A DNA stretch of 64,000 nucleotides from Nitrosopumilaceae archaeon. GTDB taxonomy: Archaea > Thermoproteota > Nitrososphaeria > Nitrososphaerales > Nitrosopumilaceae. The notes beneath the pieces were generated by a model. It had not been told where the DNA came from. It made no database searches and was given only the letters and a program-made list of their open reading frames with translations. Positions 1-64,000 of the stretch are shown here, piece after piece. The number at the start of each line of letters is the position of its first letter. Positions within the stretch are counted from its first letter, which is position 1. The translations under genes were made by a program, and so were the position numbers. The stretch covers positions 1-64,000 of the forward strand of contig JASHNR010000018.1 of assembly GCA_030041535.1 (NCBI GenBank). The letters run 5' to 3'.

Positions 1-1
1 A

Positions 2-508
2 AATACTGTTCATTTCAAGTTTAATCCAGATCCAACTCTTGCTGTGATACTTGCAACTGTGGCGTTTCCATTTCTGAGCTCAATTATTTTAATATCAGTC
101 TCTTCCATGTCACAGCGAAGATTTGGATATCTTTCGGCGCTGGGGGCAAGTTTTGTTGCTGTTGCAATACTGACTGCCATAATACCTGATGACAAGATAA
201 GAATTTCAATTCCGTTTTACCTGATAAACTTGATACCAATAGTGGTTGCAGATATCATACTATCAGTCTCACAGAAAAAATCCCTGACATATGTAGCAGG
301 TGCAATACTTGGCCTTGGCTTTTTCACGCTATACTTTCCATTGATTACACATGTATACAACGAAATACTGACAACCGCCCCTGTCTGGCCAAGTGCAATA
401 ATTGATACGTACTTTGCAGACTTGGCCAAGTTCTATCCAATTGTTTTCCTACCTGCCATCGTAATTGGAATTCTTGGAACAATTGCAAGTAAGAAACTGA
501 TTAGATAA
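2..508 (+). CDS. polytopic membrane protein, C-terminal part (5' end outside window)
   Basis: The reading frame is open to the left edge, so the gene starts outside the window; the GTG at 44 is probably internal. The visible 168 residues contain about five hydrophobic segments separated by short loops, one with a basic S-Q-R-R-F turn, and end in a K-K-L-I-R cytoplasmic-type tail. This is an integral membrane protein. I do not recognise the family, and no catalytic motif is visible. The next gene is convergent, 113 bp away. Confidence 0.7.
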   Translation, partial: NTVHFKFNPDPTLAVILATVAFPFLSSIILISVSSMSQRRFGYLSALGASFVAVAILTAIIPDDKIRISIPFYLINLIPIVVADIILSVSQKKSLTYVAGAILGLGFFTLYFPLITHVYNEILTTAPVWPSAIIDTYFADLAKFYPIVFLPAIVIGILGTIASKKLIR

Positions 509-621
509 TTCTTCTAATTGGTCTAAAATTATTTTACACGGACAGCTAATCTTACAGGATTCTACAAGCATGGTCACAGATAGATAATCTAAGCAAATCA
601 TTTCAGCCAGATAACACATTC

Positions 622-1860
622 CTAGCTTTTACTTGTTGTGTCTCGTTGCCTATATTTGGCCCATGCGTTATTGATAGTGAAGACTAGCTGCTTACCCAGA
701 ATTTTTTCCATCTCTGTCGGTATGAGAAACTTTCTATCAGCTGAGAAATATCGGTAAAATTTCTCATTGTCAAGTTCCTTGTCGTCAAGCACATTTCTTG
801 CGACAAAATCTCCACAAAATGTAGCCCATGGCAGCCCAACGCATCCCAGCACAAAATGTGTCCACGGTCTAGCAGGATCTCTCAGTACAGTTGGAATAAG
901 ATCACTTGTCATGTCTATGCGACCCTGCCAATACTGAATGAATCTCAAATTCCTAATTGATGGAATCTTTTCCTTCAAATTGTGTATCACTCGATTTATG
1001 ACTCGAGGAGTTGTGGTGTCATTTTTTGCATATGTCGTTATCGTATTACCTCCCCCAACTAGTAATCGCTTGGTGCCAGTTAGCCGAAAATAGGTATAGA
1101 TAAGATCAGAATCCCAGCATTGTAATGGGCCTTGGGGAAAAAGATTTGCAATATCATTGTCTCCTAACGGTTCGCTTATAGAGAGAAAAGTCTGTGCATG
1201 ATACACGTCTTCAGAGTATTTTGTTATCTCTTTTTTTGGCTTGTCAATACAAAAGATGATCTGGTCTGCAGTGACAGATCCAAGATGAGTGCGTACCGTA
1301 TGATCGTCATAAGAGAGTACTTCAGAGGATTCGTAGATCTCTACGCCTTTGTCTAAGAGAACCTCCTTTATTCCCTGTGCATAAAGAAGGGGGTTTACTC
1401 CGTATGTTCCAGTGTATCGAATTGCCCCAGAGTATGCTCTTGAACCAAGAACAGAAGGCACCTCTGATTCTGTATATAATGTGCTAGAGTATCCAAGCTT
1501 CTTGCGTGCCTCTACCTCTTCTTGGACGTCTTTCCATCCACTTGCACCTTTTCCTATGAAAAGACAGTCCTGCACCTGTAGATCGCATTCTATTTTTTGC
1601 TCTTTGATATTTGATACCATTATTTCTACTCCTTTTGCAGCAACTTCCCACAAGTCCTTTGCACCTGTGGTACCGTACTTGCGCAACAGCTGGGATAGTT
1701 CAAGCTCACTATCTGGAGTCAGAAAACCAGCACTCTTGCCTGTTGAACTTCCGCCACAGATGTTCTTGTCAATTAAGGTGACCTTTCTTCCAGAACTTGC
1801 AAGCTTGAGCGCAGCTGCAAGACCTGATGCACCGGCACCTACAACCAAGACATCTGTCAT
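622..1860 (-). CDS. FAD-dependent oxidoreductase of the DAO (glycine/D-amino-acid oxidase) family
   Basis: Predicted flavoprotein of 412 residues that would oxidise an amine or amino-acid-like substrate; the substrate cannot be told from sequence. The N-terminus is a Rossmann FAD-binding fold with G-A-G-A-S-G at residues 8-13 followed by an acidic strand end (L-I-D-K). A G-G-G-N-T stretch and a C-terminal G-x-G-L-P-W-A-T segment fit the second FAD contact typical of DAO enzymes. An upstream in-frame ATG would add 26 residues, but the ATG at 1860 is preceded by the strong Shine-Dalgarno sequence AAAGGAGAC at 3-nt spacing, so the shorter start is chosen. It stands alone, with no operon partner. 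Confidence 0.85.
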   Translation of the reverse strand: MTDVLVVGAGASGLAAALKLASSGRKVTLIDKNICGGSSTGKSAGFLTPDSELELSQLLRKYGTTGAKDLWEVAAKGVEIMVSNIKEQKIECDLQVQDCLFIGKGASGWKDVQEEVEARKKLGYSSTLYTESEVPSVLGSRAYSGAIRYTGTYGVNPLLYAQGIKEVLLDKGVEIYESSEVLSYDDHTVRTHLGSVTADQIIFCIDKPKKEITKYSEDVYHAQTFLSISEPLGDNDIANLFPQGPLQCWDSDLIYTYFRLTGTKRLLVGGGNTITTYAKNDTTTPRVINRVIHNLKEKIPSIRNLRFIQYWQGRIDMTSDLIPTVLRDPARPWTHFVLGCVGLPWATFCGDFVARNVLDDKELDNEKFYRYFSADRKFLIPTEMEKILGKQLVFTINNAWAKYRQRDTTSKS

Positions 1861-2270
1861 AATGTCTCCTTTTAGTGGAGATCTTATAGGTTTCTTTACT
1901 CCCATAAGAGTAGTAAACCACCAATCTTGCAATATCATAAATTCTCAGGTGTCATACGCTAAACAGCGACCACTATTTTTGTGTCGTGTTAATTCTCATT
2001 TTTGCTAGATTAACGAATTCAAATGGTTGCAATATATTGCTTGAATCATCTCCAATTTTAAAATATATTTTGTACTACATTTGATCTTTAAATTCAGAAT
2101 CATTCTAATTTTGTAAAACTATGAGAATCAAAATATGATTTAATTATTAGAACAAACTTCGTGTTCCTGTTTCATGTGATCTCTAAAAAAATCGTCAAAT
2201 ATCAAAATAAAAACTTGAACCAATCTACTCAACAGATATTTACAATGCCAAGAGGACATGTGAAATCCTA
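1861..2270. other. gene-free AT-rich interval
   Basis: Upstream region of both the oxidoreductase (minus strand) and a small membrane protein (plus strand). Short frames are present on both strands, but none has a plausible start plus protein-like composition. Several AT-rich TATA-like stretches lie here; no repeat or RNA was recognised. Confidence 0.5.
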
Positions 2271-2456
2271 ATGGAAAAAATAAATAATTGGACTCTGGTA
2301 TTTGCAGCACTTGCCATACTGTTAGCTGTAACATACGAAGGAGGCGCAACACACGATCCAGAGCTATTCATTTCTTCTCTAACAGTTTTGGTTTTGGCAT
2401 TATGGTTTATGTTTATCGGAGCATGCGTGATGGGAGTGAGTCGAATTTTAGTGTGA
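2271..2456 (+). CDS. small two-helix membrane protein
   Basis: A 61-residue protein with two hydrophobic helices (about residues 7-21 and 34-56) joined by a short polar loop containing H-D-P-E-L. Function unknown. No strong Shine-Dalgarno precedes the ATG; a GAGG lies about 16 nt upstream, so a leaderless or weak start is likely. Such small membrane proteins are numerous in ammonia-oxidising archaea. A longer overlapping frame from 2288 is considered a shadow because it lacks helix-like composition. Confidence 0.55.
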   Translation: MEKINNWTLVFAALAILLAVTYEGGATHDPELFISSLTVLVLALWFMFIGACVMGVSRILV

Positions 2457-2561
2457 ATGTAACGGTTTGAGTTAACAATATCAGTCCGAGTTTACATTAC
2501 AAAATCACAAATAAGAAAACAAACGTGTTAAGGAAGTGATTTGTAATCAAAAAAGGAAAAA

Positions 2562-2768
2562 TTAATGGCGGTGTCTTCTTGTTGTAAAGATTCCAACGCC
2601 TGCCAGCAACCCAGCAACGCCCAGCCCAACTCCCCATGTTATGCCTTGAAGTGGCCCAGTAGGATTGTCGGCATTTGTATATGTTATTGCAAAGGCACTT
2701 GGTGCTACAGACGCAATGGCAAATAAGACAAGCACACCAACAAAAAGACTAGTGTTTATCTTTGTCAT
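2562..2768 (-). CDS. small secreted or membrane-anchored protein with signal peptide
   Basis: 68 residues. Residues 1-27 form a classical signal peptide ending A-F-A; residues 38-62 form a glycine-rich transmembrane helix; the protein ends with a basic T-R-R-H-R-H tail. The processed protein would be a single-pass membrane peptide with only about ten exposed residues. The basic tail is compatible with a cytoplasmic stop-transfer. Function unknown. Confidence 0.7.
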   Translation of the reverse strand: MTKINTSLFVGVLVLFAIASVAPSAFAITYTNADNPTGPLQGITWGVGLGVAGLLAGVGIFTTRRHRH

Positions 2769-3121
2769 GGTACAATTACGTCATGATTTCATTTAAAAAA
2801 TCTGGTTACACTGCAATAGGATGTGTTGCATCACTAGTAGATAGATACAAGAAAAAATCGGAATGGGAATCTAGTGAAGTGTATAGTCTAACCTTCCAAG
2901 TCAGGCCTACCTGGAAGGCTGGCATAAAGTTTAGATCTCCATAATAGAGATGACCTGTAATGTTAATGGTGCTTGAAAATATTTAAAATCATACATTATT
3001 CATCAAGGTTACTAGTTAAAATTGTAAATTAACAAAGCATTTGAGTTACAAGCAGTACATATGAAAAATATGTGGTAATGTGGGAGTGATTTATTTGATA
3101 TCTTGACACATTTAAGATAGC
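2769..3121. other. gene-free interval with a weak hairpin and a promoter
   Basis: No convincing gene. A 7-bp inverted repeat (CCTTCCA at 2892-2898, TGGAAGG at 2912-2918, 13-nt loop) could form a weak hairpin. The right end holds the promoter of the gene at 3122. A 60-codon plus-strand frame here overlaps the divergent promoter and has unconvincing composition. Confidence 0.45.
3089..3121 (+). promoter_or_regulatory. leaderless promoter with a 12-bp element shared with amoA
   Basis: A TATA-like TTTATTTGA (3090-3098) is centred about 28 bp before the ATG at 3122, as expected for an archaeal leaderless transcript. Directly downstream lies ATCTTGACACAT (3100-3111), ending 10 nt before the ATG. 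The same 12 bases at exactly the same distance precede amoA (7929-7940). Confidence 0.6.
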
Positions 3122-4624
3122 ATGAGGTTTAAAGCTCAATCCGCAATTTCTATCGTATCCATAATTGTATTGTCTGGCACAGCTTTTGTGATTCCTAACG
3201 CATTTGCAACTACTTGGTATCCTGGAGAGGGACTAAAACAGGGAGATTATTATCAATACAAGGTCTGCACGGCGGACTGGCACAACTGCGAGCCAATAGA
3301 GATAAATTTTTGGGTAGAGAACCAGACAAGTTCGGGGTCTAACTTGGTTATGGTTGTGATTGATGGGGCCATAGTGCAGAAAGGCATAGTAACAATAGGG
3401 ACAAACTCTCCTGATCCAACATATGCTGACCCTAATCTGGAAAACTATGCAGGCATATTCAAAAACTCCCTTGCGTGGCTTGATGCCTTTTCTACAAAGA
3501 TAACTGCCAAGGATTTAGGATCTCCAGCATGGGGTAATACCGGAATATTTGGCGAAACAACAGTAGGATCTTTGGGACAGCAACAGGTAATAGAGCCAGC
3601 CGGTTCGTTCAATGCCTGGACTATTGGTTGGCACGATAGCGGAGCTAACAGCAATGTTTGGGTATATCCCAGCCTTGCATTTCCGGTCAAGGCAAGAGTG
3701 TACGCCATTGTAACAAGCGGAATGCCGCCTCTTAGCTACAGTGTTGATTTACTTGCGTATGGAAACAGTAACACGCCCCCATCATTTCTAAATGTTCAAT
3801 CAACTAGTGCAGCTGGAGGAAACATAAACTGCCCTGCGCCAGACTTGCAGCAAGATTCTGTTCATGGAACAAACAGCACTAGTTCTGGCTCAGCTGCCAT
3901 AGAGTATCTCTACAGCCCGTCAGTTCCACATCAAGGGTGCCCAATGGAATGGAGAGTCTGGTTTGAAGAGCCATATGACGCAACTCAAAAATTCTCCAAC
4001 GCACACTATGACATATTTACTGTCGATGATCAAGGTCAAAGGACAAGCTCGTACGCACAAAGCCTTGGAAGAGTAGACATGTTTGCACCAGTTGGATCTG
4101 ATGACATAACCTTCATAGATAATCAACCCCCGCCCGTCACTCATTTTGTTATATATTTTGCCGGAACTGGTCCTGAATCGGGAGTGGCAGATGTAAGTGC
4201 GGCAGGGCTGATACAGGTTGATGTCAATACATTACCACCCTTTGGAGGGTCTAGCTCCGCCAATTCTTCTGGCACTACAGCTAGCATAACACTACCCAGT
4301 ATGGCCATGAACACTACTAGTTCCACCAACACAACCCCGACTACTGTAATTCCAGCATGGATCAAAAACAATGCAAAATGGTGGTCGCAGGGACAGCTTG
4401 GAGATGACCAGTTTGTTCAGGGTCTTCAGTATATGATACAACAGGGAATAATACAGATACCAACACAGTCGGGCAGCGCAAACACAACATCTGGAACTCA
4501 ACAGATTCCAGCTTGGGTAAAAACGAATGCTGGTTGGTGGGCCAGCGGACAGCTTGGAGATGACCAGTTTGTTCAGGGTCTTCAGTATATGATAACAAAC
4601 GGCATAATCAAGATCAATTCTTAA
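3122..4624 (+). CDS. secreted protein with two C-terminal W-W modules
   Basis: 500 residues. A signal peptide ends in N-A-F-A (residues 26-29). The large central part (30-400) is beta-rich, asparagine/threonine-rich and unrecognised; several Cys residues and N-x-S/T sites fit an extracellular protein. A Ser/Thr-rich linker (about 370-408) leads to two tandem copies of an I-P-A-W-(I/V)-K ... W-W ... G-D-D-Q-F-V-Q-G-L-Q-Y-M-I module at residues 410-448 and 462-500. The same type of module recurs in two other secreted proteins in this window. The gene shares a promoter element with amoA. Function unknown; a cell-surface role is inferred. Confidence 0.85.
   Translation: MRFKAQSAISIVSIIVLSGTAFVIPNAFATTWYPGEGLKQGDYYQYKVCTADWHNCEPIEINFWVENQTSSGSNLVMVVIDGAIVQKGIVTIGTNSPDPTYADPNLENYAGIFKNSLAWLDAFSTKITAKDLGSPAWGNTGIFGETTVGSLGQQQVIEPAGSFNAWTIGWHDSGANSNVWVYPSLAFPVKARVYAIVTSGMPPLSYSVDLLAYGNSNTPPSFLNVQSTSAAGGNINCPAPDLQQDSVHGTNSTSSGSAAIEYLYSPSVPHQGCPMEWRVWFEEPYDATQKFSNAHYDIFTVDDQGQRTSSYAQSLGRVDMFAPVGSDDITFIDNQPPPVTHFVIYFAGTGPESGVADVSAAGLIQVDVNTLPPFGGSSSANSSGTTASITLPSMAMNTTSSTNTTPTTVIPAWIKNNAKWWSQGQLGDDQFVQGLQYMIQQGIIQIPTQSGSANTTSGTQQIPAWVKTNAGWWASGQLGDDQFVQGLQYMITNGIIKINS
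4391..4594 (+). repeat. 48-nt perfect direct repeat inside the secreted-protein gene
   Basis: The 48 nt at 4391-4438 recur without a mismatch at 4547-4594, a shift of 156 nt or 52 codons. They encode the conserved G-Q-L-G-D-D-Q-F-V-Q-G-L-Q-Y-M-I part of each module. Because synonymous sites are also identical while flanking module sequence differs, this suggests recent duplication or gene conversion. Confidence 0.9.
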
Positions 4625-4710
4625 TCTTTACCGGCGCCAAGGTCTTGTTACGTCTTTGGTTGCTGACGTTCAGAAATCCCAATTAATCAACCGACAAGGT
4701 CACAATATAG

Positions 4711-4773
4711 TGATTACTATACACTCAAGAACCAAGATCACTGTTTAAACTGCGGAGCCACGCGACCTATACC
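4711..4773 (+). pseudogene. remnant of a C-terminal zinc-ribbon tail
   Basis: Read on the plus strand, about 20 codons give Y-Y-T-L-K-N-Q-D-H-C-L-N-C-G-A. This closely matches the last residues of the protein encoded at 11020-12318 (Y-Y-T-L-T-S-Q-N-H-C-S-N-C-G-A), and the DNA also matches at most positions. The rest of the gene is absent, so this is a short relic of a paralogue. Confidence 0.55.
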
Positions 4774-4782
4774 GTACAATAA

Positions 4783-5243
4783 TTATGATGTTAGGGCCCC
4801 ATGGACGATATCTACCTCCCCTTTCATCCATGGGTGTACTTCGCAGTAATATGGAATTCCAGCCTCTTGAGTAAACAAGAAGGCATACTGTTTTCCGGGC
4901 TGTATTGCATCAGAACCAGTCCCCACTGTAAGCATCTTGTATGCCTTGTCAGGGGTAACATAATGTGCAGAAGTATCATGGTTTGTCCATACGACTAGAT
5001 TGTCTACGCCAAGTTGCGCCTCAATCTTCTTTGGAACAAAGTTTTGTTGCTGGTCCTGGTTTACAGAGCCCTCAACAATTGCAATCTGGACAGTCTGTCC
5101 TGGCTTTAGAATCTTCTCTGGTATGATTGGTTTTGCGTTGTATTCTGGTATATAGTACAGTTGATAGTATCCTATCCCAATGCAGATCCAACAATAATTG
5201 CAAGCAGTCCGATTCCATATGCATGACTTGTAGTTGCATTCAT
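4783..5243 (-). pseudogene. frameshifted plastocyanin-like type 1 copper protein
   Basis: The ATG at 5243 opens an N-terminal anchor (M-N-A-T-T-S-H ... V-G-S-A-L-G), which stops at a TAG after 24 codons. A one-base gain near 5175-5179 joins it to an intact downstream frame of about 130 codons. That frame has the cupredoxin pattern V-V-W-T-N-H-D-T-S-A-H and Y-Y-C-E-V-H-P-W-M, giving the type 1 copper ligands His, Cys, His and Met. The protein would be a membrane-anchored blue copper electron carrier. It lies next to the Rieske gene, as expected for a complex III electron acceptor. Either a very recent pseudogene or a sequencing indel at the G-run. Confidence 0.8.
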
Positions 5244-5339
5244 TTTAGATTCAAGATGTGCCAAATTTTTATAAAAAAACCAGATTAACAATGTTTGATG
5301 ATAATTTTAGAGATGTCAACAAACCATTTTGTATCTACG

Positions 5340-5558
5340 TCATAAATGCTCTTTCACCTTCAAAGATCGCGGTGAATTATCTTGTTCATTTTCCTTGTCT
5401 GAAAACCCAATGAAAATGCAGCCTACAACCACAACAGCTGCAATCACTCCTCCGACGGCACCAACTGATATGGAGTGATTTGTCATCTCTCTGAATACGA
5501 GAAAAAGAAAACCTGCAGCGGTTATTGCAATTCCTATATAGTATACGGTTTTATTCAC
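5340..5558 (-). CDS. small two-helix membrane protein
   Basis: 72 residues: two hydrophobic helices (about 5-23 and 31-53) and a charged, probably cytoplasmic, C-terminal tail rich in D, E, K and N. No motif recognised. It is transcribed in the same direction as the adjacent cupredoxin pseudogene. Confidence 0.6.
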   Translation of the reverse strand: MNKTVYYIGIAITAAGFLFLVFREMTNHSISVGAVGGVIAAVVVVGCIFIGFSDKENEQDNSPRSLKVKEHL

Positions 5559-5930
5559 ATGATATCACGATAATAATATGCATGATAACTATTAAGACTG
5601 GAGTAACTAAATTAAATTAGAACTTTATACTTTCATACTAAAAAAATGAAATCCTAAGTGAAGATCCTAAAAATATGATCGATAGTAAAATTAACGAAAT
5701 TGTCAATCACGGATGTATATGACCAAATGTCTTGTCAGTTTTAATGCAAGATGAAGTGTCGACCGGATGATTGTGTTTGTTTTTCACTATCTAAGCATAT
5801 TCCATATTTTTTCATATGTTATGTACATGGTTGAAGTTGACACAATGACGCATCATGAGTTTTCTTCAAAAATAAATTTTGAGTAACAAGGTTAACCATT
5901 TTGTATATAGATTGAAGCCCAAATCTGGTC
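5559..5930. other. gene-free AT-rich interval
   Basis: Divergent upstream region of the small membrane protein at 5340 and the Rieske-associated protein at 5931. No credible gene, repeat or RNA is seen. AT-rich stretches suitable as TATA boxes occur near both ends. Confidence 0.5.
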
Positions 5931-6191
5931 ATGAATACAGCAATCCAATCATTGTTTACAGGAGGAAAATTCTATGCAATCATTGCAGTGGTTTGTGTAT
6001 CCTCAGTAGTTGGAATCGCGCTAGACCTTGAGTCCAGTGTGCACTTTGCAACGCCAGGATATATTCCACCTGGTGTGACGGCGCCTGTAAAAGGACCCTG
6101 CTTGAGTTTTGAATACAATTGCCATTACACAGTAAAGCATCCAAGCTCCTACTATACCAGCGGTGCTTATCTTGACCAGCCTGTCCCCTAA
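5931..6191 (+). CDS. small membrane protein preceding the Rieske gene
   Basis: 86 residues with one hydrophobic segment (about 14-32) and a C-terminal extracytoplasmic part that contains two Cys in a P-C-L-S-F-E-Y-N-C-H context. It ends 31 nt before the Rieske start and is probably cotranscribed with it, so a small accessory subunit of the Rieske complex is a reasonable inference. I do not recognise the family. Confidence 0.6.
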   Translation: MNTAIQSLFTGGKFYAIIAVVCVSSVVGIALDLESSVHFATPGYIPPGVTAPVKGPCLSFEYNCHYTVKHPSSYYTSGAYLDQPVP

Positions 6192-6222
6192 TTGCACTCC
6201 AAGTCTTGGCGATAAAGAGGAA

Positions 6223-6840
6223 ATGATCAATACGACTGAAACACACAAGCAACAAGAAGGTGTGACAAGACGAGACTTTCTCAAACTGCTTGCAGCTGGA
6301 AGCGTTGCACTAACGTTTGCGCCGCTTGTTCCGTGGGGAAAGTTCATGCCAAACCCCTCAAACATAATACCGTCCAGAGTTCAGGTAACCTTACCTGATG
6401 GAACAGTGGCAAATGTCAAGACGTTTCCAAAGAATAGTTCTGAAGTCATAACTTATCCATCAAGTGGAGATCCAGTTCTCGACCAGGAGGCATTTAAAAA
6501 ATGGCAGTTTGTACGGTTGCCCGAGGAACTAGGCGGAGGAGTAGATGACATTAACGCTTTTCGCGTTTATAGCATGGTCTGTTTGCATCTTTGGTGTCTA
6601 TGGAAATGCTGGCCACAGACGGGAAGAAAAAGAGGTGAGTGTCCCTGCCATGGCAGCATGTACAACATGCTAAACGGAAAGGCGTTTGCAGGTCCTGCCT
6701 CTCTCCAGGCTCCACCTTCAAACGTATTACCTGAGCTTTGGCTTGAGACAGACGATGATGGAAATTTGTGGATAAAGCCAGCAGTCTGGGACGTAAACGA
6801 AAATGGAATTGTGGGATATGGCAGGTTCCCTAAAACGTAG
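6223..6840 (+). CDS. Rieske [2Fe-2S] protein of a bc1-like complex
   Basis: 205 residues. After a charged start comes a twin-arginine signal (V-T-R-R-D-F-L-K, residues 14-21) and a hydrophobic anchor, as in Rieske subunits exported folded by Tat. The cluster ligands are visible as box 1 C-L-H-L-W-C and box 2 C-P-C-H-G-S. Such a protein takes electrons from quinol and passes them to a copper carrier. The start at 6223 is preferred over an in-frame GTG at 6163, because it is preceded by AAAGAGG and followed by the Tat signal; the GTG would overlap the upstream gene. No cytochrome b gene follows. Confidence 0.9.
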   Translation: MINTTETHKQQEGVTRRDFLKLLAAGSVALTFAPLVPWGKFMPNPSNIIPSRVQVTLPDGTVANVKTFPKNSSEVITYPSSGDPVLDQEAFKKWQFVRLPEELGGGVDDINAFRVYSMVCLHLWCLWKCWPQTGRKRGECPCHGSMYNMLNGKAFAGPASLQAPPSNVLPELWLETDDDGNLWIKPAVWDVNENGIVGYGRFPKT

Positions 6841-7034
6841 GGAGAGACTGTTTTCGTGGAATTTTGACAAAAAGATCCGTAGTAGCGTAATGCTTCTTGC
6901 CACAAAGTCATGGAGTCTACATACATTCTCAAAAAAGATACATTCTAAAACTGTGTAGTATTAACAAACGATGTTTCAAGAATTAATGGAGGTCTTTTTC
7001 AATGGCTGATAAATTGTTGCATGTATGTTAGTCA

Positions 7035-7322
7035 TCATTTTTGATATAAATCTCGGATCTTTGAGAAAATATACGGAGTGAATACCCCCGCCCTTTTCAC
7101 AATTCCTTCTTCCACCAGTCTTGAGAGGCCAAAGGATATTGATGCAGGACACTTATTGATCTTTTTTGTAAGAGCATTGAAAGTCAGGTACTGGTTCTCA
7201 AGTAGTCTTGAAACAATCTCGTATGATGTTTTGTTTCTGAGATGAACTGCAAGTCTCATCTCTTCTTCATAGACATCTAGAATAAAATACCAAGTTTTTC
7301 GTTTGCTTCGCTTTACTTGCAC
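7035..7322 (-). CDS. winged-helix transcription regulator
   Basis: 95 residues from a GTG preceded by AGGAGG at 5-nt spacing; a TTG six codons upstream would sit inside that Shine-Dalgarno. The pattern L-T-F-N-A-L-T-K-K-I-N-K-C-P-A-S-I-S-F-G followed by L-V-E-E-G-I-V-K-R fits a helix-turn-helix and wing as in ArsR-like regulators. It is about half the size of two-domain archaeal winged-helix proteins. It lies upstream of amoA on the opposite strand, about 630 bp away, so a regulatory link is possible but unproven. Confidence 0.7.
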   Translation of the reverse strand: MQVKRSKRKTWYFILDVYEEEMRLAVHLRNKTSYEIVSRLLENQYLTFNALTKKINKCPASISFGLSRLVEEGIVKRAGVFTPYIFSKIRDLYQK

Positions 7323-7346
7323 CAAACCCTCCTTTTGCAATCATAT

Positions 7347-7601
7347 TTATCTTCTAGACCAGTTTCTCAGATATCTAGTAAATTGCATTGTTGTTAATTG
7401 CAAAATTTTTTTTTGATAATGAGAATCATTTGATATTTTAAATTGAATGCAGAGTATTGAATATTGGAGAAACGGGAGGTAGATGTATCGTTTATTCATC
7501 AAATCTATTCTGCCGGCCCTTCTCCTGAACTTTGTTTCATTCGAGTTCAATTCACGTTGAATCATTTCTTTTAATGACATGGTATTATTTTGACTCATCA
7601 T
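7347..7601 (-). CDS. short unassigned frame upstream of the winged-helix gene
   Basis: 84 codons beginning M-M-S-Q-N-N-T-M-S-L-K-E-M-I. The first 40 residues look soluble and charged; the rest is aromatic- and basic-rich with little protein character. It could be the decayed front of a longer regulator whose end is the adjacent winged-helix gene, or no gene at all. Confidence 0.25.
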   Translation of the reverse strand: MMSQNNTMSLKEMIQRELNSNETKFRRRAGRIDLMNKRYIYLPFLQYSILCIQFKISNDSHYQKKILQLTTMQFTRYLRNWSRR

Positions 7602-7917
7602 GCATAAAAATCAAAATACTATCAATCTTCTTTTTGTGATTGCTCTAGTACAAACATTAAACAAACAGGAATTGTCTCATTATCATTTGCATTTTAATTA
7701 TTATACTAATACATGATTAAATATTTTTTGTAATTATATGATTTGAGTTGCAATCATCAGTTAGGAATTGCAATTGGTTGTTGGCAGTTGTTGTAAATAT
7801 TTTATCTCTACGGAGTTTTGGTCTGGCTAAGACCTGTCACATTCAAAATGAATGTACAGTAAACTCCGCAGATTATTTTTGTTGTGTCATGAAAATATTT
7901 AATGATTGATCATCAGG

Positions 7918-7950
7918 TTTTAAATAAAATCTTGACACATGTGAAATCAA
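7918..7950 (+). promoter_or_regulatory. amoA promoter (leaderless)
   Basis: TATA box TTTTAAATA at 7918-7926 is centred about 28 bp before the amoA ATG, so transcription should start at or next to the start codon. No Shine-Dalgarno is present. The element ATCTTGACACAT at 7929-7940 sits between TATA and start, identical in sequence and position to that of the gene at 3122. This is where an archaeal repressor could block polymerase. Confidence 0.65.
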
Positions 7951-8601
7951 ATGGTCTGGATTAGACGATGTACTCACTACTTATTCATAGTAGTGGTAGC
8001 AGTAAACTCGACCTTGTTGACAATCAACACTGGAGACTATGAGTTCTACACCGACTGGGCATGGACATCGTTTGTCATATTTACCATAGGACAATCGATG
8101 ATGCTCATAGTGGGCGCGTCATATTATCTTACGTTCACTGGTGTACCAGGAACGGCAACCTACTATGCGCTGATAATGACAGTGTATACATGGATTGCAA
8201 AAGGTGCGTGGTTCTCGTTAGGATATCCGTACAGCTTCATCGTTCCACCAATATGGATACCATCGGCAATACTGATGGATCTGGCGTATTGGGCAACCAA
8301 GAGAAACAAGCACATGCTTATCTTGGTTGGAGGTGTGCTGGCTGGAATGTCAATGTCGATGTTTAACATGGTTAATCTATTGACAATAGATGATCCATTA
8401 GAGACTGCATTCAAGTATCCAAGGACTACATTGCCTCCATACATGACTCCTATAGAACCCCAAGTAGGCAAGTTCTATGATAGTCCTGTAGCGTTAGGTG
8501 CAGGTGCCGCCGCCGTTTTGGCCCCAACAATGGCGGCATTGGGATGCAAATTAACAACCTGGACTTACAGATGGATGGCAGCTTGGTCTAAATGGGACTA
8601 G
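7951..8601 (+). CDS. amoA: ammonia monooxygenase subunit A, archaeal type
   Basis: 216 residues, the usual length for archaeal AmoA. It starts M-V-W-I-R-R-C-T-H-Y-L-F and ends W-T-Y-R-W-M-A-A-W-S-K-W-D, with the familiar central blocks Y-Y-L-T-F-T-G-V-P-G-T-A-T and L-P-P-Y-M-T-P-I-E-P-Q-V-G-K-F-Y. The protein is a polytopic subunit of the membrane copper monooxygenase that oxidises ammonia to hydroxylamine. No amoX, amoC or amoB follows; about 420 bp on the right and 350 bp on the left hold no gene. The subunit is complete and shows no lesion. Confidence 0.98.
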   Translation: MVWIRRCTHYLFIVVVAVNSTLLTINTGDYEFYTDWAWTSFVIFTIGQSMMLIVGASYYLTFTGVPGTATYYALIMTVYTWIAKGAWFSLGYPYSFIVPPIWIPSAILMDLAYWATKRNKHMLILVGGVLAGMSMSMFNMVNLLTIDDPLETAFKYPRTTLPPYMTPIEPQVGKFYDSPVALGAGAAAVLAPTMAALGCKLTTWTYRWMAAWSKWD

Positions 8602-8985
8602 CCTCCTTTCTTCCTTTTTCTCAAACATCATCGTCTTTTAATATTTAAAACAAAAATCCCATACAATCTTAAAAAAATCCTTTTAGAAGCTGTCAAGTAG
8701 TATCGTATCTGGAATTAGTTTCTCTTTCTTTTTACAATCTTTGAAAATTTTAAGATGGTATCTCAAAATGGCATACATGAAAGATTTTCTACCGGTATGC
8801 ACAACATATGTCCAAGATACATCATGCTTGCAAGCACTAAAACAGTGGATGCGCCCATTGAAACATACCACCATCTGAATTTCATACATGACATGTATGG
8901 TCAAATTACAATATAAAACTACAACTAATACTCAGCGAACTAAAAATCAGATTGAATATCTTGCAATTATTCCATATGATGATCT
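8602..8985. other. gene-free interval after amoA
   Basis: Immediately after the amoA stop is a pyrimidine-rich CTTTCTTCCTTTTTCT tract (about 8605-8621) that may end transcription. Frames in this interval, including a 73-codon one on the minus strand, have no protein-like composition. No AmoX-like protein was found. Confidence 0.5.
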
Positions 8986-9217
8986 ATGTGATTAAGCTTT
9001 AAATCATTGGAACAATAATGAAGATATGACAGATGCATCATGCGGATGTGAAGCGACATCAGGCACTGATAGTCTATGCGATTGTGAGATGCAAGGAGAG
9101 TGCCTTTGTAATGTTTCTTGTATGTGCAAATCCAAAGTTTGCAAGGCTCAGACAAAAAATTCAGGTAAATGTTTTACTGTATGAGCCCAAGAAATTTCTG
9201 GTTCTTCTCCAAGCTTG
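8986..9217 (+). repeat. inverted repeat, left copy (partner 13547-13780)
   Basis: About 230 bp nearly identical to the reverse complement of 13547-13780. It spans the promoter (TTTAAATC at 8998-9005), the whole Cys-rich gene, and a relic of the last 40 or so bp of the TPR gene, which is complete only at the right copy. The right copy therefore looks ancestral. Confidence 0.9.
9026..9184 (+). CDS. Cys-rich metallothionein-like protein, copy 1
   Basis: 52 residues with ten Cys at 6, 8, 18, 20, 26, 28, 32, 34, 39 and 49, forming four C-x-C pairs (C-G-C, C-D-C, C-L-C, C-M-C), with Lys, Ser, Asp and Glu between and no aromatic residue except one late Phe. This is the composition of metallothioneins, so cytoplasmic binding of Cu(I) or Zn(II) is inferred; homology to a named family was not established. 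A TATA box TTTAAATC about 25 bp upstream indicates a leaderless mRNA. The reading frame is conserved in the second copy while its C-terminus differs (11 residues here against 6 after Cys-39 plus 2), supporting a real gene. Confidence 0.75.
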   Translation: MTDASCGCEATSGTDSLCDCEMQGECLCNVSCMCKSKVCKAQTKNSGKCFTV

Positions 9218-9407
9218 AAAAATTTTTTACATGAGTGTATGATTGAGATAGAAAAAATAAAAAATCCAGATTTTTATATGATCTTGATTCATTGAACTCT
9301 ATATACAGAAATTGCAATATCAGTTTCTGAGTTAGCCTTGAGGTATTGTCGCATAATTTGAATTAATGATTGGTCCAATATTTGATAAAAACATAATAAG
9401 ACTATGA

Positions 9408-9974
9408 TCAATTATGGTTATTTTTCCGTCCCTTTTTGAATATAAGATAACCAAATATTCCGCATCCTACACCAAGTGGAGCAACATATTCTAAAAATGA
9501 TACTACACTTGATAGTATTTCCAATATGTCATATCTGGGTGACCAGACAAATAGATTGAAAGGCGCTACCGTAATGTATCTTGTTGTATCTACTCTTAAT
9601 GCGACCAGATAGTGCCCGCCTTTTGGAAATTTATAAACAAACGAAAAATCTCCGCCACTTATCTTGTTTTTAAAGCTGTAAATTGGAATGTGTTGATTTG
9701 GATCTGTCGATGTAATAGTGACCATTGCAAGAAAATTTCTTATATGACTGCCAGTAAGATTCTGTACACTAAATGCTAACGTAACGTTCTTTCCGGTTTG
9801 TACAGTGATCGGAGTTTGGCCAAACTCCATCTTGATACCGTGCATATCGTTTTGTACCTCTTGGAAGTTCAATCCATGAAGATGAGCAGATGCATGTTTT
9901 ACCCCAAACGGTCCAGTTGCTATTGCCATTGCAACTAGCAAAATAATGATCAACCACGGCTTCATAGTTTGCAA
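9408..9974 (-). CDS. membrane-anchored extracytoplasmic beta-domain protein with predicted N-terminal His
   Basis: 188 residues. A signal peptide ends V-K-H-A-S-A at residue 30, so the processed protein would begin H-L-H-G-L-N-F. A beta-sandwich-like domain follows (about 50-145, with P-K-G-G-H-Y-L-V-A-L), then a transmembrane helix (about 150-178) and a basic K-K-G-R-K tail. N-terminal His, beta-domain and C-terminal helix is the layout of archaeal AmoB and, for the His, of CopC-like copper proteins. The H-x-H pair of AmoB is not seen. Copper binding is inference. It is downstream of the similarly built gene at 10027 (52-bp gap) and converges on the Cys-rich gene. Confidence 0.8.
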   Translation of the reverse strand: MQTMKPWLIIILLVAMAIATGPFGVKHASAHLHGLNFQEVQNDMHGIKMEFGQTPITVQTGKNVTLAFSVQNLTGSHIRNFLAMVTITSTDPNQHIPIYSFKNKISGGDFSFVYKFPKGGHYLVALRVDTTRYITVAPFNLFVWSPRYDILEILSSVVSFLEYVAPLGVGCGIFGYLIFKKGRKNNHN

Positions 9975-10026
9975 ACCTCAAGTACATTTGACTAGTTTTA
10001 GGACATGCATGAAAAACCTGTTATTT

Positions 10027-10641
10027 TTAAAGATCAATCTTTGCTAACATGCTCTTCATCCTATCTCTAGCTATCCATATTACAGACACCATGATTACGC
10101 CTACAAACGCATCTTCCAATATTGGAAACATCTCTCTCTCATTATCTGACATGTTTGGAGGAGGTTGTACTATAACGACTGGCCCTGCCGGATGTGGATT
10201 TTGGTAAACAGTGGTGGAATATGACACAGACAAGTTGTTATCTGCTATTTTTTCAAGGCTTATGGTTACAGGCCCTGGATTGTCAAAAGCAAAATATTTG
10301 TAATCGCCACTTTCCAGAGTTGTTCCTGGAATTCTTACAAGCTCCTTACCGCCTTGTGATATAACAAATTGGTAATCTACGTTTGGTACGATGATACCCG
10401 TTTCATGATCATAGAATTGAAAAATGAATATGATTTTTTCATCAGTTAAGATATTATGCGGTTCCCATGTCAGGTCCGCTTCATACTTACCGTCTTGTGT
10501 ATATGCTATTTCAGGAAATGTCAGATTCTTAGAGCTTGCATCAACTGTATTTGTTTGCACGGAATATAATTGGCCATATGCCATGGGTTCAAAAAGAACT
10601 GCGAGTACAGCAATGACCAGTAAGCATCTCATGCCTTTCAT
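10027..10641 (-). CDS. membrane-anchored extracytoplasmic beta-domain protein
   Basis: 204 residues: signal peptide ending M-A-Y-G (about residue 23), a beta-rich domain (about 40-150) with E-S-G-D-Y-K-Y and T-W-E-P-H segments, a proline-rich linker, a transmembrane helix (about 172-190) and a short R-D-R-M-K-S cytoplasmic tail. It is the first of two like-oriented genes with the same overall layout and probably forms an operon with the next one. Function unknown. Confidence 0.8.
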   Translation of the reverse strand: MKGMRCLLVIAVLAVLFEPMAYGQLYSVQTNTVDASSKNLTFPEIAYTQDGKYEADLTWEPHNILTDEKIIFIFQFYDHETGIIVPNVDYQFVISQGGKELVRIPGTTLESGDYKYFAFDNPGPVTISLEKIADNNLSVSYSTTVYQNPHPAGPVVIVQPPPNMSDNEREMFPILEDAFVGVIMVSVIWIARDRMKSMLAKIDL

Positions 10642-11019
10642 AACTGTTTTAATCCGGACTTGAAAAAGTCACTGAGAATTTCATGTCGAATCAATTATCC
10701 ACTACCGCCATAACAACCGCCCAGCCATGCACACCGCCGTAAAAATTGCACACATCTTTACTTTTGCTGAATATTTCAGATTCCATGTGCGGTATACATC
10801 ATCATACCATATTAGTGAGACATAACTTTGTTAATCAAAATATAATTTCTGTTTATTGCATACTCACATACTGCAGTATGACAAAATATCTCTGAATAGA
10901 GTTATGTTATTTTATAGCCATGCCATTTCAATGCATAAAGTACGCTTTTGAGTTTGTGTCAAATATTCCGCTAACATTCTACGATCTGTTCGCAAATTCA
11001 ATGAAATTGAATTGTATGT
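10642..11019. other. gene-free interval
   Basis: Promoter side of the gene ending at 10641 and downstream side of the gene at 11020. No credible coding frame. A palindrome TACTGCAGTA lies near 10868-10877; nothing else was recognised. Confidence 0.45.
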
Positions 11020-12318
11020 CTAAGTAGGTCGCGCCGCTCCACAGTTTGAGCAGTGGTTTTGACTTGTGAGCGTATAGTATCCGCATTTGAAGCATAGCCA
11101 ATCTTTTTCTTCTTTTTCCATCACAACAATAGTATTTGATTTTACAGCTCCATCAAACTTGTCAGCCCACTGTTGTCTTTGCTCGTATTGCACAGGACCC
11201 CATGGCGCATCAGGTTTTCTATTCTTATCACTTTTCAGCTTTTTATTGCTCCAGATGAATACGAATACTGCAATACCGCCTCCAAATGCTGCCATACCAT
11301 ACATGACCATACCTGATATGCCTCCCGCTGTTGTATTGGATACATTAGCAGCTGCGGTAGGAGTGGTGGTAAAAGCAGGTGCACCTCCCACATTATACGC
11401 CTGCGCCTGACCCTCTACATCAAATGTCCCAGAAGCTGGTTGCTCTATAGTACGAAGGTGATAGACGGCGTCGCTAGTAAAGTCTGCATCCTCCTGTTTA
11501 GCATTCATCACTCCCGCTTGTATCGTACTGACTCCTGATGAAAAAGTAGTTACTGCAATCTTTGTTCCGGTGTATTGTAATGTGGTTGCCCCGCTAACAA
11601 TATAAGATGGATCAAATAAATGGTCCCAGCTGCTCAATGGCTGCTGTTTGAAAAGTGTGCTTGCATCAAGAAGATTTTCTTCAAGTAACTTCTCCGCATT
11701 GCTTCCCTTTATGGCACCATATACAACAGGTAATTCTTTTTGAATAAAACTAATTGGGTAGTTGATCTCCAAGTTGCCATAAGTTGGAGTAGATAGAGTA
11801 ACGTCTTGATTTATGTCAAAACCTGCCCAGGAGGCATCAAGAATGAATGGAGTGCCCCCTCCTCCAATACCTGCATTTACCGTATTGGTGCCTTGATACA
11901 TGACATATCCAATTATTGTTGGAATCACCTGAACCAGATAAGTAATTGAGGCCTCGTCTGAACCTCCGTTAATCTGTACGATATAATTGACTTTGAGATT
12001 TGTTACTGTAGCAGAACTCTTTTGAGCTTTTATGGCATTATCTAGAATCTGCATAAAGTTAGCAGTACTTGGATTATCCGAAGAGTCTGTGCTAAATGAT
12101 ATTGTCGTATTCTTGCCATTTAGTGCACTCTCTAATTTGCCGCCGTTCTTGTAATCTATGAATATTATCTTTGTGAATTTGAAATTCGGAGTGATGGCAT
12201 TGCCAGATATTGGCAAATACGCAGTAAGATCAGTAGTGGCCCAAACGGGCAAAATCATTCCAGATATCAACATGCTGCTTATTGCGCAAACAAAGAGAAA
12301 TTTGCTCATATTATACAT
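11020..12318 (-). CDS. secreted membrane-anchored protein with cytoplasmic zinc ribbon
   Basis: 432 residues. A signal peptide (ending about 28, V-W-A) is followed by a long extracytoplasmic domain rich in Ser, Thr and Asn (30-325), a glycine-rich transmembrane helix (about 330-352), a basic cytoplasmic linker and a C-terminal zinc ribbon with C-F-K-C and C-S-N-C-G in the last 25 residues. The layout suggests a sensor or scaffold that links the cell surface to the cytoplasm; this is inference. A TATA-like AATATAATA lies just upstream of the first ATG. A relic of the same tail is at 4711. Confidence 0.85.
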   Translation of the reverse strand: MYNMSKFLFVCAISSMLISGMILPVWATTDLTAYLPISGNAITPNFKFTKIIFIDYKNGGKLESALNGKNTTISFSTDSSDNPSTANFMQILDNAIKAQKSSATVTNLKVNYIVQINGGSDEASITYLVQVIPTIIGYVMYQGTNTVNAGIGGGGTPFILDASWAGFDINQDVTLSTPTYGNLEINYPISFIQKELPVVYGAIKGSNAEKLLEENLLDASTLFKQQPLSSWDHLFDPSYIVSGATTLQYTGTKIAVTTFSSGVSTIQAGVMNAKQEDADFTSDAVYHLRTIEQPASGTFDVEGQAQAYNVGGAPAFTTTPTAAANVSNTTAGGISGMVMYGMAAFGGGIAVFVFIWSNKKLKSDKNRKPDAPWGPVQYEQRQQWADKFDGAVKSNTIVVMEKEEKDWLCFKCGYYTLTSQNHCSNCGAARPT

Positions 12319-12618
12319 GGATGTAAGGTTTGTATTATATTATGACTATCCAATCTTAGATGTGCAATCTTGATTTATGTTTCACAAAACTGGCTGCCGT
12401 TTCATGTCGAGTGTTTTTAAGAAATGGTGTATCATACTGAAATGAACTACAATCTTCCTTCCATGGCTGAACACGTAGGAAGTGAAAATATAGTTCTAGT
12501 CACCGTGTTCAGCATTTCGTGATTTAGTAAACGTAGTATCTCTATTCTGTTTCTACAACAGCAATACATTACAATCATTTGCATTCATTAATTTAGTAAA
12601 AATGAGAATTATCGTTAC
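12319..12618. other. intergenic promoter region
   Basis: Divergent spacer between the zinc-ribbon membrane protein and the TPR gene. It is AT-rich with TATA-like sequences at both sides and contains a partial palindrome near 12466-12510 (CTGAACACG ... CGTGTTCAG). No gene seen. Confidence 0.45.
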
Positions 12619-13590
12619 ATGTTATTAGATAGATACCACAAAAATGTTATAGGCTTGAGGTTTGGATTCTGGAAAAAACAGATATCAGACAAAAAAGACA
12701 GAAAGAGAATAGAATTAGGTTCTGGAGAGAATCAGAAAAAGGAATCTATATCACATGGACTGGAATCAGAAGAGACAAAAGTACTTGATGTGCAACCCCC
12801 ACAAGACGAGAAATCGTTATTGATCAAACTTGAAGAAAATCAAAAGTATGTGGTGATAGGATTGACAAGGGCAGGCGGAACGCTCATGCTCAAGGCAGGA
12901 CAGTCAGTCAAGTTGTTGGAGGAAGTAAGAAACGATATTGCCACCACCATCGAGGAAAATAGGAAACTAAAACAATTGCTGCAAAACAAGGGCTGGACAG
13001 AAAGTGACGAATATCTACTTGCAGTCGGAAACTTTCATTACTTTAGAGGCGTGCCACACAACTCACTTGAATTTTATGATCACATATTAGAGAGAAATCC
13101 AGACAAGATCTCCGCATTAAACAATAAAGGTGTGATACTTGATAACTTGAGTATGAATACAACAGCACTTGAATGCTATGATAAAGCCTTGAAAATGCAT
13201 TCGGAAAATGCACACATTTGGTTCAATAGGGGAATGTCGCTTTACAAGGAGGGTAGATACGACGAGGCATTGGAATCGTTTGGCATGACGCTCAGGATAG
13301 AACCACTATATTCCAGCGCTGTTGCTTTTAAAGCTCATGCCCTCTCAAGGTTAGGTAGAAAGAATGAAGCATTCGAGTTTTACAACAGGGCTCTACTTTC
13401 AGATCCTGACAATGCTGAACTGTTATACAACAAAGCGCGCGTCTGTTCGTTAAAGGGTATGAATCAAGAGGCGCTTGCTACACTTGAGAAAGCAATAGGA
13501 ATTGATCCGAGGTTGAAGGTAATGGCTACACAGGATAAATCTTTTGCAAGCTTGGAAAAGAACCAGAAATTTCTTGGGCTCATACAGTAA
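12619..13590 (+). CDS. tetratricopeptide-repeat protein
   Basis: 323 residues. The N-terminal 140 are charged and partly coiled-coil (repeated K, E, Q and a leucine-rich heptad region around 95-125). From about residue 130 there are five to six TPR units with the usual W-x-x-x-G-x-x-x-x-x and A-x-x-x-Y/F-x-x-x-L pattern, for example W-F-N-R-G-M-S-L-Y-K-E-G-R-Y-D-E-A. A cytoplasmic protein-interaction scaffold. It ends 5 bp before the convergent Cys-rich gene, and its last bases lie within the inverted repeat. Confidence 0.85.
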   Translation: MLLDRYHKNVIGLRFGFWKKQISDKKDRKRIELGSGENQKKESISHGLESEETKVLDVQPPQDEKSLLIKLEENQKYVVIGLTRAGGTLMLKAGQSVKLLEEVRNDIATTIEENRKLKQLLQNKGWTESDEYLLAVGNFHYFRGVPHNSLEFYDHILERNPDKISALNNKGVILDNLSMNTTALECYDKALKMHSENAHIWFNRGMSLYKEGRYDEALESFGMTLRIEPLYSSAVAFKAHALSRLGRKNEAFEFYNRALLSDPDNAELLYNKARVCSLKGMNQEALATLEKAIGIDPRLKVMATQDKSFASLEKNQKFLGLIQ

Positions 13591-13780
13591 AACATTTACC
13601 TGAAATTTTTTGTCTGAGTCTTGCAAACTTTGGATTTGCACATACAAGAAACATTGCAAATACACTCTCCCTGCATCTCACAATCGCATAGACTATCAGT
13701 GCCTGATGTCGCTTCACATCCGCATGATGTATCTGTCATATCTTCATTATTGTTCCAAATGATTTAAACCTTAATCACAT
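13547..13780 (-). repeat. inverted repeat, right copy (partner 8986-9217)
   Basis: Reverse complement of the left copy, including the end of the TPR gene, the complete Cys-rich gene and its promoter (TTTAAACC on the plus strand near 13763). The two arms face each other across about 4.3 kb and could support inversion by homologous recombination. Confidence 0.9.
13596..13739 (-). CDS. Cys-rich metallothionein-like protein, copy 2
   Basis: 47 residues with nine Cys at 6, 8, 18, 20, 26, 28, 32, 34 and 39, in the same positions as copy 1. Differences inside the shared part are few (for example A4T, L27I, A41T) and conservative. After residue 45 a one-base difference changes the frame, so this copy ends in F-R and lacks the tenth Cys. 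Composition (C-x-C pairs, Lys, Ser, no aromatic residue before the end) indicates thiolate metal binding; the metal is not known. Leaderless start as in copy 1. Confidence 0.75.
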   Translation of the reverse strand: MTDTSCGCEATSGTDSLCDCEMQGECICNVSCMCKSKVCKTQTKNFR

Positions 13781-14089
13781 CGCATGATCTGAATTAATTT
13801 CTATTAGTGGATGTGAATTGACCTTCAGATCATAGTAATACATCGGTATGTTACAAGGAAAAAATTTCACATAAATGTCTGCAAGACCATAATACTTTAA
13901 TTTATCAAGTTATTGAAGTAGCTACAAAATTCTTTTTCCAAATTTTTTATTTCGAAAAATTCCGGTTGGGTTGATCTAACCACACATATAACATACCACG
14001 CGCAAACTCAATCGGTAAACTCTACAATTTTTCTTTTTTATAAATTAGATCCAAAAAATTAAACTCGGGGATTAATGCATTAAAAAAAT
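13781..14089. other. gene-free AT-rich interval
   Basis: No credible coding frame on either strand. A run of AT-rich sequence near 14036-14065 can serve as promoter for the decayed phosphatase gene. Confidence 0.45.
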
Positions 14090-14782
14090 ATGAAACCATT
14101 TTGCCCAAAAAGAAATTCTCATCTAGTTATCGTATCTGATTACGATGACACACACTGATAAATCAACAAGACTGCACAAAGGTGTTATTGATGCCATAGA
14201 ACAGATTAAGATGGAGTTTGATACAAAATTCATCATAGCCTCAGGCAGGAACATGGATTTCTTCCTTGAAAAGGTAACCGATGACAGAATCTATGATTTG
14301 GTTGATGCGTTTGTGGCAGAAAATGGTGCAGTAATACACCTTTCTGAATCTTCACTCGCTATGATATATGGTAAAAAAATTCAAACAAGATCAAAGATGT
14401 GTTTGGCGACTCAATTCCTCAAGATCAGAAGGGAGAAGTGGTGACATCCACTAAAAAGATCTTCAAGGATGAGGTAGAGAAGACCATACTAAAGAATAAC
14501 CTTCCGGCAGAGATCCAGTACAATAAAGATTCTTAGATGGTTCTGCCCCTAGGAATTACGAAAGCAACTGCAGTGATGAGAATCATTGGCAAATTAGATA
14601 GCAATACTAAAATTATATGCACGGGAGATGCAGAAAACGATCTACCACTTTTTGAGATTGTGGATCTTAGCGTCACACCCTCAAATTCTGTGCCTGAAGT
14701 AAAAAAAAGAGATGATATCACAAGCAATGGTTATGATGGGACTGCAATAGAACGTTTTCTCAAAGGATTTACAAGTCGGTAG
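14090..14782 (+). pseudogene. HAD-family phosphatase (Cof/SPP-like), three lesions
   Basis: All four HAD motifs can be read but not in one frame. Motif I S-D-Y-D-D-T is at the start of the 14090 frame, which stops within an ACACAC repeat near 14150. The frame from 14145 carries motif II (I-I-A-S-G-R-N). A second shift near 14370-14400 returns to the first frame (K-D-V-F-G-D ...), which has an in-frame TAG at 14534 and then carries motif III (G-I-T-K-A-T-A-V) and motif IV (C-T-G-D-A-E-N-D-L-P). The ancestral enzyme would be a sugar-phosphate or phosphoglycolate phosphatase of about 230 residues. Inactive as it stands. Confidence 0.85.
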
Positions 14783-14805
14783 AAAGAGGCGGTGAGTAAT
14801 ATATC

Positions 14806-15316
14806 ATGGAAAGGAAGATCTGCGTCAATACACAAACTCCTCTAGTTAGATTCAAAATAACTCAAGATGAGATAGTGAAAAGAATAGGTCAGTTCAATGA
14901 ACCGTTGGATCTAAAAAGATTGCATGAAGGACATGAGTATCAATTCACGCCAGGCGGCGTGACTAGAATGGTTTTTCCACTTGTTAGGAATATGTTAGCT
15001 AACAATAATCATAAGTGATGTCCATTGGGTATCCCTTAATCGTATAGGATCACCCCTTACCGTGATAGAAGGTGTCACGTTACACCATGTAATTCTCAAT
15101 GAAGTAAAGATGGAAGGGTATGGTGATACCAAAGAAGCAATATACAATACATTCTTGGGCATTGAACAAAATGAGTCATCAGAGGAAGTAATGTGGAAGG
15201 ATGAGTTTTTAGATTATATATACTACAACAGGCTTTCTGCAGAAGAGATACAGAAAATGGCAAGAATTTCTTCAATCTCTAATTTCAAGTGCAATTACAA
15301 ATCTTGTGGAAGATGA
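14806..15316 (+). pseudogene. broken gene of unknown family, possible glycosyltransferase relic
   Basis: Two frames, 14806-15018 and 15062-15316, continue one another: a one-base change near 15015 joins N-M-L-A-N-N to I-S-D-V-H-W-V-S-L-N-R-I-G and onward. The combined 170 residues (P-G-G-V-T-R-M-V-F-P-L-V ... E-G-V-T-L-H-H-V) look like the start of a longer enzyme; the rest is missing. Position directly after a sugar-phosphatase-like gene suggests a glycosyltransferase paired with it, for instance in compatible-solute synthesis, but this is weak inference. Confidence 0.55.
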
Positions 15317-15343
15317 GATATCAAAAGTAGACGTATCAAATCA

Positions 15344-15739
15344 TCAAACAGAGATCAAAATTAGATATACAAGTACAATTACACCAAAGACAACAAGACC
15401 AATGCTTGCCAGATACATGATGGAATGGCTTGGCACATAAGACCCAGCTTCTATTGCTCTCTGAGCTTTGACATAATTTATCAGCGCATAAACTATCAAT
15501 AAAATACCAAGGCCTATCATGCTCATGCCAAGAATAGTTGATGAGTGTTGGGTAGGAAGGTTTTGTGAGATTGGCTGATTTTTTGTTATGATGCTAAACT
15601 CTTTGAGAAAGAGGCTGAATCTTGCAACTATGAAACCCAAACCCATGAGGGCAATACAAGTACGTAGCCATGCAAGAAAGGTACGTTCGTTGGCAAGATG
15701 TTGGGTTGAGCGGTCAGGTTTTTTATCTTCTGCAGACAA
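15344..15739 (-). CDS. DUF202 (YidH-like) membrane protein
   Basis: 131 residues with the family signature at the N-terminus (L-A-N-E-R-T-F-L-A-W-L-R-T, residues 16-28) and three transmembrane helices (about 30-48, 68-90, 105-128). DUF202 proteins are small membrane proteins of unknown function. It is followed at 15842 by a 54-residue membrane protein on the same strand; a decayed copy of this pair lies at 32.1-32.4 kb. Confidence 0.85.
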   Translation of the reverse strand: MSAEDKKPDRSTQHLANERTFLAWLRTCIALMGLGFIVARFSLFLKEFSIITKNQPISQNLPTQHSSTILGMSMIGLGILLIVYALINYVKAQRAIEAGSYVPSHSIMYLASIGLVVFGVIVLVYLILISV

Positions 15740-15841
15740 TCATCTAAAACTAATATCATATGCATATAAGGTTCTGGTTTCAATTTTACTAACGATGTCA
15801 TACATCCTAAGGCATCTCTGATTCTGTCATCATCTGTGTAC

Positions 15842-16006
15842 TCATGAGCTTTCATAATGTGATTTTTTATTTATTTTCAATCTAATGTTTTCAATGATTG
15901 GCTCTAACAATATTATTCCAATAACAACAGACGTGAGCACGGCCGATCCTATTCCTATATAAACAAAGACACTGACTACAGATTCACCCATTGCCTGGCC
16001 AAACAT
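15842..16006 (-). CDS. 54-residue single-helix membrane protein, copy 1
   Basis: Starts M-F-G-Q-A-M-G-E-S and has one long hydrophobic helix (about residues 10-35) followed by a basic, probably cytoplasmic, tail (I-R-L-K-I-N-K-K). It is supported by an intact paralogue at 32262-32426 in which the changes are mostly synonymous or conservative (for example E35D, I37V, H50R). It lies upstream of the DUF202 gene and diverges from tfb. Function unknown. Confidence 0.75.
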   Translation of the reverse strand: MFGQAMGESVVSVFVYIGIGSAVLTSVVIGIILLEPIIENIRLKINKKSHYESS

Positions 16007-16190
16007 ATTTCTCTAAATTTAATTTTGATTCATTTTTTTTATATCTAGATTAACAATGTTCGTCATCTTCTAAATATCAAGTCTAACACTTAGGTTTGAA
16101 GACGAAATTGTTTGAAAAACATCCTGTTACATCCGTTCATTGTAGGGAGTTCTGTCAATGAAAAGAAAAATGACGACTATTCAGGAAAAG
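15842..16190 (+). repeat. duplicated block, copy 1 (partner about 32262-32595)
   Basis: The 54-residue gene, the divergent promoter region and the first 12 or so nt of tfb recur in the same orientation at 32.3-32.6 kb. The stretch around the start of the small gene and its upstream 70 bp is almost identical; identity falls toward tfb. The DUF202 gene to the left is also represented there by a fragment. Confidence 0.85.
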
Positions 16191-17076
16191 TGTCCAAGAT
16201 GTGGAGCAGGCTCTATAATCCATGATGTATCAGCTGGTGAGATGACTTGCAATAACTGCGGTTTTGTGGTTTCTGAAAGAATTGAGGATCATAGGCAGGA
16301 ACGAAGATCGTTTGTAGATCAAGAAGAAAAAAATAACCGAAGTTGGAAATCCTACCTCTCTTGTCATGTTTGACATGGGCCTCTCGACCGTAATAGGACA
16401 AAAGGATAGAGATGCATTTGGAAAGCCACTTTCTCCATACATGAGAGAAACGGTAGAGCGCCTGCGAACATGGGACAGCAGAAGTCGCACCGATATCTCT
16501 GGCAATACATTGAAAAGAGCACTAGATTTTCTTAGTAAATTAAAAGATAATCTTGCCCTATCGGACAGTCTGCTTGAAGAAGCTGCATATATCTGCAGAA
16601 AATCAAAGGAGACTGATCTTCTCAGAGGAAGAACATTAAATGGAATGGTAGCAAGCTCGCTTTATGCTGTTTGCAGAAAAAACGAGGTCCCAAGAACAAT
16701 TCACGAGGTAGCAAAGGCTGCTAACATTTCCAAAAACGAACTTGCGAGATCCTACAGGGTGATTATAAAAGAATTTGACTTGAAGATGCCTGTGGTAGAT
16801 CCCATAAAATATGTCTCAAGAATCGCAAGCATGGCAGGACTAGGTGAGAAGGTAAAGAGAACAGCATTGCAGATAATAGATGAGGCAACCGAAAAGGGAA
16901 TTCTTGCAGGAAGAGACCCCAGGGGGGTTGCTGCTTCCGCCCTCTATTGGTCATGCGTCATAAATTGCGAGAACAAATCACAAACTGATATTTCAAGAGC
17001 CTGCGGTGTGCATACTATTACAATAAGAATTGGATACCGTTGGCTTGTGAAATTCTTGAAATTTAGAAGACAATGA
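16158..17076 (+). pseudogene. transcription initiation factor TFB, interrupted by a frameshift
   Basis: The first frame (16158-16373) gives the N-terminal zinc ribbon C-P-R-C-G ... C-N-N-C-G-F-V and part of the linker. The second (open through 17076) gives the B-finger end (E-V-G-N-P-T-S-L) and both cyclin-like repeats with a full core domain. They are joined by adding one A to a run of seven at 16327-16333, which yields a normal TFB of about 305 residues. TFB recruits RNA polymerase to TATA-bound TBP. Alternatives are a sequencing error, a recent pseudogene, or translation of the core alone from the ATG at 16366. Ammonia-oxidising archaea usually carry several TFBs, so loss of one is tolerable. 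Confidence 0.85.
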
Positions 17077-17083
17077 TAGTACT

Positions 17084-17296
17084 ATGCGCCTCAAGTCAGA
17101 ACAGAAAATGTGGATAATAATAGGAATCTGTCTGCTACCTGTGAGCGGGCTTATGTTATACGAAGATGGCTACGCAACAAATCCTCCCCATATGTGGTCT
17201 TACACGGCTCTTTTTTATGTAGGATTTGGAATTCTAGTTATCTCCATGTGTGTTATCGGTGTTACAGGGACTAAAATTTGGTACAAAAGATCGTAA
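17084..17296 (+). CDS. small two-helix membrane protein
   Basis: 70 residues; helices at about 9-25 and 40-62, with a short extracytoplasmic loop (E-D-G-Y-A-T-N-P-P) and a basic end (K-I-W-Y-K-R-S). Starts 7 bp after the tfb stop, hence perhaps cotranscribed. Function unknown. Confidence 0.6.
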   Translation: MRLKSEQKMWIIIGICLLPVSGLMLYEDGYATNPPHMWSYTALFYVGFGILVISMCVIGVTGTKIWYKRS

Positions 17297-17304
17297 TTAA
17301 TTGC

Positions 17305-18213
17305 CTAACTAGAAAGACCAATCCTGACATCTACTACCTTGCATCCCTTACCCACCTCAAAAACTACGATAGGATTCAAATCAAGTTCCTTTATTTGAGG
17401 AAAGTCTACAACAAGCTGCGATATTCTCTGTATGCATTCTGCCAATTTTTTAATATCAGACGGTTTTTCACCACGTACACCATGGAGAATCTGACTTGTC
17501 CTAATTGAGGATATCATGTCAGAAGATTCCAAATCTGTGATTGGTGCAACTTTGAACACCACATCTTTTAGGAACTGGACATAAATGCCGCCCATCCCAA
17601 ACATCACTACAGGACCAAATCCAGGCTCTTGCTTTGAACCAATTATTGTCTCCTTGCCGCCAGTTACCATTTCCTGCACAACAACCCTTGATCTCAGCGT
17701 TTGGGTTGTATTGCTTGGCATTTTTTATTATCTGCACAAAGGCATCCCTTGCTTCTTTCTCGGTTTTGATATTTACCCTTACTCCACCTGCATCAGATTT
17801 GTGCAATATTTGAGGCGATGATATTTTCATCGCTACTGGAACCCCCACATCTTTTGCCATTATTGCAGCCTCATCTTCGGTCTTGGCAATTTTGTCTATT
17901 GGAACTGGAATACCATAAGCCTTCAAAACTTTCATCCCTTCCTCTTGAAGTAGGACAGACTTTCCCTCGGCTTTTGCCCTTCTTAGCAACTCCTCAACCT
18001 CATCTTTGTTCACGTCGAATTTTGTAATACTTCCTCAGGGAGTTTCACCCATTCTGCAAATTGCAACATGGCCTTGAGTGATCTTATTGCTTCCTCGGTA
18101 TAATTGTAGTATAGTACGCTTCCCTCTGCTAGAATCTCTTTATTTCTGATGCCTTCGTCTTGACCCATCAGACTTGTAAGCACTGTCTTGCCATATTTTT
18201 GACATTGCAGCAA
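17305..18213 (-). pseudogene. ADP-forming acyl-CoA synthetase, truncated and frameshifted
   Basis: Three pieces in order on the minus strand. 18213-18010 matches the end of the alpha (CoA-binding) part (V-L-T-S-L-M-G-Q-D-E, then E-E-A-I-R-S-L-K-A-M). 18013-17720 is the start of the ATP-grasp beta part (V-L-K-A-Y-G-I-P-V-P; K-I-S-S-P-Q-I-L-H-K-S-D-A-G-G-V). 17721-17305 is the rest (E-L-D-L-N-P-I-V-V). Frameshifts lie near 18018 and 17715, and about 400 N-terminal residues are missing. ADP-forming 3-hydroxypropionyl- and 4-hydroxybutyryl-CoA synthetases of this family serve the thaumarchaeal CO2-fixation cycle; this copy cannot. Confidence 0.85.
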
Positions 18214-18226
18214 TTACCTCGGCAAG

Positions 18227-18442
18227 TCAGACCACGAACGCTTCAAAAATGTACTCGATATTGTTCTTGCCCATCCAAACGTGGGGTCTGTGGTAACAAT
18301 GTATACGCCTACTGTGGTCCTTGATTACAACTGCATCTCCCACTATATCTACAGTATTTCTTGCCATTGACAAAAGATTATTGTTTTTGTTCAAACTGAG
18401 AATGGAGTCATATAATGGTTCAAGGAATACATAGTACGACAT
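18227..18442 (-). CDS. unassigned 71-codon frame
   Basis: Begins M-S-Y-Y-V-F-L-E-P-L-Y-D-S-I and ends just upstream of the broken acyl-CoA synthetase. The middle (V-D-I-V-G-D-A-V-V-I-K-D) looks protein-like, but no family is recognised and the end is odd (H-C-Y-H-R-P-H-V-W). Possibly another gene fragment in the same decayed zone. Confidence 0.3.
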   Translation of the reverse strand: MSYYVFLEPLYDSILSLNKNNNLLSMARNTVDIVGDAVVIKDHSRRIHCYHRPHVWMGKNNIEYIFEAFVV

Positions 18443-18674
18443 TAGATCACGCTTATGCTCAAACGCTAACTTCTTTTAACAATTCTGATAATTCCTAGAG
18501 TCAATAACGAAGATTGAAAATGACCATATCAAAAATAATTCAAAACTTTCCAGTCAGAGTTATGTCAATACTTGTCCTTGCTGTCCAATTACCATTTTTT
18601 AGAGCAGTTTTTAATCTGCCTGTTTGAGCTTCTCAGAAGAGCTAGGTCTTATCTTAATTGGTTTAGCTAAAACT

Positions 18675-19502
18675 ATGGCAGTGAAGGAACACTATGTTAT
18701 AGTTGATGGCAACAAGATAAGATATCTTGAGGAAGGCGATGATGGGACGCATGTTGTTCTAATACATGGTCTTGGCAGCCAAGCTGAGAGATGGCAGCAA
18801 GTCATCCCACACCTAAGCCGGAATCACAGAGTCATAGCTCCAGACTTGATAGGATTTGGTCGCAGTGACAAGCCACAGGTTGACTATACGCCAAAATATT
18901 TTGTAAAGTTTGTATTTGATTTTTTGGAAGAGCTTGGCATTAGCAAGACCATCATGATAGGATCTTCCCTTGGGGGCCAGATTGTAGCAGAATCTGCAGC
19001 AGCATCAGAAAATGATACAATCCAAAAAATAATTCTTGTTTCCCCGACTGGTACCATGCGTACAACAAATCCTACGCTTGATGCATATATCATGGCGGCT
19101 CTGTATCCACAGCACGACTTGATCAAGACAGCATACCAGATGATGGCAGGCAGTAAAAAAGATGTGGAAGAATCAACCATTAAGAGATTTCATAGTGGAA
19201 TGTCGCAACCAAATGCAAAAATGTCTTTTTTGTCTTCAGTCATTAGCTTCAAACACTGGCCTGCAATAACTGATAGACTGCAATTGATCTCCATACCAAC
19301 TCTTGTTATTTGGGGAAGAGATGATACGATGATTCCAATCAATCATGCAAATGATTATGTATCAAATCTCAAGGACTGCAAGTTTGTCGTAATGGAAGGA
19401 TGTGGACACAGGCCACATGTGGAGGACCCTGAAAAGTTTTCCGAGATTATGCTAAAGTTTCTAGACAACAAGATGCAGATTGCACAACAAATTACAGCAT
19501 AA
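18675..19502 (+). CDS. alpha/beta hydrolase
   Basis: 275 residues from the ATG at 18675; an upstream in-frame TTG would add 17 but has no support. It has the oxyanion-hole H-G-L-G, the nucleophile elbow G-S-S-L-G-G, the acid in W-G-R-D-D-T-M-I-P and the catalytic His in G-C-G-H-R-P-H, so a complete Ser-Asp-His triad. The fold resembles meta-cleavage hydrolases and esterases, but the substrate is unknown. No signal peptide, so cytoplasmic. It is followed by a small conserved protein 44 bp downstream. Confidence 0.85.
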   Translation: MAVKEHYVIVDGNKIRYLEEGDDGTHVVLIHGLGSQAERWQQVIPHLSRNHRVIAPDLIGFGRSDKPQVDYTPKYFVKFVFDFLEELGISKTIMIGSSLGGQIVAESAAASENDTIQKIILVSPTGTMRTTNPTLDAYIMAALYPQHDLIKTAYQMMAGSKKDVEESTIKRFHSGMSQPNAKMSFLSSVISFKHWPAITDRLQLISIPTLVIWGRDDTMIPINHANDYVSNLKDCKFVVMEGCGHRPHVEDPEKFSEIMLKFLDNKMQIAQQITA

Positions 19503-19546
19503 TTGGCTCCAAATATTTTTTATACACTTAATTTTTCTAATGTACA

Positions 19547-19801
19547 ATGGACGCATATCTTGAAGAAGAGTTGTATGACCTGATGACTTTTTGCATTCAA
19601 AATGCATCAACGGTTCCTAATTATGATTCCAAGAAAGAAAGGATTCACGAAATAGGCAAGGAGATCCATAGCGACGGAGGAGCAGATGCGATGGAGAACA
19701 TGTATTTTGCAATACAAAACAGGATAAAAGAAGAAATTCAGAAAGATGCCAAGCCCTATCGCTCATTGTGGAATGATATCACAGACGAATGGAAGTACTA
19801 G
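19547..19801 (+). CDS. small soluble protein of unknown function
   Basis: 84 residues, acidic and helical (M-D-A-Y-L-E-E-E-L-Y-D-L-M), with no Cys pair or hydrophobic segment. The composition and clean start suggest a real cytoplasmic protein. The region before its ATG (ATTTTTTATACACTTAATTTT) contains a good TATA box. Family not recognised. Confidence 0.65.
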   Translation: MDAYLEEELYDLMTFCIQNASTVPNYDSKKERIHEIGKEIHSDGGADAMENMYFAIQNRIKEEIQKDAKPYRSLWNDITDEWKY

Positions 19802-20001
19802 ATCAGCTATTTGACACCATTAACAACTCTTTTTTATACAAGTTCATCGGTTTTACGAAGGAAGATTTCAGATATTTTGACTAATGAAAAACTATCACAT
19901 AGTTTACAAAATCACATAATCAAATTAATGTGACCGACTTGAACTAATCACAGTCAAATAATAGTGTGTATTTCATATCATTGATAGGAGGCATAAGAAA
20001 A

Positions 20002-20208
20002 TTGAAATTCTATATTGAATTTGAACCATGCAAAGAATGCAAGGCAATTGTTAGGGAAATATCAGAGAATATGGATGAAACCCAAACAGATGAAGGTTCT
20101 AAGAAATTTTTGCGACACATAACATACAACCACAGCGAGATAGCACAGGCAATAGTCAAGGATTTTCCAAAGGAAGCAACAAAGGAAGACTTTCCTTGGT
20201 TTAGATAA
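20002..20208 (+). CDS. small protein with a C-x-x-C pair
   Basis: 68 residues from a TTG preceded by GGAGG (19987-19991) at 10-nt spacing; an in-frame GTG at 19966 would place that Shine-Dalgarno inside the gene. Contains E-P-C-K-E-C-K near the N-terminus and H-I-T-Y-N-H further on, a possible metal site. Ends F-P-W-F-R. Cytoplasmic, function unknown. Confidence 0.55.
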   Translation: MKFYIEFEPCKECKAIVREISENMDETQTDEGSKKFLRHITYNHSEIAQAIVKDFPKEATKEDFPWFR

Positions 20209-20351
20209 TAATCCGAGTGGCTAATGAGGATAATAGATGCTTGTCATTATAGACTAGCTGCAAATGAATGACAACAGATTGGCGTTGATTGGTCCTTGCG
20301 GATCGAGCATACATCAAGTGCAAAACACGCACGATACAATAATCGGTTCAA

Positions 20352-21278
20352 TTAGTTTTGGCTGCACAACCCTGCAGGATTCGATAGGCCTGCCTGGTTA
20401 TTTTCGCACATGTTGTTATCATACGTATTGCCAACACTATTAGAATCAGCTAAAAATCCAAGGTGGCTATTTGTTTCGGCATCATTGTTGGCAAGACTAT
20501 TGTTTGTGCTTACAAGTAGCAGATACCCCACCATGCCATTGTCAACAGAGGTGTTATTTTCAATATTTACACCAGTGCTTCCAAAAAGTGCAAAGCCACT
20601 ATAATTATTCCCTATGGCTCGGCTATTTTCCAACACATCGCCAGAGCTTGAGCTAATTATAAAACCGTCCTGTAAATTTTCATATGACTTGTCATTTTCA
20701 AATGTGGTATCATTGGATCCAGTCAGGGCAACAAAACCAGCTTTTGTATTTCCACTTGATAGATTATTATCAAGTTGATTTTTGTTGGAGCTTGACTCTA
20801 TGACAAATCCATAGCCTCCATTGTGAGCAGCTTCTCCATTGACTAGTTGGTTGTTATTTGAATTTGACATTACATCAAAGCCATAGTTACCGTTATTGTC
20901 TGCCTTGTCAGAGATCAGATTATTATTTGAGGAACCTGATCGTATCACAAAGCCGTTGTTAAAGTACATGACATGACAGTTCTTTACTGTCACCCCATTT
21001 GCATTAACGAGTGTTATGCCGTTAAGGCCAGTCAGACCATTAGGAGAAGAAACTGGTCCTGTTATTGTATGTCCAGCACAGTCCAAAACTACATTGTTGG
21101 CGCCAATTGATATGCCATCAGTGCCGCTATCTATACAATTAAGGTCGGCCTCAAGAGTTACCGATTGAGTAATTGTCTGGCCACACGTAATGGTTTGTGC
21201 GTTTGCGTTGTACAATGAGCTTGCAATAACAACAAGCACTAAAATAGCAAACATTGGAAGAGCAAGAATTTTTTTCAT
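20352..21278 (-). CDS. secreted right-handed beta-helix protein
   Basis: 308 residues. Signal peptide ends N-A-N-A-Q (about residue 27). The remainder is a regular solenoid of about 23-residue turns of the form N-N-x-x-x-x-N-x-x-x-x-N-x-x-x-G-F-x-x, as in NosD/PbH1 parallel beta-helix proteins. A G-x-x-D-C-A-G-H-T-I motif occurs in the first turns. Four Cys may pair. Such proteins often bind or process polysaccharides, but no catalytic residues are evident. Extracellular; ligand unknown. Confidence 0.85.
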   Translation of the reverse strand: MKKILALPMFAILVLVVIASSLYNANAQTITCGQTITQSVTLEADLNCIDSGTDGISIGANNVVLDCAGHTITGPVSSPNGLTGLNGITLVNANGVTVKNCHVMYFNNGFVIRSGSSNNNLISDKADNNGNYGFDVMSNSNNNQLVNGEAAHNGGYGFVIESSSNKNQLDNNLSSGNTKAGFVALTGSNDTTFENDKSYENLQDGFIISSSSGDVLENSRAIGNNYSGFALFGSTGVNIENNTSVDNGMVGYLLLVSTNNSLANNDAETNSHLGFLADSNSVGNTYDNNMCENNQAGLSNPAGLCSQN

Positions 21279-21386
21279 GTTATGCGATAATTTAGGATAA
21301 GCGTCCTATAAAGATTCATGATTTCTAGATCAATATTTAAAAAGATCTTTAAAGATCCTGCAATCACATATTTAACAATTTTGACT

Positions 21387-21968
21387 TTAATTATTTAATT
21401 TCAACAATATCTTTGCAACGCTGGAGCCAATCATTTTGACTTGCCCTTCTTGTTTTTTGTCCTTTAGCGTTCCATCCGCATTGAAAGCTTCGTGAGCTTT
21501 TCCAATAGCAACCTGATCCGGCATGACAAGTACTCCTATATTTCCAAGTATGGATCTAACATGAACTAACCCTCTAAGACCGCCTAGTCCCCCTGGAGAA
21601 GCACTCATGATACCTGCAACTTTTCCTTTAAAACAAGCTAAACTAGTCTCACCTTCAGACTGGCGCGATGTCCAGTCAATTACATTTTTGAAAACAGCTG
21701 AGATAGAGCTGTTGTATTCTGGCGAAGAGATGAGAAAACCCTGATGTGCTAACATCAGGTCCTTTAGCTTGCGCGCATTAGGAGGTAGCCCTTCTTGTTG
21801 TTCCAAATCACCATCATAAAGTGGCATTGGAAAATCTCTAAGATCAGTCACAGTTACATCCACACCTGCTTCTGTCGCACCAGTTGCGGCTATCCTGACT
21901 AATTTTTTGTTAAATGAATCAGTACGTGTACTTCCTGCAAATGCAAGTATTTTGGGTTTTGGCGTCAT
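21387..21968 (-). CDS. NADPH-dependent FMN reductase (flavodoxin-like fold)
   Basis: 193 residues. F-A-G-S-T-R-T-D-S-F-N (residues 10-20) is the FMN-phosphate loop, and S-P-E-Y-N-S-S-I-S is the conserved flavin-contact motif of the SsuE/ChrR-type quinone and chromate reductases. A G-G-L-G-G-L-R-G segment follows. Full family length. It reduces flavin, quinones or similar acceptors in the cytoplasm; the true acceptor is unknown. Monocistronic. Confidence 0.9.
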   Translation of the reverse strand: MTPKPKILAFAGSTRTDSFNKKLVRIAATGATEAGVDVTVTDLRDFPMPLYDGDLEQQEGLPPNARKLKDLMLAHQGFLISSPEYNSSISAVFKNVIDWTSRQSEGETSLACFKGKVAGIMSASPGGLGGLRGLVHVRSILGNIGVLVMPDQVAIGKAHEAFNADGTLKDKKQEGQVKMIGSSVAKILLKLNN

Positions 21969-22084
21969 GATATAATCTATTGATATGTACTGTCAAGGCG
22001 TAGGACATAAACCCTATCGCATGAATTGACCACATAAACTACAGATCCTGCAAATTTCTTATTGGCAAAAGAAATACCAAACTT

Positions 22085-22477
22085 TTACAGGCCTAAACCC
22101 ATAGACAAGACCCTAATTTTAGATGGATTCATTTTGGTGATTTTATTTACAAAGGCAAGCGGATCTGCCGATTTGTCCAGTTTTGCCAATAAAACTCCTA
22201 CATGTGTAGGTATTGAAACAAATCTGGTATTTTCTCTTTCTGTGATGGTATAATGCACTGAACCAAATTCGTCATCAAAGTCACTCTGCATAGAGTTTTG
22301 CAACTGTACACACATCATAAACATCTCTTTTTTGTCTTCTGTAATGTCAATCCCATTTTTGAAGATTGACTGCTCTATTCTTCCTTGTTTGTTAATGATG
22401 CAAGCAAATTCCATACCTTTAGGCAACACGAATTTATCATGTGAAAATACATCTTTTGATGTCATATATTGAGCCAT
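22085..22477 (-). CDS. small alpha/beta protein, roadblock-like
   Basis: 130 residues from the ATG at 22477, which sits 2 nt after the stop of the upstream gene, so translation is probably coupled. It has alternating strands and helices (F-A-C-I-I-N-K-Q-G-R, F-V-S-I-P-T-H-V-G-V-L-L-A) resembling the protein at 37703 and roadblock-type domains in general. Likely partner of the zinc-ribbon protein encoded just before it. Confidence 0.6.
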   Translation of the reverse strand: MAQYMTSKDVFSHDKFVLPKGMEFACIINKQGRIEQSIFKNGIDITEDKKEMFMMCVQLQNSMQSDFDDEFGSVHYTITERENTRFVSIPTHVGVLLAKLDKSADPLAFVNKITKMNPSKIRVLSMGLGL

Positions 22478-22479
22478 AA

Positions 22480-22875
22480 CTATGCTAGACTCCATACTTT
22501 CTCAATCCCTTTTGACGAGGTATAATCCATTCCAGCAATCCAAATTTTACCGCAGTCAAGGCAGTGACATTTTGGTAATACGTTACCTTGAGAGATGGAA
22601 ATCTCAGGGGAGCAACAACTTGGGCAGAGTAACAAATCAGGATATTGTGGTTTGCTTGAAATATTTTCACTTGCATCTTCTATTATGACTATGGCTTTTC
22701 TTATCTCAGCTACTTCGTTTACTAAAACTCTACTGGCACGATAATCTTGGTTATGAATCGCATCTACTACTTGCATGAAAAATTCTGCGTCTTTTTGTCT
22801 CAGCTTTTCTAATATTTCTTTGATTTTTGATTTTTGATCCTGCGATTTTTTCATAGTTTGTTCTTGAGTTGACAT
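22480..22875 (-). CDS. protein with C-terminal zinc ribbon
   Basis: 131 residues from M-S-T-Q-E-Q; a start six codons earlier is possible. The N-terminal half is highly charged and helical, probably coiled coil; the C-terminal half has L-L-C-P-S-C-C-S and C-H-C-L-D-C-G-K, a four-Cys zinc ribbon like those of transcription factors. It forms a two-gene unit with the following roadblock-like gene (2-nt gap). Role unknown, possibly regulatory. Confidence 0.65.
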   Translation of the reverse strand: MSTQEQTMKKSQDQKSKIKEILEKLRQKDAEFFMQVVDAIHNQDYRASRVLVNEVAEIRKAIVIIEDASENISSKPQYPDLLLCPSCCSPEISISQGNVLPKCHCLDCGKIWIAGMDYTSSKGIEKVWSLA

Positions 22876-23174
22876 CATGACAAGTATCATCACAAATTAA
22901 CTAATAACGTCTGTGATACAAATCTCAAAAACAATCATCAAAAATGATCATCTCATTTACTGATAAAAAAATGATGTTTCGACGATTGCACTAGAATTAT
23001 TATATTTTATGCCAAAACACGAGAAATACAGGAGAAAGTGACACGAATTATCAGGGGACAGAAAGCAGAGTTGACAAATGCACAATTCTTTATCTACGAA
23101 TATGCTTGAACTCAAAAACGCTAATCTTGATTTGTCCATTGGCATCAGTAGAGAAATACATCGATATCCCCAAA

Positions 23175-23807
23175 ATGGATTACAATGCTAGTCAGTACCC
23201 TTGTTCATTAACAAGGTTGTACAATGGTTTTATCTCAATAACGCCATCTTTTAGTGGTGTGGTGTTGATAGAGGCGGATCTAAATGAAAACATGCAGTTG
23301 GTATTACAGTTTATACAAAAAAACCCAGGATGTCACATGCGACAGATCCAAAGAGATTTGGATATGGCAATGGGAACCATACAATACCATTTGAGCTCGT
23401 TAGAAGAAATGGGAAAAATCATATCTGAGAGAGCCGATTCGCATAGATTCTATTTTCCAATAGGATCTTTTGGAGATTTTGAAAAAAGTATACTAAAAAT
23501 TCTAAATCAGGATTCAGCAAGAGAGATATTGTTATTTATAATAGAGAGAAAAAATCCCACCCAGACTGACATTGTAGAAAATATCAAAATTTCATCTGGA
23601 ACAGCCAACTGGCATCTCATACGATTACTAGAATATGGCATAATAACTGAAGAAAGAGAAGGAAAGTTCAAGAGATATCATTTAAAAGGAAAACCTGATG
23701 TCGTGATAAAACTTTTGCAAAATTACCATGCATCAAGATGGAACAGCTGGAGTAACAAACTAGCTGAGTTGTTCCTAGATGCGACGCCTCAGGAGGCTAA
23801 CGCATAA
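23175..23807 (+). CDS. two-domain winged-helix transcription regulator
   Basis: About 210 residues. Two ArsR-like helix-turn-helix domains are visible: C-H-M-R-Q-I-Q-R-D-L-D-M-A-M-G-T-I-Q-Y-H-L and P-T-Q-T-D-I-V-E-N-I-K-I-S-S-G-T-A-N-W-H-L, each followed by a wing. The start is uncertain: TTG at 23106 gives a hydrophobic leader, ATG at 23175 lies between, and the fold itself begins near M-Q-L-V-L-Q. Its stop overlaps the start of the next gene (TAATG), so it is translationally coupled to a membrane protein. This suggests the pair works together, for example as a regulator and its membrane partner. Confidence 0.75.
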   Translation: MDYNASQYPCSLTRLYNGFISITPSFSGVVLIEADLNENMQLVLQFIQKNPGCHMRQIQRDLDMAMGTIQYHLSSLEEMGKIISERADSHRFYFPIGSFGDFEKSILKILNQDSAREILLFIIERKNPTQTDIVENIKISSGTANWHLIRLLEYGIITEEREGKFKRYHLKGKPDVVIKLLQNYHASRWNSWSNKLAELFLDATPQEANA

Positions 23808-24103
23808 TGCATGAGTTCATCTTAAATCTTATCAATAGTAATGTATTTGTCATTGGCCAAATAGCAATAGTAGCAATTGCGCTTTTCTTGACAGGGCTAT
23901 CTGTCAAGGCTTGGAAAAACACCCATCTGAAGAAAATGATATTTCTCATTATTGCATTTGGTTTGTTTGCTATCACGCACCTTCTCGGTTATGTAGATCA
24001 ATCTTTGGTAAATATTATGTCTGATGATGTTATGTATGCCATGTTTTCTACAACAGAAATAACTATTATGCTAATGTTCGTTTTGGCCATATTAAAAAAA
24101 TAA
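23807..24103 (+). CDS. three-helix membrane protein coupled to the winged-helix regulator
   Basis: 98 residues, three transmembrane helices (about 14-34, 42-62, 72-96) with short loops. The ATG overlaps the regulator stop by one base. No motif is known to me. The tight coupling implies stoichiometric expression with the regulator. Confidence 0.7.
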   Translation: MHEFILNLINSNVFVIGQIAIVAIALFLTGLSVKAWKNTHLKKMIFLIIAFGLFAITHLLGYVDQSLVNIMSDDVMYAMFSTTEITIMLMFVLAILKK

Positions 24104-24302
24104 AAGTGCCATTATTTTTTATCATTTAAAATGTTACAATTGCGATATAATATTGCATCCAATAATATGACATTTTACTCTAGTGCATCTTTCAAATTAT
24201 TCGTTTCATTGGGTGGAAATCACCACATCGTTTTTACTTTTCATTTCGTCTGATGCACCTGAATCATAATATATCATTGTTGGAATTGTATATGAGATAT
24301 AC

Positions 24303-24515
24303 ATGCCAGATGAATCATGCAGAAGATGCGGTGGAATGCTGAAGAGGTGTTCCCTGTGTGCAGAATGTAGACAGGTAACACAACACATTTGTGTAAAGTG
24401 TGGTTCATTGACCATGGATACTTTACACACAAATTGTTTTTACGGTGTGGAATCAATCAAAGAAACCAGACAAGCCCTCATGCCAATGATGAATTTTGAA
24501 CTTGTAATGGCATAA
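24303..24515 (+). CDS. small zinc-binding protein
   Basis: 70 residues with eight Cys, six of them in three C-x-x-C pairs (C-R-R-C-G, C-S-L-C-A-E-C, C-V-K-C-G-S) plus H and a late Cys, enough for two zinc sites. Starts M-P-D-E-S-C-R-R-C-G-G. The pattern is unlike the metallothionein-like pair (C-x-C) and is a treble-clef or rubredoxin-like knuckle. Function unknown. Confidence 0.7.
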   Translation: MPDESCRRCGGMLKRCSLCAECRQVTQHICVKCGSLTMDTLHTNCFYGVESIKETRQALMPMMNFELVMA

Positions 24516-24664
24516 GTTAACACTAAAAATACAAAAATTAAAAAACAGTACAAAATATTACTTTTAAAAAATTAATTTCTATTTAGGAAATAAAAGATCA
24601 TCTAGTGCATCTCTAGATCTGAACGTATTGCCATATGAGGAGAGTCAAGTTTTTCATTTTGAGA

Positions 24665-24732
24665 ATTGTTCCTCAAATATAATATACAAAGATCGTCATA
24701 TTACACATAATGAAGTGGCAGAATGAGAAAAC
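24665..24732 (+). repeat. promoter and start region, copy 1 (partner 25367-25432)
   Basis: About 68 bp including CCTCAAATATAATATACAAA and the first codons (M-K-W-Q-N-E-K-T). The TATA-like AAATATAATA (24675-24684) is about 30 bp before the ATG at 24710. The same arrangement recurs 700 bp downstream. Confidence 0.85.
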
Positions 24733-24913
24733 GATCTTGTCTGAACTTCCTGTAAGAATGGACATTGTTATTCATCACTCATCTGCCACTTGCTCCCCAA
24801 AACAAACAAACAAAATTATCGAAAACAAGCCAGATCAAGAAATACATCAACATAGATGGATCGTTTTGACATCCCACTGGCAGTGTGCGATCTGCGGTAG
24901 GACGTATGGTTAG
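24710..24913 (+). CDS. small protein with C-terminal zinc knuckle
   Basis: 67 residues; N-terminal M-K-W-Q-N-E-K-T, and C-terminal H-Q-H-R-W ... H-W-Q-C-A-I-C-G-R-T-Y-G, a likely zinc site formed by His and C-x-x-C-G. Leaderless promoter. Its last codons overlap the ATG of the next small secreted frame (ATGGTTAG), and its first codons are shared with a truncated copy at 25410, so it belongs to a tandemly duplicated two-gene unit. Confidence 0.6.
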   Translation: MKWQNEKTILSELPVRMDIVIHHSSATCSPKQTNKIIENKPDQEIHQHRWIVLTSHWQCAICGRTYG

Positions 24914-25040
24914 AATAGTAAACTATGCTATGTTGTTTTTTGCCATAGCAATGTTTGCACTGGCAACTAGCCAAATCCCTCTTGGTTCAGCCTTTGCATT
25001 AACTGCTGCCGATGACCAATACAACATACTACTGGTCTAA
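24906..25040 (+). CDS. short secreted protein, probably truncated
   Basis: 44 residues that are nearly all a signal peptide (M-V-R-I-V-N-Y-A-M-L-F-F ... G-S-A-F-A), followed by 13 residues and a TAA. The same frame stays open for another 45 codons after that stop, so a longer ancestor is possible. The N-terminus resembles the secreted protein at 25460 (I-x-N-Y ... S-A-F-A), consistent with tandem duplication. Confidence 0.4.
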   Translation: MVRIVNYAMLFFAIAMFALATSQIPLGSAFALTAADDQYNILLV

Positions 25041-25366
25041 CAAATCCTGGAACAGCATGCGAAGACCACGTGTGTACCGGGACGAAATGCAAGGTCCTTC
25101 GATAATAACATCGGTCAAGGAGATTCAGTAGAGGTGTCAAAAGAACCCAAGATCATAGGATCGGTCAAACAATCCTATGTTCCCTCTATTTTTTAGATAT
25201 GTTACAGAGATAATTCCAGATATAGTATATGTGGTTTTGAATGATTTAAATAAAAAACATTATTTGAAAAACCTAAATTTCTAGTCTAAAAACACGAGGC
25301 TATGTAGTGCATTTCTCGAAATGAAAGTGCCATGATATAATATGATCTAGCATTTCAATTTCTATA

Positions 25367-25432
25367 ATTGTCCCTCAAATATAATATACAAAAATCACCA
25401 TAATACATCATGCAATGGCAGAATGAAAAAAC
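25367..25432 (+). repeat. promoter and start region, copy 2 (partner 24665-24732)
   Basis: Carries the same CCTCAAATATAATATACAAA core and start as copy 1. The downstream frame here is only 17 codons (25410-25463, M-Q-W-Q-N-E-K-T ... W-E-D-T) and ends in ATGA, overlapping the start of the next gene. This short frame is probably a truncated relic that now acts as a leader. Confidence 0.8.
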
Positions 25433-25463
25433 AAGTGTAGTACAGTCTTGGGAGGACACATGA
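25410..25463 (+). CDS. 17-residue leader frame, relic of the zinc-knuckle gene
   Basis: Starts M-Q-W-Q-N-E-K-T as in the gene at 24710, then ends at TGA, which overlaps the ATG at 25460 (ATGA). Contains the Shine-Dalgarno GGGAGG of the following gene within its last codons. Translation of it would bring ribosomes to that start. Confidence 0.4.
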   Translation: MQWQNEKTSVVQSWEDT

Positions 25464-25978
25464 CTAAGATATCAAACTACACGATACTATTGTTACCAAT
25501 TGTAGCATTTGTAATCGTTGCAAGCCCAAGTATTGCAAATTCAGCCTTTGCTATTAACTATAACAGTAACTATCCTGTCACTGAAACTAACAGTACAGGG
25601 TATGCTTTTTTAAAAGATCCATCAACAGGCATAAGTGTGACTTTATCAAACGCAGATAGCAGCGCCAGTTTTGGAATTATAGATCAGAAATTAACTAGTC
25701 CAAGCAATGGAGAAAGAACCGTAAATCTAATCAATCCAGAATATTATGGGGTGGCCCTGCTGGGGGTTACAACTGGTAATGCCAATATATGTACTCCATA
25801 TGTTAATTCTAATCCTAATGTTACAATGCAATATTGGTTTGATAATAATTGGTCAAAATTCTCAAATATCTCTGTTGGTAACAACATGGTCTGTGGCAGT
25901 GTTTCAGTAATTCCGTTTACAAGTTTTGTATGGACCAATGCATATACTGACGTATCTGTGGGGGTTCAACCACAATGA
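25460..25978 (+). CDS. secreted protein of unknown function
   Basis: 172 residues from the ATG at 25460, preceded by GGGAGG at 4-nt spacing; an upstream TTG would add four residues but destroys the spacing. Signal peptide ends N-S-A-F-A (about residue 27). The mature part is beta-rich with many Asn, Ser and N-x-S/T sites and two Cys (about 100 and 137). No anchor is seen. Function not recognised. Confidence 0.7.
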   Translation: MTKISNYTILLLPIVAFVIVASPSIANSAFAINYNSNYPVTETNSTGYAFLKDPSTGISVTLSNADSSASFGIIDQKLTSPSNGERTVNLINPEYYGVALLGVTTGNANICTPYVNSNPNVTMQYWFDNNWSKFSNISVGNNMVCGSVSVIPFTSFVWTNAYTDVSVGVQPQ

Positions 25979-26136
25979 TAAAAACTTGTTGAGAGCTCCA
26001 AAAGTGCTTACTACAGTTCTAACAGACTAGATCATATTCGATTTTAATTCTGGTTCAAAATCAAGTAGATTCAAACTCTTACAGATCTGAGCCAGTTTGA
26101 ATCCTGTAAGACTTCTTTGCTTCTAAAATCAGTATT

Positions 26137-26553
26137 CTACCTTACAACCATTACTGGACAGCTAGCATGATGCATCACCTTTTGTGAGACACTGCCAATC
26201 AACAATTCTTGAAAAGATGACCTGCCTCTTGTCCCCATAATGATAAGATCGTAACTTTTTGCTTTTGCTAGTTCAATTATGACCTTGGCAGGATCGCCTT
26301 GCATTATCGTTATTTGCATAGATGTGTTACTTTTTGCAGCTTCAATCCTGTATTCTTCGAGCATTTTCATGGCCTTGTCTTTGAGATCCTCAATTATCTC
26401 AAATGTATTGGCGCTATCACCTCCTACCTCGCACTGTACCACATGAACTAGATCTAGTTTTGAATTGCATTTTTGAGCAAGATAGATTGCTCTCTGAAAT
26501 GCCTTATTTGCAGATTCAGAACCGTCCACTGCTACCAGTATGTTTGAGAACAT
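26137..26553 (-). CDS. universal stress protein (UspA family)
   Basis: 138 residues. N-terminal I-L-V-A-V-D-G-S-E-S-A and C-terminal M-G-T-R-G-R-S-S-F-Q-E-L-L-I-G-S-V-S form the G-2x-G-9x-G-(S/T) ATP-binding pattern, ending C-P-V-M-V-V-R. One complete Usp domain of normal length. Cytoplasmic stress-response nucleotide-binding protein; client unknown. A partly repeated CTTACAG/CTGTAAG pair just downstream (about 26077-26112) may be a terminator. Confidence 0.92.
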   Translation of the reverse strand: MFSNILVAVDGSESANKAFQRAIYLAQKCNSKLDLVHVVQCEVGGDSANTFEIIEDLKDKAMKMLEEYRIEAAKSNTSMQITIMQGDPAKVIIELAKAKSYDLIIMGTRGRSSFQELLIGSVSQKVMHHASCPVMVVR

Positions 26554-26795
26554 TGGATTGATACGTGGTTGTAGCTAATATTGTTGATCCTGTTTATAGT
26601 ATGATCAGTATCTTTTTGTGCTAGTTTATCCATATTACAGATAAGACATGGAGAATAAACCACATTTGGTGGGCTACGAACCCATCATGGTGGAAATTTG
26701 TTCTGGTCTTTAATTTTTTTACTTTTCACATTTGTTGCAAGTTAGACTTGGCAAGGGCTGAAGATTTAGACTCTCATGGATCTGAATTCAATTTT

Positions 26796-27062
26796 TTACC
26801 AATAAGCACTTTCGCTAAGTGTAGAAGAAGGGCCTTTTCTGTCCATACTGACGTATTCTCTGACGCCTTCAAGATCCTTGAATATACCTTCAGGAGCAAA
26901 AACAGAAGGAGCTTTTGTAGTTGGAAGGTCGCCACAGCAGCTTTCAGCAAATTTTCTCATGTCATACTCTACATATTCAATTCCGCTAGTTTTCAAAAGT
27001 ATTATGGCCTCCTGTGATTTCTCTGAACCGTCTATCAATAGAACGGGTTTACGCTTTATCAT
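26796..27062 (-). CDS. glutaredoxin-like thioredoxin-fold protein
   Basis: 88 residues beginning M-I-K-R-K-P-V-L-L-I-D-G-S. The order strand-helix-strand, a S-C-C-G-D-L segment and A-P-S-V-F-A (cis-Pro position) then G-I-F-K-D-L-E-G-V-R-E-Y fits a short glutaredoxin/thioredoxin fold. The usual N-terminal C-x-x-C is replaced by D-G-S-E, so redox activity through that site is not expected; the C-C pair could serve instead. Confidence 0.65.
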   Translation of the reverse strand: MIKRKPVLLIDGSEKSQEAIILLKTSGIEYVEYDMRKFAESCCGDLPTTKAPSVFAPEGIFKDLEGVREYVSMDRKGPSSTLSESAYW

Positions 27063-27089
27063 AAAAAATTAAACCATCTTGCAAAAGTT

Positions 27090-27107
27090 AAGGTTTCCTC
27101 AAACCTT
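27090..27107 (-). terminator. hairpin between two minus-strand genes
   Basis: Perfect 7-bp stem AAGGTTT/AAACCTT with loop CCTC. It follows the gene ending at 27181 and lies in front of the gene starting at 27062, so it may end transcription of the former. Confidence 0.35.
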
Positions 27108-27180
27108 TACTTTACTGTCCAAATGTAATCGTCAGACCAGAGGAATCTATCGTACCATTTTAGTTTTTTCCGGTGTCTTG

Positions 27181-27396
27181 CTAGTGAGTATGTGAACCCT
27201 TGTGGTATTCATTCCAGTGTTGTACAAACTCTTTTTTTGTGTTTTCTAGTTCTCGGGATTGGTTTTTGACAAAGTATGATTCAAAATCAAGGCTAAACTT
27301 GTTACACTTGTCACAATCACAAGCATAATGAGAAGTAAAGCCATAGGCTTCCCCCCCCCCAACGCATGTATCTTGATTGTGAATGTCTAAAAACAA
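27181..27396 (-). CDS. small protein with C-D-C-D-K-C motif and a G10 tract at its start
   Basis: As assembled, the frame starts at a TTG (27396) and runs 71 residues through ten consecutive G to E-A-Y-G-F-T-S-H-Y-A-C-D-C-D-K-C and ends H-K-G-S-H-T-H. The N-terminal 12 residues look unnatural. With eight or eleven G, the ATG at 27367 (M-R-W-G-G) would be in frame. The downstream 55 residues with three Cys and several His suggest a metal site. Real gene, start unresolved. Confidence 0.55.
   Translation of the reverse strand: MFLDIHNQDTCVGGGEAYGFTSHYACDCDKCNKFSLDFESYFVKNQSRELENTKKEFVQHWNEYHKGSHTH
27351..27360 (+). repeat. C10 homopolymer (G10 on the coding strand)
   Basis: Ten C in a row, unusual for this low-G+C sequence, within the start region of the gene at 27181. 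Candidate slippage site or assembly uncertainty. Confidence 0.9.
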
Positions 27397-27619
27397 CCTT
27401 TAGTCAGAAATGGTACACAGGTAATTTTGATAGTCTTTGATTCCACGTAGTGGTAATTTGACTCAAACCGATTGAAGTTCCTTGGACTTGTCTATTAGAA
27501 TATCTCGTATTCGGGTGTGCCGTACTTCTTTATGGCACCTATTATTTAACTGTGGTTTTAGATAACCACCTGATGATAATTTGGTATTCTTTAATAATTA
27601 GAAAGACACCCGTAACAAC

Positions 27620-28204
27620 ATGGTTAAAGGAGAAGTACCAAATATTGTCGCCCTCGAAGTCCTAAAAAAGAACGGTGTAAACGTAGAGAAGTTGAAAGAA
27701 CTGATCACTAAAGGAGTAGGTGCAGAGTTTACTACATACTACTACTATACCATACTTCGTATGCACTGTACAGGACTTGAAGGAGAAGGCATAAAGGAAA
27801 TCGTAGAAGATGCCAGAATAGAGGACAGAAACCACTTTGAAGCGATGGTGCCCAGATTATATGAGTTGGGTGGAAGCCTGCCAAGAGACATTAGAAAGTT
27901 TGCAGACCAGGCGGGCTGTCCAGATGCTTACCTGCCAGACAATTGGGAGGATATCAATTCCATCCTAAAAGTACTGCTTGAGGCAGAACAGTGTGCAATA
28001 CGCTCGTGGGGGGAGGTCTGCGACATGACCACAGGAAAGGATCCTCGAACTTATGACATTGCACAGAGAATAATGCAGGAAGAAGTGGAGCATGAGGCAT
28101 GGTTCATAGAATTGTTGTCCAAGAGGCCATCAGGACACTTTAGAAGGAAATTTGCCGGGCAATCACCTCACACTGGATCGCAAGGCGGCCTGATACACCT
28201 CTAA
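27620..28204 (+). CDS. Dps-like ferritin (DPSL)
   Basis: 194 residues. Four-helix ferritin-like fold with metal-ligand candidates E36 (G-A-E-F-T-T-Y-Y), the E-D-R-N-H-F-E segment near 68-74, the L-E-A-E-Q-C region and E-E-V-E-H-E-A-W near 155. The two Cys (A-G-C-P-D and E-Q-C-A) match the thioferritin feature of archaeal DPS-like proteins. It would oxidise Fe(II) with peroxide and store iron, protecting DNA. It is followed 42 bp later by a Rieske ferredoxin, which may feed electrons in iron or oxidative-stress metabolism. Confidence 0.88.
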
Positions 28205-28246
28205 GAATTGACTTAAATATTTTCAATTTTTTATTTTTTTATAATC

Positions 28247-28618
28247 ATGGCAGATTCTACCAAGATAACCAGATATCCTGTCTGTAAAAGTGCAGAATTA
28301 ACTGACAATACAATGCAAAAAGTTACCATCAATACTATAGATGTTCTGATAGGAAGAAAAAACGGAAAATTATTTGCGTGTAACAATTCTTGTCCCCACA
28401 AGGCGGCCTCTCTTTCAAAGGGGCATTTTAATGGAGACAATATAGTGTGCTACATGCATGGATACGAATACAATCTTTTTACCGGAAAGTTAGAAAAAAT
28501 GAGTTCATGGAAAAAGGAAGATACTTGGGTTGAACAGGATCCAGAATGGAGAAAATCAGGAGACTTGGTTTTGTACTCCATTTCAGAAGAAGATGACATA
28601 GTTTATGTTACTCTATAG
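28247..28618 (+). CDS. Rieske-type [2Fe-2S] ferredoxin
   Basis: 123 residues, soluble. Cluster ligands C-P-H-K-A-A-S-L and C-Y-M-H-G-Y-E-Y give C-x-H ... C-x-x-H as in NirD/biphenyl-dioxygenase-type ferredoxins. No signal or membrane segment, unlike the membrane Rieske at 6223. Probably an electron carrier, perhaps in the same transcript as the Dps-like ferritin. Confidence 0.88.
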   Translation: MADSTKITRYPVCKSAELTDNTMQKVTINTIDVLIGRKNGKLFACNNSCPHKAASLSKGHFNGDNIVCYMHGYEYNLFTGKLEKMSSWKKEDTWVEQDPEWRKSGDLVLYSISEEDDIVYVTL

Positions 28619-28685
28619 GCTGTGCAGAATTCTGTAAAAGATCTGAATCCTTGATTGAATCCTGTAAAACTTGCAAATCAAAATT

Positions 28686-29132
28686 TTACGCCAACGGGAA
28701 TCTGAAATCTTCCTTAATCTTTTCTAAAACAATGTGAGTGTTTGTCCGGTAGACTGAAGGATTGTCCAATAATTCTTTTGTAAATCTGCCCAGTTCGCTT
28801 GTATTTTTGAAGCTTCCAACTACTATACAATCCGAAGTTCCAGTAGTGTCGTATACCTCATATATATTGGAAATTTGCGCCATTTTTTTTTCAAGTTCTG
28901 CCAGATTCTGGGTTACTGTTATCTCTATTATGGCAGTTATATCATAACCCAATTTCTTGTGGTCAACAACTAGTGAGTAGTTCTTTATTATTCCCCGAGA
29001 TTCCATGTCTTTTACTCGTTTGAGCACGGTGTTCGGTGAAATTCCAAGAACGCTGGCTAGCTGATTGTATGAACGTCTTGAATTCTTCGAAAGTTCGCCA
29101 AGTATTTGCTCATCGAGATCATCAAATGTCAT
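28686..29132 (-). CDS. Lrp/AsnC family transcription regulator
   Basis: 148 residues from M-T-F-D-D-L-D-E-Q-I-L. N-terminal helix-turn-helix (L-A-S-V-L-G-I-S-P-N-T-V-L-K-R-V) and C-terminal ligand-binding RAM domain (V-Y-D-T-T-G-T-S-D-C-I-V-V-G). An ATG four codons earlier is possible. The divergent AT-rich spacer contains TATATAGTAATATATT around 29178-29194. Target unknown; autoregulation and control of the neighbour are typical of the family. Confidence 0.9.
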   Translation of the reverse strand: MTFDDLDEQILGELSKNSRRSYNQLASVLGISPNTVLKRVKDMESRGIIKNYSLVVDHKKLGYDITAIIEITVTQNLAELEKKMAQISNIYEVYDTTGTSDCIVVGSFKNTSELGRFTKELLDNPSVYRTNTHIVLEKIKEDFRFPLA

Positions 29133-29231
29133 ATTAATATGCATAATTATTCAATAATTAAGCATTTTTAGGGATATTTATATAGTAATATATTAGCTAC
29201 TTGTATATTCATCCTCAACGTATTGTAACAT

Positions 29232-29444
29232 ATGCAAGTTCATTCAGGAAGACTTGACAGAGAGAACCGCGGGGAATTCCGTAAACTGTACAGATGGATA
29301 GGAATTGTCATAATCGTGGTTGCAATACTTGCAGCCATAGGCATAGTAAGCATCCACTACACAGAAGGTAATTCCCTAGTCAATCAAATATGCTACCATA
29401 AGGGCGCACATTTCTGTTTCTTTCCAAAAGTGACGATGCCATAG
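29232..29444 (+). CDS. small single-helix membrane protein
   Basis: 70 residues: basic N-terminal part (G-R-L-D-R-E-N-R-G-E-F-R-K), one strong transmembrane helix (about 24-45) and an extracytoplasmic end with two Cys (Q-I-C-Y-H-K-G-A-H-F-C). Divergent from the Lrp gene and followed closely by a small zinc-finger gene. Confidence 0.6.
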   Translation: MQVHSGRLDRENRGEFRKLYRWIGIVIIVVAILAAIGIVSIHYTEGNSLVNQICYHKGAHFCFFPKVTMP

Positions 29445-29461
29445 GAGGATCGAAATAGAAG

Positions 29462-29623
29462 ATGCAGTCACCTGTTGCCAGGCAGAACTATGCTTGGCTT
29501 CCAGTATTGCGTAAGGGAACTTGTTGGTTTTGCCAGACATCATGTGAGATAATCAGATACACTCATGAAGAATGCATATCGAATTATTTCAGAAAGACAA
29601 GATACGATAGATACATCTCGTGA
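29462..29623 (+). CDS. 53-residue zinc-finger protein
   Basis: Starts M-Q-S-P-V-A-R-Q-N-Y and carries C-W-F-C-Q-T-S-C-E-I-I-R-Y-T-H-E-E-C (residues 21-38), a set of four Cys and one His suitable for zinc, then a very basic end (F-R-K-T-R-Y-D-R-Y). A GGAGG at 29444-29448 lies 13 nt before the ATG, overlapping the end of the preceding gene. Basic zinc-finger proteins of this size often bind nucleic acid; inference only. Confidence 0.55.
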   Translation: MQSPVARQNYAWLPVLRKGTCWFCQTSCEIIRYTHEECISNYFRKTRYDRYIS

Positions 29624-29632
29624 TATTTTATC

Positions 29633-31105
29633 TCAGCATCTAAAATTTTCTAATTGGTTTTGTAATGAGTTTAATTGATTATACATTTGCGTATCTTGTT
29701 GGTATTCCTGGTCAGAGGCGGCAACACTTGGTCTGCCATCATATTGAGTCTTTAATGTGTCATGTTGTTGTTGCAATTGATTATATTGAGTAAGCTGCGC
29801 CGAGGTACATGCATAGTATACCTTGTTTGACTCGAATCCTTCTTGGACCATTGGGGAAGATTTTGTTATAGAATATGACGTTACTGGAAATTGTCCCCCG
29901 CTATCCTCTAAAAACACTACAACAGTGTAAACACCTGGCTGTGTAACTAATGGAGAAAGGTCAAAGGAAACAGATACATAATTTCCCTGTTGTATCCATT
30001 TGTCAGCAATCTCAAAAGTTTCGTTACTTGGAGCATAATATTCACCAGCTTGTATAGGTGGCTGTATGATTGCAAGTTGATTTCCCATTTCGTAAGATCT
30101 ATCATTTTTATGCTCTTGATAAGTTTCAGGTGTTGGCAAGGGATCATAATATACTCCAATGCTTTGAAAAGAACCAGACGTTAAATTACCTGAAAAACTA
30201 ACAGTTCCGTTGTTTTCTGTAATTGGTGAAGTATAATTTATGTAATTATTTTCAAAGTTTTGTGTCATGTAAAATGAATATTTATCATAGGCAATCCCGA
30301 TGCTTACATCTGTATGATGCTTATCCAATATGTTATCTCTATGATCCCAGTTGGAAGCTTGATCATTGTACATCATATCATATTCTGATGAGTTCATAGA
30401 TTGTTTGGGATCGATTTGCGTACAAATAACATTCAGACTATCACATTGTTGTATATTCGAATAGCCGTCAAAAGCTGCATTTTGTGCCACATACCCAAGT
30501 CCCCCAAATCTAGTGTAAATCATGTATGGTTTTTCACCATCACTTAGATAATGAGACAAAGTTCCCATTTTCAACATGTCATCAGCATGAACTTGAGCAG
30601 CTTGATTATTGCTAAGCGATACTGGACCCAGTCCATAGTTTACTCGATCATCATTAATCAATTCTAGAGCATAGACATACAATTGTTCCAATTGTGGAGA
30701 GATTTGCCCAATGGCATTTGTTGATGTAGAGACTGGAGCATTATTTTCAGACATGCCAAGGGATATTATGCCATTATCTATCAGCCACTGAACGGTATAC
30801 AATAATTCATCGTTGCTAATCTTTCCCTCTGTCCACCATCCAACTATTTGTTTGAACCAAAATGGTATGTGTGCCATTTGTGAATAGCTAGTCGGCGGTA
30901 TGTAGATCAATCCATGAATACCAAGATACTGAATGTCTTTTTCAAAATCGACATCTTGCAAGAATCCTTGTACCCAATACCTTGCATCATTTTTTATCTG
31001 GATTGGAAGTGATGTGTCACCAGAGGCAAAATTTTCGCTCCATGATGACGTAGTAATAATAAAAACTAAAAGGAGGATAACTAGAGATTGGCCGTTTTTC
31101 AGCAT
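29633..31105 (-). CDS. secreted CAP-domain (SCP/PR-1) protein with two W-W modules
   Basis: 490 residues. Signal peptide (about 1-28). Two W-W modules at the N-terminus: L-P-I-Q-I-K-N-D-A-R-Y-W and I-P-F-W-F-K-Q-I-V-G-W-W ... D-N-G-I-I-S-L. Then a CAP domain (about 140-280) with A-L-E-L-I-N-D-D-R-V-N-Y, Q-V-H-A-D-D-M and S-N-W-D-H-R-D-N-I, then a beta-rich C-terminal domain and a final Gln-rich helix. CAP proteins are extracellular, with binding or peptidase-like roles; the catalytic His/Glu set is not clearly complete. Cell-surface location inferred. Confidence 0.85.
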   Translation of the reverse strand: MLKNGQSLVILLLVFIITTSSWSENFASGDTSLPIQIKNDARYWVQGFLQDVDFEKDIQYLGIHGLIYIPPTSYSQMAHIPFWFKQIVGWWTEGKISNDELLYTVQWLIDNGIISLGMSENNAPVSTSTNAIGQISPQLEQLYVYALELINDDRVNYGLGPVSLSNNQAAQVHADDMLKMGTLSHYLSDGEKPYMIYTRFGGLGYVAQNAAFDGYSNIQQCDSLNVICTQIDPKQSMNSSEYDMMYNDQASNWDHRDNILDKHHTDVSIGIAYDKYSFYMTQNFENNYINYTSPITENNGTVSFSGNLTSGSFQSIGVYYDPLPTPETYQEHKNDRSYEMGNQLAIIQPPIQAGEYYAPSNETFEIADKWIQQGNYVSVSFDLSPLVTQPGVYTVVVFLEDSGGQFPVTSYSITKSSPMVQEGFESNKVYYACTSAQLTQYNQLQQQHDTLKTQYDGRPSVAASDQEYQQDTQMYNQLNSLQNQLENFRC

Positions 31106-31393
31106 GATAAATTACTAATTAACACTTAGATAAGATAAACTGCTCTTGCTTTGAAAGTTGTGATAACGGGATGAAATATTCTGCATGATCGTGAGATTTT
31201 ATATGAATCATGTGGTCAAATTACATCTATACAAGCATCTAACTGTTCTGTGAAATTAGTTTATGCAATTAAATGATGCGGTGCATATTCAATTATCTGG
31301 TCGTATCTTTCATACAACTGTTTTATCACTTTGATGCTTGCATCACAAATATAATATCAAAATTGATGTTTATCTAAATAAGGAGAGTAGCAA

Positions 31394-32098
31394 GTGACAA
31401 TGATACAAACATTACCCATATGGTTGGGAGTAGTAATGTTTAGCATTATGTTTCTAAGTCAAGCAAATGCACAAAATCAACCTCCAGCAGTCTCACCCTC
31501 AATTCCAAGACAATACACTCAGGTAAATGGCACGTATACCAATTCGGCTTATGGCGTACAAATAACACTTCCAAACGGTTGGAGTGGCTATGAAACGACA
31601 CATTATTCCAGTGTAACAGGTAACCCCATTTCGACTTCGGTAGTAGTAGCACCTGGTGGAATTCAGAGCCTGAAAGGCGAATATCCGTCATCAATGATGA
31701 CGATAACAATGGCGCCTAAAGGTACAAAATACTTTCCCCAACTGCATCCTCCACACGTGCCAAAAAATGAGACATGTACCAGAGAATCTATAGGAAATTA
31801 CACTAATGCTGATTATGTCAAGCTTAGCGAAGTTGTAGTAAACTGCTCTGGCTCTTTATCATTAGAGGCAAAGTATGATGTAGCTCAGACAAACACCTCA
31901 TATATCATAGTGTCATATGTTGCAAATTCAGCAAACTACGAATCCCAACTTGCTACGTATAAGAGCTCCCTTGATACCCTTTGGATTCCAAAGGCAATAG
32001 CCGCACCTGTCGTACCTGAATTTCCATTGGCGATACCCATTCTTGTAATAGGTATTTCCTCATTGGTTGTATTTACGCGCCTAAAACGTCTTGCCTAA
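31394..32098 (+). CDS. secreted protein with PEF-type C-terminal sorting signal
   Basis: 234 residues from GTG with AAGGAGAG 8 nt upstream; an ATG two codons later is also possible. Signal peptide ends N-A-Q. The domain resembles PsbP-like folds (G-V-Q-I-T-L-P-N-G-W-S-G-Y). The C-terminus is V-P-E-F-P-L-A-I-P, a hydrophobic helix and a basic end (R-L-K-R-L-A), matching the PEF-CTERM type of archaeosortase substrate. It would be cleaved and attached to the cell surface. Confidence 0.8.
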   Translation: MTMIQTLPIWLGVVMFSIMFLSQANAQNQPPAVSPSIPRQYTQVNGTYTNSAYGVQITLPNGWSGYETTHYSSVTGNPISTSVVVAPGGIQSLKGEYPSSMMTITMAPKGTKYFPQLHPPHVPKNETCTRESIGNYTNADYVKLSEVVVNCSGSLSLEAKYDVAQTNTSYIIVSYVANSANYESQLATYKSSLDTLWIPKAIAAPVVPEFPLAIPILVIGISSLVVFTRLKRLA

Positions 32099-32139
32099 AA
32101 ATCTTTTATTAAATTTACTCCATAAAATCTCTTGGACTA

Positions 32140-32232
32140 GATGAAATTCCTTGGCACATAATATCCAGATTCAATTGCTCTCTGAGATTTGACACAATTT
32201 ATCATGGCACAAACTATCAATAAAATGCCTAG
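32140..32232 (-). pseudogene. DUF202 gene fragment
   Basis: About 30 codons give I-L-L-I-V-C-A-M-I-N-C-V-K-S-Q-R-A-I-E-S-G, matching the second helix region of the DUF202 protein at 15344 (I-L-L-I-V-Y-A-L-I-N-Y-V-K-A-Q-R-A-I-E-A-G). The remainder of the gene is gone. Confidence 0.8.
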
Positions 32233-32261
32233 TGTCACTGATTCTGACATCATTGATATAC

Positions 32262-32426
32262 TCATGATCTTTCATAACGCGATTTTTTATTTATTTTCAA
32301 TCTAATGTTTTCAATGACTGGGTCCAGCAATATTATTCCAATGACCACAGAGGTAAGCACGGCTGATCCTATTCCTATATAAACAAAGACACTGACTACA
32401 GATTCACCCATTGCTTGACCAAACAT
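32262..32426 (-). CDS. 54-residue single-helix membrane protein, copy 2
   Basis: Paralogue of the gene at 15842, intact over all 54 codons (M-F-G-Q-A-M-G-E-S start; R-S end). The helix and the basic tail are retained, and differences are largely synonymous, so both copies appear to be under selection although the genes on either side here are broken. Confidence 0.75.
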   Translation of the reverse strand: MFGQAMGESVVSVFVYIGIGSAVLTSVVIGIILLDPVIENIRLKINKKSRYERS

Positions 32427-32595
32427 ATTTCTCTAAATTTAGTTTCGATTCATTTTTTTTATATCTAGATTAACAATGTTAATCATCTTCTAAATATCAA
32501 ATTCAACACTTAGACTTGAGGAGAAAATTGTCTGCAGAATATTTTGCATACTCATTCAGTGTACTGAATTTTGCCAATGAAAAGAAAAATTATAG
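32262..32595 (+). repeat. duplicated block, copy 2 (partner 15842-16190)
   Basis: Same order and orientation as copy 1: DUF202 relic, 54-residue gene, divergent spacer, first codons of tfb. Similarity stops just after the tfb start. No terminal inverted repeats or transposase are seen, so the copying mechanism is not evident. Confidence 0.85.
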
Positions 32596-32639
32596 TCACG
32601 CAAGAAATATCGTTAAGAGAAGAGGCAAGTTTTAACTAG
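32577..32639 (+). pseudogene. 5' relic of a tfb gene
   Basis: ATG with the same first codons as the tfb at 16158 (M-K-R-K) and the same upstream promoter region, but after about five codons the sequence is unrelated and stops at codon 21. Only the start survived. Confidence 0.6.
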
Positions 32640-32756
32640 TTAAGCAACAGCAACCAGTGGTTCTTCTTCTACCGGTTCCTCATGCAATTCTTTTCGTGCT
32701 CTTGCCAGTACCATCCGGAGATGCTCAATTTCTATCTCATCAATCATTTCGCACAT
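32640..32756 (-). CDS. 38-residue acidic protein
   Basis: M-C-E-M-I-D-E-I-E-I-E-H-L-R then A-R-A-R-K-E-L-H-E-E and an acidic V-E-E-E-P end. Charged, helical and without low-complexity artefacts, which is protein-like, but no family is known. It touches the end of the tfb relic (tail to tail) and precedes the gene at 32799 in the divergent sense of gene order. Confidence 0.4.
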   Translation of the reverse strand: MCEMIDEIEIEHLRMVLARARKELHEEPVEEEPLVAVA

Positions 32757-32798
32757 GAATGCAAATACCAAGACCTAATACTTAAGTCCTGTGAAAAT

Positions 32799-33464
32799 TT
32801 ATGCAAGAAGTCTAGAAGATGTTTCCTCTTTTAGCGAAACAAGGTTTGTGCAGTATTCCTTCCACTGGTGTGTGAAAAGAATTTCCTTGTCTCCATGGAC
32901 ATGACACCCAGTGAGAAATTTGTTTCCGTCCTTTAATGAAAAATCTACAACAAACTTTTCCTGTTCGTCGACTTTTCTAAAATACGTAGGTCGTAGTCCC
33001 ATTGAATAAAGATCAATGACAAAGCTAAATGGGTTTGTGGATTGCATCTTGTCTTTTGCAGATTCATATGCAATGTATCTTGCGGCATATTTTGCAGCAT
33101 CACGTGCTGCATCTCGTGCGGATTCACCTAAAACATACCCGCCACCATACCACCCATAGTTGTTGCGTGCACTGTAGCTTGCTTCTTTCCATGCATAATC
33201 CCATGCGGCGTCCCAAGTATTGGGACTGCCAGCTTTTACTGCTGCAATTCTTGCAAGATCCCACAAGGAATCGCTTGCATGTTGGATGGTAGCGCCGTCT
33301 CTCTTCCACGGCGCAAGTGCCTTGACATAGTTATCGATGGTTTCGTTAACCTTTGGAATAATCGAGTTTGCCTCATCGATAGTTCTTGCAGGAACAAAAT
33401 ATTTTATCGACTTTAGCTTGGATATATGATCGTTTATTGAAAGCGTTTCATTTGATTGAGACAA
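32799..33464 (-). CDS. soluble protein with Ala-rich helical repeats
   Basis: 221 residues, no signal peptide. The centre (about 75-140) repeats short A-A-x-D/A-A-A-x-x-A-A patterns (W-D-A-A-W-D-Y-A-W, S-A-R-D-A-A-R-D-A-A-K-Y-A-A-R-Y), forming amphipathic helices. The C-terminus (about 150-205) looks alpha/beta with G-C-H-V-H-G-D-K-E. No known family. The adjoining gene is a membrane-anchored protein on the same strand. Confidence 0.7.
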   Translation of the reverse strand: MSQSNETLSINDHISKLKSIKYFVPARTIDEANSIIPKVNETIDNYVKALAPWKRDGATIQHASDSLWDLARIAAVKAGSPNTWDAAWDYAWKEASYSARNNYGWYGGGYVLGESARDAARDAAKYAARYIAYESAKDKMQSTNPFSFVIDLYSMGLRPTYFRKVDEQEKFVVDFSLKDGNKFLTGCHVHGDKEILFTHQWKEYCTNLVSLKEETSSRLLA

Positions 33465-33505
33465 TTCAATATCAGAACTTTTTGAGTTTTATATTAAGGC
33501 ACCGT

Positions 33506-34267
33506 CTATTTGCAGACAGAATTTTGTCCTGGGTACAATTCCCAATTTCCTCCGGCATTTTTCTTAAATTCTATCATTTGTTTACCAATGGCATCATGAG
33601 TGTATTTAGTAATTATCTTACCAGTCACTTCTGAATATGGCGCAAAATAATATTCGGAACGTATGAAAAGATATGTGTTGTTTGAGTTTTGAGTTTTGTT
33701 TAGCGTAGGCAAAAGTTGTAATACATGTAATTTTTCTTCAATAGGATCAACCAGTTCCGGATTTGATTGATTTCCCAAAGTTCCCATTTCGTCTCCAGTG
33801 GTTTGAATTTCATTATCAGTTGGAAGAGTGTAATATCTAAAAAGAGTGGTTAGCATGAATTTCAGTGTTACAGGATCGCCATTTTTATTTAAAATAATTG
33901 TAGAATATGCAATATCATTATCATCTGCTTCATAATTGCAATAGGAAAGATCAGTTTGGAAAGGAGTCTCATCACTATATTCTTTCATGATGGTTTGTTG
34001 TGAAATGTTGGAAGAGGTGCTGTTTTGAACTTGTATCAATTGATCAGTTCTGTTGACCAATGTATCCAAACCTGCCGTAGACTTTTGCATTTCTGTTAAC
34101 AAGTTATCAGTTTTGTTGAGTAACAGGGTCAGACTTGCCGTCGTCTTTTGCGTATCAGTATCAATCTCGTTAAAATGATATACTTCAACGAGAGCAATTA
34201 CAAATAAAAGAATTGCAATTATAGTACCACCTATTGTAAATTTGTGTGCTAGTCCTTCCAGATGCAT
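33506..34267 (-). CDS. membrane-anchored coiled-coil protein
   Basis: 253 residues: short cytoplasmic end, one transmembrane helix (about 12-32), then a coiled coil of heptads with N-K-T-D-N-L-L-T-E-M and N-R-T-D-Q-L-I (about 40-85), and an extracytoplasmic domain with three Cys and several N-x-S/T sites. Function unknown; surface location inferred. Confidence 0.75.
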   Translation of the reverse strand: MHLEGLAHKFTIGGTIIAILLFVIALVEVYHFNEIDTDTQKTTASLTLLLNKTDNLLTEMQKSTAGLDTLVNRTDQLIQVQNSTSSNISQQTIMKEYSDETPFQTDLSYCNYEADDNDIAYSTIILNKNGDPVTLKFMLTTLFRYYTLPTDNEIQTTGDEMGTLGNQSNPELVDPIEEKLHVLQLLPTLNKTQNSNNTYLFIRSEYYFAPYSEVTGKIITKYTHDAIGKQMIEFKKNAGGNWELYPGQNSVCK

Positions 34268-34326
34268 ATCAAGTTATGAGTATTGAATATGTATTAAATA
34301 CCCTAAGAATATGCGAAGTGTATCTT

Positions 34327-35235
34327 TCATTGCCTTTGGCCTACAATAATTGACGTGGGATAGATAAAGTAAATTTTATTTCCTACTAGATGACTGTTAA
34401 CTCCCAATTTGTTTACAGTCAAATCTTCGGTAAACAATTGCCTAAGTTTTTCATCGTCACCAGGGTTTGGAAATGACGCGCTCAATTGGTCTTCAAGTTC
34501 CATTTCAAGTCCATAAAAGCCCTTTTTTTGATTAATCAGTTCTATATCATTAATCATTTTTTGGAGTTGTTCTGTGGTCAATGCCTTTGTGTGTGACGTA
34601 TCACGTAATTTTTCCATATAGTTGTATGCGTCCACCTTATCAGCGTCTGGGGTTACATCAACTATCATAATTCTTCCACCAACTTTACAAACCCGTTTCA
34701 TTTCATCTAGTACTGCTTTAGGATTGACAAAGTGATGAAAACTATACCGAGTTATAACAAGCGAGAATGATTCATCTTCAAAAGGCAATGGCAATACATC
34801 TCCTATTTTCCACGTTATGTTATGCAGTTGCTTTTCATTTTGGAGTAATTTTGCACGCTCAATCATTGCAGGCGTGATATCAATTCCTGTAACATGATTT
34901 GCAATTCTTGCAAATGCACATGATACAAGTCCTGATCCACATGCAATATCCAGTACAGTATCACTTGGACATACACCCGTAAGCTCAAACATTAGCTCAA
35001 ATGCTTTTTCATTAGAATGCCCCACCTTATTTGTAAAAGGAATTGCTTGCTTTGTAAATTGAGATATTATTGATTTGTTATGTTCATGAGTGTCTGCGTT
35101 TGGATCGGGTTTTTTCTTGTGCTTGGGCAACCATAACCTTGCAACAGCACCCATCATAAACCCACCAACAACAACTATTGCAATTCCGCTGATTACCAGA
35201 ATGATTACTCTTACAATCGATTTTAGAGATACCAT
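34327..35235 (-). CDS. membrane-tethered class I SAM-dependent methyltransferase
   Basis: 302 residues from M-V-S-L-K-S-I; an ATG 22 codons earlier is possible. One N-terminal transmembrane helix (about 8-30) is followed by a UbiE-like methyltransferase domain: V-L-D-I-A-C-G-S-G-L-V (motif I), G-I-D-I-T-P-A-M, F-E-D-E-S-F-S-L-V and R-V-C-K-V-G-G-R. It would methylate a small molecule, possibly a quinone or lipid given the tether. Divergent from the gene at 35380. Confidence 0.85.
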   Translation of the reverse strand: MVSLKSIVRVIILVISGIAIVVVGGFMMGAVARLWLPKHKKKPDPNADTHEHNKSIISQFTKQAIPFTNKVGHSNEKAFELMFELTGVCPSDTVLDIACGSGLVSCAFARIANHVTGIDITPAMIERAKLLQNEKQLHNITWKIGDVLPLPFEDESFSLVITRYSFHHFVNPKAVLDEMKRVCKVGGRIMIVDVTPDADKVDAYNYMEKLRDTSHTKALTTEQLQKMINDIELINQKKGFYGLEMELEDQLSASFPNPGDDEKLRQLFTEDLTVNKLGVNSHLVGNKIYFIYPTSIIVGQRQ

Positions 35236-35379
35236 ACATTTGATAGCTTTTCTCCTGTTAAATATTGGTTGGTGAAATTTACAAGGTATATTTCTTGACA
35301 AACGATCTTTTACATCTGTTTTGATCTTTGACAGACTGCAGTGTCACCCTTTAAATGGAGTAGATTTGATTTGAATTAG

Positions 35380-36189
35380 ATGTCAGACGATACAATTAGA
35401 CTAGTTCAGTCACTTATTGATTCTAAAAAAGGAGATGCAGGCAGGTTACAACAAATTTTAGATGCATTACACCAAGGCAAGTCTCTTGATGTTTCTGATC
35501 AAAATTACTTGCAAGAAATTTCCGCAGAACCACCAAAACAGCCAGATGAAGGTCCTGCAATGGTTTCCAATATTCCCGAAGATGAAACTTCTGACAAGCA
35601 AGAGTCTTTTGATTCTCAAGAATCTGCTCCCAAAGAGGAAGAGACCCACGACGCCTTCGATGATGATGCAGTAATACAAGATGCCAGAAATGCACCTTCA
35701 AGAAAAAAGATTGCAGTGGTGGCAGCGGTGATTGTTGCAATAGTTGTGGCATATGTAGGACTTGATTCCTATGCAGTAAGTACACTCCAGTTCCGCCCTG
35801 ATGCAGAAAATCAATATCAAATATCACCCACGCAGATCCACATACAGGCAGATGTGTGTAATCCTTCCTTCTTTCCCACAAGTTTTAACAAGTATGAGAT
35901 AACCGCATTTTACAATTCAAGCGTCCTAGAAACGGCCGAAATGGGTGGAGCCACATTATCTTCCAAGACCATATCTACTGTTGATGGCGTCTTTTCATTA
36001 AATGCAGATGCTATACTCGAACTAAAACAAGAGAATGCCACATTTGATCCAACACTGGCAAAGATTACCACCAGTGTCGACGCCCCAATATTTGGAATAA
36101 TTCCGTTTTCGGTAGTAAAACAATATTCTGCACAGCAATTCCACGATATGCTCAAAAATGGCCTTCCTAGTTCTTTTAGTTGCGACTAG
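35380..36189 (+). CDS. single-pass membrane protein with LEA14-like extracytoplasmic domain
   Basis: 269 residues. Residues 1-100 are acidic and probably disordered cytoplasm (S-D-Q-N-Y-L-Q-E; E-E-E-T-H-D), with K-K at about 109 before a transmembrane helix (about 111-128). The outer part (130-269) has the alternating polar/hydrophobic strands of a LEA14/WHy-type beta domain. Two Cys. No enzyme motif. Function unknown. Confidence 0.75.
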   Translation: MSDDTIRLVQSLIDSKKGDAGRLQQILDALHQGKSLDVSDQNYLQEISAEPPKQPDEGPAMVSNIPEDETSDKQESFDSQESAPKEEETHDAFDDDAVIQDARNAPSRKKIAVVAAVIVAIVVAYVGLDSYAVSTLQFRPDAENQYQISPTQIHIQADVCNPSFFPTSFNKYEITAFYNSSVLETAEMGGATLSSKTISTVDGVFSLNADAILELKQENATFDPTLAKITTSVDAPIFGIIPFSVVKQYSAQQFHDMLKNGLPSSFSCD

Positions 36190-36693
36190 TTAGATTTTTC
36201 CTCGTTCCTTGAGTCTTTGCAACATTCTCTTCTCACCATCAGCAAATCTTTGCCTGTCTTCCTCGGTTTCAAGTAAAAGTGGTGGCACTTCAACCGTCTT
36301 GCCATTAGATCCCAGTGCAACAGCTGTAACATATGCGGTATTTGTCAGGGTTCTAGTTCCAGTAATCAAGTCTTCTGCCTCTACCTTGATCTCTATTTCC
36401 ATCGAGGAACGATGAACATAGTTTAGCTTTGCATTAAGAATTAGTGCGTTTCCAACATAGACAGGCTTGAGGAAATTTACCCGATCTATGCTTGCTGTCA
36501 CAGTGTTGGTTCGCGAATGCCTCTGTGATACAAGTCCTGCAATCAGATCAATCTGTTTTAGGATCTCGCCACCAAAAACGTTCCCTGCAGGATTGGCATC
36601 TGATGGAAACATCCTGACAGTCATTTCTGCTTTTGACTCATTTGGACTCTTTGGTGGAAGAACCATATTGTTGTCAAAAATCAAAACATGCAT
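36190..36693 (-). CDS. acyl-CoA thioesterase, hotdog fold (YciA/BACH type)
   Basis: 167 residues. Characteristic A-N-P-A-G-N-V-F-G-G-E-I-L-K-Q-I-D block and T-A-S-I-D-R-V-N-F-L-K-P-V-Y. The catalytic Asp and Asn/Gly region is intact. It hydrolyses acyl-CoA to free acid and CoA. The ATG follows directly after the stop of the upstream small membrane protein gene (TAAATG), so the two are translationally coupled; a start nine codons in (M-V-L-P-P-K) is also possible. Confidence 0.9.
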   Translation of the reverse strand: MHVLIFDNNMVLPPKSPNESKAEMTVRMFPSDANPAGNVFGGEILKQIDLIAGLVSQRHSRTNTVTASIDRVNFLKPVYVGNALILNAKLNYVHRSSMEIEIKVEAEDLITGTRTLTNTAYVTAVALGSNGKTVEVPPLLLETEEDRQRFADGEKRMLQRLKERGKI

Positions 36694-36906
36694 TTATGAG
36701 TTGTTTTTCTTGTTGTTCTCATTGTCTTCTGATGAGCTAGTACCAGACTCATCGTACGAGTACAAAGAGTCATCCCTCACATAAGTTCCGTTGTCTGCAA
36801 ACTTGCTTGGATTATCTCCCTTCTTTTTGTACCAGAACTTGAAAATCAGTGCAAGAGGACCTCCAACAAGTCCAATGAACAAAGGAATAGTCCAATCAAT
36901 GAACAT
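36694..36906 (-). CDS. small membrane protein upstream of the thioesterase
   Basis: 70 residues, one hydrophobic helix (about 5-22) and a long polar tail rich in Ser, Asp, Glu, Asn (Y-S-Y-D-E-S-G-T-S-S-S-E-D-N). Coupled to the thioesterase gene. No known family. Confidence 0.6.
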   Translation of the reverse strand: MFIDWTIPLFIGLVGGPLALIFKFWYKKKGDNPSKFADNGTYVRDDSLYSYDESGTSSSEDNENNKKNNS

Positions 36907-37030
36907 GTGTCAACTCACATCAAACTCTAATATCAATGTCGTGGCCCTGTTTCATCTTAGCGTAGGATCATACTTAAACTGTAACAGCATCTAAAAATGT
37001 CTTTATTGCGCATAAAACAATCATGACCTG

Positions 37031-37240
37031 ATGAAATATTTTTGGTGGAGACTCTTAGATTATGCAACCGGAGTCTTTGTAGGCGGGGGAATTGTATTTC
37101 TCATTTCCAAGTTTGTTTGCCACAAATGTCTTGGGTCATATACCACTATTTTGTTTCTTGCAATATGGATTGGTTTTATGCTTTTAGTGAATTTTGTATT
37201 TCAGAGAGCAAAGCCACAAAGTACGCCAAAGGATAACTAA
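37031..37240 (+). CDS. small two-helix membrane protein
   Basis: 69 residues with two helices (about 12-28 and 40-58), a C-H-K-C pair between them and a basic end (R-A-K-P-Q-S). A Cys pair in the loop could bind a metal. A different 64-codon frame overlaps here and is treated as a shadow. Confidence 0.6.
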   Translation: MKYFWWRLLDYATGVFVGGGIVFLISKFVCHKCLGSYTTILFLAIWIGFMLLVNFVFQRAKPQSTPKDN

Positions 37241-37302
37241 CGTTTGCAGTGTATTGCACTATATTCCCAGTCTTTATCATTTATAGACACCATACAAGAA
37301 TC

Positions 37303-37659
37303 ATGCAAGCAAAATTAGTTACAAATGAGTATGATCCATTCAAGGTAAGATATTCACTAGACAGACTCTTGATAAACAGGAGTAACGAGTTTCACGAGAT
37401 TGCTACTGCAATTGGATATCCCATAACACAACAGTGCTGGGAAGAATTCATACTAAGGTTCTGTCTTGAGTTTGATGACTGTTTCAAGATGTGGTCAGAT
37501 AAGGAAGACCGCGCTAATCACAACAAGGTACACAAGTGTATGACAATGATGAGGCAGATTTCAGTTGGAAAGCAAAACATGACTGAGGTTACCAAGCTTC
37601 AAAATGCTGCATATAGAATTGCAGAAGACTTCAAGATACTATACCAAAGACTCAAGTGA
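37303..37659 (+). CDS. soluble helical protein of unknown function
   Basis: 118 residues from M-Q-A-K-L-V-T-N-E-Y; an upstream ATG would add 18 mostly hydrophobic residues but has no support. Charged and alpha-helical (E-E-F-I-L-R-F-C-L-E-F-D-D), with no membrane segment. Lies just before the roadblock-like gene at 37703 (44 bp) and may be cotranscribed. Confidence 0.6.
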   Translation: MQAKLVTNEYDPFKVRYSLDRLLINRSNEFHEIATAIGYPITQQCWEEFILRFCLEFDDCFKMWSDKEDRANHNKVHKCMTMMRQISVGKQNMTEVTKLQNAAYRIAEDFKILYQRLK

Positions 37660-37702
37660 CTTGCCAGAAAACAAATATAGCTACTGGTAATATTCCTAGT
37701 AA

Positions 37703-38113
37703 ATGAACATATTTGAAGAATTTTGCAGGGATGTAGTTGAACTAGATCCCAAAATAAGATTTGCAGGAATTGCAGATGTTGATGGAAAGCTAGAATCCAC
37801 CGCAGATAGAAAAGGACTTGTGCCGTTGCTAAGTGCTGAAGAAAGAGCCCAGTATGCAATCACCGCTGCAACAAGACAGTATACTAGATTGAGATGGGAA
37901 TATAGGCTTGGAAAGATATCTTATGCAAGTTCACATTATACAAAATTGATTAGAGCTACTATTCCCATTGCAGACGAGAACAGTAGACTGGCACACGTAT
38001 TATTGCTCTCATTTGATGCCGATGCAGACAATTTTCACCAGATAATCACAAAGAAAATCATCCCCCTAGTCGCAAAAAATATGGGTAAGTTTCTCAAGGC
38101 TACAGAAAAATAA
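37703..38113 (+). CDS. roadblock/LC7-like protein
   Basis: 136 residues with a strand-helix pattern (F-A-G-I-A-D-V-D-G-K-L-E-S; A-T-I-P-I-A-D-E-N-S) resembling the roadblock fold used by small-GTPase regulators, and similar in style to the protein at 22085. No GTPase is adjacent. Function unknown. Confidence 0.65.
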   Translation: MNIFEEFCRDVVELDPKIRFAGIADVDGKLESTADRKGLVPLLSAEERAQYAITAATRQYTRLRWEYRLGKISYASSHYTKLIRATIPIADENSRLAHVLLLSFDADADNFHQIITKKIIPLVAKNMGKFLKATEK

Positions 38114-38149
38114 CAAAACCGATAATTACCAAATATTTTATAGTAAATT

Positions 38150-39007
38150 ATGCCTGCAGCAGATAGTAGTCCTGAAGACATACAAAAAGCAGAACAGCAG
38201 TTTTCCAAGCCACACGGTAAAACTCTACGTAAGGAGTTCTATACTCTTGCGATAAAATTTATTGTAGTATCAATAGGTTCGTGGATTTCCCTCCACCTGT
38301 TTGAATTATTTGTGGCACCATCACTTGGTGTCACACATACTCACATTCAAATTGTAAGTGTCATAGCCATAGCAATCATATCATTTGCCGTAATTACAGC
38401 GACAAGACGTCTGCTTAAAGGATTTACAAGTAAAACACACCCACAATTTTCTGCCAGCTTGACATTTTTTATAATAATATTTGTCTCCCTTATTGCAAGT
38501 CTTGCCATTTTGTATCAATTAAACGTCAACCCGCAAGAGATCCTAATCAGCGGCGGCGTAGCTGCAATAATTTTAGGCATAGGATTGTCCACCATTGTAG
38601 GAAATATTCTTTCAGGTGGATTGATGCTTACAACTTATCCGGCCAAGATTGGAGATCCTATTCATGTTGTAGGTGACAACATTCGAGGAAAGATTGACGA
38701 AATCAACATGTTTTACACAAAAATACAAACTGAGGAAGGCAAGGAATACATCATACCAAACAACGCAATAATACAAGGCAATGTCAGAATACTAAAAGAT
38801 ATTCCAATTGCAAAACAGTTGCCCTATTCTGAAGGCGATGTGGTAGAAATAACAAGCTCGCTTGAAAAATATATTGGAACCGTAATCAAAATTACATCAA
38901 AATTTACTACAATCCTAAATGACGAGCGAACCAAAGAATACATCTTGGCAAACAGTATGGTTTTGCAAGGCAATTTCACCATAGTAAGACATAGGACAAA
39001 ATCCTAG
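38150..39007 (+). CDS. small-conductance mechanosensitive channel (MscS family)
   Basis: 285 residues. Three hydrophobic segments precede the pore helix G-G-V-A-A-I-I-L-G-I-G-L-S-T-I-V and G-N-I-L-S-G-G, then a beta domain (Y-P-A-K-I-G-D-P-I-H; I-P-N-N-A-I-I-Q-G). The length is that of a compact MscS. It releases solutes on osmotic downshift. Confidence 0.9.
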   Translation: MPAADSSPEDIQKAEQQFSKPHGKTLRKEFYTLAIKFIVVSIGSWISLHLFELFVAPSLGVTHTHIQIVSVIAIAIISFAVITATRRLLKGFTSKTHPQFSASLTFFIIIFVSLIASLAILYQLNVNPQEILISGGVAAIILGIGLSTIVGNILSGGLMLTTYPAKIGDPIHVVGDNIRGKIDEINMFYTKIQTEEGKEYIIPNNAIIQGNVRILKDIPIAKQLPYSEGDVVEITSSLEKYIGTVIKITSKFTTILNDERTKEYILANSMVLQGNFTIVRHRTKS

Positions 39008-39011
39008 AAGA

Positions 39012-39368
39012 TTAATTGCCGCCGCCATTGACTTTAATCTGAGCCATGTCGCGCTGCTCTACATACATTTGTACCCTAGTATCTGAACAAAACGGATAGG
39101 TTTGTTCCTGACCCTTGTTTTGTTGACAGAATTCTGATACCTGCAACATTTCTTGGTCACAATCCGAGGTAGGATTAGATACACATGAGTCTATATCGCT
39201 TGCAATTGTGCTTATCGTATCAGGAGATTGCATACTAGAAGAAAACTGCGAGTTTCCCTGATCGCTTGATGGTTGATTGAAAAGTGGAAACCCAATAAAG
39301 ATGAAGAAGAAAGCTGACGAAATAGCAAGTATGATTCCAGTAATGATTCCTCCTTTTTTGTTCATCAA
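39012..39368 (-). CDS. membrane-anchored protein with Cys-rich extracytoplasmic part
   Basis: 118 residues: N-terminal basic start M-M-N-K-K-G-G and transmembrane helix (about 8-26), then a polar Gln/Ser-rich part with four Cys (S-C-V-S-N ... D-C-D-Q-E ... F-C-Q-Q-N ... F-C-S-D-T) that may form two disulfides. Followed by another secreted gene on the same strand. Confidence 0.6.
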   Translation of the reverse strand: MMNKKGGIITGIILAISSAFFFIFIGFPLFNQPSSDQGNSQFSSSMQSPDTISTIASDIDSCVSNPTSDCDQEMLQVSEFCQQNKGQEQTYPFCSDTRVQMYVEQRDMAQIKVNGGGN

Positions 39369-39406
39369 GTTTGTTTTATCTTCTCCAAATTATAACCAAT
39401 GTGGAA

Positions 39407-39805
39407 CTAGGTTACTGTTATCTTCATTGTAAGAGGCGATGACAAGGCGTCAGGATTGCTTATTCCTGACCAAACATAGATCTGCGCAGTATAATTTCCA
39501 GGTACTGCGGGTGTCCAAGATTGTGATGGGTTGAGTGACTGTCCAGCACTTAGTGTTCCAGTAATCCATGAAAGCTGAACCGCAACTCCATTTTCATCTA
39601 GCACTTGAACGATATATGCAAATGGCTGGTCTGTGTTAAGACCACTTGTCAGATCGGCTGTAATTTGCACTTGTTTATTTGTTGGAACTGTCCAGACTCC
39701 ATTTTGTAGACTGGTTGACACTTCAGAAAGCTGTGAATGTGCTAATGGGATTGTCGAGGATAGGGCAAATATCATCATGACTGAGAAGGCAAGCCATCTT
39801 TTCAT
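39407..39805 (-). CDS. secreted Ig-like protein
   Basis: 132 residues. Signal peptide ends L-A-H-S (about 24). One beta-sandwich-like domain follows (Q-V-Q-I-T-A-D-L; P-G-N-Y-T-A-Q-I-Y-V-W-S), with no anchor. Together with the gene at 39012 it may form a small extracellular pair. Confidence 0.7.
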   Translation of the reverse strand: MKRWLAFSVMMIFALSSTIPLAHSQLSEVSTSLQNGVWTVPTNKQVQITADLTSGLNTDQPFAYIVQVLDENGVAVQLSWITGTLSAGQSLNPSQSWTPAVPGNYTAQIYVWSGISNPDALSSPLTMKITVT

Positions 39806-40029
39806 CTAATTACTTTTGTCTAGTCCCATTTTTTAGCGTTTGTTATCGTGACTAGTTCTTCCTTCATTTGATTGAGAGTGTTTCCTGTACTTCATTAACA
39901 CTACTCAGGAACTTTTGCTTTGCCTCATACTAGTCTGTTACCTTGATTAAAATCTCAGTAAGAGAAAACATGACTCTTACCAGAAGCTAGAAGTATTTCC
40001 ATGTCTTTTAGCAAGTCTTCTGACATGTA

Positions 40030-40812
40030 TTATTTCACAACTGCCTTGAATCGTAAATCATCTTTTAGTCTATTAAATACCGAGTCCTTGATTGCCCATC
40101 CCTTTATTGTCTTTCCATAGTACAGTATTGCCTGTGCAAGCAATTCTAGTGCCTCACGGTCCTCTCCAAGTTCTGCCTTGCTTCTTGCCTTAGAATAGAT
40201 TACTGTACCATTTTTTGGATTGACTTTTAGAACTTTGTCAAACAGTATAACTGCGTCTTGATGTTTACCAAGCTCTGCAAGACTCGTTGCCTTGTAAAAC
40301 AAGGCTTCAAAATTTTCGGGTTCTTTTTCTATCACCTTATCAAAACACAATAATGCATCATTGTGTTTCTTCTGTTTTCCAAGTACAAGACCCTTAAAAT
40401 AAGTGGCAGAAACATTCTCAGGTTCAATAGACAAAGACCTGTTGAAACATAGAAGAGCTTCGTCATACTTTCCAACTCCTATTTCTGCGATGCCCTTGTT
40501 GTAGAGAACTGGCACATAAGTTGGATCCACTTTCAATGCCTTTTCATAGAGGTTTATCGCTCGTTCAAATTGCTGTTGTTCAGCATATGAATTTCCCAAA
40601 TTGTTCAAAGCCAATACATGATTTGGGTCTTTCTCAAGTATTTTTTCGAAACATGCAACTGCATCTTTGCTTTTCTTTAACTGAATAAGAGACATTCCTT
40701 TGTTATATAACGCATCTGCATTTTGTGGATCGCTCTTTAGAGCCTTGTCAAAAAAAGATATAGCATTTTTGTGCTTGCCTAGTTTAGCATAACTCTTGCC
40801 TTCCGATATCAT
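40030..40812 (-). CDS. tetratricopeptide-repeat protein
   Basis: 260 residues from M-I-S-E-G-K-S-Y; upstream TTG or ATG starts add 10-32 residues of uncertain value. Seven TPR units with A-x-x-x-F-x-x-x-L and Y-N-K-G spacing (A-L-Y-N-K-G-M-S; V-L-Y-N-K-G-I-A; A-L-F-Y-K-A-T-S). Shares the same TPR style as the protein at 12619 but has no coiled-coil front. Cytoplasmic scaffold. Confidence 0.8.
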   Translation of the reverse strand: MISEGKSYAKLGKHKNAISFFDKALKSDPQNADALYNKGMSLIQLKKSKDAVACFEKILEKDPNHVLALNNLGNSYAEQQQFERAINLYEKALKVDPTYVPVLYNKGIAEIGVGKYDEALLCFNRSLSIEPENVSATYFKGLVLGKQKKHNDALLCFDKVIEKEPENFEALFYKATSLAELGKHQDAVILFDKVLKVNPKNGTVIYSKARSKAELGEDREALELLAQAILYYGKTIKGWAIKDSVFNRLKDDLRFKAVVK

Positions 40813-40985
40813 TCCAGTAGATTCATTTTGATTTTGTGTCAATTTGATACTGATTAATATCGATAGATTATTTGATGATTTAAGGTTACACCAAGACAGA
40901 TTCAACAAACTAAATTAAATTAGGTGCCAAGCATAATTTTGACAATCTTACAATTATAGTAAATTTTTCATGATGGTACAATGAT

Positions 40986-42278
40986 TTATTGAGGTACAGT
41001 GGTTTGAGGAAATGCCTTCTTGATATATCTTGATAGCAATGGATATTGGACTATCAAAGATGAGAGAACTACTCCGAATGTTATAGGCTCCAATATGTCT
41101 TTGAAATTGCTGTCTGGAAGAGTTGCTACAAGTGCAACAGACAGAGCACCCCTCATTCCACCCAGCATTATTACATGTCTCCATGCATTTGGCCATTTTT
41201 CATGCGTAAATCTATGGGTTGCAGCAAGTATTGGATAGGTGGATGCAGCTCGTGCTGCCAATACCACTCCAAATGCCATTGCAATCAATGGTAGGTTCTT
41301 GCCCATGTTATGAACATCCATACTTAGTCCAAGATACAAGAAGGCTACAGAGTTTGCAAAAAAGGCAATCATCTCCCAAAAGTGCGAACTGTACATTAGT
41401 GTTTTTTCGCTCATTATTCCCTTTCCCTTCATAATCAAATTACCAAAATACAATCCAGCTGCAGCTGCTGCAACTAGACCAGAAAGTTGCAATGCATTTG
41501 CAACAACTACAGAACCAAACAAGACGGCAACGGAGAGAGCAGTCTCTGCAAGCGGTTCATCCATGAGTTTGAAGAGGAATCTGGCACCCAGTGCAAATCC
41601 AAGACCTACAGCTATTCCACCAAAAAATACAATGGCAAAGTGTCCCATCTGTTCTAAAATACTGACATTTATTTGCCCAATAGTCTCCGGCGATGTTAGT
41701 GCAGAACCTTGAGCTGTAGCTATTGCAATAATGGAAGAAAAGAGGATAATACCAGCAGCATCGTTAAAGCTAGCTTCTGATTCCATAACCATTGTAAGCG
41801 CCTTTGGTACCTTGACTTGTTTGAATACTTGAATTACGATAGCAGCATCTGTAGGCGCAATCAGTGCTGCAAATGCAAACGCAACAATAATTGGTAAGCC
41901 TGCAACATATGAGAGTAAGAACCCGCCTACAATAGTAGCAAGAACTACACCAAGAGTTGCAAGCAGTAAGGATGAAATTCGCACTGTCTTGAATTGCTCA
42001 CGATCTATTTTCATCATAGCTTCGTAAATTAGAGGTGGCACGATAAAATACAGGATTAATTTTGGATCTACGTGAAACTTGGAAGTATCAAAAATACCAA
42101 ATCCTGATGTGTGTATAAGTGATACTGTTATTCCTATTCCTACTAGAATCATGGTATACGGCAGTCTAATCTTTTTGGCAAGTAATGAGGCAAGGAAGAT
42201 CATACCAAGAAATATTGGAATGACCCATTCGGTTCTAAGCAATGTGCCTATGCTTACGTCAGCCATTCTTACCTTCAT
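40986..42278 (-). CDS. Na+(K+)/H+ antiporter, CPA1 family
   Basis: 430 residues, about twelve transmembrane helices. Ion-site motifs A-L-I-A-P-T-D-A-A-I-V and S-E-A-S-F-N-D-A-A-G-I carry the Asp pair of the NhaP/NHE group, and the G-G-M-R-G-A-L-S segment near the end is the conserved Arg helix. It exchanges cations for protons across the membrane and helps pH and Na+ homeostasis. An ATG four codons later (M-A-D-V) is equally possible. Confidence 0.92.
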   Translation of the reverse strand: MKVRMADVSIGTLLRTEWVIPIFLGMIFLASLLAKKIRLPYTMILVGIGITVSLIHTSGFGIFDTSKFHVDPKLILYFIVPPLIYEAMMKIDREQFKTVRISSLLLATLGVVLATIVGGFLLSYVAGLPIIVAFAFAALIAPTDAAIVIQVFKQVKVPKALTMVMESEASFNDAAGIILFSSIIAIATAQGSALTSPETIGQINVSILEQMGHFAIVFFGGIAVGLGFALGARFLFKLMDEPLAETALSVAVLFGSVVVANALQLSGLVAAAAAGLYFGNLIMKGKGIMSEKTLMYSSHFWEMIAFFANSVAFLYLGLSMDVHNMGKNLPLIAMAFGVVLAARAASTYPILAATHRFTHEKWPNAWRHVIMLGGMRGALSVALVATLPDSNFKDILEPITFGVVLSSLIVQYPLLSRYIKKAFPQTTVPQ

Positions 42279-42327
42279 GGTATCAAATTATAAAAAGAGA
42301 TCTCCAAAATTTTGTATAATCTGTTTT

Positions 42328-42540
42328 TTATTTTTCTTTTTTTCGAATTTTGGTGTTATCGTCTTTTCTTAGCTGTCTGAATCCCAAGAAGATTCCAAGT
42401 ACGAGATTTATCACTCCAAGTGCAGTAAGAGGAAAACTCGGATTTTTGAAATAAAATATTCCCATTGAGAGCCCCCAAGCACCCGCTACAAGAAACATTA
42501 GCGATATTGCCCTGAGCTTTTTTGGAGAGGGGTTTGCCAT
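42328..42540 (-). CDS. small two-helix membrane protein
   Basis: 70 residues from M-A-N-P-S-P-K-K; an ATG eight codons earlier exists. Helices about 10-28 and 38-56, with a basic end (R-K-D-D-N-T-K-I-R-K-K-E-K). Lies between the antiporter and aminopeptidase genes, all on the minus strand. Confidence 0.6.
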   Translation of the reverse strand: MANPSPKKLRAISLMFLVAGAWGLSMGIFYFKNPSFPLTALGVINLVLGIFLGFRQLRKDDNTKIRKKEK

Positions 42541-42602
42541 TAGCTTTTGCTGACTTTGTAACACTATTAAAACATTGAGAATTTTATTTCAGAAAAGAAA
42601 AG

Positions 42603-45107
42603 CTATTGCCCAAATTCTTTTCTTACATTCTTGAGAAACTTTGCATGTATTCTGATCCTTTCAAGACTCTGAGCAAGTTTCATTTCAGTTCCCGGAATGT
42701 GATGTTTTGCAAAAAAGCTACGAACTTCTTTTTCATGTTCCATATCTGCCATAACAGATACGCTTCCGATTATCCTGTTAAGTAATGGATTACCTACACC
42801 AAATTTCTTGACAAGACTTTTCCAGTTCTTTCTAATCCATGGCCATACCAACTCTTTTCCATATGGATTTGCGACCATCCTTGCAACTGGCATAAAGAGA
42901 TTCTGTGTCCTTACATCCTTTGATAATGTAAAGGCCAGAGTCTTGGCAAGCAATCGTTCTTCCTTAAAGTTTGAAAGCGAACCAAGAAATCTTATCTTCT
43001 CTTCCTGTGTTGGTGCCTTGCGATATAGACCAATCATTTGTTTATACGTACCAGGATTTCCATCCCAAGCAACAGCAGAGTATACCGCGCTTCGTAGGTC
43101 TGGATTCAACAAGCCGGATCTGAGAGTATTTGAAAATCTAGACTTGGCCTCTTCTGTTATTTCTTTATCATCTAGTTTTGCAAGGGAGTTTATCAGACCG
43201 CTTCTCAATAATGCATATGTAGGTTTTTCGTCCTTGATTTTATCCCATCCTATCCTTTGGAATACAACATTCATGAAATATCGATTGAATTCTTTTATCT
43301 CATCCCAAAACGTTTCCCCGGAGAGTAAAACATACAAAAAGTTCAGAAACCCGATGATATCAGATAATACAACATAGTCATCTTCTTCTTCGTAATGTCT
43401 TACAAAGTCCAGATAGTACTTGAGTGGGTACTGGTTTGATAGCACCAGTGCAGTCAAGTCATGGTGGATACTCCAGCGGTCAAGATTTGATATCTTCTTT
43501 TCTTCTACTAGCCTTCCTAGTTCATCTAGCGCTGCCTCATTGTATCTTACCCTGTAGAATCCCTTCTGGCCATCATTTACCTTGAACCATCTGCCAGTAT
43601 AGGGTATTGTAACAGGTCCACGCATCATCTTTGTTACTACTTTATCTTCCGTTCTAATTGAGATTGGAATCATCCAGTTTTCCGGGCGTGACTTGCCGTC
43701 ATTTTCAAGCAAAAACCTCTTTTGCGATAATTTTATTTTTGAATCAATTGCCGTTGCCTCAATTATAGGATATCCAATCTGCCTCACCCAGGTGTTCATC
43801 AACTGGCGCACAGGTTTTCTTGATGCAGCACCCAGAGAATTCCAGAGATCTTCGGTGGTGGCATTAGAGTATGCATGTTTTTTGAGATAGCTATGCATTC
43901 CCTTTTGGAAATTTTCAGGTCCAATAAAATTCTCCAGCATCATGAGAACACTTCCTCCCTTATTGTAGCTAATCTCGTCAAATATCTGCCGAACTTCTGC
44001 AGGACTTTTCACATCAACATCTATTGGATGAGAAGATTTTAGTGAGTCAAGACTTAGCCCTCCTGTCATCTCAGATATTAGGAACTGGTCCCAGAAATCC
44101 CACTCAGGATAAATCTTGTCTACTGCTTTTGTTGCCATAAAAGTAGCAAAGCTTTCGTTAAGCCAGAGATCGTTCCACCACTTCATGGTAACAAGATTGC
44201 CAAACCACTGGTGCGCAATCTCATGTGCTATTACTTCAGCAATGTGTTGCAGTGTATCAGTGGATGATGTCTTTGGATCATACAATAGTACGGTTTCTCT
44301 AAATGTAATTGCGCCCCAATTCTCCATTGCGCCAGATGCAAAGTCAGGAATTGCTATCATGTCAAGCTTTGGTAATGGATATGAAATCTTGAAATATTTT
44401 TGAAAGTATGACAGAAATTGTTTTGTAAATACAAGTGCCATCTTGCCTTGTTCTTTCTTTCCCTTGGTTGTGACAATTCTAACAAGGGTCTTGCCCAGCT
44501 TGCCTTGCAAGAACTCAAACTCTCCCACTGCAAGATACAGAAGATACGTAGACATTACAGGGGTTGTGTCAAATCTAAATGATGTTTTCTTGCCAAGTTT
44601 CTTCTTTGATACAACAGGCATGTTTGAGAGGGCAGTCAGATTATTGTCCACAATAAGTGATACATCAAATGTTGCCTTGGCTTCTGGCTCATCCCAGCAC
44701 GGAAACGCGCGCCTTGCATCTGCTGCCTCAAATTGGGTAGTTGCAAGGTGTTTTTCTTTTCCTTTGTAGTCGTATTTGCTCCTGTAAAAACCGACTAGTT
44801 TGTCATTTAGTGTGCCTACAAAATTAATCAAAAGTACAGCCCTGCCAGATATTTTTTCAGGTACATCTAGGACAAGTTCTTCCTTTTTCTCGTCAAGTCT
44901 TACTTTTGCCTTTATCTTTTTTTCATTCCAGAGTACAGTGCAGTCTTGAATATCAAGTTCTGCCGAGTGTAGAATTATCTGTCGTGTTGGTCTTGATGCC
45001 TTTATGAGAATTTTCTCTTTTCCCCTAAACTTGAATCTGTCAAAGTCTGGCTCAAATTCCAGATCGTAGTTAATTGGTAAAACAGATTTCACAATATTTG
45101 GTTCCAA
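42603..45107 (-). CDS. M1-family zinc aminopeptidase
   Basis: 834 residues, the usual length of archaeal tricorn-factor F2/F3-like aminopeptidases. Substrate motif G-A-M-E-N at 259-263 and zinc site H-E-I-A-H at 295-299 with the third ligand E318 (H-E-x-x-H-x18-E) are intact. It removes N-terminal residues from peptides, in the cytoplasm (no signal). The C-terminal ERAP-like helical domain is complete. Confidence 0.97.
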   Translation of the reverse strand: MEPNIVKSVLPINYDLEFEPDFDRFKFRGKEKILIKASRPTRQIILHSAELDIQDCTVLWNEKKIKAKVRLDEKKEELVLDVPEKISGRAVLLINFVGTLNDKLVGFYRSKYDYKGKEKHLATTQFEAADARRAFPCWDEPEAKATFDVSLIVDNNLTALSNMPVVSKKKLGKKTSFRFDTTPVMSTYLLYLAVGEFEFLQGKLGKTLVRIVTTKGKKEQGKMALVFTKQFLSYFQKYFKISYPLPKLDMIAIPDFASGAMENWGAITFRETVLLYDPKTSSTDTLQHIAEVIAHEIAHQWFGNLVTMKWWNDLWLNESFATFMATKAVDKIYPEWDFWDQFLISEMTGGLSLDSLKSSHPIDVDVKSPAEVRQIFDEISYNKGGSVLMMLENFIGPENFQKGMHSYLKKHAYSNATTEDLWNSLGAASRKPVRQLMNTWVRQIGYPIIEATAIDSKIKLSQKRFLLENDGKSRPENWMIPISIRTEDKVVTKMMRGPVTIPYTGRWFKVNDGQKGFYRVRYNEAALDELGRLVEEKKISNLDRWSIHHDLTALVLSNQYPLKYYLDFVRHYEEEDDYVVLSDIIGFLNFLYVLLSGETFWDEIKEFNRYFMNVVFQRIGWDKIKDEKPTYALLRSGLINSLAKLDDKEITEEAKSRFSNTLRSGLLNPDLRSAVYSAVAWDGNPGTYKQMIGLYRKAPTQEEKIRFLGSLSNFKEERLLAKTLAFTLSKDVRTQNLFMPVARMVANPYGKELVWPWIRKNWKSLVKKFGVGNPLLNRIIGSVSVMADMEHEKEVRSFFAKHHIPGTEMKLAQSLERIRIHAKFLKNVRKEFGQ

Positions 45108-45126
45108 GATACAAGTAATATACCTT

Positions 45127-45624
45127 CTAATGTAGAATGTGAAATAACCAGTGTAAGAAATGCACGCTAAAGAATACTATTGCAATTGATTTTACTGTCT
45201 TTCCGGTTGTCATAGCAATAGAATATTTTATAATGTTGTATTTTTTGGTCCCAGCTATTATAGATACGATATCCCCAATTATTGGAATCCATGGAGAGAT
45301 AAAAATTACCGTACTCCATCCATACTTTGTCATTATGTTTACACTTTTTTGTTCATACTTTGGAGTAGATTTTCGAAATTTTCCTATCAGTCTTCCGTTA
45401 TATCCAAGATAATATGCAATGTAACCACCAAGTATAGATCCAATTGTCAAAACTGCAAAGACATGAAATGGTTTTGCACCTCCCAAAAGCAGAGTCGAGG
45501 TGGTGATTTCAGTTGGAATTGGAATAAATGAAGAAAACATCCCATTGAAGAAAAGACCGACAAGACCATATTTTATGAATACAGTATTATGAAATATTGC
45601 ATGTATGAAATCCCATAGAACCAT
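45127..45624 (-). CDS. DedA/VTT-domain membrane protein
   Basis: 165 residues with about five hydrophobic segments. The early F-I-P-I-P-T-E-I-T-T-S and later S-P-W-I-P-I-I-G-D-I-V-S-I-I-A-G match the VTT domain (DedA/YqaA) used for lipid flipping and membrane homeostasis. No signal needed. Adjacent to, but separate from, the aminopeptidase gene. Confidence 0.8.
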   Translation of the reverse strand: MVLWDFIHAIFHNTVFIKYGLVGLFFNGMFSSFIPIPTEITTSTLLLGGAKPFHVFAVLTIGSILGGYIAYYLGYNGRLIGKFRKSTPKYEQKSVNIMTKYGWSTVIFISPWIPIIGDIVSIIAGTKKYNIIKYSIAMTTGKTVKSIAIVFFSVHFLHWLFHILH

Positions 45625-45639
45625 CGCCTGACCTTTTCC

Positions 45640-45867
45640 TTAGCTCATTTTAAATGAATTGCCATATTTTTCGTCTTTATCATAAATTGCAATTGAGATT
45701 TTTTTGAGAAGTTTTTTCTTTGATTTTTGTGCTTTGGCATCATTGCCGTAATCTTTTTGTTCTAAAAGAGTATGTAGGCGCTCAAGCTCAACTCTTGAGA
45801 GCGCTTGAACTCCCCTGCTCATTATCACTTCCAAAAGCGTTACTCTCTCAAGATCGTCGTTTGACAT
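45640..45867 (-). CDS. small soluble charged protein
   Basis: 75 residues, starts M-S-N-D-D-L-E-R-V-T-L-L-E-V-I. Helical, with a Lys-rich run (K-S-K-K-K-L-L-K-K). Upstream of the VTT gene by 15 bp, thus perhaps in one transcript. No known family. Confidence 0.6.
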   Translation of the reverse strand: MSNDDLERVTLLEVIMSRGVQALSRVELERLHTLLEQKDYGNDAKAQKSKKKLLKKISIAIYDKDEKYGNSFKMS

Positions 45868-46187
45868 GTAGAGTAACTGCCCCTTTGTTTAATATTTGTC
45901 TTACAGAACAAAGTTCACAATTGTTATACAAGATACAGTCTTTTTCCACACGGACTATATCGAAGTAAAAGACGACAAAATTGAGACAGGGTGATGTCAG
46001 GGCAGCAAAAGGGCAACCAATTCTGAGATTATTAAAAATGCCAAACATTTGTTGACCCCTCGTTCCAATGTCAGGCTGTTTCAGGAGAAAAATCAAGAAA
46101 CAAGATCATCGAAGTGACAAGACAGGCAGATTGACCAAAAAACCTACTACGTATAAAATATAACGAGGTAAAAACTGCCCTCTTCCT
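45868..46187. other. intergenic region without an assigned gene
   Basis: Divergent spacer. A 31-codon plus-strand frame at 46068 (M-S-G-C-F-R-R-K) is basic, but too short to support. A stretch with GTGATG and CTGA near 45990-46027 hints at a C/D-box sRNA but the boxes are incomplete. Confidence 0.4.
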
Positions 46188-47738
46188 GTGAAGAAGAACA
46201 CAAAAAAGCTTTTTGCTTTTAGTTTTATGGCAATTTTCATAATTTCAACTATTACTGTAGTTGGAGCAGGCTACTTTCACGGCAATCCACAACAGACAAC
46301 TCCCCCAGCTGCATTGACTGGAACCCCCGAGGATAATTATTCTCCTGACAAGAGAACAACTTTTTGCCAAAGTCAAAATAATACAGAGTCAACAAAATAC
46401 ATCACCGAGTTTAAGATTCCAACGCTTTGCACACAGCCTCTTGCAGTCACCACTGATCCCTCTGGAAATGTTTGGTTTACCGAAACTAATACTGGAAATA
46501 TTGGAGAGTTTATTCCTGCCACAGATTCATTTCATGAATTTGATAACCCATTATGGCAGAAAGGAGAAAAATCAATGATGTGGGGAATTTACTATGCCTC
46601 GGATGGAAACATTTGGTTTAGCGACTCACAGCATAGCTTGATATGGGAATTTAACACACAGTCAAAGAATTATTCAAGTTTCATATTTCCAAAGACTTCA
46701 AATCAATCAGAGTCATTTCCCCAGATGCTAAAACCTGACGGTCCTGATATCATGGTAAATGACTTTACTGGAAGAAAAGTTGCTGTTTTCAGTACAGACC
46801 AAACTGGCAATGACTTGACTACGACCAATATCATCTCACCCGGAAATTATAATTTTACAAGCGATATGGCAGTTGACTCTACAAACAAAATTTGGTATAC
46901 AGTGTGGAATTATCAGCTTGGAGGTCTTCTTGTAAACTATAACCCACAAACTTCACAGTTCTCAAACTATACGCTTCCTACTGGAATACTTGCACCAAAT
47001 GGACTCTCAGTTGGACCCAATGGCAAGATATGGCTTACAGATACTGCAAGTAGTATGTTTGTTAGTTTCGACCCACAGTCTCAACAATTTACAAAGTATA
47101 TCACTGCACCACCACCGGTCTCGACGTATGGCAACAACTCAGGATTGATAAAGACTCCAATTACAAGGCCATATTGGAATCAATTCGATAATCAAGGAAG
47201 GCTTTGGTTCAACGAACAGGTCGCAAATTCACTAGCAGTATTTGACCCAATAAAAGAATCTCTTGTAGAATACTTGGTGCCGTCAAAGAATCCCAACTGG
47301 TCAGATTGCGGCAACCAGACCGATTGCGGAGTAGCCCAAGTGCTTGCTCTTACAGTTGCAAACAACAAGGTATGGTTTCCAGAGTGGGTTGAAAACAATA
47401 TTGGTGTACTAGACCCAACTGTTCCGCTACCACTTGCTCTGAATGCATCTACTACAGTGATCACCCTGCACAGAGGTCAGAACGAAACCGTGAATGTTAC
47501 ACTCAGTCCAAATGAGCAGCTAACTGGTACAGTGGATATACTTACACAGCAAACAGCAAATGTACAAGACCTTAGCGTTACACCAACCAATCAGACAATT
47601 ACATTGGACAAACAAAAAACCATACCAGTAAATCTGGCTGCTGATGACTTTGCGCTTTCAGGTACCTACAAGGTTGTGGTTGCAGCAAGATACCAAGATG
47701 TAACAATGTCACAATTCATTACAGTTACCATACAGTAA
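46188..47738 (+). CDS. secreted beta-propeller protein, Vgb/SMP-30-like
   Basis: 516 residues from a GTG. Signal peptide or anchor at 8-27. Repeated blades G-x-V/I-W-F-T-E/D-x-x-x-x-x-I-G and D-S-T-N-K-I-W-Y resemble the streptogramin-lyase propeller, but that enzyme activity is not implied. The C-terminal 110 residues are an Ig-like domain. Common in ammonia-oxidising archaea; function unknown. The 5-bp gap to truD suggests cotranscription. Confidence 0.85.
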   Translation: MKKNTKKLFAFSFMAIFIISTITVVGAGYFHGNPQQTTPPAALTGTPEDNYSPDKRTTFCQSQNNTESTKYITEFKIPTLCTQPLAVTTDPSGNVWFTETNTGNIGEFIPATDSFHEFDNPLWQKGEKSMMWGIYYASDGNIWFSDSQHSLIWEFNTQSKNYSSFIFPKTSNQSESFPQMLKPDGPDIMVNDFTGRKVAVFSTDQTGNDLTTTNIISPGNYNFTSDMAVDSTNKIWYTVWNYQLGGLLVNYNPQTSQFSNYTLPTGILAPNGLSVGPNGKIWLTDTASSMFVSFDPQSQQFTKYITAPPPVSTYGNNSGLIKTPITRPYWNQFDNQGRLWFNEQVANSLAVFDPIKESLVEYLVPSKNPNWSDCGNQTDCGVAQVLALTVANNKVWFPEWVENNIGVLDPTVPLPLALNASTTVITLHRGQNETVNVTLSPNEQLTGTVDILTQQTANVQDLSVTPTNQTITLDKQKTIPVNLAADDFALSGTYKVVVAARYQDVTMSQFITVTIQ

Positions 47739-47742
47739 AGAA

Positions 47743-48942
47743 GTGGTTCCAAAGATAGATGGTTTAATTGGAATTTCCACCTACTGTACCAATACACAGG
47801 GTACTGGAGGAAAGATACGAACAAGCCAAGACCAATTCTTTGTGTCCGAAGTCTTGCGCAACAAGACACTTGCAAAGATTTCACAGTCTGGAAACTATGC
47901 AGTCTTTAGATTAAAAAAATCTGGAATTGATACAAACCATGCCCTATCAGACATATTAAAAAAACAGGGTTTGCGATTGAAGGCACTTGGCCTAAAGGAC
48001 GCAAACGCCACAACTGAGCAGTTTGTTTGTGACATGAATACCTCATGTATGCATGAAAATATAACAACAAACAGGTATACACTTGAAAGAATTGGTTTTG
48101 TTCAAAAACCTCTTACAAAAAAGGATATGGTCGGAAATCATTTCAAGATCAAGATAGAGGAAGCAGATTTTTCAAAGATTTCAAGTTTTGACCAGTATGA
48201 TAAGATTCTAAACTTTTACGGATACCAGAGATTTGGGAGCAGAAGAGCAATATCACACCTCATAGGAAAGGCAATGTTGCAGAGAAATTTTGACTTGGCC
48301 GTTGAAGTCCTGCTTGCATCAACTTCAGAGTACGATTTTCCTGAAAACAATAAGATCAGGGAGACGCTCAAGGACAAGTCAAACTATTCAAAGGCTTTCG
48401 ATGATGTACCTCCTCAGATGGATACCGAGAGGCTGGTCCTAAAAGAAATGATAGAGCACGGTGATGCATTAAAGGCATTGCGTGCCATGCCAATATCTCT
48501 GAGAAGATTTTTTGTTGAGGCATATCAATCATTTATCTTTAATCGCACTGTCAGCATGGCATATGAAATGGGCGAGAATATGTTCGCGCCACAAGCAGAT
48601 GATGTGTGTTATGACAAGGACGATAATCTTGGTAGATATCAAAACGATCCAGAGCAAAAACTGGCCATACCTCTTGTGGGGTACTCATATTCAAAGAGAA
48701 ACAGGTTTGACTATCAGATATCAAAGATACTTGGTGAAGAACAGATTAGCCCAAAAGATTTCTTTGTAAAAGAGATGCAAGAAATAAGTGGAGAGGGCGG
48801 ATTCAGGCATGCCGTCATGCTCTGCAGAGATTTTGAATCAAGCCCACCACATGTAAGTTTCACACTTTCAAGAGGTTCGTATGCAACCATGTTGCTAAGA
48901 GAGATAATCAAACCATCTGATCCTGTTGCAGCTGGTTTCTGA
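47743..48942 (+). CDS. truD: tRNA pseudouridine-13 synthase
   Basis: 399 residues from GTG. The catalytic signature G-L-K-D-A-N-A-T-T-E-Q (Asp near residue 87) and N-F-Y-G-Y-Q-R-F-G identify TruD, which converts U13 to pseudouridine in tRNA. Length and the TRUD insert domain are normal. No truncation. Confidence 0.95.
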   Translation: MVPKIDGLIGISTYCTNTQGTGGKIRTSQDQFFVSEVLRNKTLAKISQSGNYAVFRLKKSGIDTNHALSDILKKQGLRLKALGLKDANATTEQFVCDMNTSCMHENITTNRYTLERIGFVQKPLTKKDMVGNHFKIKIEEADFSKISSFDQYDKILNFYGYQRFGSRRAISHLIGKAMLQRNFDLAVEVLLASTSEYDFPENNKIRETLKDKSNYSKAFDDVPPQMDTERLVLKEMIEHGDALKALRAMPISLRRFFVEAYQSFIFNRTVSMAYEMGENMFAPQADDVCYDKDDNLGRYQNDPEQKLAIPLVGYSYSKRNRFDYQISKILGEEQISPKDFFVKEMQEISGEGGFRHAVMLCRDFESSPPHVSFTLSRGSYATMLLREIIKPSDPVAAGF

Positions 48943-49011
48943 GAAAATGTGAAATCAACTGTTAATTTATCAGCGCCATAATTTTTATTGTCATCTCTCC
49001 GACATGCAAAT

Positions 49012-50502
49012 ATGTTTGACAAGTTTTACACCAAAGTAACAAAGGCTCCAGAATTTCCGTCCAACTTTGACTGGATTAACTCAAACGAACCTCTCTCACT
49101 TGAGAAACTTAGGGGACATGTAATTGTCCTAGATTTTTGGACATATTGTTGCATAAACTGCATGCATACGCTGCCTGTCTTGGCTCAACTTGAAAGAAAA
49201 TATGATGGAAAACCAGTAGTATTCATTGGGATTCATTCTGCAAAATTTTTCAACGAACAAGATAGAAATAACATAGAACAAGCCGTGAGAAGGTACGAGA
49301 TCTCACATCCCATTTTAGTAGATAATCAGATGACAGTCTGGCAAAAGTACGGCGTCAGCGGTTGGCCTACAATTGTAATCATCGACCCAAACGGTACCAT
49401 AGTGCACAAGCAATCAGGCGAGGGCCAGAAAGAAGTGATAGAGGATATAATCGATGTCTTACTGGAAAAAGATGGAAAAAATGGAGATTTTGCCAAGGTG
49501 CCAATCAAAATTACTCGTCATATTCCCCAAGACAAGACAACTCTTTCTTATCCCGGCAAATTATCCATATCAAATGGCAAGATAGCAATCTCTGATTCAA
49601 ATCACAACCGAATTGTTGTGATGGACATGACAGGCAAGATTGAACACATTGTAGGAAATGGAAAGGCAGGACTAGTCGATGGAAATTTTGTAGATGCCAT
49701 GTTTTTCAGGCCGCAGGGAGTGGTTTTCAAAGACAATACAATATTTGTTGCCGATACGGAAAACCATGCCATACGAAAGATAGACATGACTACAAGTAAA
49801 GTAACCACGGTTGCAGGCACCGGAAAACAGGGACCTTGGATGTCAAGTGGTGGAAAAGGAAAAGAGACATCGCTTTCTTCACCTTGGGATGTAGCTGCAA
49901 AAGACAATCTCATTTTCATCGCCATGGCAGGAAACCATCAGATATGGGCATATGATACCAAGACAGACACGGTATATCCTTTTGCAGGAAATGGTTATGA
50001 AAATATCATAGATGGCGGCAGGATGAGGGCGCAGCTAGCCCAGCCAAGCGGCCTTTCAATGTGGAATGACAGACTATATTTTGCAGATAGTGAAACTTCA
50101 TCAATTCGCGAAATAGACCTCCAGTCAGGTTATGTTAGAACAATTGTAGGACAAGGGCTTTTTTCCTTTGGATGCAGAGACGGACGTAATGGTGAGGCAC
50201 TCTTCCAGCATCCATTGGGATTGTGTGCAACACCAAACCAAATTTTTGTTGCAGATACCTACAACTCTGCACTAAGAGTCATAGATTTGAAAAATGAGAA
50301 TGTGTCAACAATAATTGGAAAGCAAGGCATGTCTGGAATTTGCAGACTAGATGATCCAAGTTGTGATTCTCTTGGACTCTACGAGCCAAGCGATGTCAAG
50401 TTTTACCAAGACAGACTATACATTTCAGACACAAACAATCATTTGATACGAGTCTATGATCTCAAAACAAATGTTCTTAAAACTTTGGAAATTATCAATT
50501 AG
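49012..50502 (+). CDS. thioredoxin-like/NHL-repeat fusion (NHLRC2-like)
   Basis: 496 residues from M-F-D-K-F-Y. Residues 10-150 are a TlpA-like thioredoxin domain with active site C-C-I-N-C and the cis-Pro G-W-P-T. The rest is a six-bladed NHL beta-propeller (repeated D-S/T-x-N-H/S-x-I-R-V-I/D). No signal peptide is seen, so cytoplasmic. Such a fusion is typical of NHLRC2-like proteins; role in thiol redox plus binding is inferred. Confidence 0.9.
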   Translation: MFDKFYTKVTKAPEFPSNFDWINSNEPLSLEKLRGHVIVLDFWTYCCINCMHTLPVLAQLERKYDGKPVVFIGIHSAKFFNEQDRNNIEQAVRRYEISHPILVDNQMTVWQKYGVSGWPTIVIIDPNGTIVHKQSGEGQKEVIEDIIDVLLEKDGKNGDFAKVPIKITRHIPQDKTTLSYPGKLSISNGKIAISDSNHNRIVVMDMTGKIEHIVGNGKAGLVDGNFVDAMFFRPQGVVFKDNTIFVADTENHAIRKIDMTTSKVTTVAGTGKQGPWMSSGGKGKETSLSSPWDVAAKDNLIFIAMAGNHQIWAYDTKTDTVYPFAGNGYENIIDGGRMRAQLAQPSGLSMWNDRLYFADSETSSIREIDLQSGYVRTIVGQGLFSFGCRDGRNGEALFQHPLGLCATPNQIFVADTYNSALRVIDLKNENVSTIIGKQGMSGICRLDDPSCDSLGLYEPSDVKFYQDRLYISDTNNHLIRVYDLKTNVLKTLEIIN

Positions 50503-50516
50503 ACCAAAAGACAAAA

Positions 50517-50783
50517 CTAATCAAAGAAATCTTTTGGTATGATTTGTTGATTTATTGCAAAATCCTCGACTTGTTGAAAAGTTACTATACCTTTTTTGTA
50601 TTGCTCCCAGATAAACTCTAGATACTGTATCCTTTCTGGATGTTCTCCGTCTGGAGATTTTGGCGATTTTTTTATGACATCGATACACAGTTTCTCAAGA
50701 TGTGGGTATTCGAACTTGTCAAATATGGCACTCAGTTTTTCCACATTCTCGTCTTTTGGTTTTGCTTTTCCAAAAAGTCCCAT
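50517..50783 (-). CDS. small soluble helical protein
   Basis: 88 residues from M-G-L-F-G-K-A-K; an ATG eight codons upstream is possible. Charged and helical (E-K-L-S-A-I-F-D-K-F; F-I-W-E-Q-Y-K-K-G). No recognised domain. Convergent with the thioredoxin-NHL gene, 14 bp apart. Confidence 0.65.
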   Translation of the reverse strand: MGLFGKAKPKDENVEKLSAIFDKFEYPHLEKLCIDVIKKSPKSPDGEHPERIQYLEFIWEQYKKGIVTFQQVEDFAINQQIIPKDFFD

Positions 50784-50940
50784 ACGGCTTGTTAGATATA
50801 TGGTCATTTAAAAACTCTAGAATTAATTCCCAATATACAATGAAATATAACAAATGAATCCAGTCTTCCAAATTTCCATCAAGAACAAAAGATCCCTACC
50901 TTTCAAGTAAGATTTTAAAGCTGTATTTTGTTACACTACC

Positions 50941-51171
50941 ATGGAAAAAGCATACATATTGATTGGCTGCGAACTTGGCGCAGAAGGCGAGATAGTGGAG
51001 AAGATAAAACACATGGAGAAGGTCAAGGATGCAAGAGTTGTCTATGGAGATTATGACATTGTCGTTGAGGCAGAAGCAAGTACCGACGTCCAGTTGGATA
51101 ACCTAATTACAAAGAAGATAAGAAAGATGGAAAAGGTCAGGTCTACTATGACCTTGGGCGTCGTAAGCTAA
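50941..51171 (+). CDS. stand-alone Lrp/AsnC ligand-binding (RAM) domain
   Basis: 76 residues. G-C-E-L-G-A-E-G-E-I-V-E-K-I and V-Y-G-D-Y-D-I-V-V-E match the C-terminal alpha-beta RAM domain of Lrp regulators; no helix-turn-helix precedes it. Probably binds an amino acid as an oligomer and modulates other Lrp proteins. A TATA-like TTTTAAAG lies near 50912-50919, about 26 bp before the ATG (leaderless). Confidence 0.9.
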   Translation: MEKAYILIGCELGAEGEIVEKIKHMEKVKDARVVYGDYDIVVEAEASTDVQLDNLITKKIRKMEKVRSTMTLGVVS

Positions 51172-51451
51172 TTCCAATTCCAAATGCAATAATTCCTGCA
51201 CCTACAGCAGCTATCACTCCACCGTTTACAATCCATCTTGGATTAGAGTACATAAAAGACGAGTGAGGTCCTACAATCGAATTTCCCTGTAAAAAGAAGA
51301 GTATTCCAAAAGCTGCAATGATTGCGCCTATTCCTATCAGTGGAATCCCTACACTACGTGCTTTAGAAAGTTTTCCCCTACTCCTCATGTAAAAATATGC
51401 TATAACAACTGCCGCAATTGCGACACCAACTATGATTGTGCTTGCCGGCAT
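51146..51451 (-). CDS. three-helix membrane protein
   Basis: 101 residues, helices about 4-22, 33-53 and 72-92, ending in R-R-P-R-S. Overlaps the 3' end of the convergent RAM-domain gene by 26 bp. No family recognised; hydrophobic pattern and clear start support a real gene. Confidence 0.7.
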   Translation of the reverse strand: MPASTIIVGVAIAAVVIAYFYMRSRGKLSKARSVGIPLIGIGAIIAAFGILFFLQGNSIVGPHSSFMYSNPRWIVNGGVIAAVGAGIIAFGIGISLRRPRS

Positions 51452-51641
51452 TACTTATTCACGGATTTATTACTATTAAGTGGTGATAATCGTAGCAAAT
51501 CCAAATTTAAGAACGAAGAGGCAATAATGATTGTGCCATCCCTACAGTAGCACTTGTTCTCATGGTATGATATAGTATGCTATTGATAAAAGGTAAAAGG
51601 AGTTGATAAAATAGGCAAAATCATTTGGATTTCTTTCTTTA

Positions 51642-52361
51642 ATGAGCTTTCATAAAACAAATCTAAGATTGGACGAATGGGGACCTGACCTAATGGAGCT
51701 TCGACACAAAAGAAGCTGGTTTGATATCAGCATATTTGCTGGAGCAGCAGCGCTCTCAATGCTAGTTTCCGTGGTATATGGCACTGACATTAACCAGGTC
51801 GTCGTACAGTCACCAATCATTATAGACTTGATGTTCATTCCGTCTTTTCTCATCGGCCTTCTTTATGGAGTAAAGATGGCAGAACGCGTAATGTCTCCTG
51901 CAGCGCCTCGAAGTCCTGTCAGGAGAGGAATAATCAAGATATTTTTGTTCATATTCATGATGGGTTCAATATTCACATCAGTCTCATTTGCGCTTCATGG
52001 AGGAGCTCATCCTCCTCAGAATTCCATTTTAAAAGAAGGAGTGATAAAGTGGATAAACGAGTTTGTCCAAGCAAATGGAGGGCTAACATTTCTAATAGTA
52101 TCAAGTATCACCATGATGGCTGCTGCAACTAAGCGCATAGTTGGAATGGACGGTTTTATAAGTAAGATTTTCACATTTGTTGGAACATACATCTTCTTTA
52201 CAATGATTGCCTTGAGTCTAACACATAGCGACCCTACACATTCCCAAGTGTACTTGTATGCGTGCTATCAAGCAGGAATAGTTGGTGGAATATTTTACCA
52301 AGTTAACAAGTTTACCACGCGCTCAAACATGTGGGAAGACTATAACAATGGATTCTGCTAG
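51642..52361 (+). CDS. polytopic membrane protein of unknown function
   Basis: 239 residues, about five to six transmembrane segments, with a His-containing loop (F-A-L-H-G-G-A-H-P-P) and H-S-D-P-T-H-S-Q between helices. No catalytic motif identified, although the clustered His could bind metal. Convergent overlap of 4 bp with the gene at 52358. Confidence 0.75.
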   Translation: MSFHKTNLRLDEWGPDLMELRHKRSWFDISIFAGAAALSMLVSVVYGTDINQVVVQSPIIIDLMFIPSFLIGLLYGVKMAERVMSPAAPRSPVRRGIIKIFLFIFMMGSIFTSVSFALHGGAHPPQNSILKEGVIKWINEFVQANGGLTFLIVSSITMMAAATKRIVGMDGFISKIFTFVGTYIFFTMIALSLTHSDPTHSQVYLYACYQAGIVGGIFYQVNKFTTRSNMWEDYNNGFC

Positions 52362-52870
52362 ATCTTTTGGTATCGCATAGTCAGAAACAAGATTCCAAAA
52401 GATGCGGCCATTACCATCGGAACAATTCCGGAAAACTCTGGCAGATATGTTGTTCCTGTTATGTCCGTTTCCACCTTGCCACTTTGGTTAAACTTTAAGA
52501 TTACAGTAGTAAGATTAGCGTTCCTCAGTACGATAGGATGAAGTTGTGTCCCGTTCTGAAAAGTGGTATAGTTTCCGCCAATGAGGTTAGTTGGTATATC
52601 TATTTCTGCAATGTTTCCAGTGTGTGAACTATTGCCAATAAATGCCAATGTCTTGGTATTGTTGTTAAATGTTACATTTTGCATATCATAGTTTGTAGTA
52701 GTGGTTACTGTAAAGGTATACTGACTTGCCTTGATTGGCCATTCCCATTTTATTCCAGGGTGGTAAAGTTTGAGATGTTGTATATTTGCCTGACCGAAGG
52801 CCTGTGTTGAGAATAATACGGATGATATCCCTAGACCAAGTACAAGCATTAAGAAAATAACCTTCTTCAA
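52358..52870 (-). CDS. secreted protein with PEF-type sorting signal
   Basis: 170 residues. Signal peptide ends Q-A-F-G-Q. A beta-rich domain with several N-x-T/S sites (N-N-N-T-K-T-L; H-T-G-N-I-A) is followed by L-P-E-F-S-G-I-V-P, a hydrophobic helix and a basic end, the PEF-CTERM pattern. Its ATG overlaps the rpl15e stop (ATGA). Likely surface-anchored by an archaeosortase, which is not in this window. Confidence 0.8.
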   Translation of the reverse strand: MKKVIFLMLVLGLGISSVLFSTQAFGQANIQHLKLYHPGIKWEWPIKASQYTFTVTTTTNYDMQNVTFNNNTKTLAFIGNSSHTGNIAEIDIPTNLIGGNYTTFQNGTQLHPIVLRNANLTTVILKFNQSGKVETDITGTTYLPEFSGIVPMVMAASFGILFLTMRYQKI

Positions 52871-53325
52871 TTCTTCAAACCAGCGATTTTGCCGCGCATT
52901 TCTCTGTCTGCAGATATTCTTGGATGTGATGGATCAGCCAATATAATTTCATACCATAGATATACACCGTCTTGGTAAAGATAGTATGAACCGAGAAGTT
53001 TCATGTTTGGAAATCTTTCCAGAACTCTGCGTTCTGCTACTCTTTGCATGCTAAGTGCTGGCTTTATTCGTAGTACACCAAGATGTTTTGGCCTTCTTCC
53101 TGCGACAGGTCTCTTTTTGCGCATATTTCCTCTGCCCACGCGCATTCTTACTACTGCGATACCCTGCTTTGCCTTGTATCCAAGTTGTCTTGCTTTTTGT
53201 AACCTGCTTGGCCTGTCAATTCTTTCCAAGGCATGTTGCTTTCTCCATTCCACAGCCTTTGCTCTAAGCTCAGGGGAATTTTCTTTCCACATCTTAAGCC
53301 ATACCTGTTCCTGATGACCTACCAT
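52867..53325 (-). CDS. rpl15e: 50S ribosomal protein L15e
   Basis: 152 residues, very basic. R-A-K-A-V-E-W-R-K-Q, G-Y-K-A-K-Q-G, V-R-V-G-R-G-N and R-P-K-H-L-G-V are the hallmarks of archaeal/eukaryotic L15e of the large subunit. Full length. It shares a 4-nt overlap with the following secreted-protein gene. Confidence 0.97.
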   Translation of the reverse strand: MVGHQEQVWLKMWKENSPELRAKAVEWRKQHALERIDRPSRLQKARQLGYKAKQGIAVVRMRVGRGNMRKKRPVAGRRPKHLGVLRIKPALSMQRVAERRVLERFPNMKLLGSYYLYQDGVYLWYEIILADPSHPRISADREMRGKIAGLKN

Positions 53326-53425
53326 ATACCCCGCACTACTAAATTCCCCCTTAATATTCTGTTAGAACAACCCATACATGTCAAGTTTCAAAACCCTATT
53401 ATGAAATTGAATTGTTGCAAATTCT

Positions 53426-54049
53426 ATGAAGTTTGTAGCAATGTTAGTAATCGTAATGGCAATAGCATTTCTGGGTTTGATTGTAGTAGCATATGCTTTG
53501 CCTGAGATATCAGTTGTTACAAGCAGGCCAGTCTACCAATATGGCGACAGCCTTTCTTTTTCAGTCACAGTCTCCAACGTTACAGGGGACATGGCAGTTT
53601 TAGAGATTGTAGATCAGTCAAACAAATCATCATCGCCAATTGATATGATAATTACAAAACCCGTATCAAATATCACTGCTCCAGTTCCATTTTATAAAAC
53701 AATTTTTGCCCCTGGCACTTATTTTGTCAAGATTCAGTATTCAGGCTCCAATGCAACGGCAAGTTTTCAACTTGTGGATACGGGAGATATTGTAATTCCC
53801 CCACAATTCAAGGAGGTAGCAAGTTCCTGGGTTCAGAACCAGACATCTAACAAATTATTTGGAGAAAATATTTTCTATCTTGTAGATTCAGGTACAATCA
53901 AGATAGACGGTTACCACGACCAAAACATGACAGCAATTCCATCGTGGTTCAAAAATGATGCACTTTGGTGGTCAAACGGCTCTATTTCAGACAATGATTT
54001 CGGACATGCAGTGCAGTATCTTTTAGAATCCAAAATAATGATAGTTTAG
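53426..54049 (+). CDS. secreted protein with two W-W modules
   Basis: 207 residues. Signal peptide ends V-A-Y-A (about 22). An Ig-like domain follows (about 25-115; P-V-Y-Q-Y-G-D-S-L-S-F-S-V-T-V), then two W-W modules, the first degenerate (I-P-P-Q-F-K-E-V-A-S-S-W), the second canonical (I-P-S-W-F-K-N-D-A-L-W-W ... D-N-D-F). Same modular style as the genes at 3122 and 29633. Cell-surface role inferred. Confidence 0.8.
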   Translation: MKFVAMLVIVMAIAFLGLIVVAYALPEISVVTSRPVYQYGDSLSFSVTVSNVTGDMAVLEIVDQSNKSSSPIDMIITKPVSNITAPVPFYKTIFAPGTYFVKIQYSGSNATASFQLVDTGDIVIPPQFKEVASSWVQNQTSNKLFGENIFYLVDSGTIKIDGYHDQNMTAIPSWFKNDALWWSNGSISDNDFGHAVQYLLESKIMIV

Positions 54050-54055
54050 TATTCT

Positions 54056-54811
54056 TTACAGTTTTGGCCTTTTTCTTGCAGTACTTGCAATTACAATTAC
54101 TATAACAATAGAAATGGCTCCAATTACCGCGCAGTCAATCGGGCTCAGGTGGATGGTCGCGTTTGGAATATATGGTATTGTGAAAACAATGTTTCCTCCC
54201 GTATTTGTTTTAGATTGAGTATTTCCCTGCGTTATGCTTGGCGGTGTTTTTGTTGTAACTTTAGATGGATGGGATTGTGTTGTTGAATTTTTAGTATATG
54301 GAGATGTCTGCGATACAGTATGATTATGCATCTGTGACAAGGGAGGAGTTTGCGGTGCACTGTTAGAAGGTGGCGATTGAGTCACGCCTCCGTTTGGCCC
54401 AGGCGTCACGATATAAGTTCCAATTATCTCAATTTGTTTATTGTCAGGAGTGAGTTGTAGTGATATGGTTCTCGTGGTTGCAGTTGGAGCCTTTTCTTCT
54501 ACATTTGCCGGTGTTCCATCAACTACTGCAAGGAATGGAGTGTCATTGTTGTGTTGGTCTTTAGAGTCAAGTAGCGCACGAGGTATTGTCAGATCAAGAG
54601 ATGCACTTTGACTTGATACTTGTACTGTTATTGTAAGCTCATCGTATGTTGGATTTGGTTCAATGTCTTGTATCTTGACTCCATTTGCGTTATAGTTTAT
54701 CTGATATGTATTTCCAAAAACAACCGGAAACGAACCCGTGTCAGCAAAGACAGGAGACAGTGGAAGAAATACCAAAAATAATGCAGACGCTACTAGTGCT
54801 AGACGTACCAA
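54056..54811 (-). CDS. secreted protein with C-terminal membrane anchor
   Basis: 251 residues: signal peptide (about 1-23, V-F-A-D), a beta domain (about 30-140), a Ser/Thr/Pro-rich low-complexity linker (about 140-215) and a transmembrane helix (about 225-245) with a basic end (A-R-K-R-P-K-L). A stalked surface protein, function unknown. It follows the dehydrogenase gene by 2 bp. Confidence 0.75.
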   Translation of the reverse strand: MVRLALVASALFLVFLPLSPVFADTGSFPVVFGNTYQINYNANGVKIQDIEPNPTYDELTITVQVSSQSASLDLTIPRALLDSKDQHNNDTPFLAVVDGTPANVEEKAPTATTRTISLQLTPDNKQIEIIGTYIVTPGPNGGVTQSPPSNSAPQTPPLSQMHNHTVSQTSPYTKNSTTQSHPSKVTTKTPPSITQGNTQSKTNTGGNIVFTIPYIPNATIHLSPIDCAVIGAISIVIVIVIASTARKRPKL

Positions 54812-54813
54812 GT

Positions 54814-55746
54814 CTAGATTACGCCACGAAGAATCATTATTATCTTTTCTGCTATAACATTTGCAGCTAAAGCCTGAGCTTCTCTTGTCTGAGCTCCTAT
54901 GTGAGGTGTACAGATTACGTTTGGCAGGGTGGCAAGCTTGTTTCCAACAGCAGGCTCTTTCTCAAATACATCTAATGCTGCTCCCGCAATCTTTCCTTCC
55001 TTTAGTGCATTATAAAGTGCATCTTCATCAATTATCTCACCTCGAGATGTATTGATAATACAAGTTGTCTTTTTCATATGGGACAACCTCTGTGCATTTA
55101 CAAGGTGATGTGTTTCCGGAGTAAATGGTACATGAAATGAGATGTAATCTGCACTTGACAGCAATGTATCAAGATCTGCCTTGATTAGTCCCACTTCCCT
55201 TGAGAACTCGTCTGGTATGGGAATTACATCAAAACCTATGATATTCATGTTCAGAGCCTTTGCGTGTCTTGCAAGTTTCTTTCCAATGTTTCCCAGCCCA
55301 ACTATTCCAAGATATTTGCCAGAAAGTTCGCTGCCCATCAATTCCTTCTTTAGCCACTTGCCATTTCGTATTTCTCGATCTGCTCTTGGTATTTCTCTTG
55401 CAAGCGATAACATCAATCCCAATACAAGTTCGGCAACTGCATTCATCGCACCTTCGACCGCATTGATTACACGTATGCCTTTTGCCTTTGCAGCATCAGT
55501 ATCAATATTATCAAGGCCCACTCCGACCCGCGCAATTATTTTACACTTGTCAGCTTTTTCAATCAAGTCTCGTGTCAGCTTGGTCCTGCTTCGCACTATG
55601 ACAATTTCATAGTTGCCAATTTTTTCCTTTATCTGTTCTGGCGTAATCTCTGGCTCGTATGTAATATTCAAACCATTTTTTTGCAAAATTTCATGTAATA
55701 TTTTATCAACTTGATCACAGATGAGAACTGTTTGGTTCCTGCTCAT
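54814..55746 (-). CDS. serA: D-3-phosphoglycerate dehydrogenase-like 2-hydroxyacid dehydrogenase
   Basis: 310 residues. NAD-binding G-L-G-N-I-G-K-K, and catalytic Arg (N-T-S-R-G-E), Glu (D-V-F-E-K-E-P) and His (T-P-H-I-G-A-Q-T) of the D-isomer-specific dehydrogenases. No C-terminal ACT domain, as in short archaeal SerA. First step of serine synthesis is the likely role; another 2-hydroxyacid substrate cannot be excluded. Confidence 0.88.
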   Translation of the reverse strand: MSRNQTVLICDQVDKILHEILQKNGLNITYEPEITPEQIKEKIGNYEIVIVRSRTKLTRDLIEKADKCKIIARVGVGLDNIDTDAAKAKGIRVINAVEGAMNAVAELVLGLMLSLAREIPRADREIRNGKWLKKELMGSELSGKYLGIVGLGNIGKKLARHAKALNMNIIGFDVIPIPDEFSREVGLIKADLDTLLSSADYISFHVPFTPETHHLVNAQRLSHMKKTTCIINTSRGEIIDEDALYNALKEGKIAGAALDVFEKEPAVGNKLATLPNVICTPHIGAQTREAQALAANVIAEKIIMILRGVI

Positions 55747-55825
55747 GCAAGAATCCCGCTATGTACAGAATATAATCATTGTGTGATACTAAAGATAAAA
55801 AAGGAAAAAGTTGGAATTAATGGAC

Positions 55826-57157
55826 TTATTGTCCAGACATTCCGGTCATGTTTCCTGACTCGGTCATGTTTAGTTGGGCAGCACGATCGCTTGAGCATTC
55901 ACAGTGGACAAAAGTCTGCTGTGGTATGCTTGTATCAGGTACGCTCGAGACTGGAGGTACAGCATCCGATGGATTTGGAGCTGGATTTGCCTGAGCTAGC
56001 TGGACTGCAGCTGCACCACTGAAGATTGCAGCATAGTCATGATTGACTATCACATATGCGCCCGGTTGGTCATAGACTACATCGATGATTGCATCTTGTG
56101 AACCACCAATGTCCCATGTCTGAGTGCCCATTGCTTGTACCATATTACCTTGTGTAACTCTGTCCATCTGTCCTCCCACAATGTGGAAGAATACTGGCAT
56201 GTTACCTTGGTTCAATACGAAGTATCGTATGTGTTGACCAACTGGTAGAATCAACGGGGCAGCTTTATCATTAGCTGCTGGAGCATTGTTCCATACCTTT
56301 GTTACAACTGGATCATAGCCAAATGGCTTGCCGTTGATTACAGTCCAAGTTGTATTGTGTAAGAACATTGCAGCTTGGTTGTAAGATCCGTCTGCATTAA
56401 GGTATAGTTGGTTGAATTGCAAAGTGAACTCGTATGCTGCTGGGTCAATCAAGGTATTGTTTAGTACTACCTGACCGTTTTGTGTCGCGGTTCTCGTGAT
56501 TAGGAGTTTGTGATATCCATTGAGTGGATCAACAATTATCATTCCGTACATGCCGGAAAGAACATGCTGGTCCATTCCAATAACACCTACACCTTCACAG
56601 TGATACTTGAAGGCACCAGGATAGTTTGCAATGTATGCGTATGTGTTCGACTTGCCTGGCATCACAGGACCAAAGTTTGGCACTGCGGAGATTTGAGCAG
56701 CGTGCATGTCAAGGCTATGACCTGTCAGCTCAGTTGATGGTACATTTAGTGTAACCTCGACTACATCGCCTTGTGTTACTCTAATTGTTGGACCAGGAAC
56801 TTGGCCGTCAAAAGTCATTGCATCATACATTTGTCCGCCAGGAATTGGCAGCTTGACGCTTTGCGCGGTCAGGGTAATCTCATGTACGGTTCGACCATTT
56901 GCTTTTTCAATAGCAACTTGATCTAGAGGAATCGCATCCGCTCCGACCATATTGAATACCAGACCACCGACGCTCTGTACATCTTTTGCAGTGACAGAAT
57001 CAATTGTCTGTGGTGTGACTTTGTCAATTGTAGCTGGTGATACGCTTTGTGCGTTACCAGATCCTACCTGCGTGTTTGAATATGTGCTACCGAACAGAAA
57101 GCTGGCCACTGCTACTACTGCAACAATGGACAGTGTACTGTATCGTTTATTCATCAT
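55826..57157 (-). CDS. nirK: NirK-type copper nitrite reductase (multicopper oxidase)
   Basis: 443 residues, exported by an N-terminal signal (to about 28). Two cupredoxin domains. Type 1 copper ligands H147 (H-S-L-D-M-H), C187 (Y-H-C), H198 and M203 (D-Q-H-V-L-S-G-M), type 2 ligands H152, H186 and H325 (F-F-H-I-V-G-G) are all present. Reduces nitrite to NO, or acts in nitrifier NO metabolism. The C-terminal 30 residues add H-C-E-C and a Met-rich end not part of the core fold. A TATA-like sequence and divergent fumC lie upstream. Confidence 0.93.
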   Translation of the reverse strand: MMNKRYSTLSIVAVVAVASFLFGSTYSNTQVGSGNAQSVSPATIDKVTPQTIDSVTAKDVQSVGGLVFNMVGADAIPLDQVAIEKANGRTVHEITLTAQSVKLPIPGGQMYDAMTFDGQVPGPTIRVTQGDVVEVTLNVPSTELTGHSLDMHAAQISAVPNFGPVMPGKSNTYAYIANYPGAFKYHCEGVGVIGMDQHVLSGMYGMIIVDPLNGYHKLLITRTATQNGQVVLNNTLIDPAAYEFTLQFNQLYLNADGSYNQAAMFLHNTTWTVINGKPFGYDPVVTKVWNNAPAANDKAAPLILPVGQHIRYFVLNQGNMPVFFHIVGGQMDRVTQGNMVQAMGTQTWDIGGSQDAIIDVVYDQPGAYVIVNHDYAAIFSGAAAVQLAQANPAPNPSDAVPPVSSVPDTSIPQQTFVHCECSSDRAAQLNMTESGNMTGMSGQ

Positions 57158-57288
57158 CTCGAATTTTGTTTATAAGTATATTAACCTATTGGGTTTTTGC
57201 CCCAAAACAAGTGAAACTTACGATCTTTACTGGAGATATTTTTGCAATTTTTCAAATGCGAATGAATATTAGGAATTTTGATTGTATG

Positions 57289-58656
57289 ATGCACGTGGAA
57301 TATAGAACAGAGCGCGATTCTCTAGGAGAAGTAAAGATTCCAGCAGATGCATATTATGGCGCCTTTACATCAAGGGCAATCAACCAGTACCACGTAACTG
57401 GTCTCAAGCCACATATCAATTTGATAATGGCCTTTGTGATGATCAAAAGATCAGCTGCAGTTGCCAACATGAAGACTAGGTCAATAGATGCAAAACGTGG
57501 TAATGCTATTGTCAAGGCATGTGACAAAATATTGGCAGGAAAATTTCTTGAGCAGTTTCTCATAGAGCCAATTAACTCTGGTGCTGGCACAGCCTTTAAC
57601 ATGAACACAAACGAGGTCATTTCAAACGTAGCTTTAGAAATTCTTGGAGAAAAGAAAGGAAATGACAAAGTCTTACATCCCAATGATCATGTAAACATGT
57701 CCCAGTCAAGCAATGACACATTTCCAACTGCCATGCATATGGCAATACTTTTCAACGTAAAACAAGTCATCCCTGCACTGGATGATCTTATAAAAATAAT
57801 AACAAAAAAAGCAAGAGAGTTTTCAGGATATCAAAAAATAGGTAGAACGCATCTAATGGATGCCCTTCCTGTAACTCTCGGAGGAGAATTTGCAGCATAT
57901 GGAACTGCTATTGCAAAAGCTCGTGATGAGATTTTTGCCGCAAAAAAAGAATTAGAACACATCGCATTAGGCGGAACTGCGGTTGGTACAGGTGCGAACA
58001 CTCCAAAAGGATACAGAACTATTGCGATATCAGAGCTTGCAAAGATTTCAATGTTACATCTCAAACCGCAGTCAGATATGCAATATGGTTTACAGAGCAG
58101 ATTTGCAGTAGCAAATATTTCATCCACCCTGAGAAATTTGGCTCTTGAGATGGGAAGGTTTTCAAATGATCTCAGATTGATGGCTTCTGGCCCTGTTGCT
58201 GGTCTATCAGAACTTGGAATACCTGCGGTTCATGCAGGTTCTTCTATCATGCCAGGAAAGGTCAATCCCTCTCTTGCAGAATGCATGAACATGATATGTT
58301 TTGACATCATAGGCAATGATACAACTGTAGCTCTTGCAGTACAATCAGGTCAGTTTGAGCTAAATGTGATGCTGCCTGTAATGTTAAAGGCGGTTTTGGA
58401 ATCAACAGATATGCTAAAAAATTTTGTACCAATATTTTCACGCAACCTAGTTGCAGGGCTTAGCGCGAACAAACAGAAGCTTAAGCATTATATCGAAAAC
58501 AGTCCTGTGATAGTCACATTACTTGCGCCAAAGCTTGGCTATCTAGTCTCTGCTGACCTGTACAAGGAATCTCTCAAGACTGGAAAGACCATACGACAAC
58601 TCGTAGTCTCAAAGAGACTAATGAGTGAAAAAGAAGTCGACACTCTATTAGGATAG
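57289..58656 (+). CDS. fumC: class II fumarate hydratase
   Basis: 455 residues from M-H-V-E-Y-R-T-E-R; an adjacent ATG gives one more residue, and earlier starts give an implausible leader. H-V-N-M-S-Q-S-S-N-D-T-F-P-T-A-M-H and G-S-S-I-M-P-G-K-V-N-P are class II fumarase signatures (not aspartase). Full length. Converts fumarate to malate. The next gene begins 1 bp later. Confidence 0.92.
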   Translation: MHVEYRTERDSLGEVKIPADAYYGAFTSRAINQYHVTGLKPHINLIMAFVMIKRSAAVANMKTRSIDAKRGNAIVKACDKILAGKFLEQFLIEPINSGAGTAFNMNTNEVISNVALEILGEKKGNDKVLHPNDHVNMSQSSNDTFPTAMHMAILFNVKQVIPALDDLIKIITKKAREFSGYQKIGRTHLMDALPVTLGGEFAAYGTAIAKARDEIFAAKKELEHIALGGTAVGTGANTPKGYRTIAISELAKISMLHLKPQSDMQYGLQSRFAVANISSTLRNLALEMGRFSNDLRLMASGPVAGLSELGIPAVHAGSSIMPGKVNPSLAECMNMICFDIIGNDTTVALAVQSGQFELNVMLPVMLKAVLESTDMLKNFVPIFSRNLVAGLSANKQKLKHYIENSPVIVTLLAPKLGYLVSADLYKESLKTGKTIRQLVVSKRLMSEKEVDTLLG

Positions 58657-58657
58657 C

Positions 58658-59926
58658 ATGGCAAAGATCTGGGTTGAAGCATACGGATGTTCTGCAAGCT
58701 TTGCAGACTCTGAAATGATTACCGGCCTTGTAGTAAATGGCGGCCACACGCTGGCAGAAGATCCTTCAGATGCAGACCTCAATGTCATAGTTACATGCTC
58801 AGTCAAGGACGTAACTGCACAAAGGATGGTACACAGAATAAAACGATTAAAGAGCAAGCCGCTAGTTGTGGCCGGTTGCCTTCCCAAGGCAGAGACAGTA
58901 ACTGTAGAAAAATTCAGTCCAAAGGCAAGCCTCCTAGGACCAAACTCTCTTGGAAAGACACTTGAGGTAATTGATTCCACGCTCAAGGGCCACAAAAGAA
59001 TTGAACTGGAAGATTCAGACACAACGAAGATCGGACTGCCAAAGGTACGCCTAAACCCAGCTGTTGGAATAGTGGAGATTGCTAGCGGGTGCATGAGCGA
59101 GTGTACTTTTTGCCAGACGAAATTAGCAAAAGGAGAGATTCACAGTTTTAGGATAGGAGACATCGTAAGGCAGGTAAGACAAGAGATCGATGACGGATGC
59201 AGAGAGGTATGGCTAACATCGACTGACAATGGTTGCTATGGTTTTGACATTGAGACAGACCTTCCAAGTCTAGTAAATGCCGTATCAGAGATAGAGCGCG
59301 ATTTCATGATTCGTGTGGGCATGATGAATCCAATGTACATGCCAAGAATACGTGAAGACCTGCTAGAATCATTTGAAAACCCCAAGCTCTTCAAGTTTCT
59401 TCACATTCCCGTTCAGAGTGGAAGCAACCAAGTCTTAAAAGACATGAAACGTGGTCATACTGCAGAGGTCTTTAGAAAGTCAAGTGAGATATTTAGGAAG
59501 AAATTTGAGAAATTTACAGTTTCCACAGACGTGATAGTGGGATTTCCAACAGAGACTGAGAAAGACTTTGAACAGACACTTGACATGATACGTGAGACAA
59601 GGCCTGATATCGTCAACCTCTCAAGATATAGCGCAAGACCTGGGACAAAGGCCGCCTTGATGGACCAAGTAAATGTCTCAAACATGGTGGAACGAAGCAA
59701 GAAACTTTCCGAGATAGTAAGCAAGATATCTCAAGAGAGAAACCAGGAATGGATAGGTTGGAAAGGCGAAGTCTTGTTCGATGAGATCTCAGATGACACC
59801 ATAAAGGGCCGCAATTATGCGTACAAGCCTGTTTTTGTACAAGAGAAGATCAAGATTGGCCAGAGAATGAAAGTTGAAATAACAAGAGCCACAAAACATG
59901 GTCTTTATGGCCATATTGCAAGTTAA
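58658..59926 (+). CDS. tRNA methylthiotransferase (MtaB/CDKAL1-like radical SAM)
   Basis: 422 residues. N-terminal UPF0004 domain with Cys near residues 11, 47 and 74 (A-Y-G-C-S-A; V-T-C-S-V-K-D; A-G-C-L-P-K), radical-SAM cluster C-M-S-E-C-T-F-C and a TRAM domain at the end (G-R-N-Y-A-Y-K-P-V). It adds a methylthio group to t6A37 of tRNA, as eukaryotic-type e-MtaB does. Probably cotranscribed with fumC. Confidence 0.92.
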   Translation: MAKIWVEAYGCSASFADSEMITGLVVNGGHTLAEDPSDADLNVIVTCSVKDVTAQRMVHRIKRLKSKPLVVAGCLPKAETVTVEKFSPKASLLGPNSLGKTLEVIDSTLKGHKRIELEDSDTTKIGLPKVRLNPAVGIVEIASGCMSECTFCQTKLAKGEIHSFRIGDIVRQVRQEIDDGCREVWLTSTDNGCYGFDIETDLPSLVNAVSEIERDFMIRVGMMNPMYMPRIREDLLESFENPKLFKFLHIPVQSGSNQVLKDMKRGHTAEVFRKSSEIFRKKFEKFTVSTDVIVGFPTETEKDFEQTLDMIRETRPDIVNLSRYSARPGTKAALMDQVNVSNMVERSKKLSEIVSKISQERNQEWIGWKGEVLFDEISDDTIKGRNYAYKPVFVQEKIKIGQRMKVEITRATKHGLYGHIAS

Positions 59927-60000
59927 ATTTTTTAGATTGAACTTTGGATCAAAACTAAGCAACAAAGTTTTTTAATCATTTTTGCAAGCAAGATAGAGTC

Positions 60001-60954
60001 ATGGAATTTCAAATACGAGATCCAATCTTAGTTGTTGGATTGGGCGGGGCAGGTTGCAGATTGGCTACAAGCATAAAGGAAGGACTTGGTTGCGATTCTC
60101 TCCTAATAAGCCATGATCCAAAAGACCTAAACCACGACTCTTCCAAGATTTTGATAAATACCAATCCCGTTCTCAACCCTTCAGCATATCTTATCAGAGG
60201 AATATCATTTGGAGCAAGAGGCTCAATTGCGCAGAGACTAGAATCCTATTCCACTATCATGATTGTAGCCAACTTGGCAGGAAAATCTGGTGCTGCTTTG
60301 GCTCCAGTGGTATCTCAGATTGGCAAAGAATTAGGCAAAAGCGTACTTTCCTTTGGAATAATGCCCTTCAAGTTTGAAAAAGACAGAATCTTCTTCTCAG
60401 GGGTTTCATTGAAGAGACTAAAGGCAAATTCGGATTGTACAATAATTATCGATAACGATGCTTTGCTTGACAGCAATCCTGACCTGACGCCTGATTCTTG
60501 CAATGTCATCACAAATGGAGCATTGATGCATGTTGTCTCCACCCTGAAAGATTCATCTTTGCCCCTTAAGACAAATATCTTATCAACAAGCAAGGACATA
60601 TCAGATATTGAAACATCACTTAGAGATTCAATCAAGATGCTTTATGAAGATGCACCCCCAAACAACATCAAGAGTGCATTACTCTATGTAGTAGGCGGTA
60701 ACAAAGTGCCAATAGGTGTTCTAAATTCAATGGTGAGCACTGTTAGTGGTATATTCAGTAATGACAGTACACGAGTCAGCTTGTCTGTCTCAAACGGAGA
60801 AAAATCCAAGGTTGTTTTGCTGACTTCGATAGAGGGTGAGACTCGTTTTGACAAATACGATCCACTTGGAATAATTCCAAAAGAGAATGCTCTTGATTGG
60901 GATGAGCCAGATGCCAGCGTAAAAATTGACCTGGATCTAGAACAAATAGAATAG
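60001..60954 (+). CDS. divergent FtsZ/tubulin-like protein
   Basis: 317 residues. G-L-G-G-A-G-C-R at 13-20 is the FtsZ N-terminal nucleotide loop, and A-N-L-A-G-K-S-G-A-A replaces the canonical G-G-G-T-G-T-G signature (about 82-95). Synergy loop residues are weak, so GTP hydrolysis is doubtful. Thaumarchaea encode such FtsZ-like proteins although division is by Cdv/ESCRT; role unknown. A TATA box TTTTTTAATCA lies about 30 bp before the ATG (leaderless). Confidence 0.8.
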   Translation: MEFQIRDPILVVGLGGAGCRLATSIKEGLGCDSLLISHDPKDLNHDSSKILINTNPVLNPSAYLIRGISFGARGSIAQRLESYSTIMIVANLAGKSGAALAPVVSQIGKELGKSVLSFGIMPFKFEKDRIFFSGVSLKRLKANSDCTIIIDNDALLDSNPDLTPDSCNVITNGALMHVVSTLKDSSLPLKTNILSTSKDISDIETSLRDSIKMLYEDAPPNNIKSALLYVVGGNKVPIGVLNSMVSTVSGIFSNDSTRVSLSVSNGEKSKVVLLTSIEGETRFDKYDPLGIIPKENALDWDEPDASVKIDLDLEQIE

Positions 60955-60958
60955 ATTT

Positions 60959-61519
60959 TTACTCTTTTGATTTCTTTTCTGATTTAGTTTCTGAGGGTTT
61001 CTTTTCTTCTTTCTTTGGTTTTTCTTCTGCTTTTTTCTCTACCTTCTTTTCTTCTTTCTTCGCCTTTGGTTTTTCCTCAATTTTCTTTTCGTCCTTTGAT
61101 TCCTCTTTCTGAGGTTTTTCTTCTACTATTTTTTCTTCAGATTTCGGTTTTTCTTCTACTATTTTTTTCTCTTCTTTCTTTTCTTTTGATTTTTCCTCTA
61201 CCTTCTTCTCTTCCTTCTTTTCATCTTTCTTTGATTTTTCTTCGCCTACTTTCTTTTCTTCTTGATATTTTGAAACTATGATATTTCCATCATCATCTTT
61301 TGACATCTTGACTCTTATTTTTCTTGGCGGATGTCTAATTCCTCGCTCCCACACCAAGTGACTGACGTCTTCCTCAATTTTCACATTTTCTGATTTCATG
61401 TGCTTTATGGCAAATTCTCGTATCATGTTTATTGCTCGCTTTGCTCTATGATTGTTTGAAGAAAGTACTACCTTTCCTAAATTAATAGTATAAATCCTCT
61501 CTAATGTTTCTTCTGACAA
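60959..61519 (-). CDS. rpl31e: 50S ribosomal protein L31e with long K/E-rich tail
   Basis: 186 residues from a TTG that sits 2 nt after the rpl39e stop. Residues 5-85 are L31e (I-Y-T-I-N-L-G-K-V; R-A-K-R-A-I-N-M-I; R-H-P-P-R-K-I-R-V). Residues 86-186 are an almost pure Lys/Glu tail (E-E-K-K-x-E-E-K), about as long as the fold itself. The tail is likely disordered or helical; its function is unknown. Confidence 0.92.
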   Translation of the reverse strand: MSEETLERIYTINLGKVVLSSNNHRAKRAINMIREFAIKHMKSENVKIEEDVSHLVWERGIRHPPRKIRVKMSKDDDGNIIVSKYQEEKKVGEEKSKKDEKKEEKKVEEKSKEKKEEKKIVEEKPKSEEKIVEEKPQKEESKDEKKIEEKPKAKKEEKKVEKKAEEKPKKEEKKPSETKSEKKSKE

Positions 61520-61521
61520 GG

Positions 61522-61680
61522 CTAACCTACCCCCACGTCAGTTTTGCGCCACTGTCTTCTCTGTGGATTTGTTCTCACTTTACGTTTTGTCTTAACTATT
61601 ATCCAAGCTGGAACAGCTGCATTTTGCTTCAGTTTGCTCATCAACCTTATCTTCCTTGGAGTTGACTTGTTAGCGCCCAT
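61522..61680 (-). CDS. rpl39e: 50S ribosomal protein L39e
   Basis: 52 residues. M-G-A-N-K-S-T-P-R-K-I-R-L, V-P-A-W-I-I-V-K-T and R-R-Q-W-R-K-T are the L39e signature of the exit tunnel. Forms an operon with rpl31e just downstream. Confidence 0.95.
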   Translation of the reverse strand: MGANKSTPRKIRLMSKLKQNAAVPAWIIVKTKRKVRTNPQRRQWRKTDVGVG

Positions 61681-61725
61681 GAACGTTTGAAAATCTGACC
61701 TCTTTTTAAATGAATCTCGAAAATA

Positions 61726-62289
61726 TTACAACAAACCATTTGCCGACAATGCATTGGCAATCTGATTTAGCATCCTAGCAGAGGCCCCCCAGATCAGATG
61801 ATTTTGAAATTTGAAGGTGTACATCTCTTGGATAGATTTGTGCACTGGATCTTTATCTTCGTCCATAGTTTTCAAAAGTGGAACCATGGGTATTTGCAAG
61901 ATGGATTCTATTTCAGAGGTGGTCCTTATCAGCGGGATTTTTTCCAAAATTGTGATAAATGGAGTAATTGTAAAGCCTGAATTTAGTGTCGTAACTGGCC
62001 TGAGCTGTCCTATGACTTGATTATTGTGTATTTGAACTCCTATTTCCTCCCCAGTCTCCCGTATAGCAGTAGCAAGTAGGTCTGCATCACTCTTTTCCCA
62101 CCTTCCTCCAGGAAACGATATTTCACCTGCATGATAGTCCATGGTTTTTGGCCGCTCAGTCATGATTACAGATGGTTCTGGGCCATAAATCATAATTAGT
62201 ACTGCGGCAAGTTTGGTATTCTGGCTACCTTGAACTTGTGGCGACATTGAGCTTGACAGTGCGTTCTTTATTTTTTCTAGTTCCAACAT
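61726..62289 (-). CDS. Nudix hydrolase, CoA pyrophosphatase-like
   Basis: 187 residues. Nudix box in F-P-G-G-R-W-E-K-S-D-A-D and A-I-R-E-T-G-E-E-I-G-V, with the NudL/CoAse-type F-P-G-G-R and P-x-x-x-x-L-R-P contexts. Hydrolyses CoA or related nucleoside diphosphate derivatives; substrate inferred from family. The next gene, metH, starts upstream on the same strand. Confidence 0.88.
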   Translation of the reverse strand: MLELEKIKNALSSSMSPQVQGSQNTKLAAVLIMIYGPEPSVIMTERPKTMDYHAGEISFPGGRWEKSDADLLATAIRETGEEIGVQIHNNQVIGQLRPVTTLNSGFTITPFITILEKIPLIRTTSEIESILQIPMVPLLKTMDEDKDPVHKSIQEMYTFKFQNHLIWGASARMLNQIANALSANGLL

Positions 62290-62325
62290 TAGGGTAATGT
62301 CACAGTTTGTTATTTTCTGTTGTGA

Positions 62326-64000
62326 TCAAAGTGCAAAGTATTCAGCTTCTGGATGGTGTACAACTATGGCAGCAGTTGATTGTTCTGGGATTATCTGTCC
62401 TGATTCTGTTAGTGTCATACCTGATTTTTCAGGCTCTAGCAGTTTCCAAACAATATAGTGTTGCGACACATCTGGACAGCTTGGATAGCCCCAGCTATAT
62501 CGCAATCCACATTTTCCTCCAATCTTTAACTCATCTTTTATTTTTTGGTTTATCCATGCAGCCATCGCTTCTGCTGTTTCAACAGCAAGACCGTGCAAAT
62601 AATACGCGTCAGTGTATAGGTCTTCTTTGTTCCATTGTTCTATTATATCAGAGACCTTGGTTCCCACGGTTACTGCTTGAAAAGCCACAACATCTTCCTG
62701 TCCAAAATAATCAGCAAGACACAGATGTTTTGCCCGAGACGAGCGGGGAAATTCAAACACGAGTTTTTCTCCGTTTGGATGCTCCACAGTCAGGTTTCCA
62801 TCTTTTCCATGACATCTGAAATATCCATATACAGCTCTTGGTTCAAACAATTTTTCTGTAAGAATTTTTTTCTTCCATTCTTCAAAAAGTACTTCATGTT
62901 CTGCCTCTGACTCTTTGGCAGACTTACCTCTCAGACCCCACGATAACACAAAGAGTGATTTCTTGTCAAGATACCTCCACACTTCATTTAGGTCGATGTC
63001 TTTTGGCTCAAATCTTATTGTTTTATTGATATGAGGTGGGATCGGAGGAGTGACGGGTTTTATCTCGCTGTGCTCTAATGCCTGTCCTTGTGGTTTTTCA
63101 ACTACTGTCTCTGTCCATTTCTCAATTCTTTGCTGCCATTGCTCTACAAACTTTAATTTTTCTTGCGATACAAGACTATCCATTGTCTTGAGACCATCAA
63201 ACATTGTTTTGCAGTAAAACACTCCTGGCTTGTATATGCCGCCGTCTTTTGCAACACGATTTATGTAATTGCTGTTAATTGCAGCTCCTCCACACAGTAC
63301 CGGAATCTGCATATTGTTTTTTCTTGCATGTTCGACGAAAAACTGCATCTGCTTTGATGTTGATACCAAGAGTGCTGACAACCCTATCGCATCTGCCTTT
63401 ACCTCCTCAATCTTTTCAAGAAACTTTTGCATTGGAACCTGTTTTCCTAGATCGTATACAGTGTATCCGTTGTTCTCAAAAATTGTCTTGACTAGATTTT
63501 TTCCAATATCATGAACGTCACCGTATACTGTACCCAGAACAAGTTTTCCTTTGGTGCTTCCCTTCTCCTTTAAAAGATATTTTTCAAGTTCCGCAACTGC
63601 AGCCTTCATGCATTCTGCAGATTTTAATACAAATGGCAAGATGAGCTCTCCTGCCCCAAACTTGTCACCCACCTCCTTCATTGCAGGCAATAGATCATCG
63701 TTTAGTGTCTTGATTGCAGCAGGATGCGTGATCTCTTTTGGCGCATCAATGATCATCACTCCCTCCTCCTCGGATATACCATGTTCGCCTGAAATCTTTT
63801 CGTATATTGCATTTGCCACATCCTTTTCTATGCCATCGCGAATCCTGTTCACTATCCTAAAGTTGGAGCGTTTACCTGCAGGCCATGTTGGATCTACCTC
63901 AACCTTCTTTGCGGCAAGCTGAACCGTGCCCTTTGTTGTCTCAAAATATGCAATAAACTCTGCAAGAGCATTTGGATGCTTGTTAAATATCAGGTCCTCT
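62326..64000 (-). CDS. metH: methionine synthase MetH, C-terminal part (cut by right window edge)
   Basis: The frame is open to 64000, so the N-terminal homocysteine and folate domains lie outside. The visible 558 residues have the cobalamin-binding module (G-D-V-H-D-I-G-K-N-L-V; the Asp-x-His-x-x-Gly B12 site), a helical cap upstream and the AdoMet-activation domain (W-G-Y-P-S-C-P-D). This cobalamin-dependent enzyme methylates homocysteine to methionine. Confidence 0.92.
   Translation of the reverse strand, partial: EDLIFNKHPNALAEFIAYFETTKGTVQLAAKKVEVDPTWPAGKRSNFRIVNRIRDGIEKDVANAIYEKISGEHGISEEEGVMIIDAPKEITHPAAIKTLNDDLLPAMKEVGDKFGAGELILPFVLKSAECMKAAVAELEKYLLKEKGSTKGKLVLGTVYGDVHDIGKNLVKTIFENNGYTVYDLGKQVPMQKFLEKIEEVKADAIGLSALLVSTSKQMQFFVEHARKNNMQIPVLCGGAAINSNYINRVAKDGGIYKPGVFYCKTMFDGLKTMDSLVSQEKLKFVEQWQQRIEKWTETVVEKPQGQALEHSEIKPVTPPIPPHINKTIRFEPKDIDLNEVWRYLDKKSLFVLSWGLRGKSAKESEAEHEVLFEEWKKKILTEKLFEPRAVYGYFRCHGKDGNLTVEHPNGEKLVFEFPRSSRAKHLCLADYFGQEDVVAFQAVTVGTKVSDIIEQWNKEDLYTDAYYLHGLAVETAEAMAAWINQKIKDELKIGGKCGLRYSWGYPSCPDVSQHYIVWKLLEPEKSGMTLTESGQIIPEQSTAAIVVHHPEAEYFAL

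Follow-up and report, generated by a model that had tools for sequence, protein, structure and literature searches.

Metallothioneins are small proteins that are rich in cysteine (about 15-35%), carry CxC motifs and contain few aromatic residues. As a class they hold several d10 metal ions in thiolate clusters and are further characterised by expression that responds to metal or by a metal-tolerance phenotype. The metallothionein of Neurospora is a copper thionein, and its CxC-x5-CxC-x3-CxC spacing is also found in animal beta domains, which bind Zn. In bacteria, SmtA has 56 aa with eight Cys and two His (PMC12193353), while the mycobacterial MymT is predicted to bind up to six Cu(I) (PMC7558416). 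Two further kinds of copper-handling protein, Csp and CopC/CopD, have been discussed for bacteria or ammonia-oxidising archaea (PMC7558416, PMC7785015, PMC13003922). A full-text literature search, with most subscription journals outside its coverage, returned no paper on a metallothionein in ammonia-oxidising archaea.

The window analysed here, a 64,000-nt stretch from a genome of Ca. Nitrosotalea, contains two small genes whose products resemble metallothioneins. The original prediction of two Cys-rich frames with nine common Cys and four CxC pairs was borne out, as both translate as claimed. Copy 1 (9026..9184, plus strand) encodes a 52-aa protein, MTDASCGCEATSGTDSLCDCEMQGECLCNVSCMCKSKVCKAQTKNSGKCFTV, and copy 2 (13596..13739, minus strand) a 47-aa protein, MTDTSCGCEATSGTDSLCDCEMQGECICNVSCMCKSKVCKTQTKNFR; they match the family profile described below with E-values of 8.7e-22 and 7.6e-23, respectively. 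The nine common Cys stand at residues 6, 8, 18, 20, 26, 28, 32, 34 and 39, forming four CxC pairs plus one, with gaps of 1, 9, 1, 5, 1, 3, 1 and 4 residues in both copies. Neither protein contains His, and the near lack of aromatic residues noted earlier amounts to a single one in each copy. At 47-52 aa and 19% Cys, with four CxC pairs and one aromatic residue, both therefore fit the broad metallothionein composition. A TATA-like box, TTTAAAT, lies approximately 25 nt 5' of the copy 1 start (8998..9004, plus strand), in the position that it occupies in canonical genes, and sequence and alignment of both copies place the same box 5' of copy 2 (13762..13768, minus strand). Copy 2 ends as the family usually does, with the ancestral C-terminus F(R/K)-stop. 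In copy 1, a 1-bp deletion near the 3' end (one T missing from an A/T run) shifts the last codons and creates a new C-terminus, which accounts for the tenth Cys of this copy; an assembly error at the missing base is conceivable.

A profile search located the same domain in 203 of the 221 sampled genomes of Nitrosopumilaceae. When the count is limited to genomes with a completeness of 90% or more, the domain is present in 132 of 136 Nitrosopumilaceae and in 0 of 85 genomes belonging to the order's other families, a split that assumes that the 69 negatives beyond those listed, which were ordered by kinship, include no further Nitrosopumilaceae. The matches include Nitrosopumilus, Nitrosarchaeum, Cenarchaeum and marine group I, and it is because they carry these names that we call the family Nitrosopumilaceae. 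One refuting condition of the original prediction was the lack of a homologue in any other genome; homologues were found in most genomes of both the genus and the family. A raw six-Cys DNA pattern searched across the phylum was polluted by simple repeats and was excluded from these counts. No Pfam or NCBIfam entry matched the domain, even at E 10, no known metallothionein family gave a significant profile match, the sole match in a PDB profile search was at chance level, and no relative was found in viral contigs. The family appears to be unnamed and, among the lineages searched, confined to Nitrosopumilaceae.

The evidence that these genes are coding and under selection comes from the family rather than from the window. 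The 44 codons aligned between the two window copies show 3 synonymous changes and as many non-synonymous ones (dS 0.126, dN 0.029), a difference that was not significant (Fisher p = 0.09). The comparison between copies proposed with the original prediction gave a weak result, and an argument for selection from this pair alone was dropped. Conservation across genomes does argue for coding selection: the canonical genes have a median pairwise dN/dS of 0.21, all nine Cys are retained in 34 sequences while their codons alternate between TGT and TGC, and variable positions across the 44 codons of this set fall on the third codon position in 41 cases, the first in 22 and the second in 19. Thirteen columns are invariant in both the stand-alone and the membrane-fused form of the domain, namely the nine Cys, G7, D19, Q23 and G24. 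The resulting pattern, C-G-C-x9-C-D-C-x2-Q-G-x-C-x-C-x3-C-x-C-x4-C (one member has x10 in place of x9), is satisfied by both window copies, the canonical copy of the host and the fused tails. On the strength of this comparative sequence evidence, both small genes are real and are members of a family under purifying selection.

In its canonical form the domain is a stand-alone gene of 44-49 aa. Wherever the flanks allow it to be seen, this gene lies directly 3' of the same ~294-aa gene and is followed by genes for secreted proteins, an order that is conserved from Nitrosotalea to Nitrosopumilus and Cenarchaeum. The host genome holds such a canonical gene as a third copy on another contig (G000:C34:2700-2843). 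The motif AAC(C/T)TTTTAAAA, or a near variant, precedes the ATG of canonical genes by approximately 25 nt; given this distance of the TATA-like motif from the start codon, the transcripts of the canonical genes and of copy 1 are probably leaderless. The upstream neighbour (L031:1752-2636 and relatives) had no Pfam match, and its structural model (pLDDT 91) was nearest to kanamycin/ANT-type nucleotidyltransferases, with a TM of about 0.4. Reading the function of the family from this neighbour was dropped, as nucleotidyltransferase-like folds hold no copper clue, and none was found in the family's conserved neighbours. A copper-limitation motif from N. viennensis matched the window 5 times against 3.3 expected, with 0 matches at the metallothionein-like promoters.

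In many Nitrosopumilus-type genomes the same domain also forms the C-terminal tail of a predicted membrane protein of ~455 aa, which begins with a signal-like sequence and has a single hydrophobic segment ahead of the tail (topology judged by eye) and whose gene adjoins cofD/cofC-like genes. It is unusual for one Cys cluster to occur both free and fused to a membrane protein. The model of the fused protein had a pLDDT of 50, and no PDB match was obtained at E <= 0.001. Nitrosotalea has a homologue of the fused gene in the same setting (G000:C47), without the metallothionein-like tail. Between the two window copies, clustering and alignment identified a paralogue of the fused protein, a 432-aa predicted membrane protein (11020..12318, minus strand) that ends, at residues 404-431, in a probable zinc ribbon (a weak Pfam match, below the cut-off). 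A bin labelled Alphaproteobacteria (L073, JAJFGV010000001.1), probably contaminated or mislabelled, also has the fused gene among its usual neighbours in a Nitrosopumilus-type locus.

The window copies are set apart from the canonical gene of their own genome, to which they are approximately 50% identical. They cluster with the TA_20 gene at the canonical position (L063; SH support 0.999), with which they have SGTDSLCDCEMQGECLC, or nearly so, in common, and G026 has a broken remnant of this subtype next to its second amoA. The tree thus identifies them as a TA_20-like accessory subtype, the origin of which could be either transfer or old paralogy. Based on this grouping and on the broken remnant, the subtype seems to have become linked to a second amoA in some Nitrosotalea, to have decayed in one and to have doubled in another. 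The doubling is visible as an inverted duplication, with the copies on arms ~4.4 kb apart that a repeat search matched over 9007-9161/13604-13758 (96%) and 9154-9236/13528-13610 (89%). Alignment together with the repeat search delimits arm 1 (9007..9236, plus strand) on the copy 1 side, which holds a fragment of the 3' end of a TPR gene, and arm 2 (13528..13758, minus strand) on the copy 2 side, which overlaps the intact end of that gene. The duplicated unit spans the core promoter (TTTAAAT box), the metallothionein-like gene and the last codons of the TPR gene. Since the whole TPR gene (12619..13590, plus strand; Pfam TPR_1, 9e-28) adjoins copy 2, with which it is convergent, and copy 1 has just a duplicate of its tail next to it, copy 2 probably served as the source from which copy 1 was inserted.

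The amoA gene that was noted near these copies (7951..8601, plus strand) was correctly recognised (PF12942, 6.8e-104), but the implied link between the two does not hold in general. In the complete genome G035, which matches N. devanaterra, the metallothionein-like gene is at 383,604 and amoA at 1,524,933, and a general linkage was rejected on the grounds that the canonical gene is distant from amoA. The window amoA, which lies outside the metallothionein unit, has no amoB or amoC nearby and is 93% identical to the amoA beside amoC on contig C8 of the same genome (G000:C8:1247-1897). It groups with the extra or lone amoA of G019, G023 and G026 (support 97/86). As it is a second, lone copy, the proximity is a quirk of this lineage. 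A joint transfer of amoA and the metallothionein-like gene from TA_20 was unsupported, as the amoA of TA_20 does not group with that of the window. Extra amoA copies similar to the window's are also present in G006, G018, G019 and G026, and Ca. N. okcheonensis is already known to have two (PMC10753782). Between amoA and copy 1, on the minus strand (8763-8894), is a conserved small membrane protein, MSCMKFRWWYVSMG..., with relatives in 36 of the 37 genomes of the genus, several of which have extra or longer copies.

We consider it rather probable that the family encodes a metallothionein-like thiolate-cluster protein that buffers intracellular metal, most likely Cu(I) and possibly Zn(II). Family conservation supports the metallothionein-like part of the original prediction, and the copper or zinc role stays as conditional as it was. 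The stand-alone product would be a short peptide, probably in the cytosol, with its nine Cys wrapped around a metal-thiolate cluster, serving a cell that depends on copper enzymes; the ancestral form is one free-standing gene behind a TATA box of its own. As a tail on a predicted one-pass membrane protein, the same cluster would hold metal thiolates on the cytosolic side of the membrane. In the Nitrosotalea host, a TA_20-like subtype near a second amoA was later doubled by the local inverted duplication. Two considerations point towards copper: the restriction of the family to a lineage of ammonia oxidisers that depend on copper, and the postulate that N. maritimus has a copper chaperone besides CopC (PMC7785015). 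Points against this reading are that no known metallothionein family gave a profile match, that the copper-limitation motif is absent from these promoters and that the conserved neighbours offer no copper clue. A further suggestion, which we regard as possible but doubtful, is that the free form, as a cytosolic Cu(I) buffer, and the membrane-anchored form, whose tail would pass copper on at the membrane, together supply the missing intracellular copper step, with some Nitrosotalea raising the dose near their second amoA. Copper supply is considered a determinant of the niche that ammonia-oxidising archaea occupy, and a near-universal 47-aa gene makes intracellular buffering directly testable.

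The most serious alternative, which we judge fairly unlikely, is a zinc or cadmium metallothionein, with Zn(II) or Cd(II) as the physiological metal and a role in storage or detoxification. CxC thiolate clusters also bind Zn and Cd, and the paralogue of the fused membrane protein has its probable zinc ribbon where the metallothionein tail would be. Moreover, N. sinensis has a low copper tolerance and a low copper content (PMC13003922), which speaks for zinc and also disfavours a strong copper store. Against this, the window proteins are free of His, while the Zn protein SmtA combines eight Cys with two. The match of the Cys core to the copper thionein of Neurospora also points away from zinc, but is undecisive, as the same spacing occurs in Zn-binding animal beta domains.

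Less probable still is that the protein is a copper sensor, a thiol-redox buffer or a specific metal donor instead of a bulk buffer, the Cys tail signalling or passing metal to a partner at the membrane and the free form doing likewise in solution. The conserved non-Cys residues G7, D19, Q23 and G24 exceed the needs of a plain buffer, and the membrane-tethered form suits such a role; however, the analysis found neither a partner gene nor a DNA-binding part nor a folded metallochaperone domain, and the neighbours were uninformative. Finally, it is highly improbable that the frames in the window arose by chance or are decaying and give no protein: the window pair's dN/dS, the frameshift in copy 1 and the broken remnant in G026 would fit this, but nine Cys, start and core promoter are retained in both copies and relatives across the family are under purifying selection, which excludes chance for the family and leaves a recent loss of function conceivable for one accessory copy.

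Other Cys-rich proteins were encountered in relatives of the host. Long proteins that contain many metallothionein-like modules and are apparently secreted occur in two Nitrosopumilus-type genomes (L188:1498-2466 in G118 and L189, minus strand, in G158). One has (GCNCGDGQH)n repeats, and the only Pfam match was a weak one to Metallothio_2; they are possibly extracellular metal sponges. Two more small Cys-rich proteins, MACGCSSNNEGCVDANCDCQKTGTCTCGSDCNCAANKK and MDSCGCDKRGCIDTSCDCLDSQVCMCGEHCNC..., are encoded at L190 (G091:C13), about nt 1617-1745 on the plus strand and on the minus strand; they form another metallothionein-like group, with no significant Pfam match.

With regard to described systems, the Nitrosopumilaceae protein would work like a metallothionein, which is a different claim from membership in SmtA or MymT. 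It resembles SmtA/BmtA as a small Cys-rich protein with a proposed role in metal sequestration. Membership in that group was rejected: the window copies match no bacterial metallothionein profile (Pfam, NCBIfam, E 10) and lack mixed Cys/His ligands, having no Cys/His zinc-finger site because they contain no His. MymT, a Cu(I) protein, is likewise small, Cys-rich and originally unannotated; the archaeal family had no NCBIfam match. The Csps are rigid four-helix bundles (PMC7558416) and CopC/D are membrane or external copper proteins (PMC7785015), both unlike a 47-aa CxC peptide. The Neurospora crassa metallothionein (1T2Y) and MT_nc (1M0J) are also small, Cys-rich and almost free of aromatic residues. 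The archaeal core CxC-x5-CxC-x3-CxC is spaced identically over these six Cys, with no significant sequence match, and convergence is as likely as kinship. The archaeal family differs in its added N-terminal CGC, its final gap (x4-C instead of x2-C), its conserved DC..QG and its fusion to a membrane protein.
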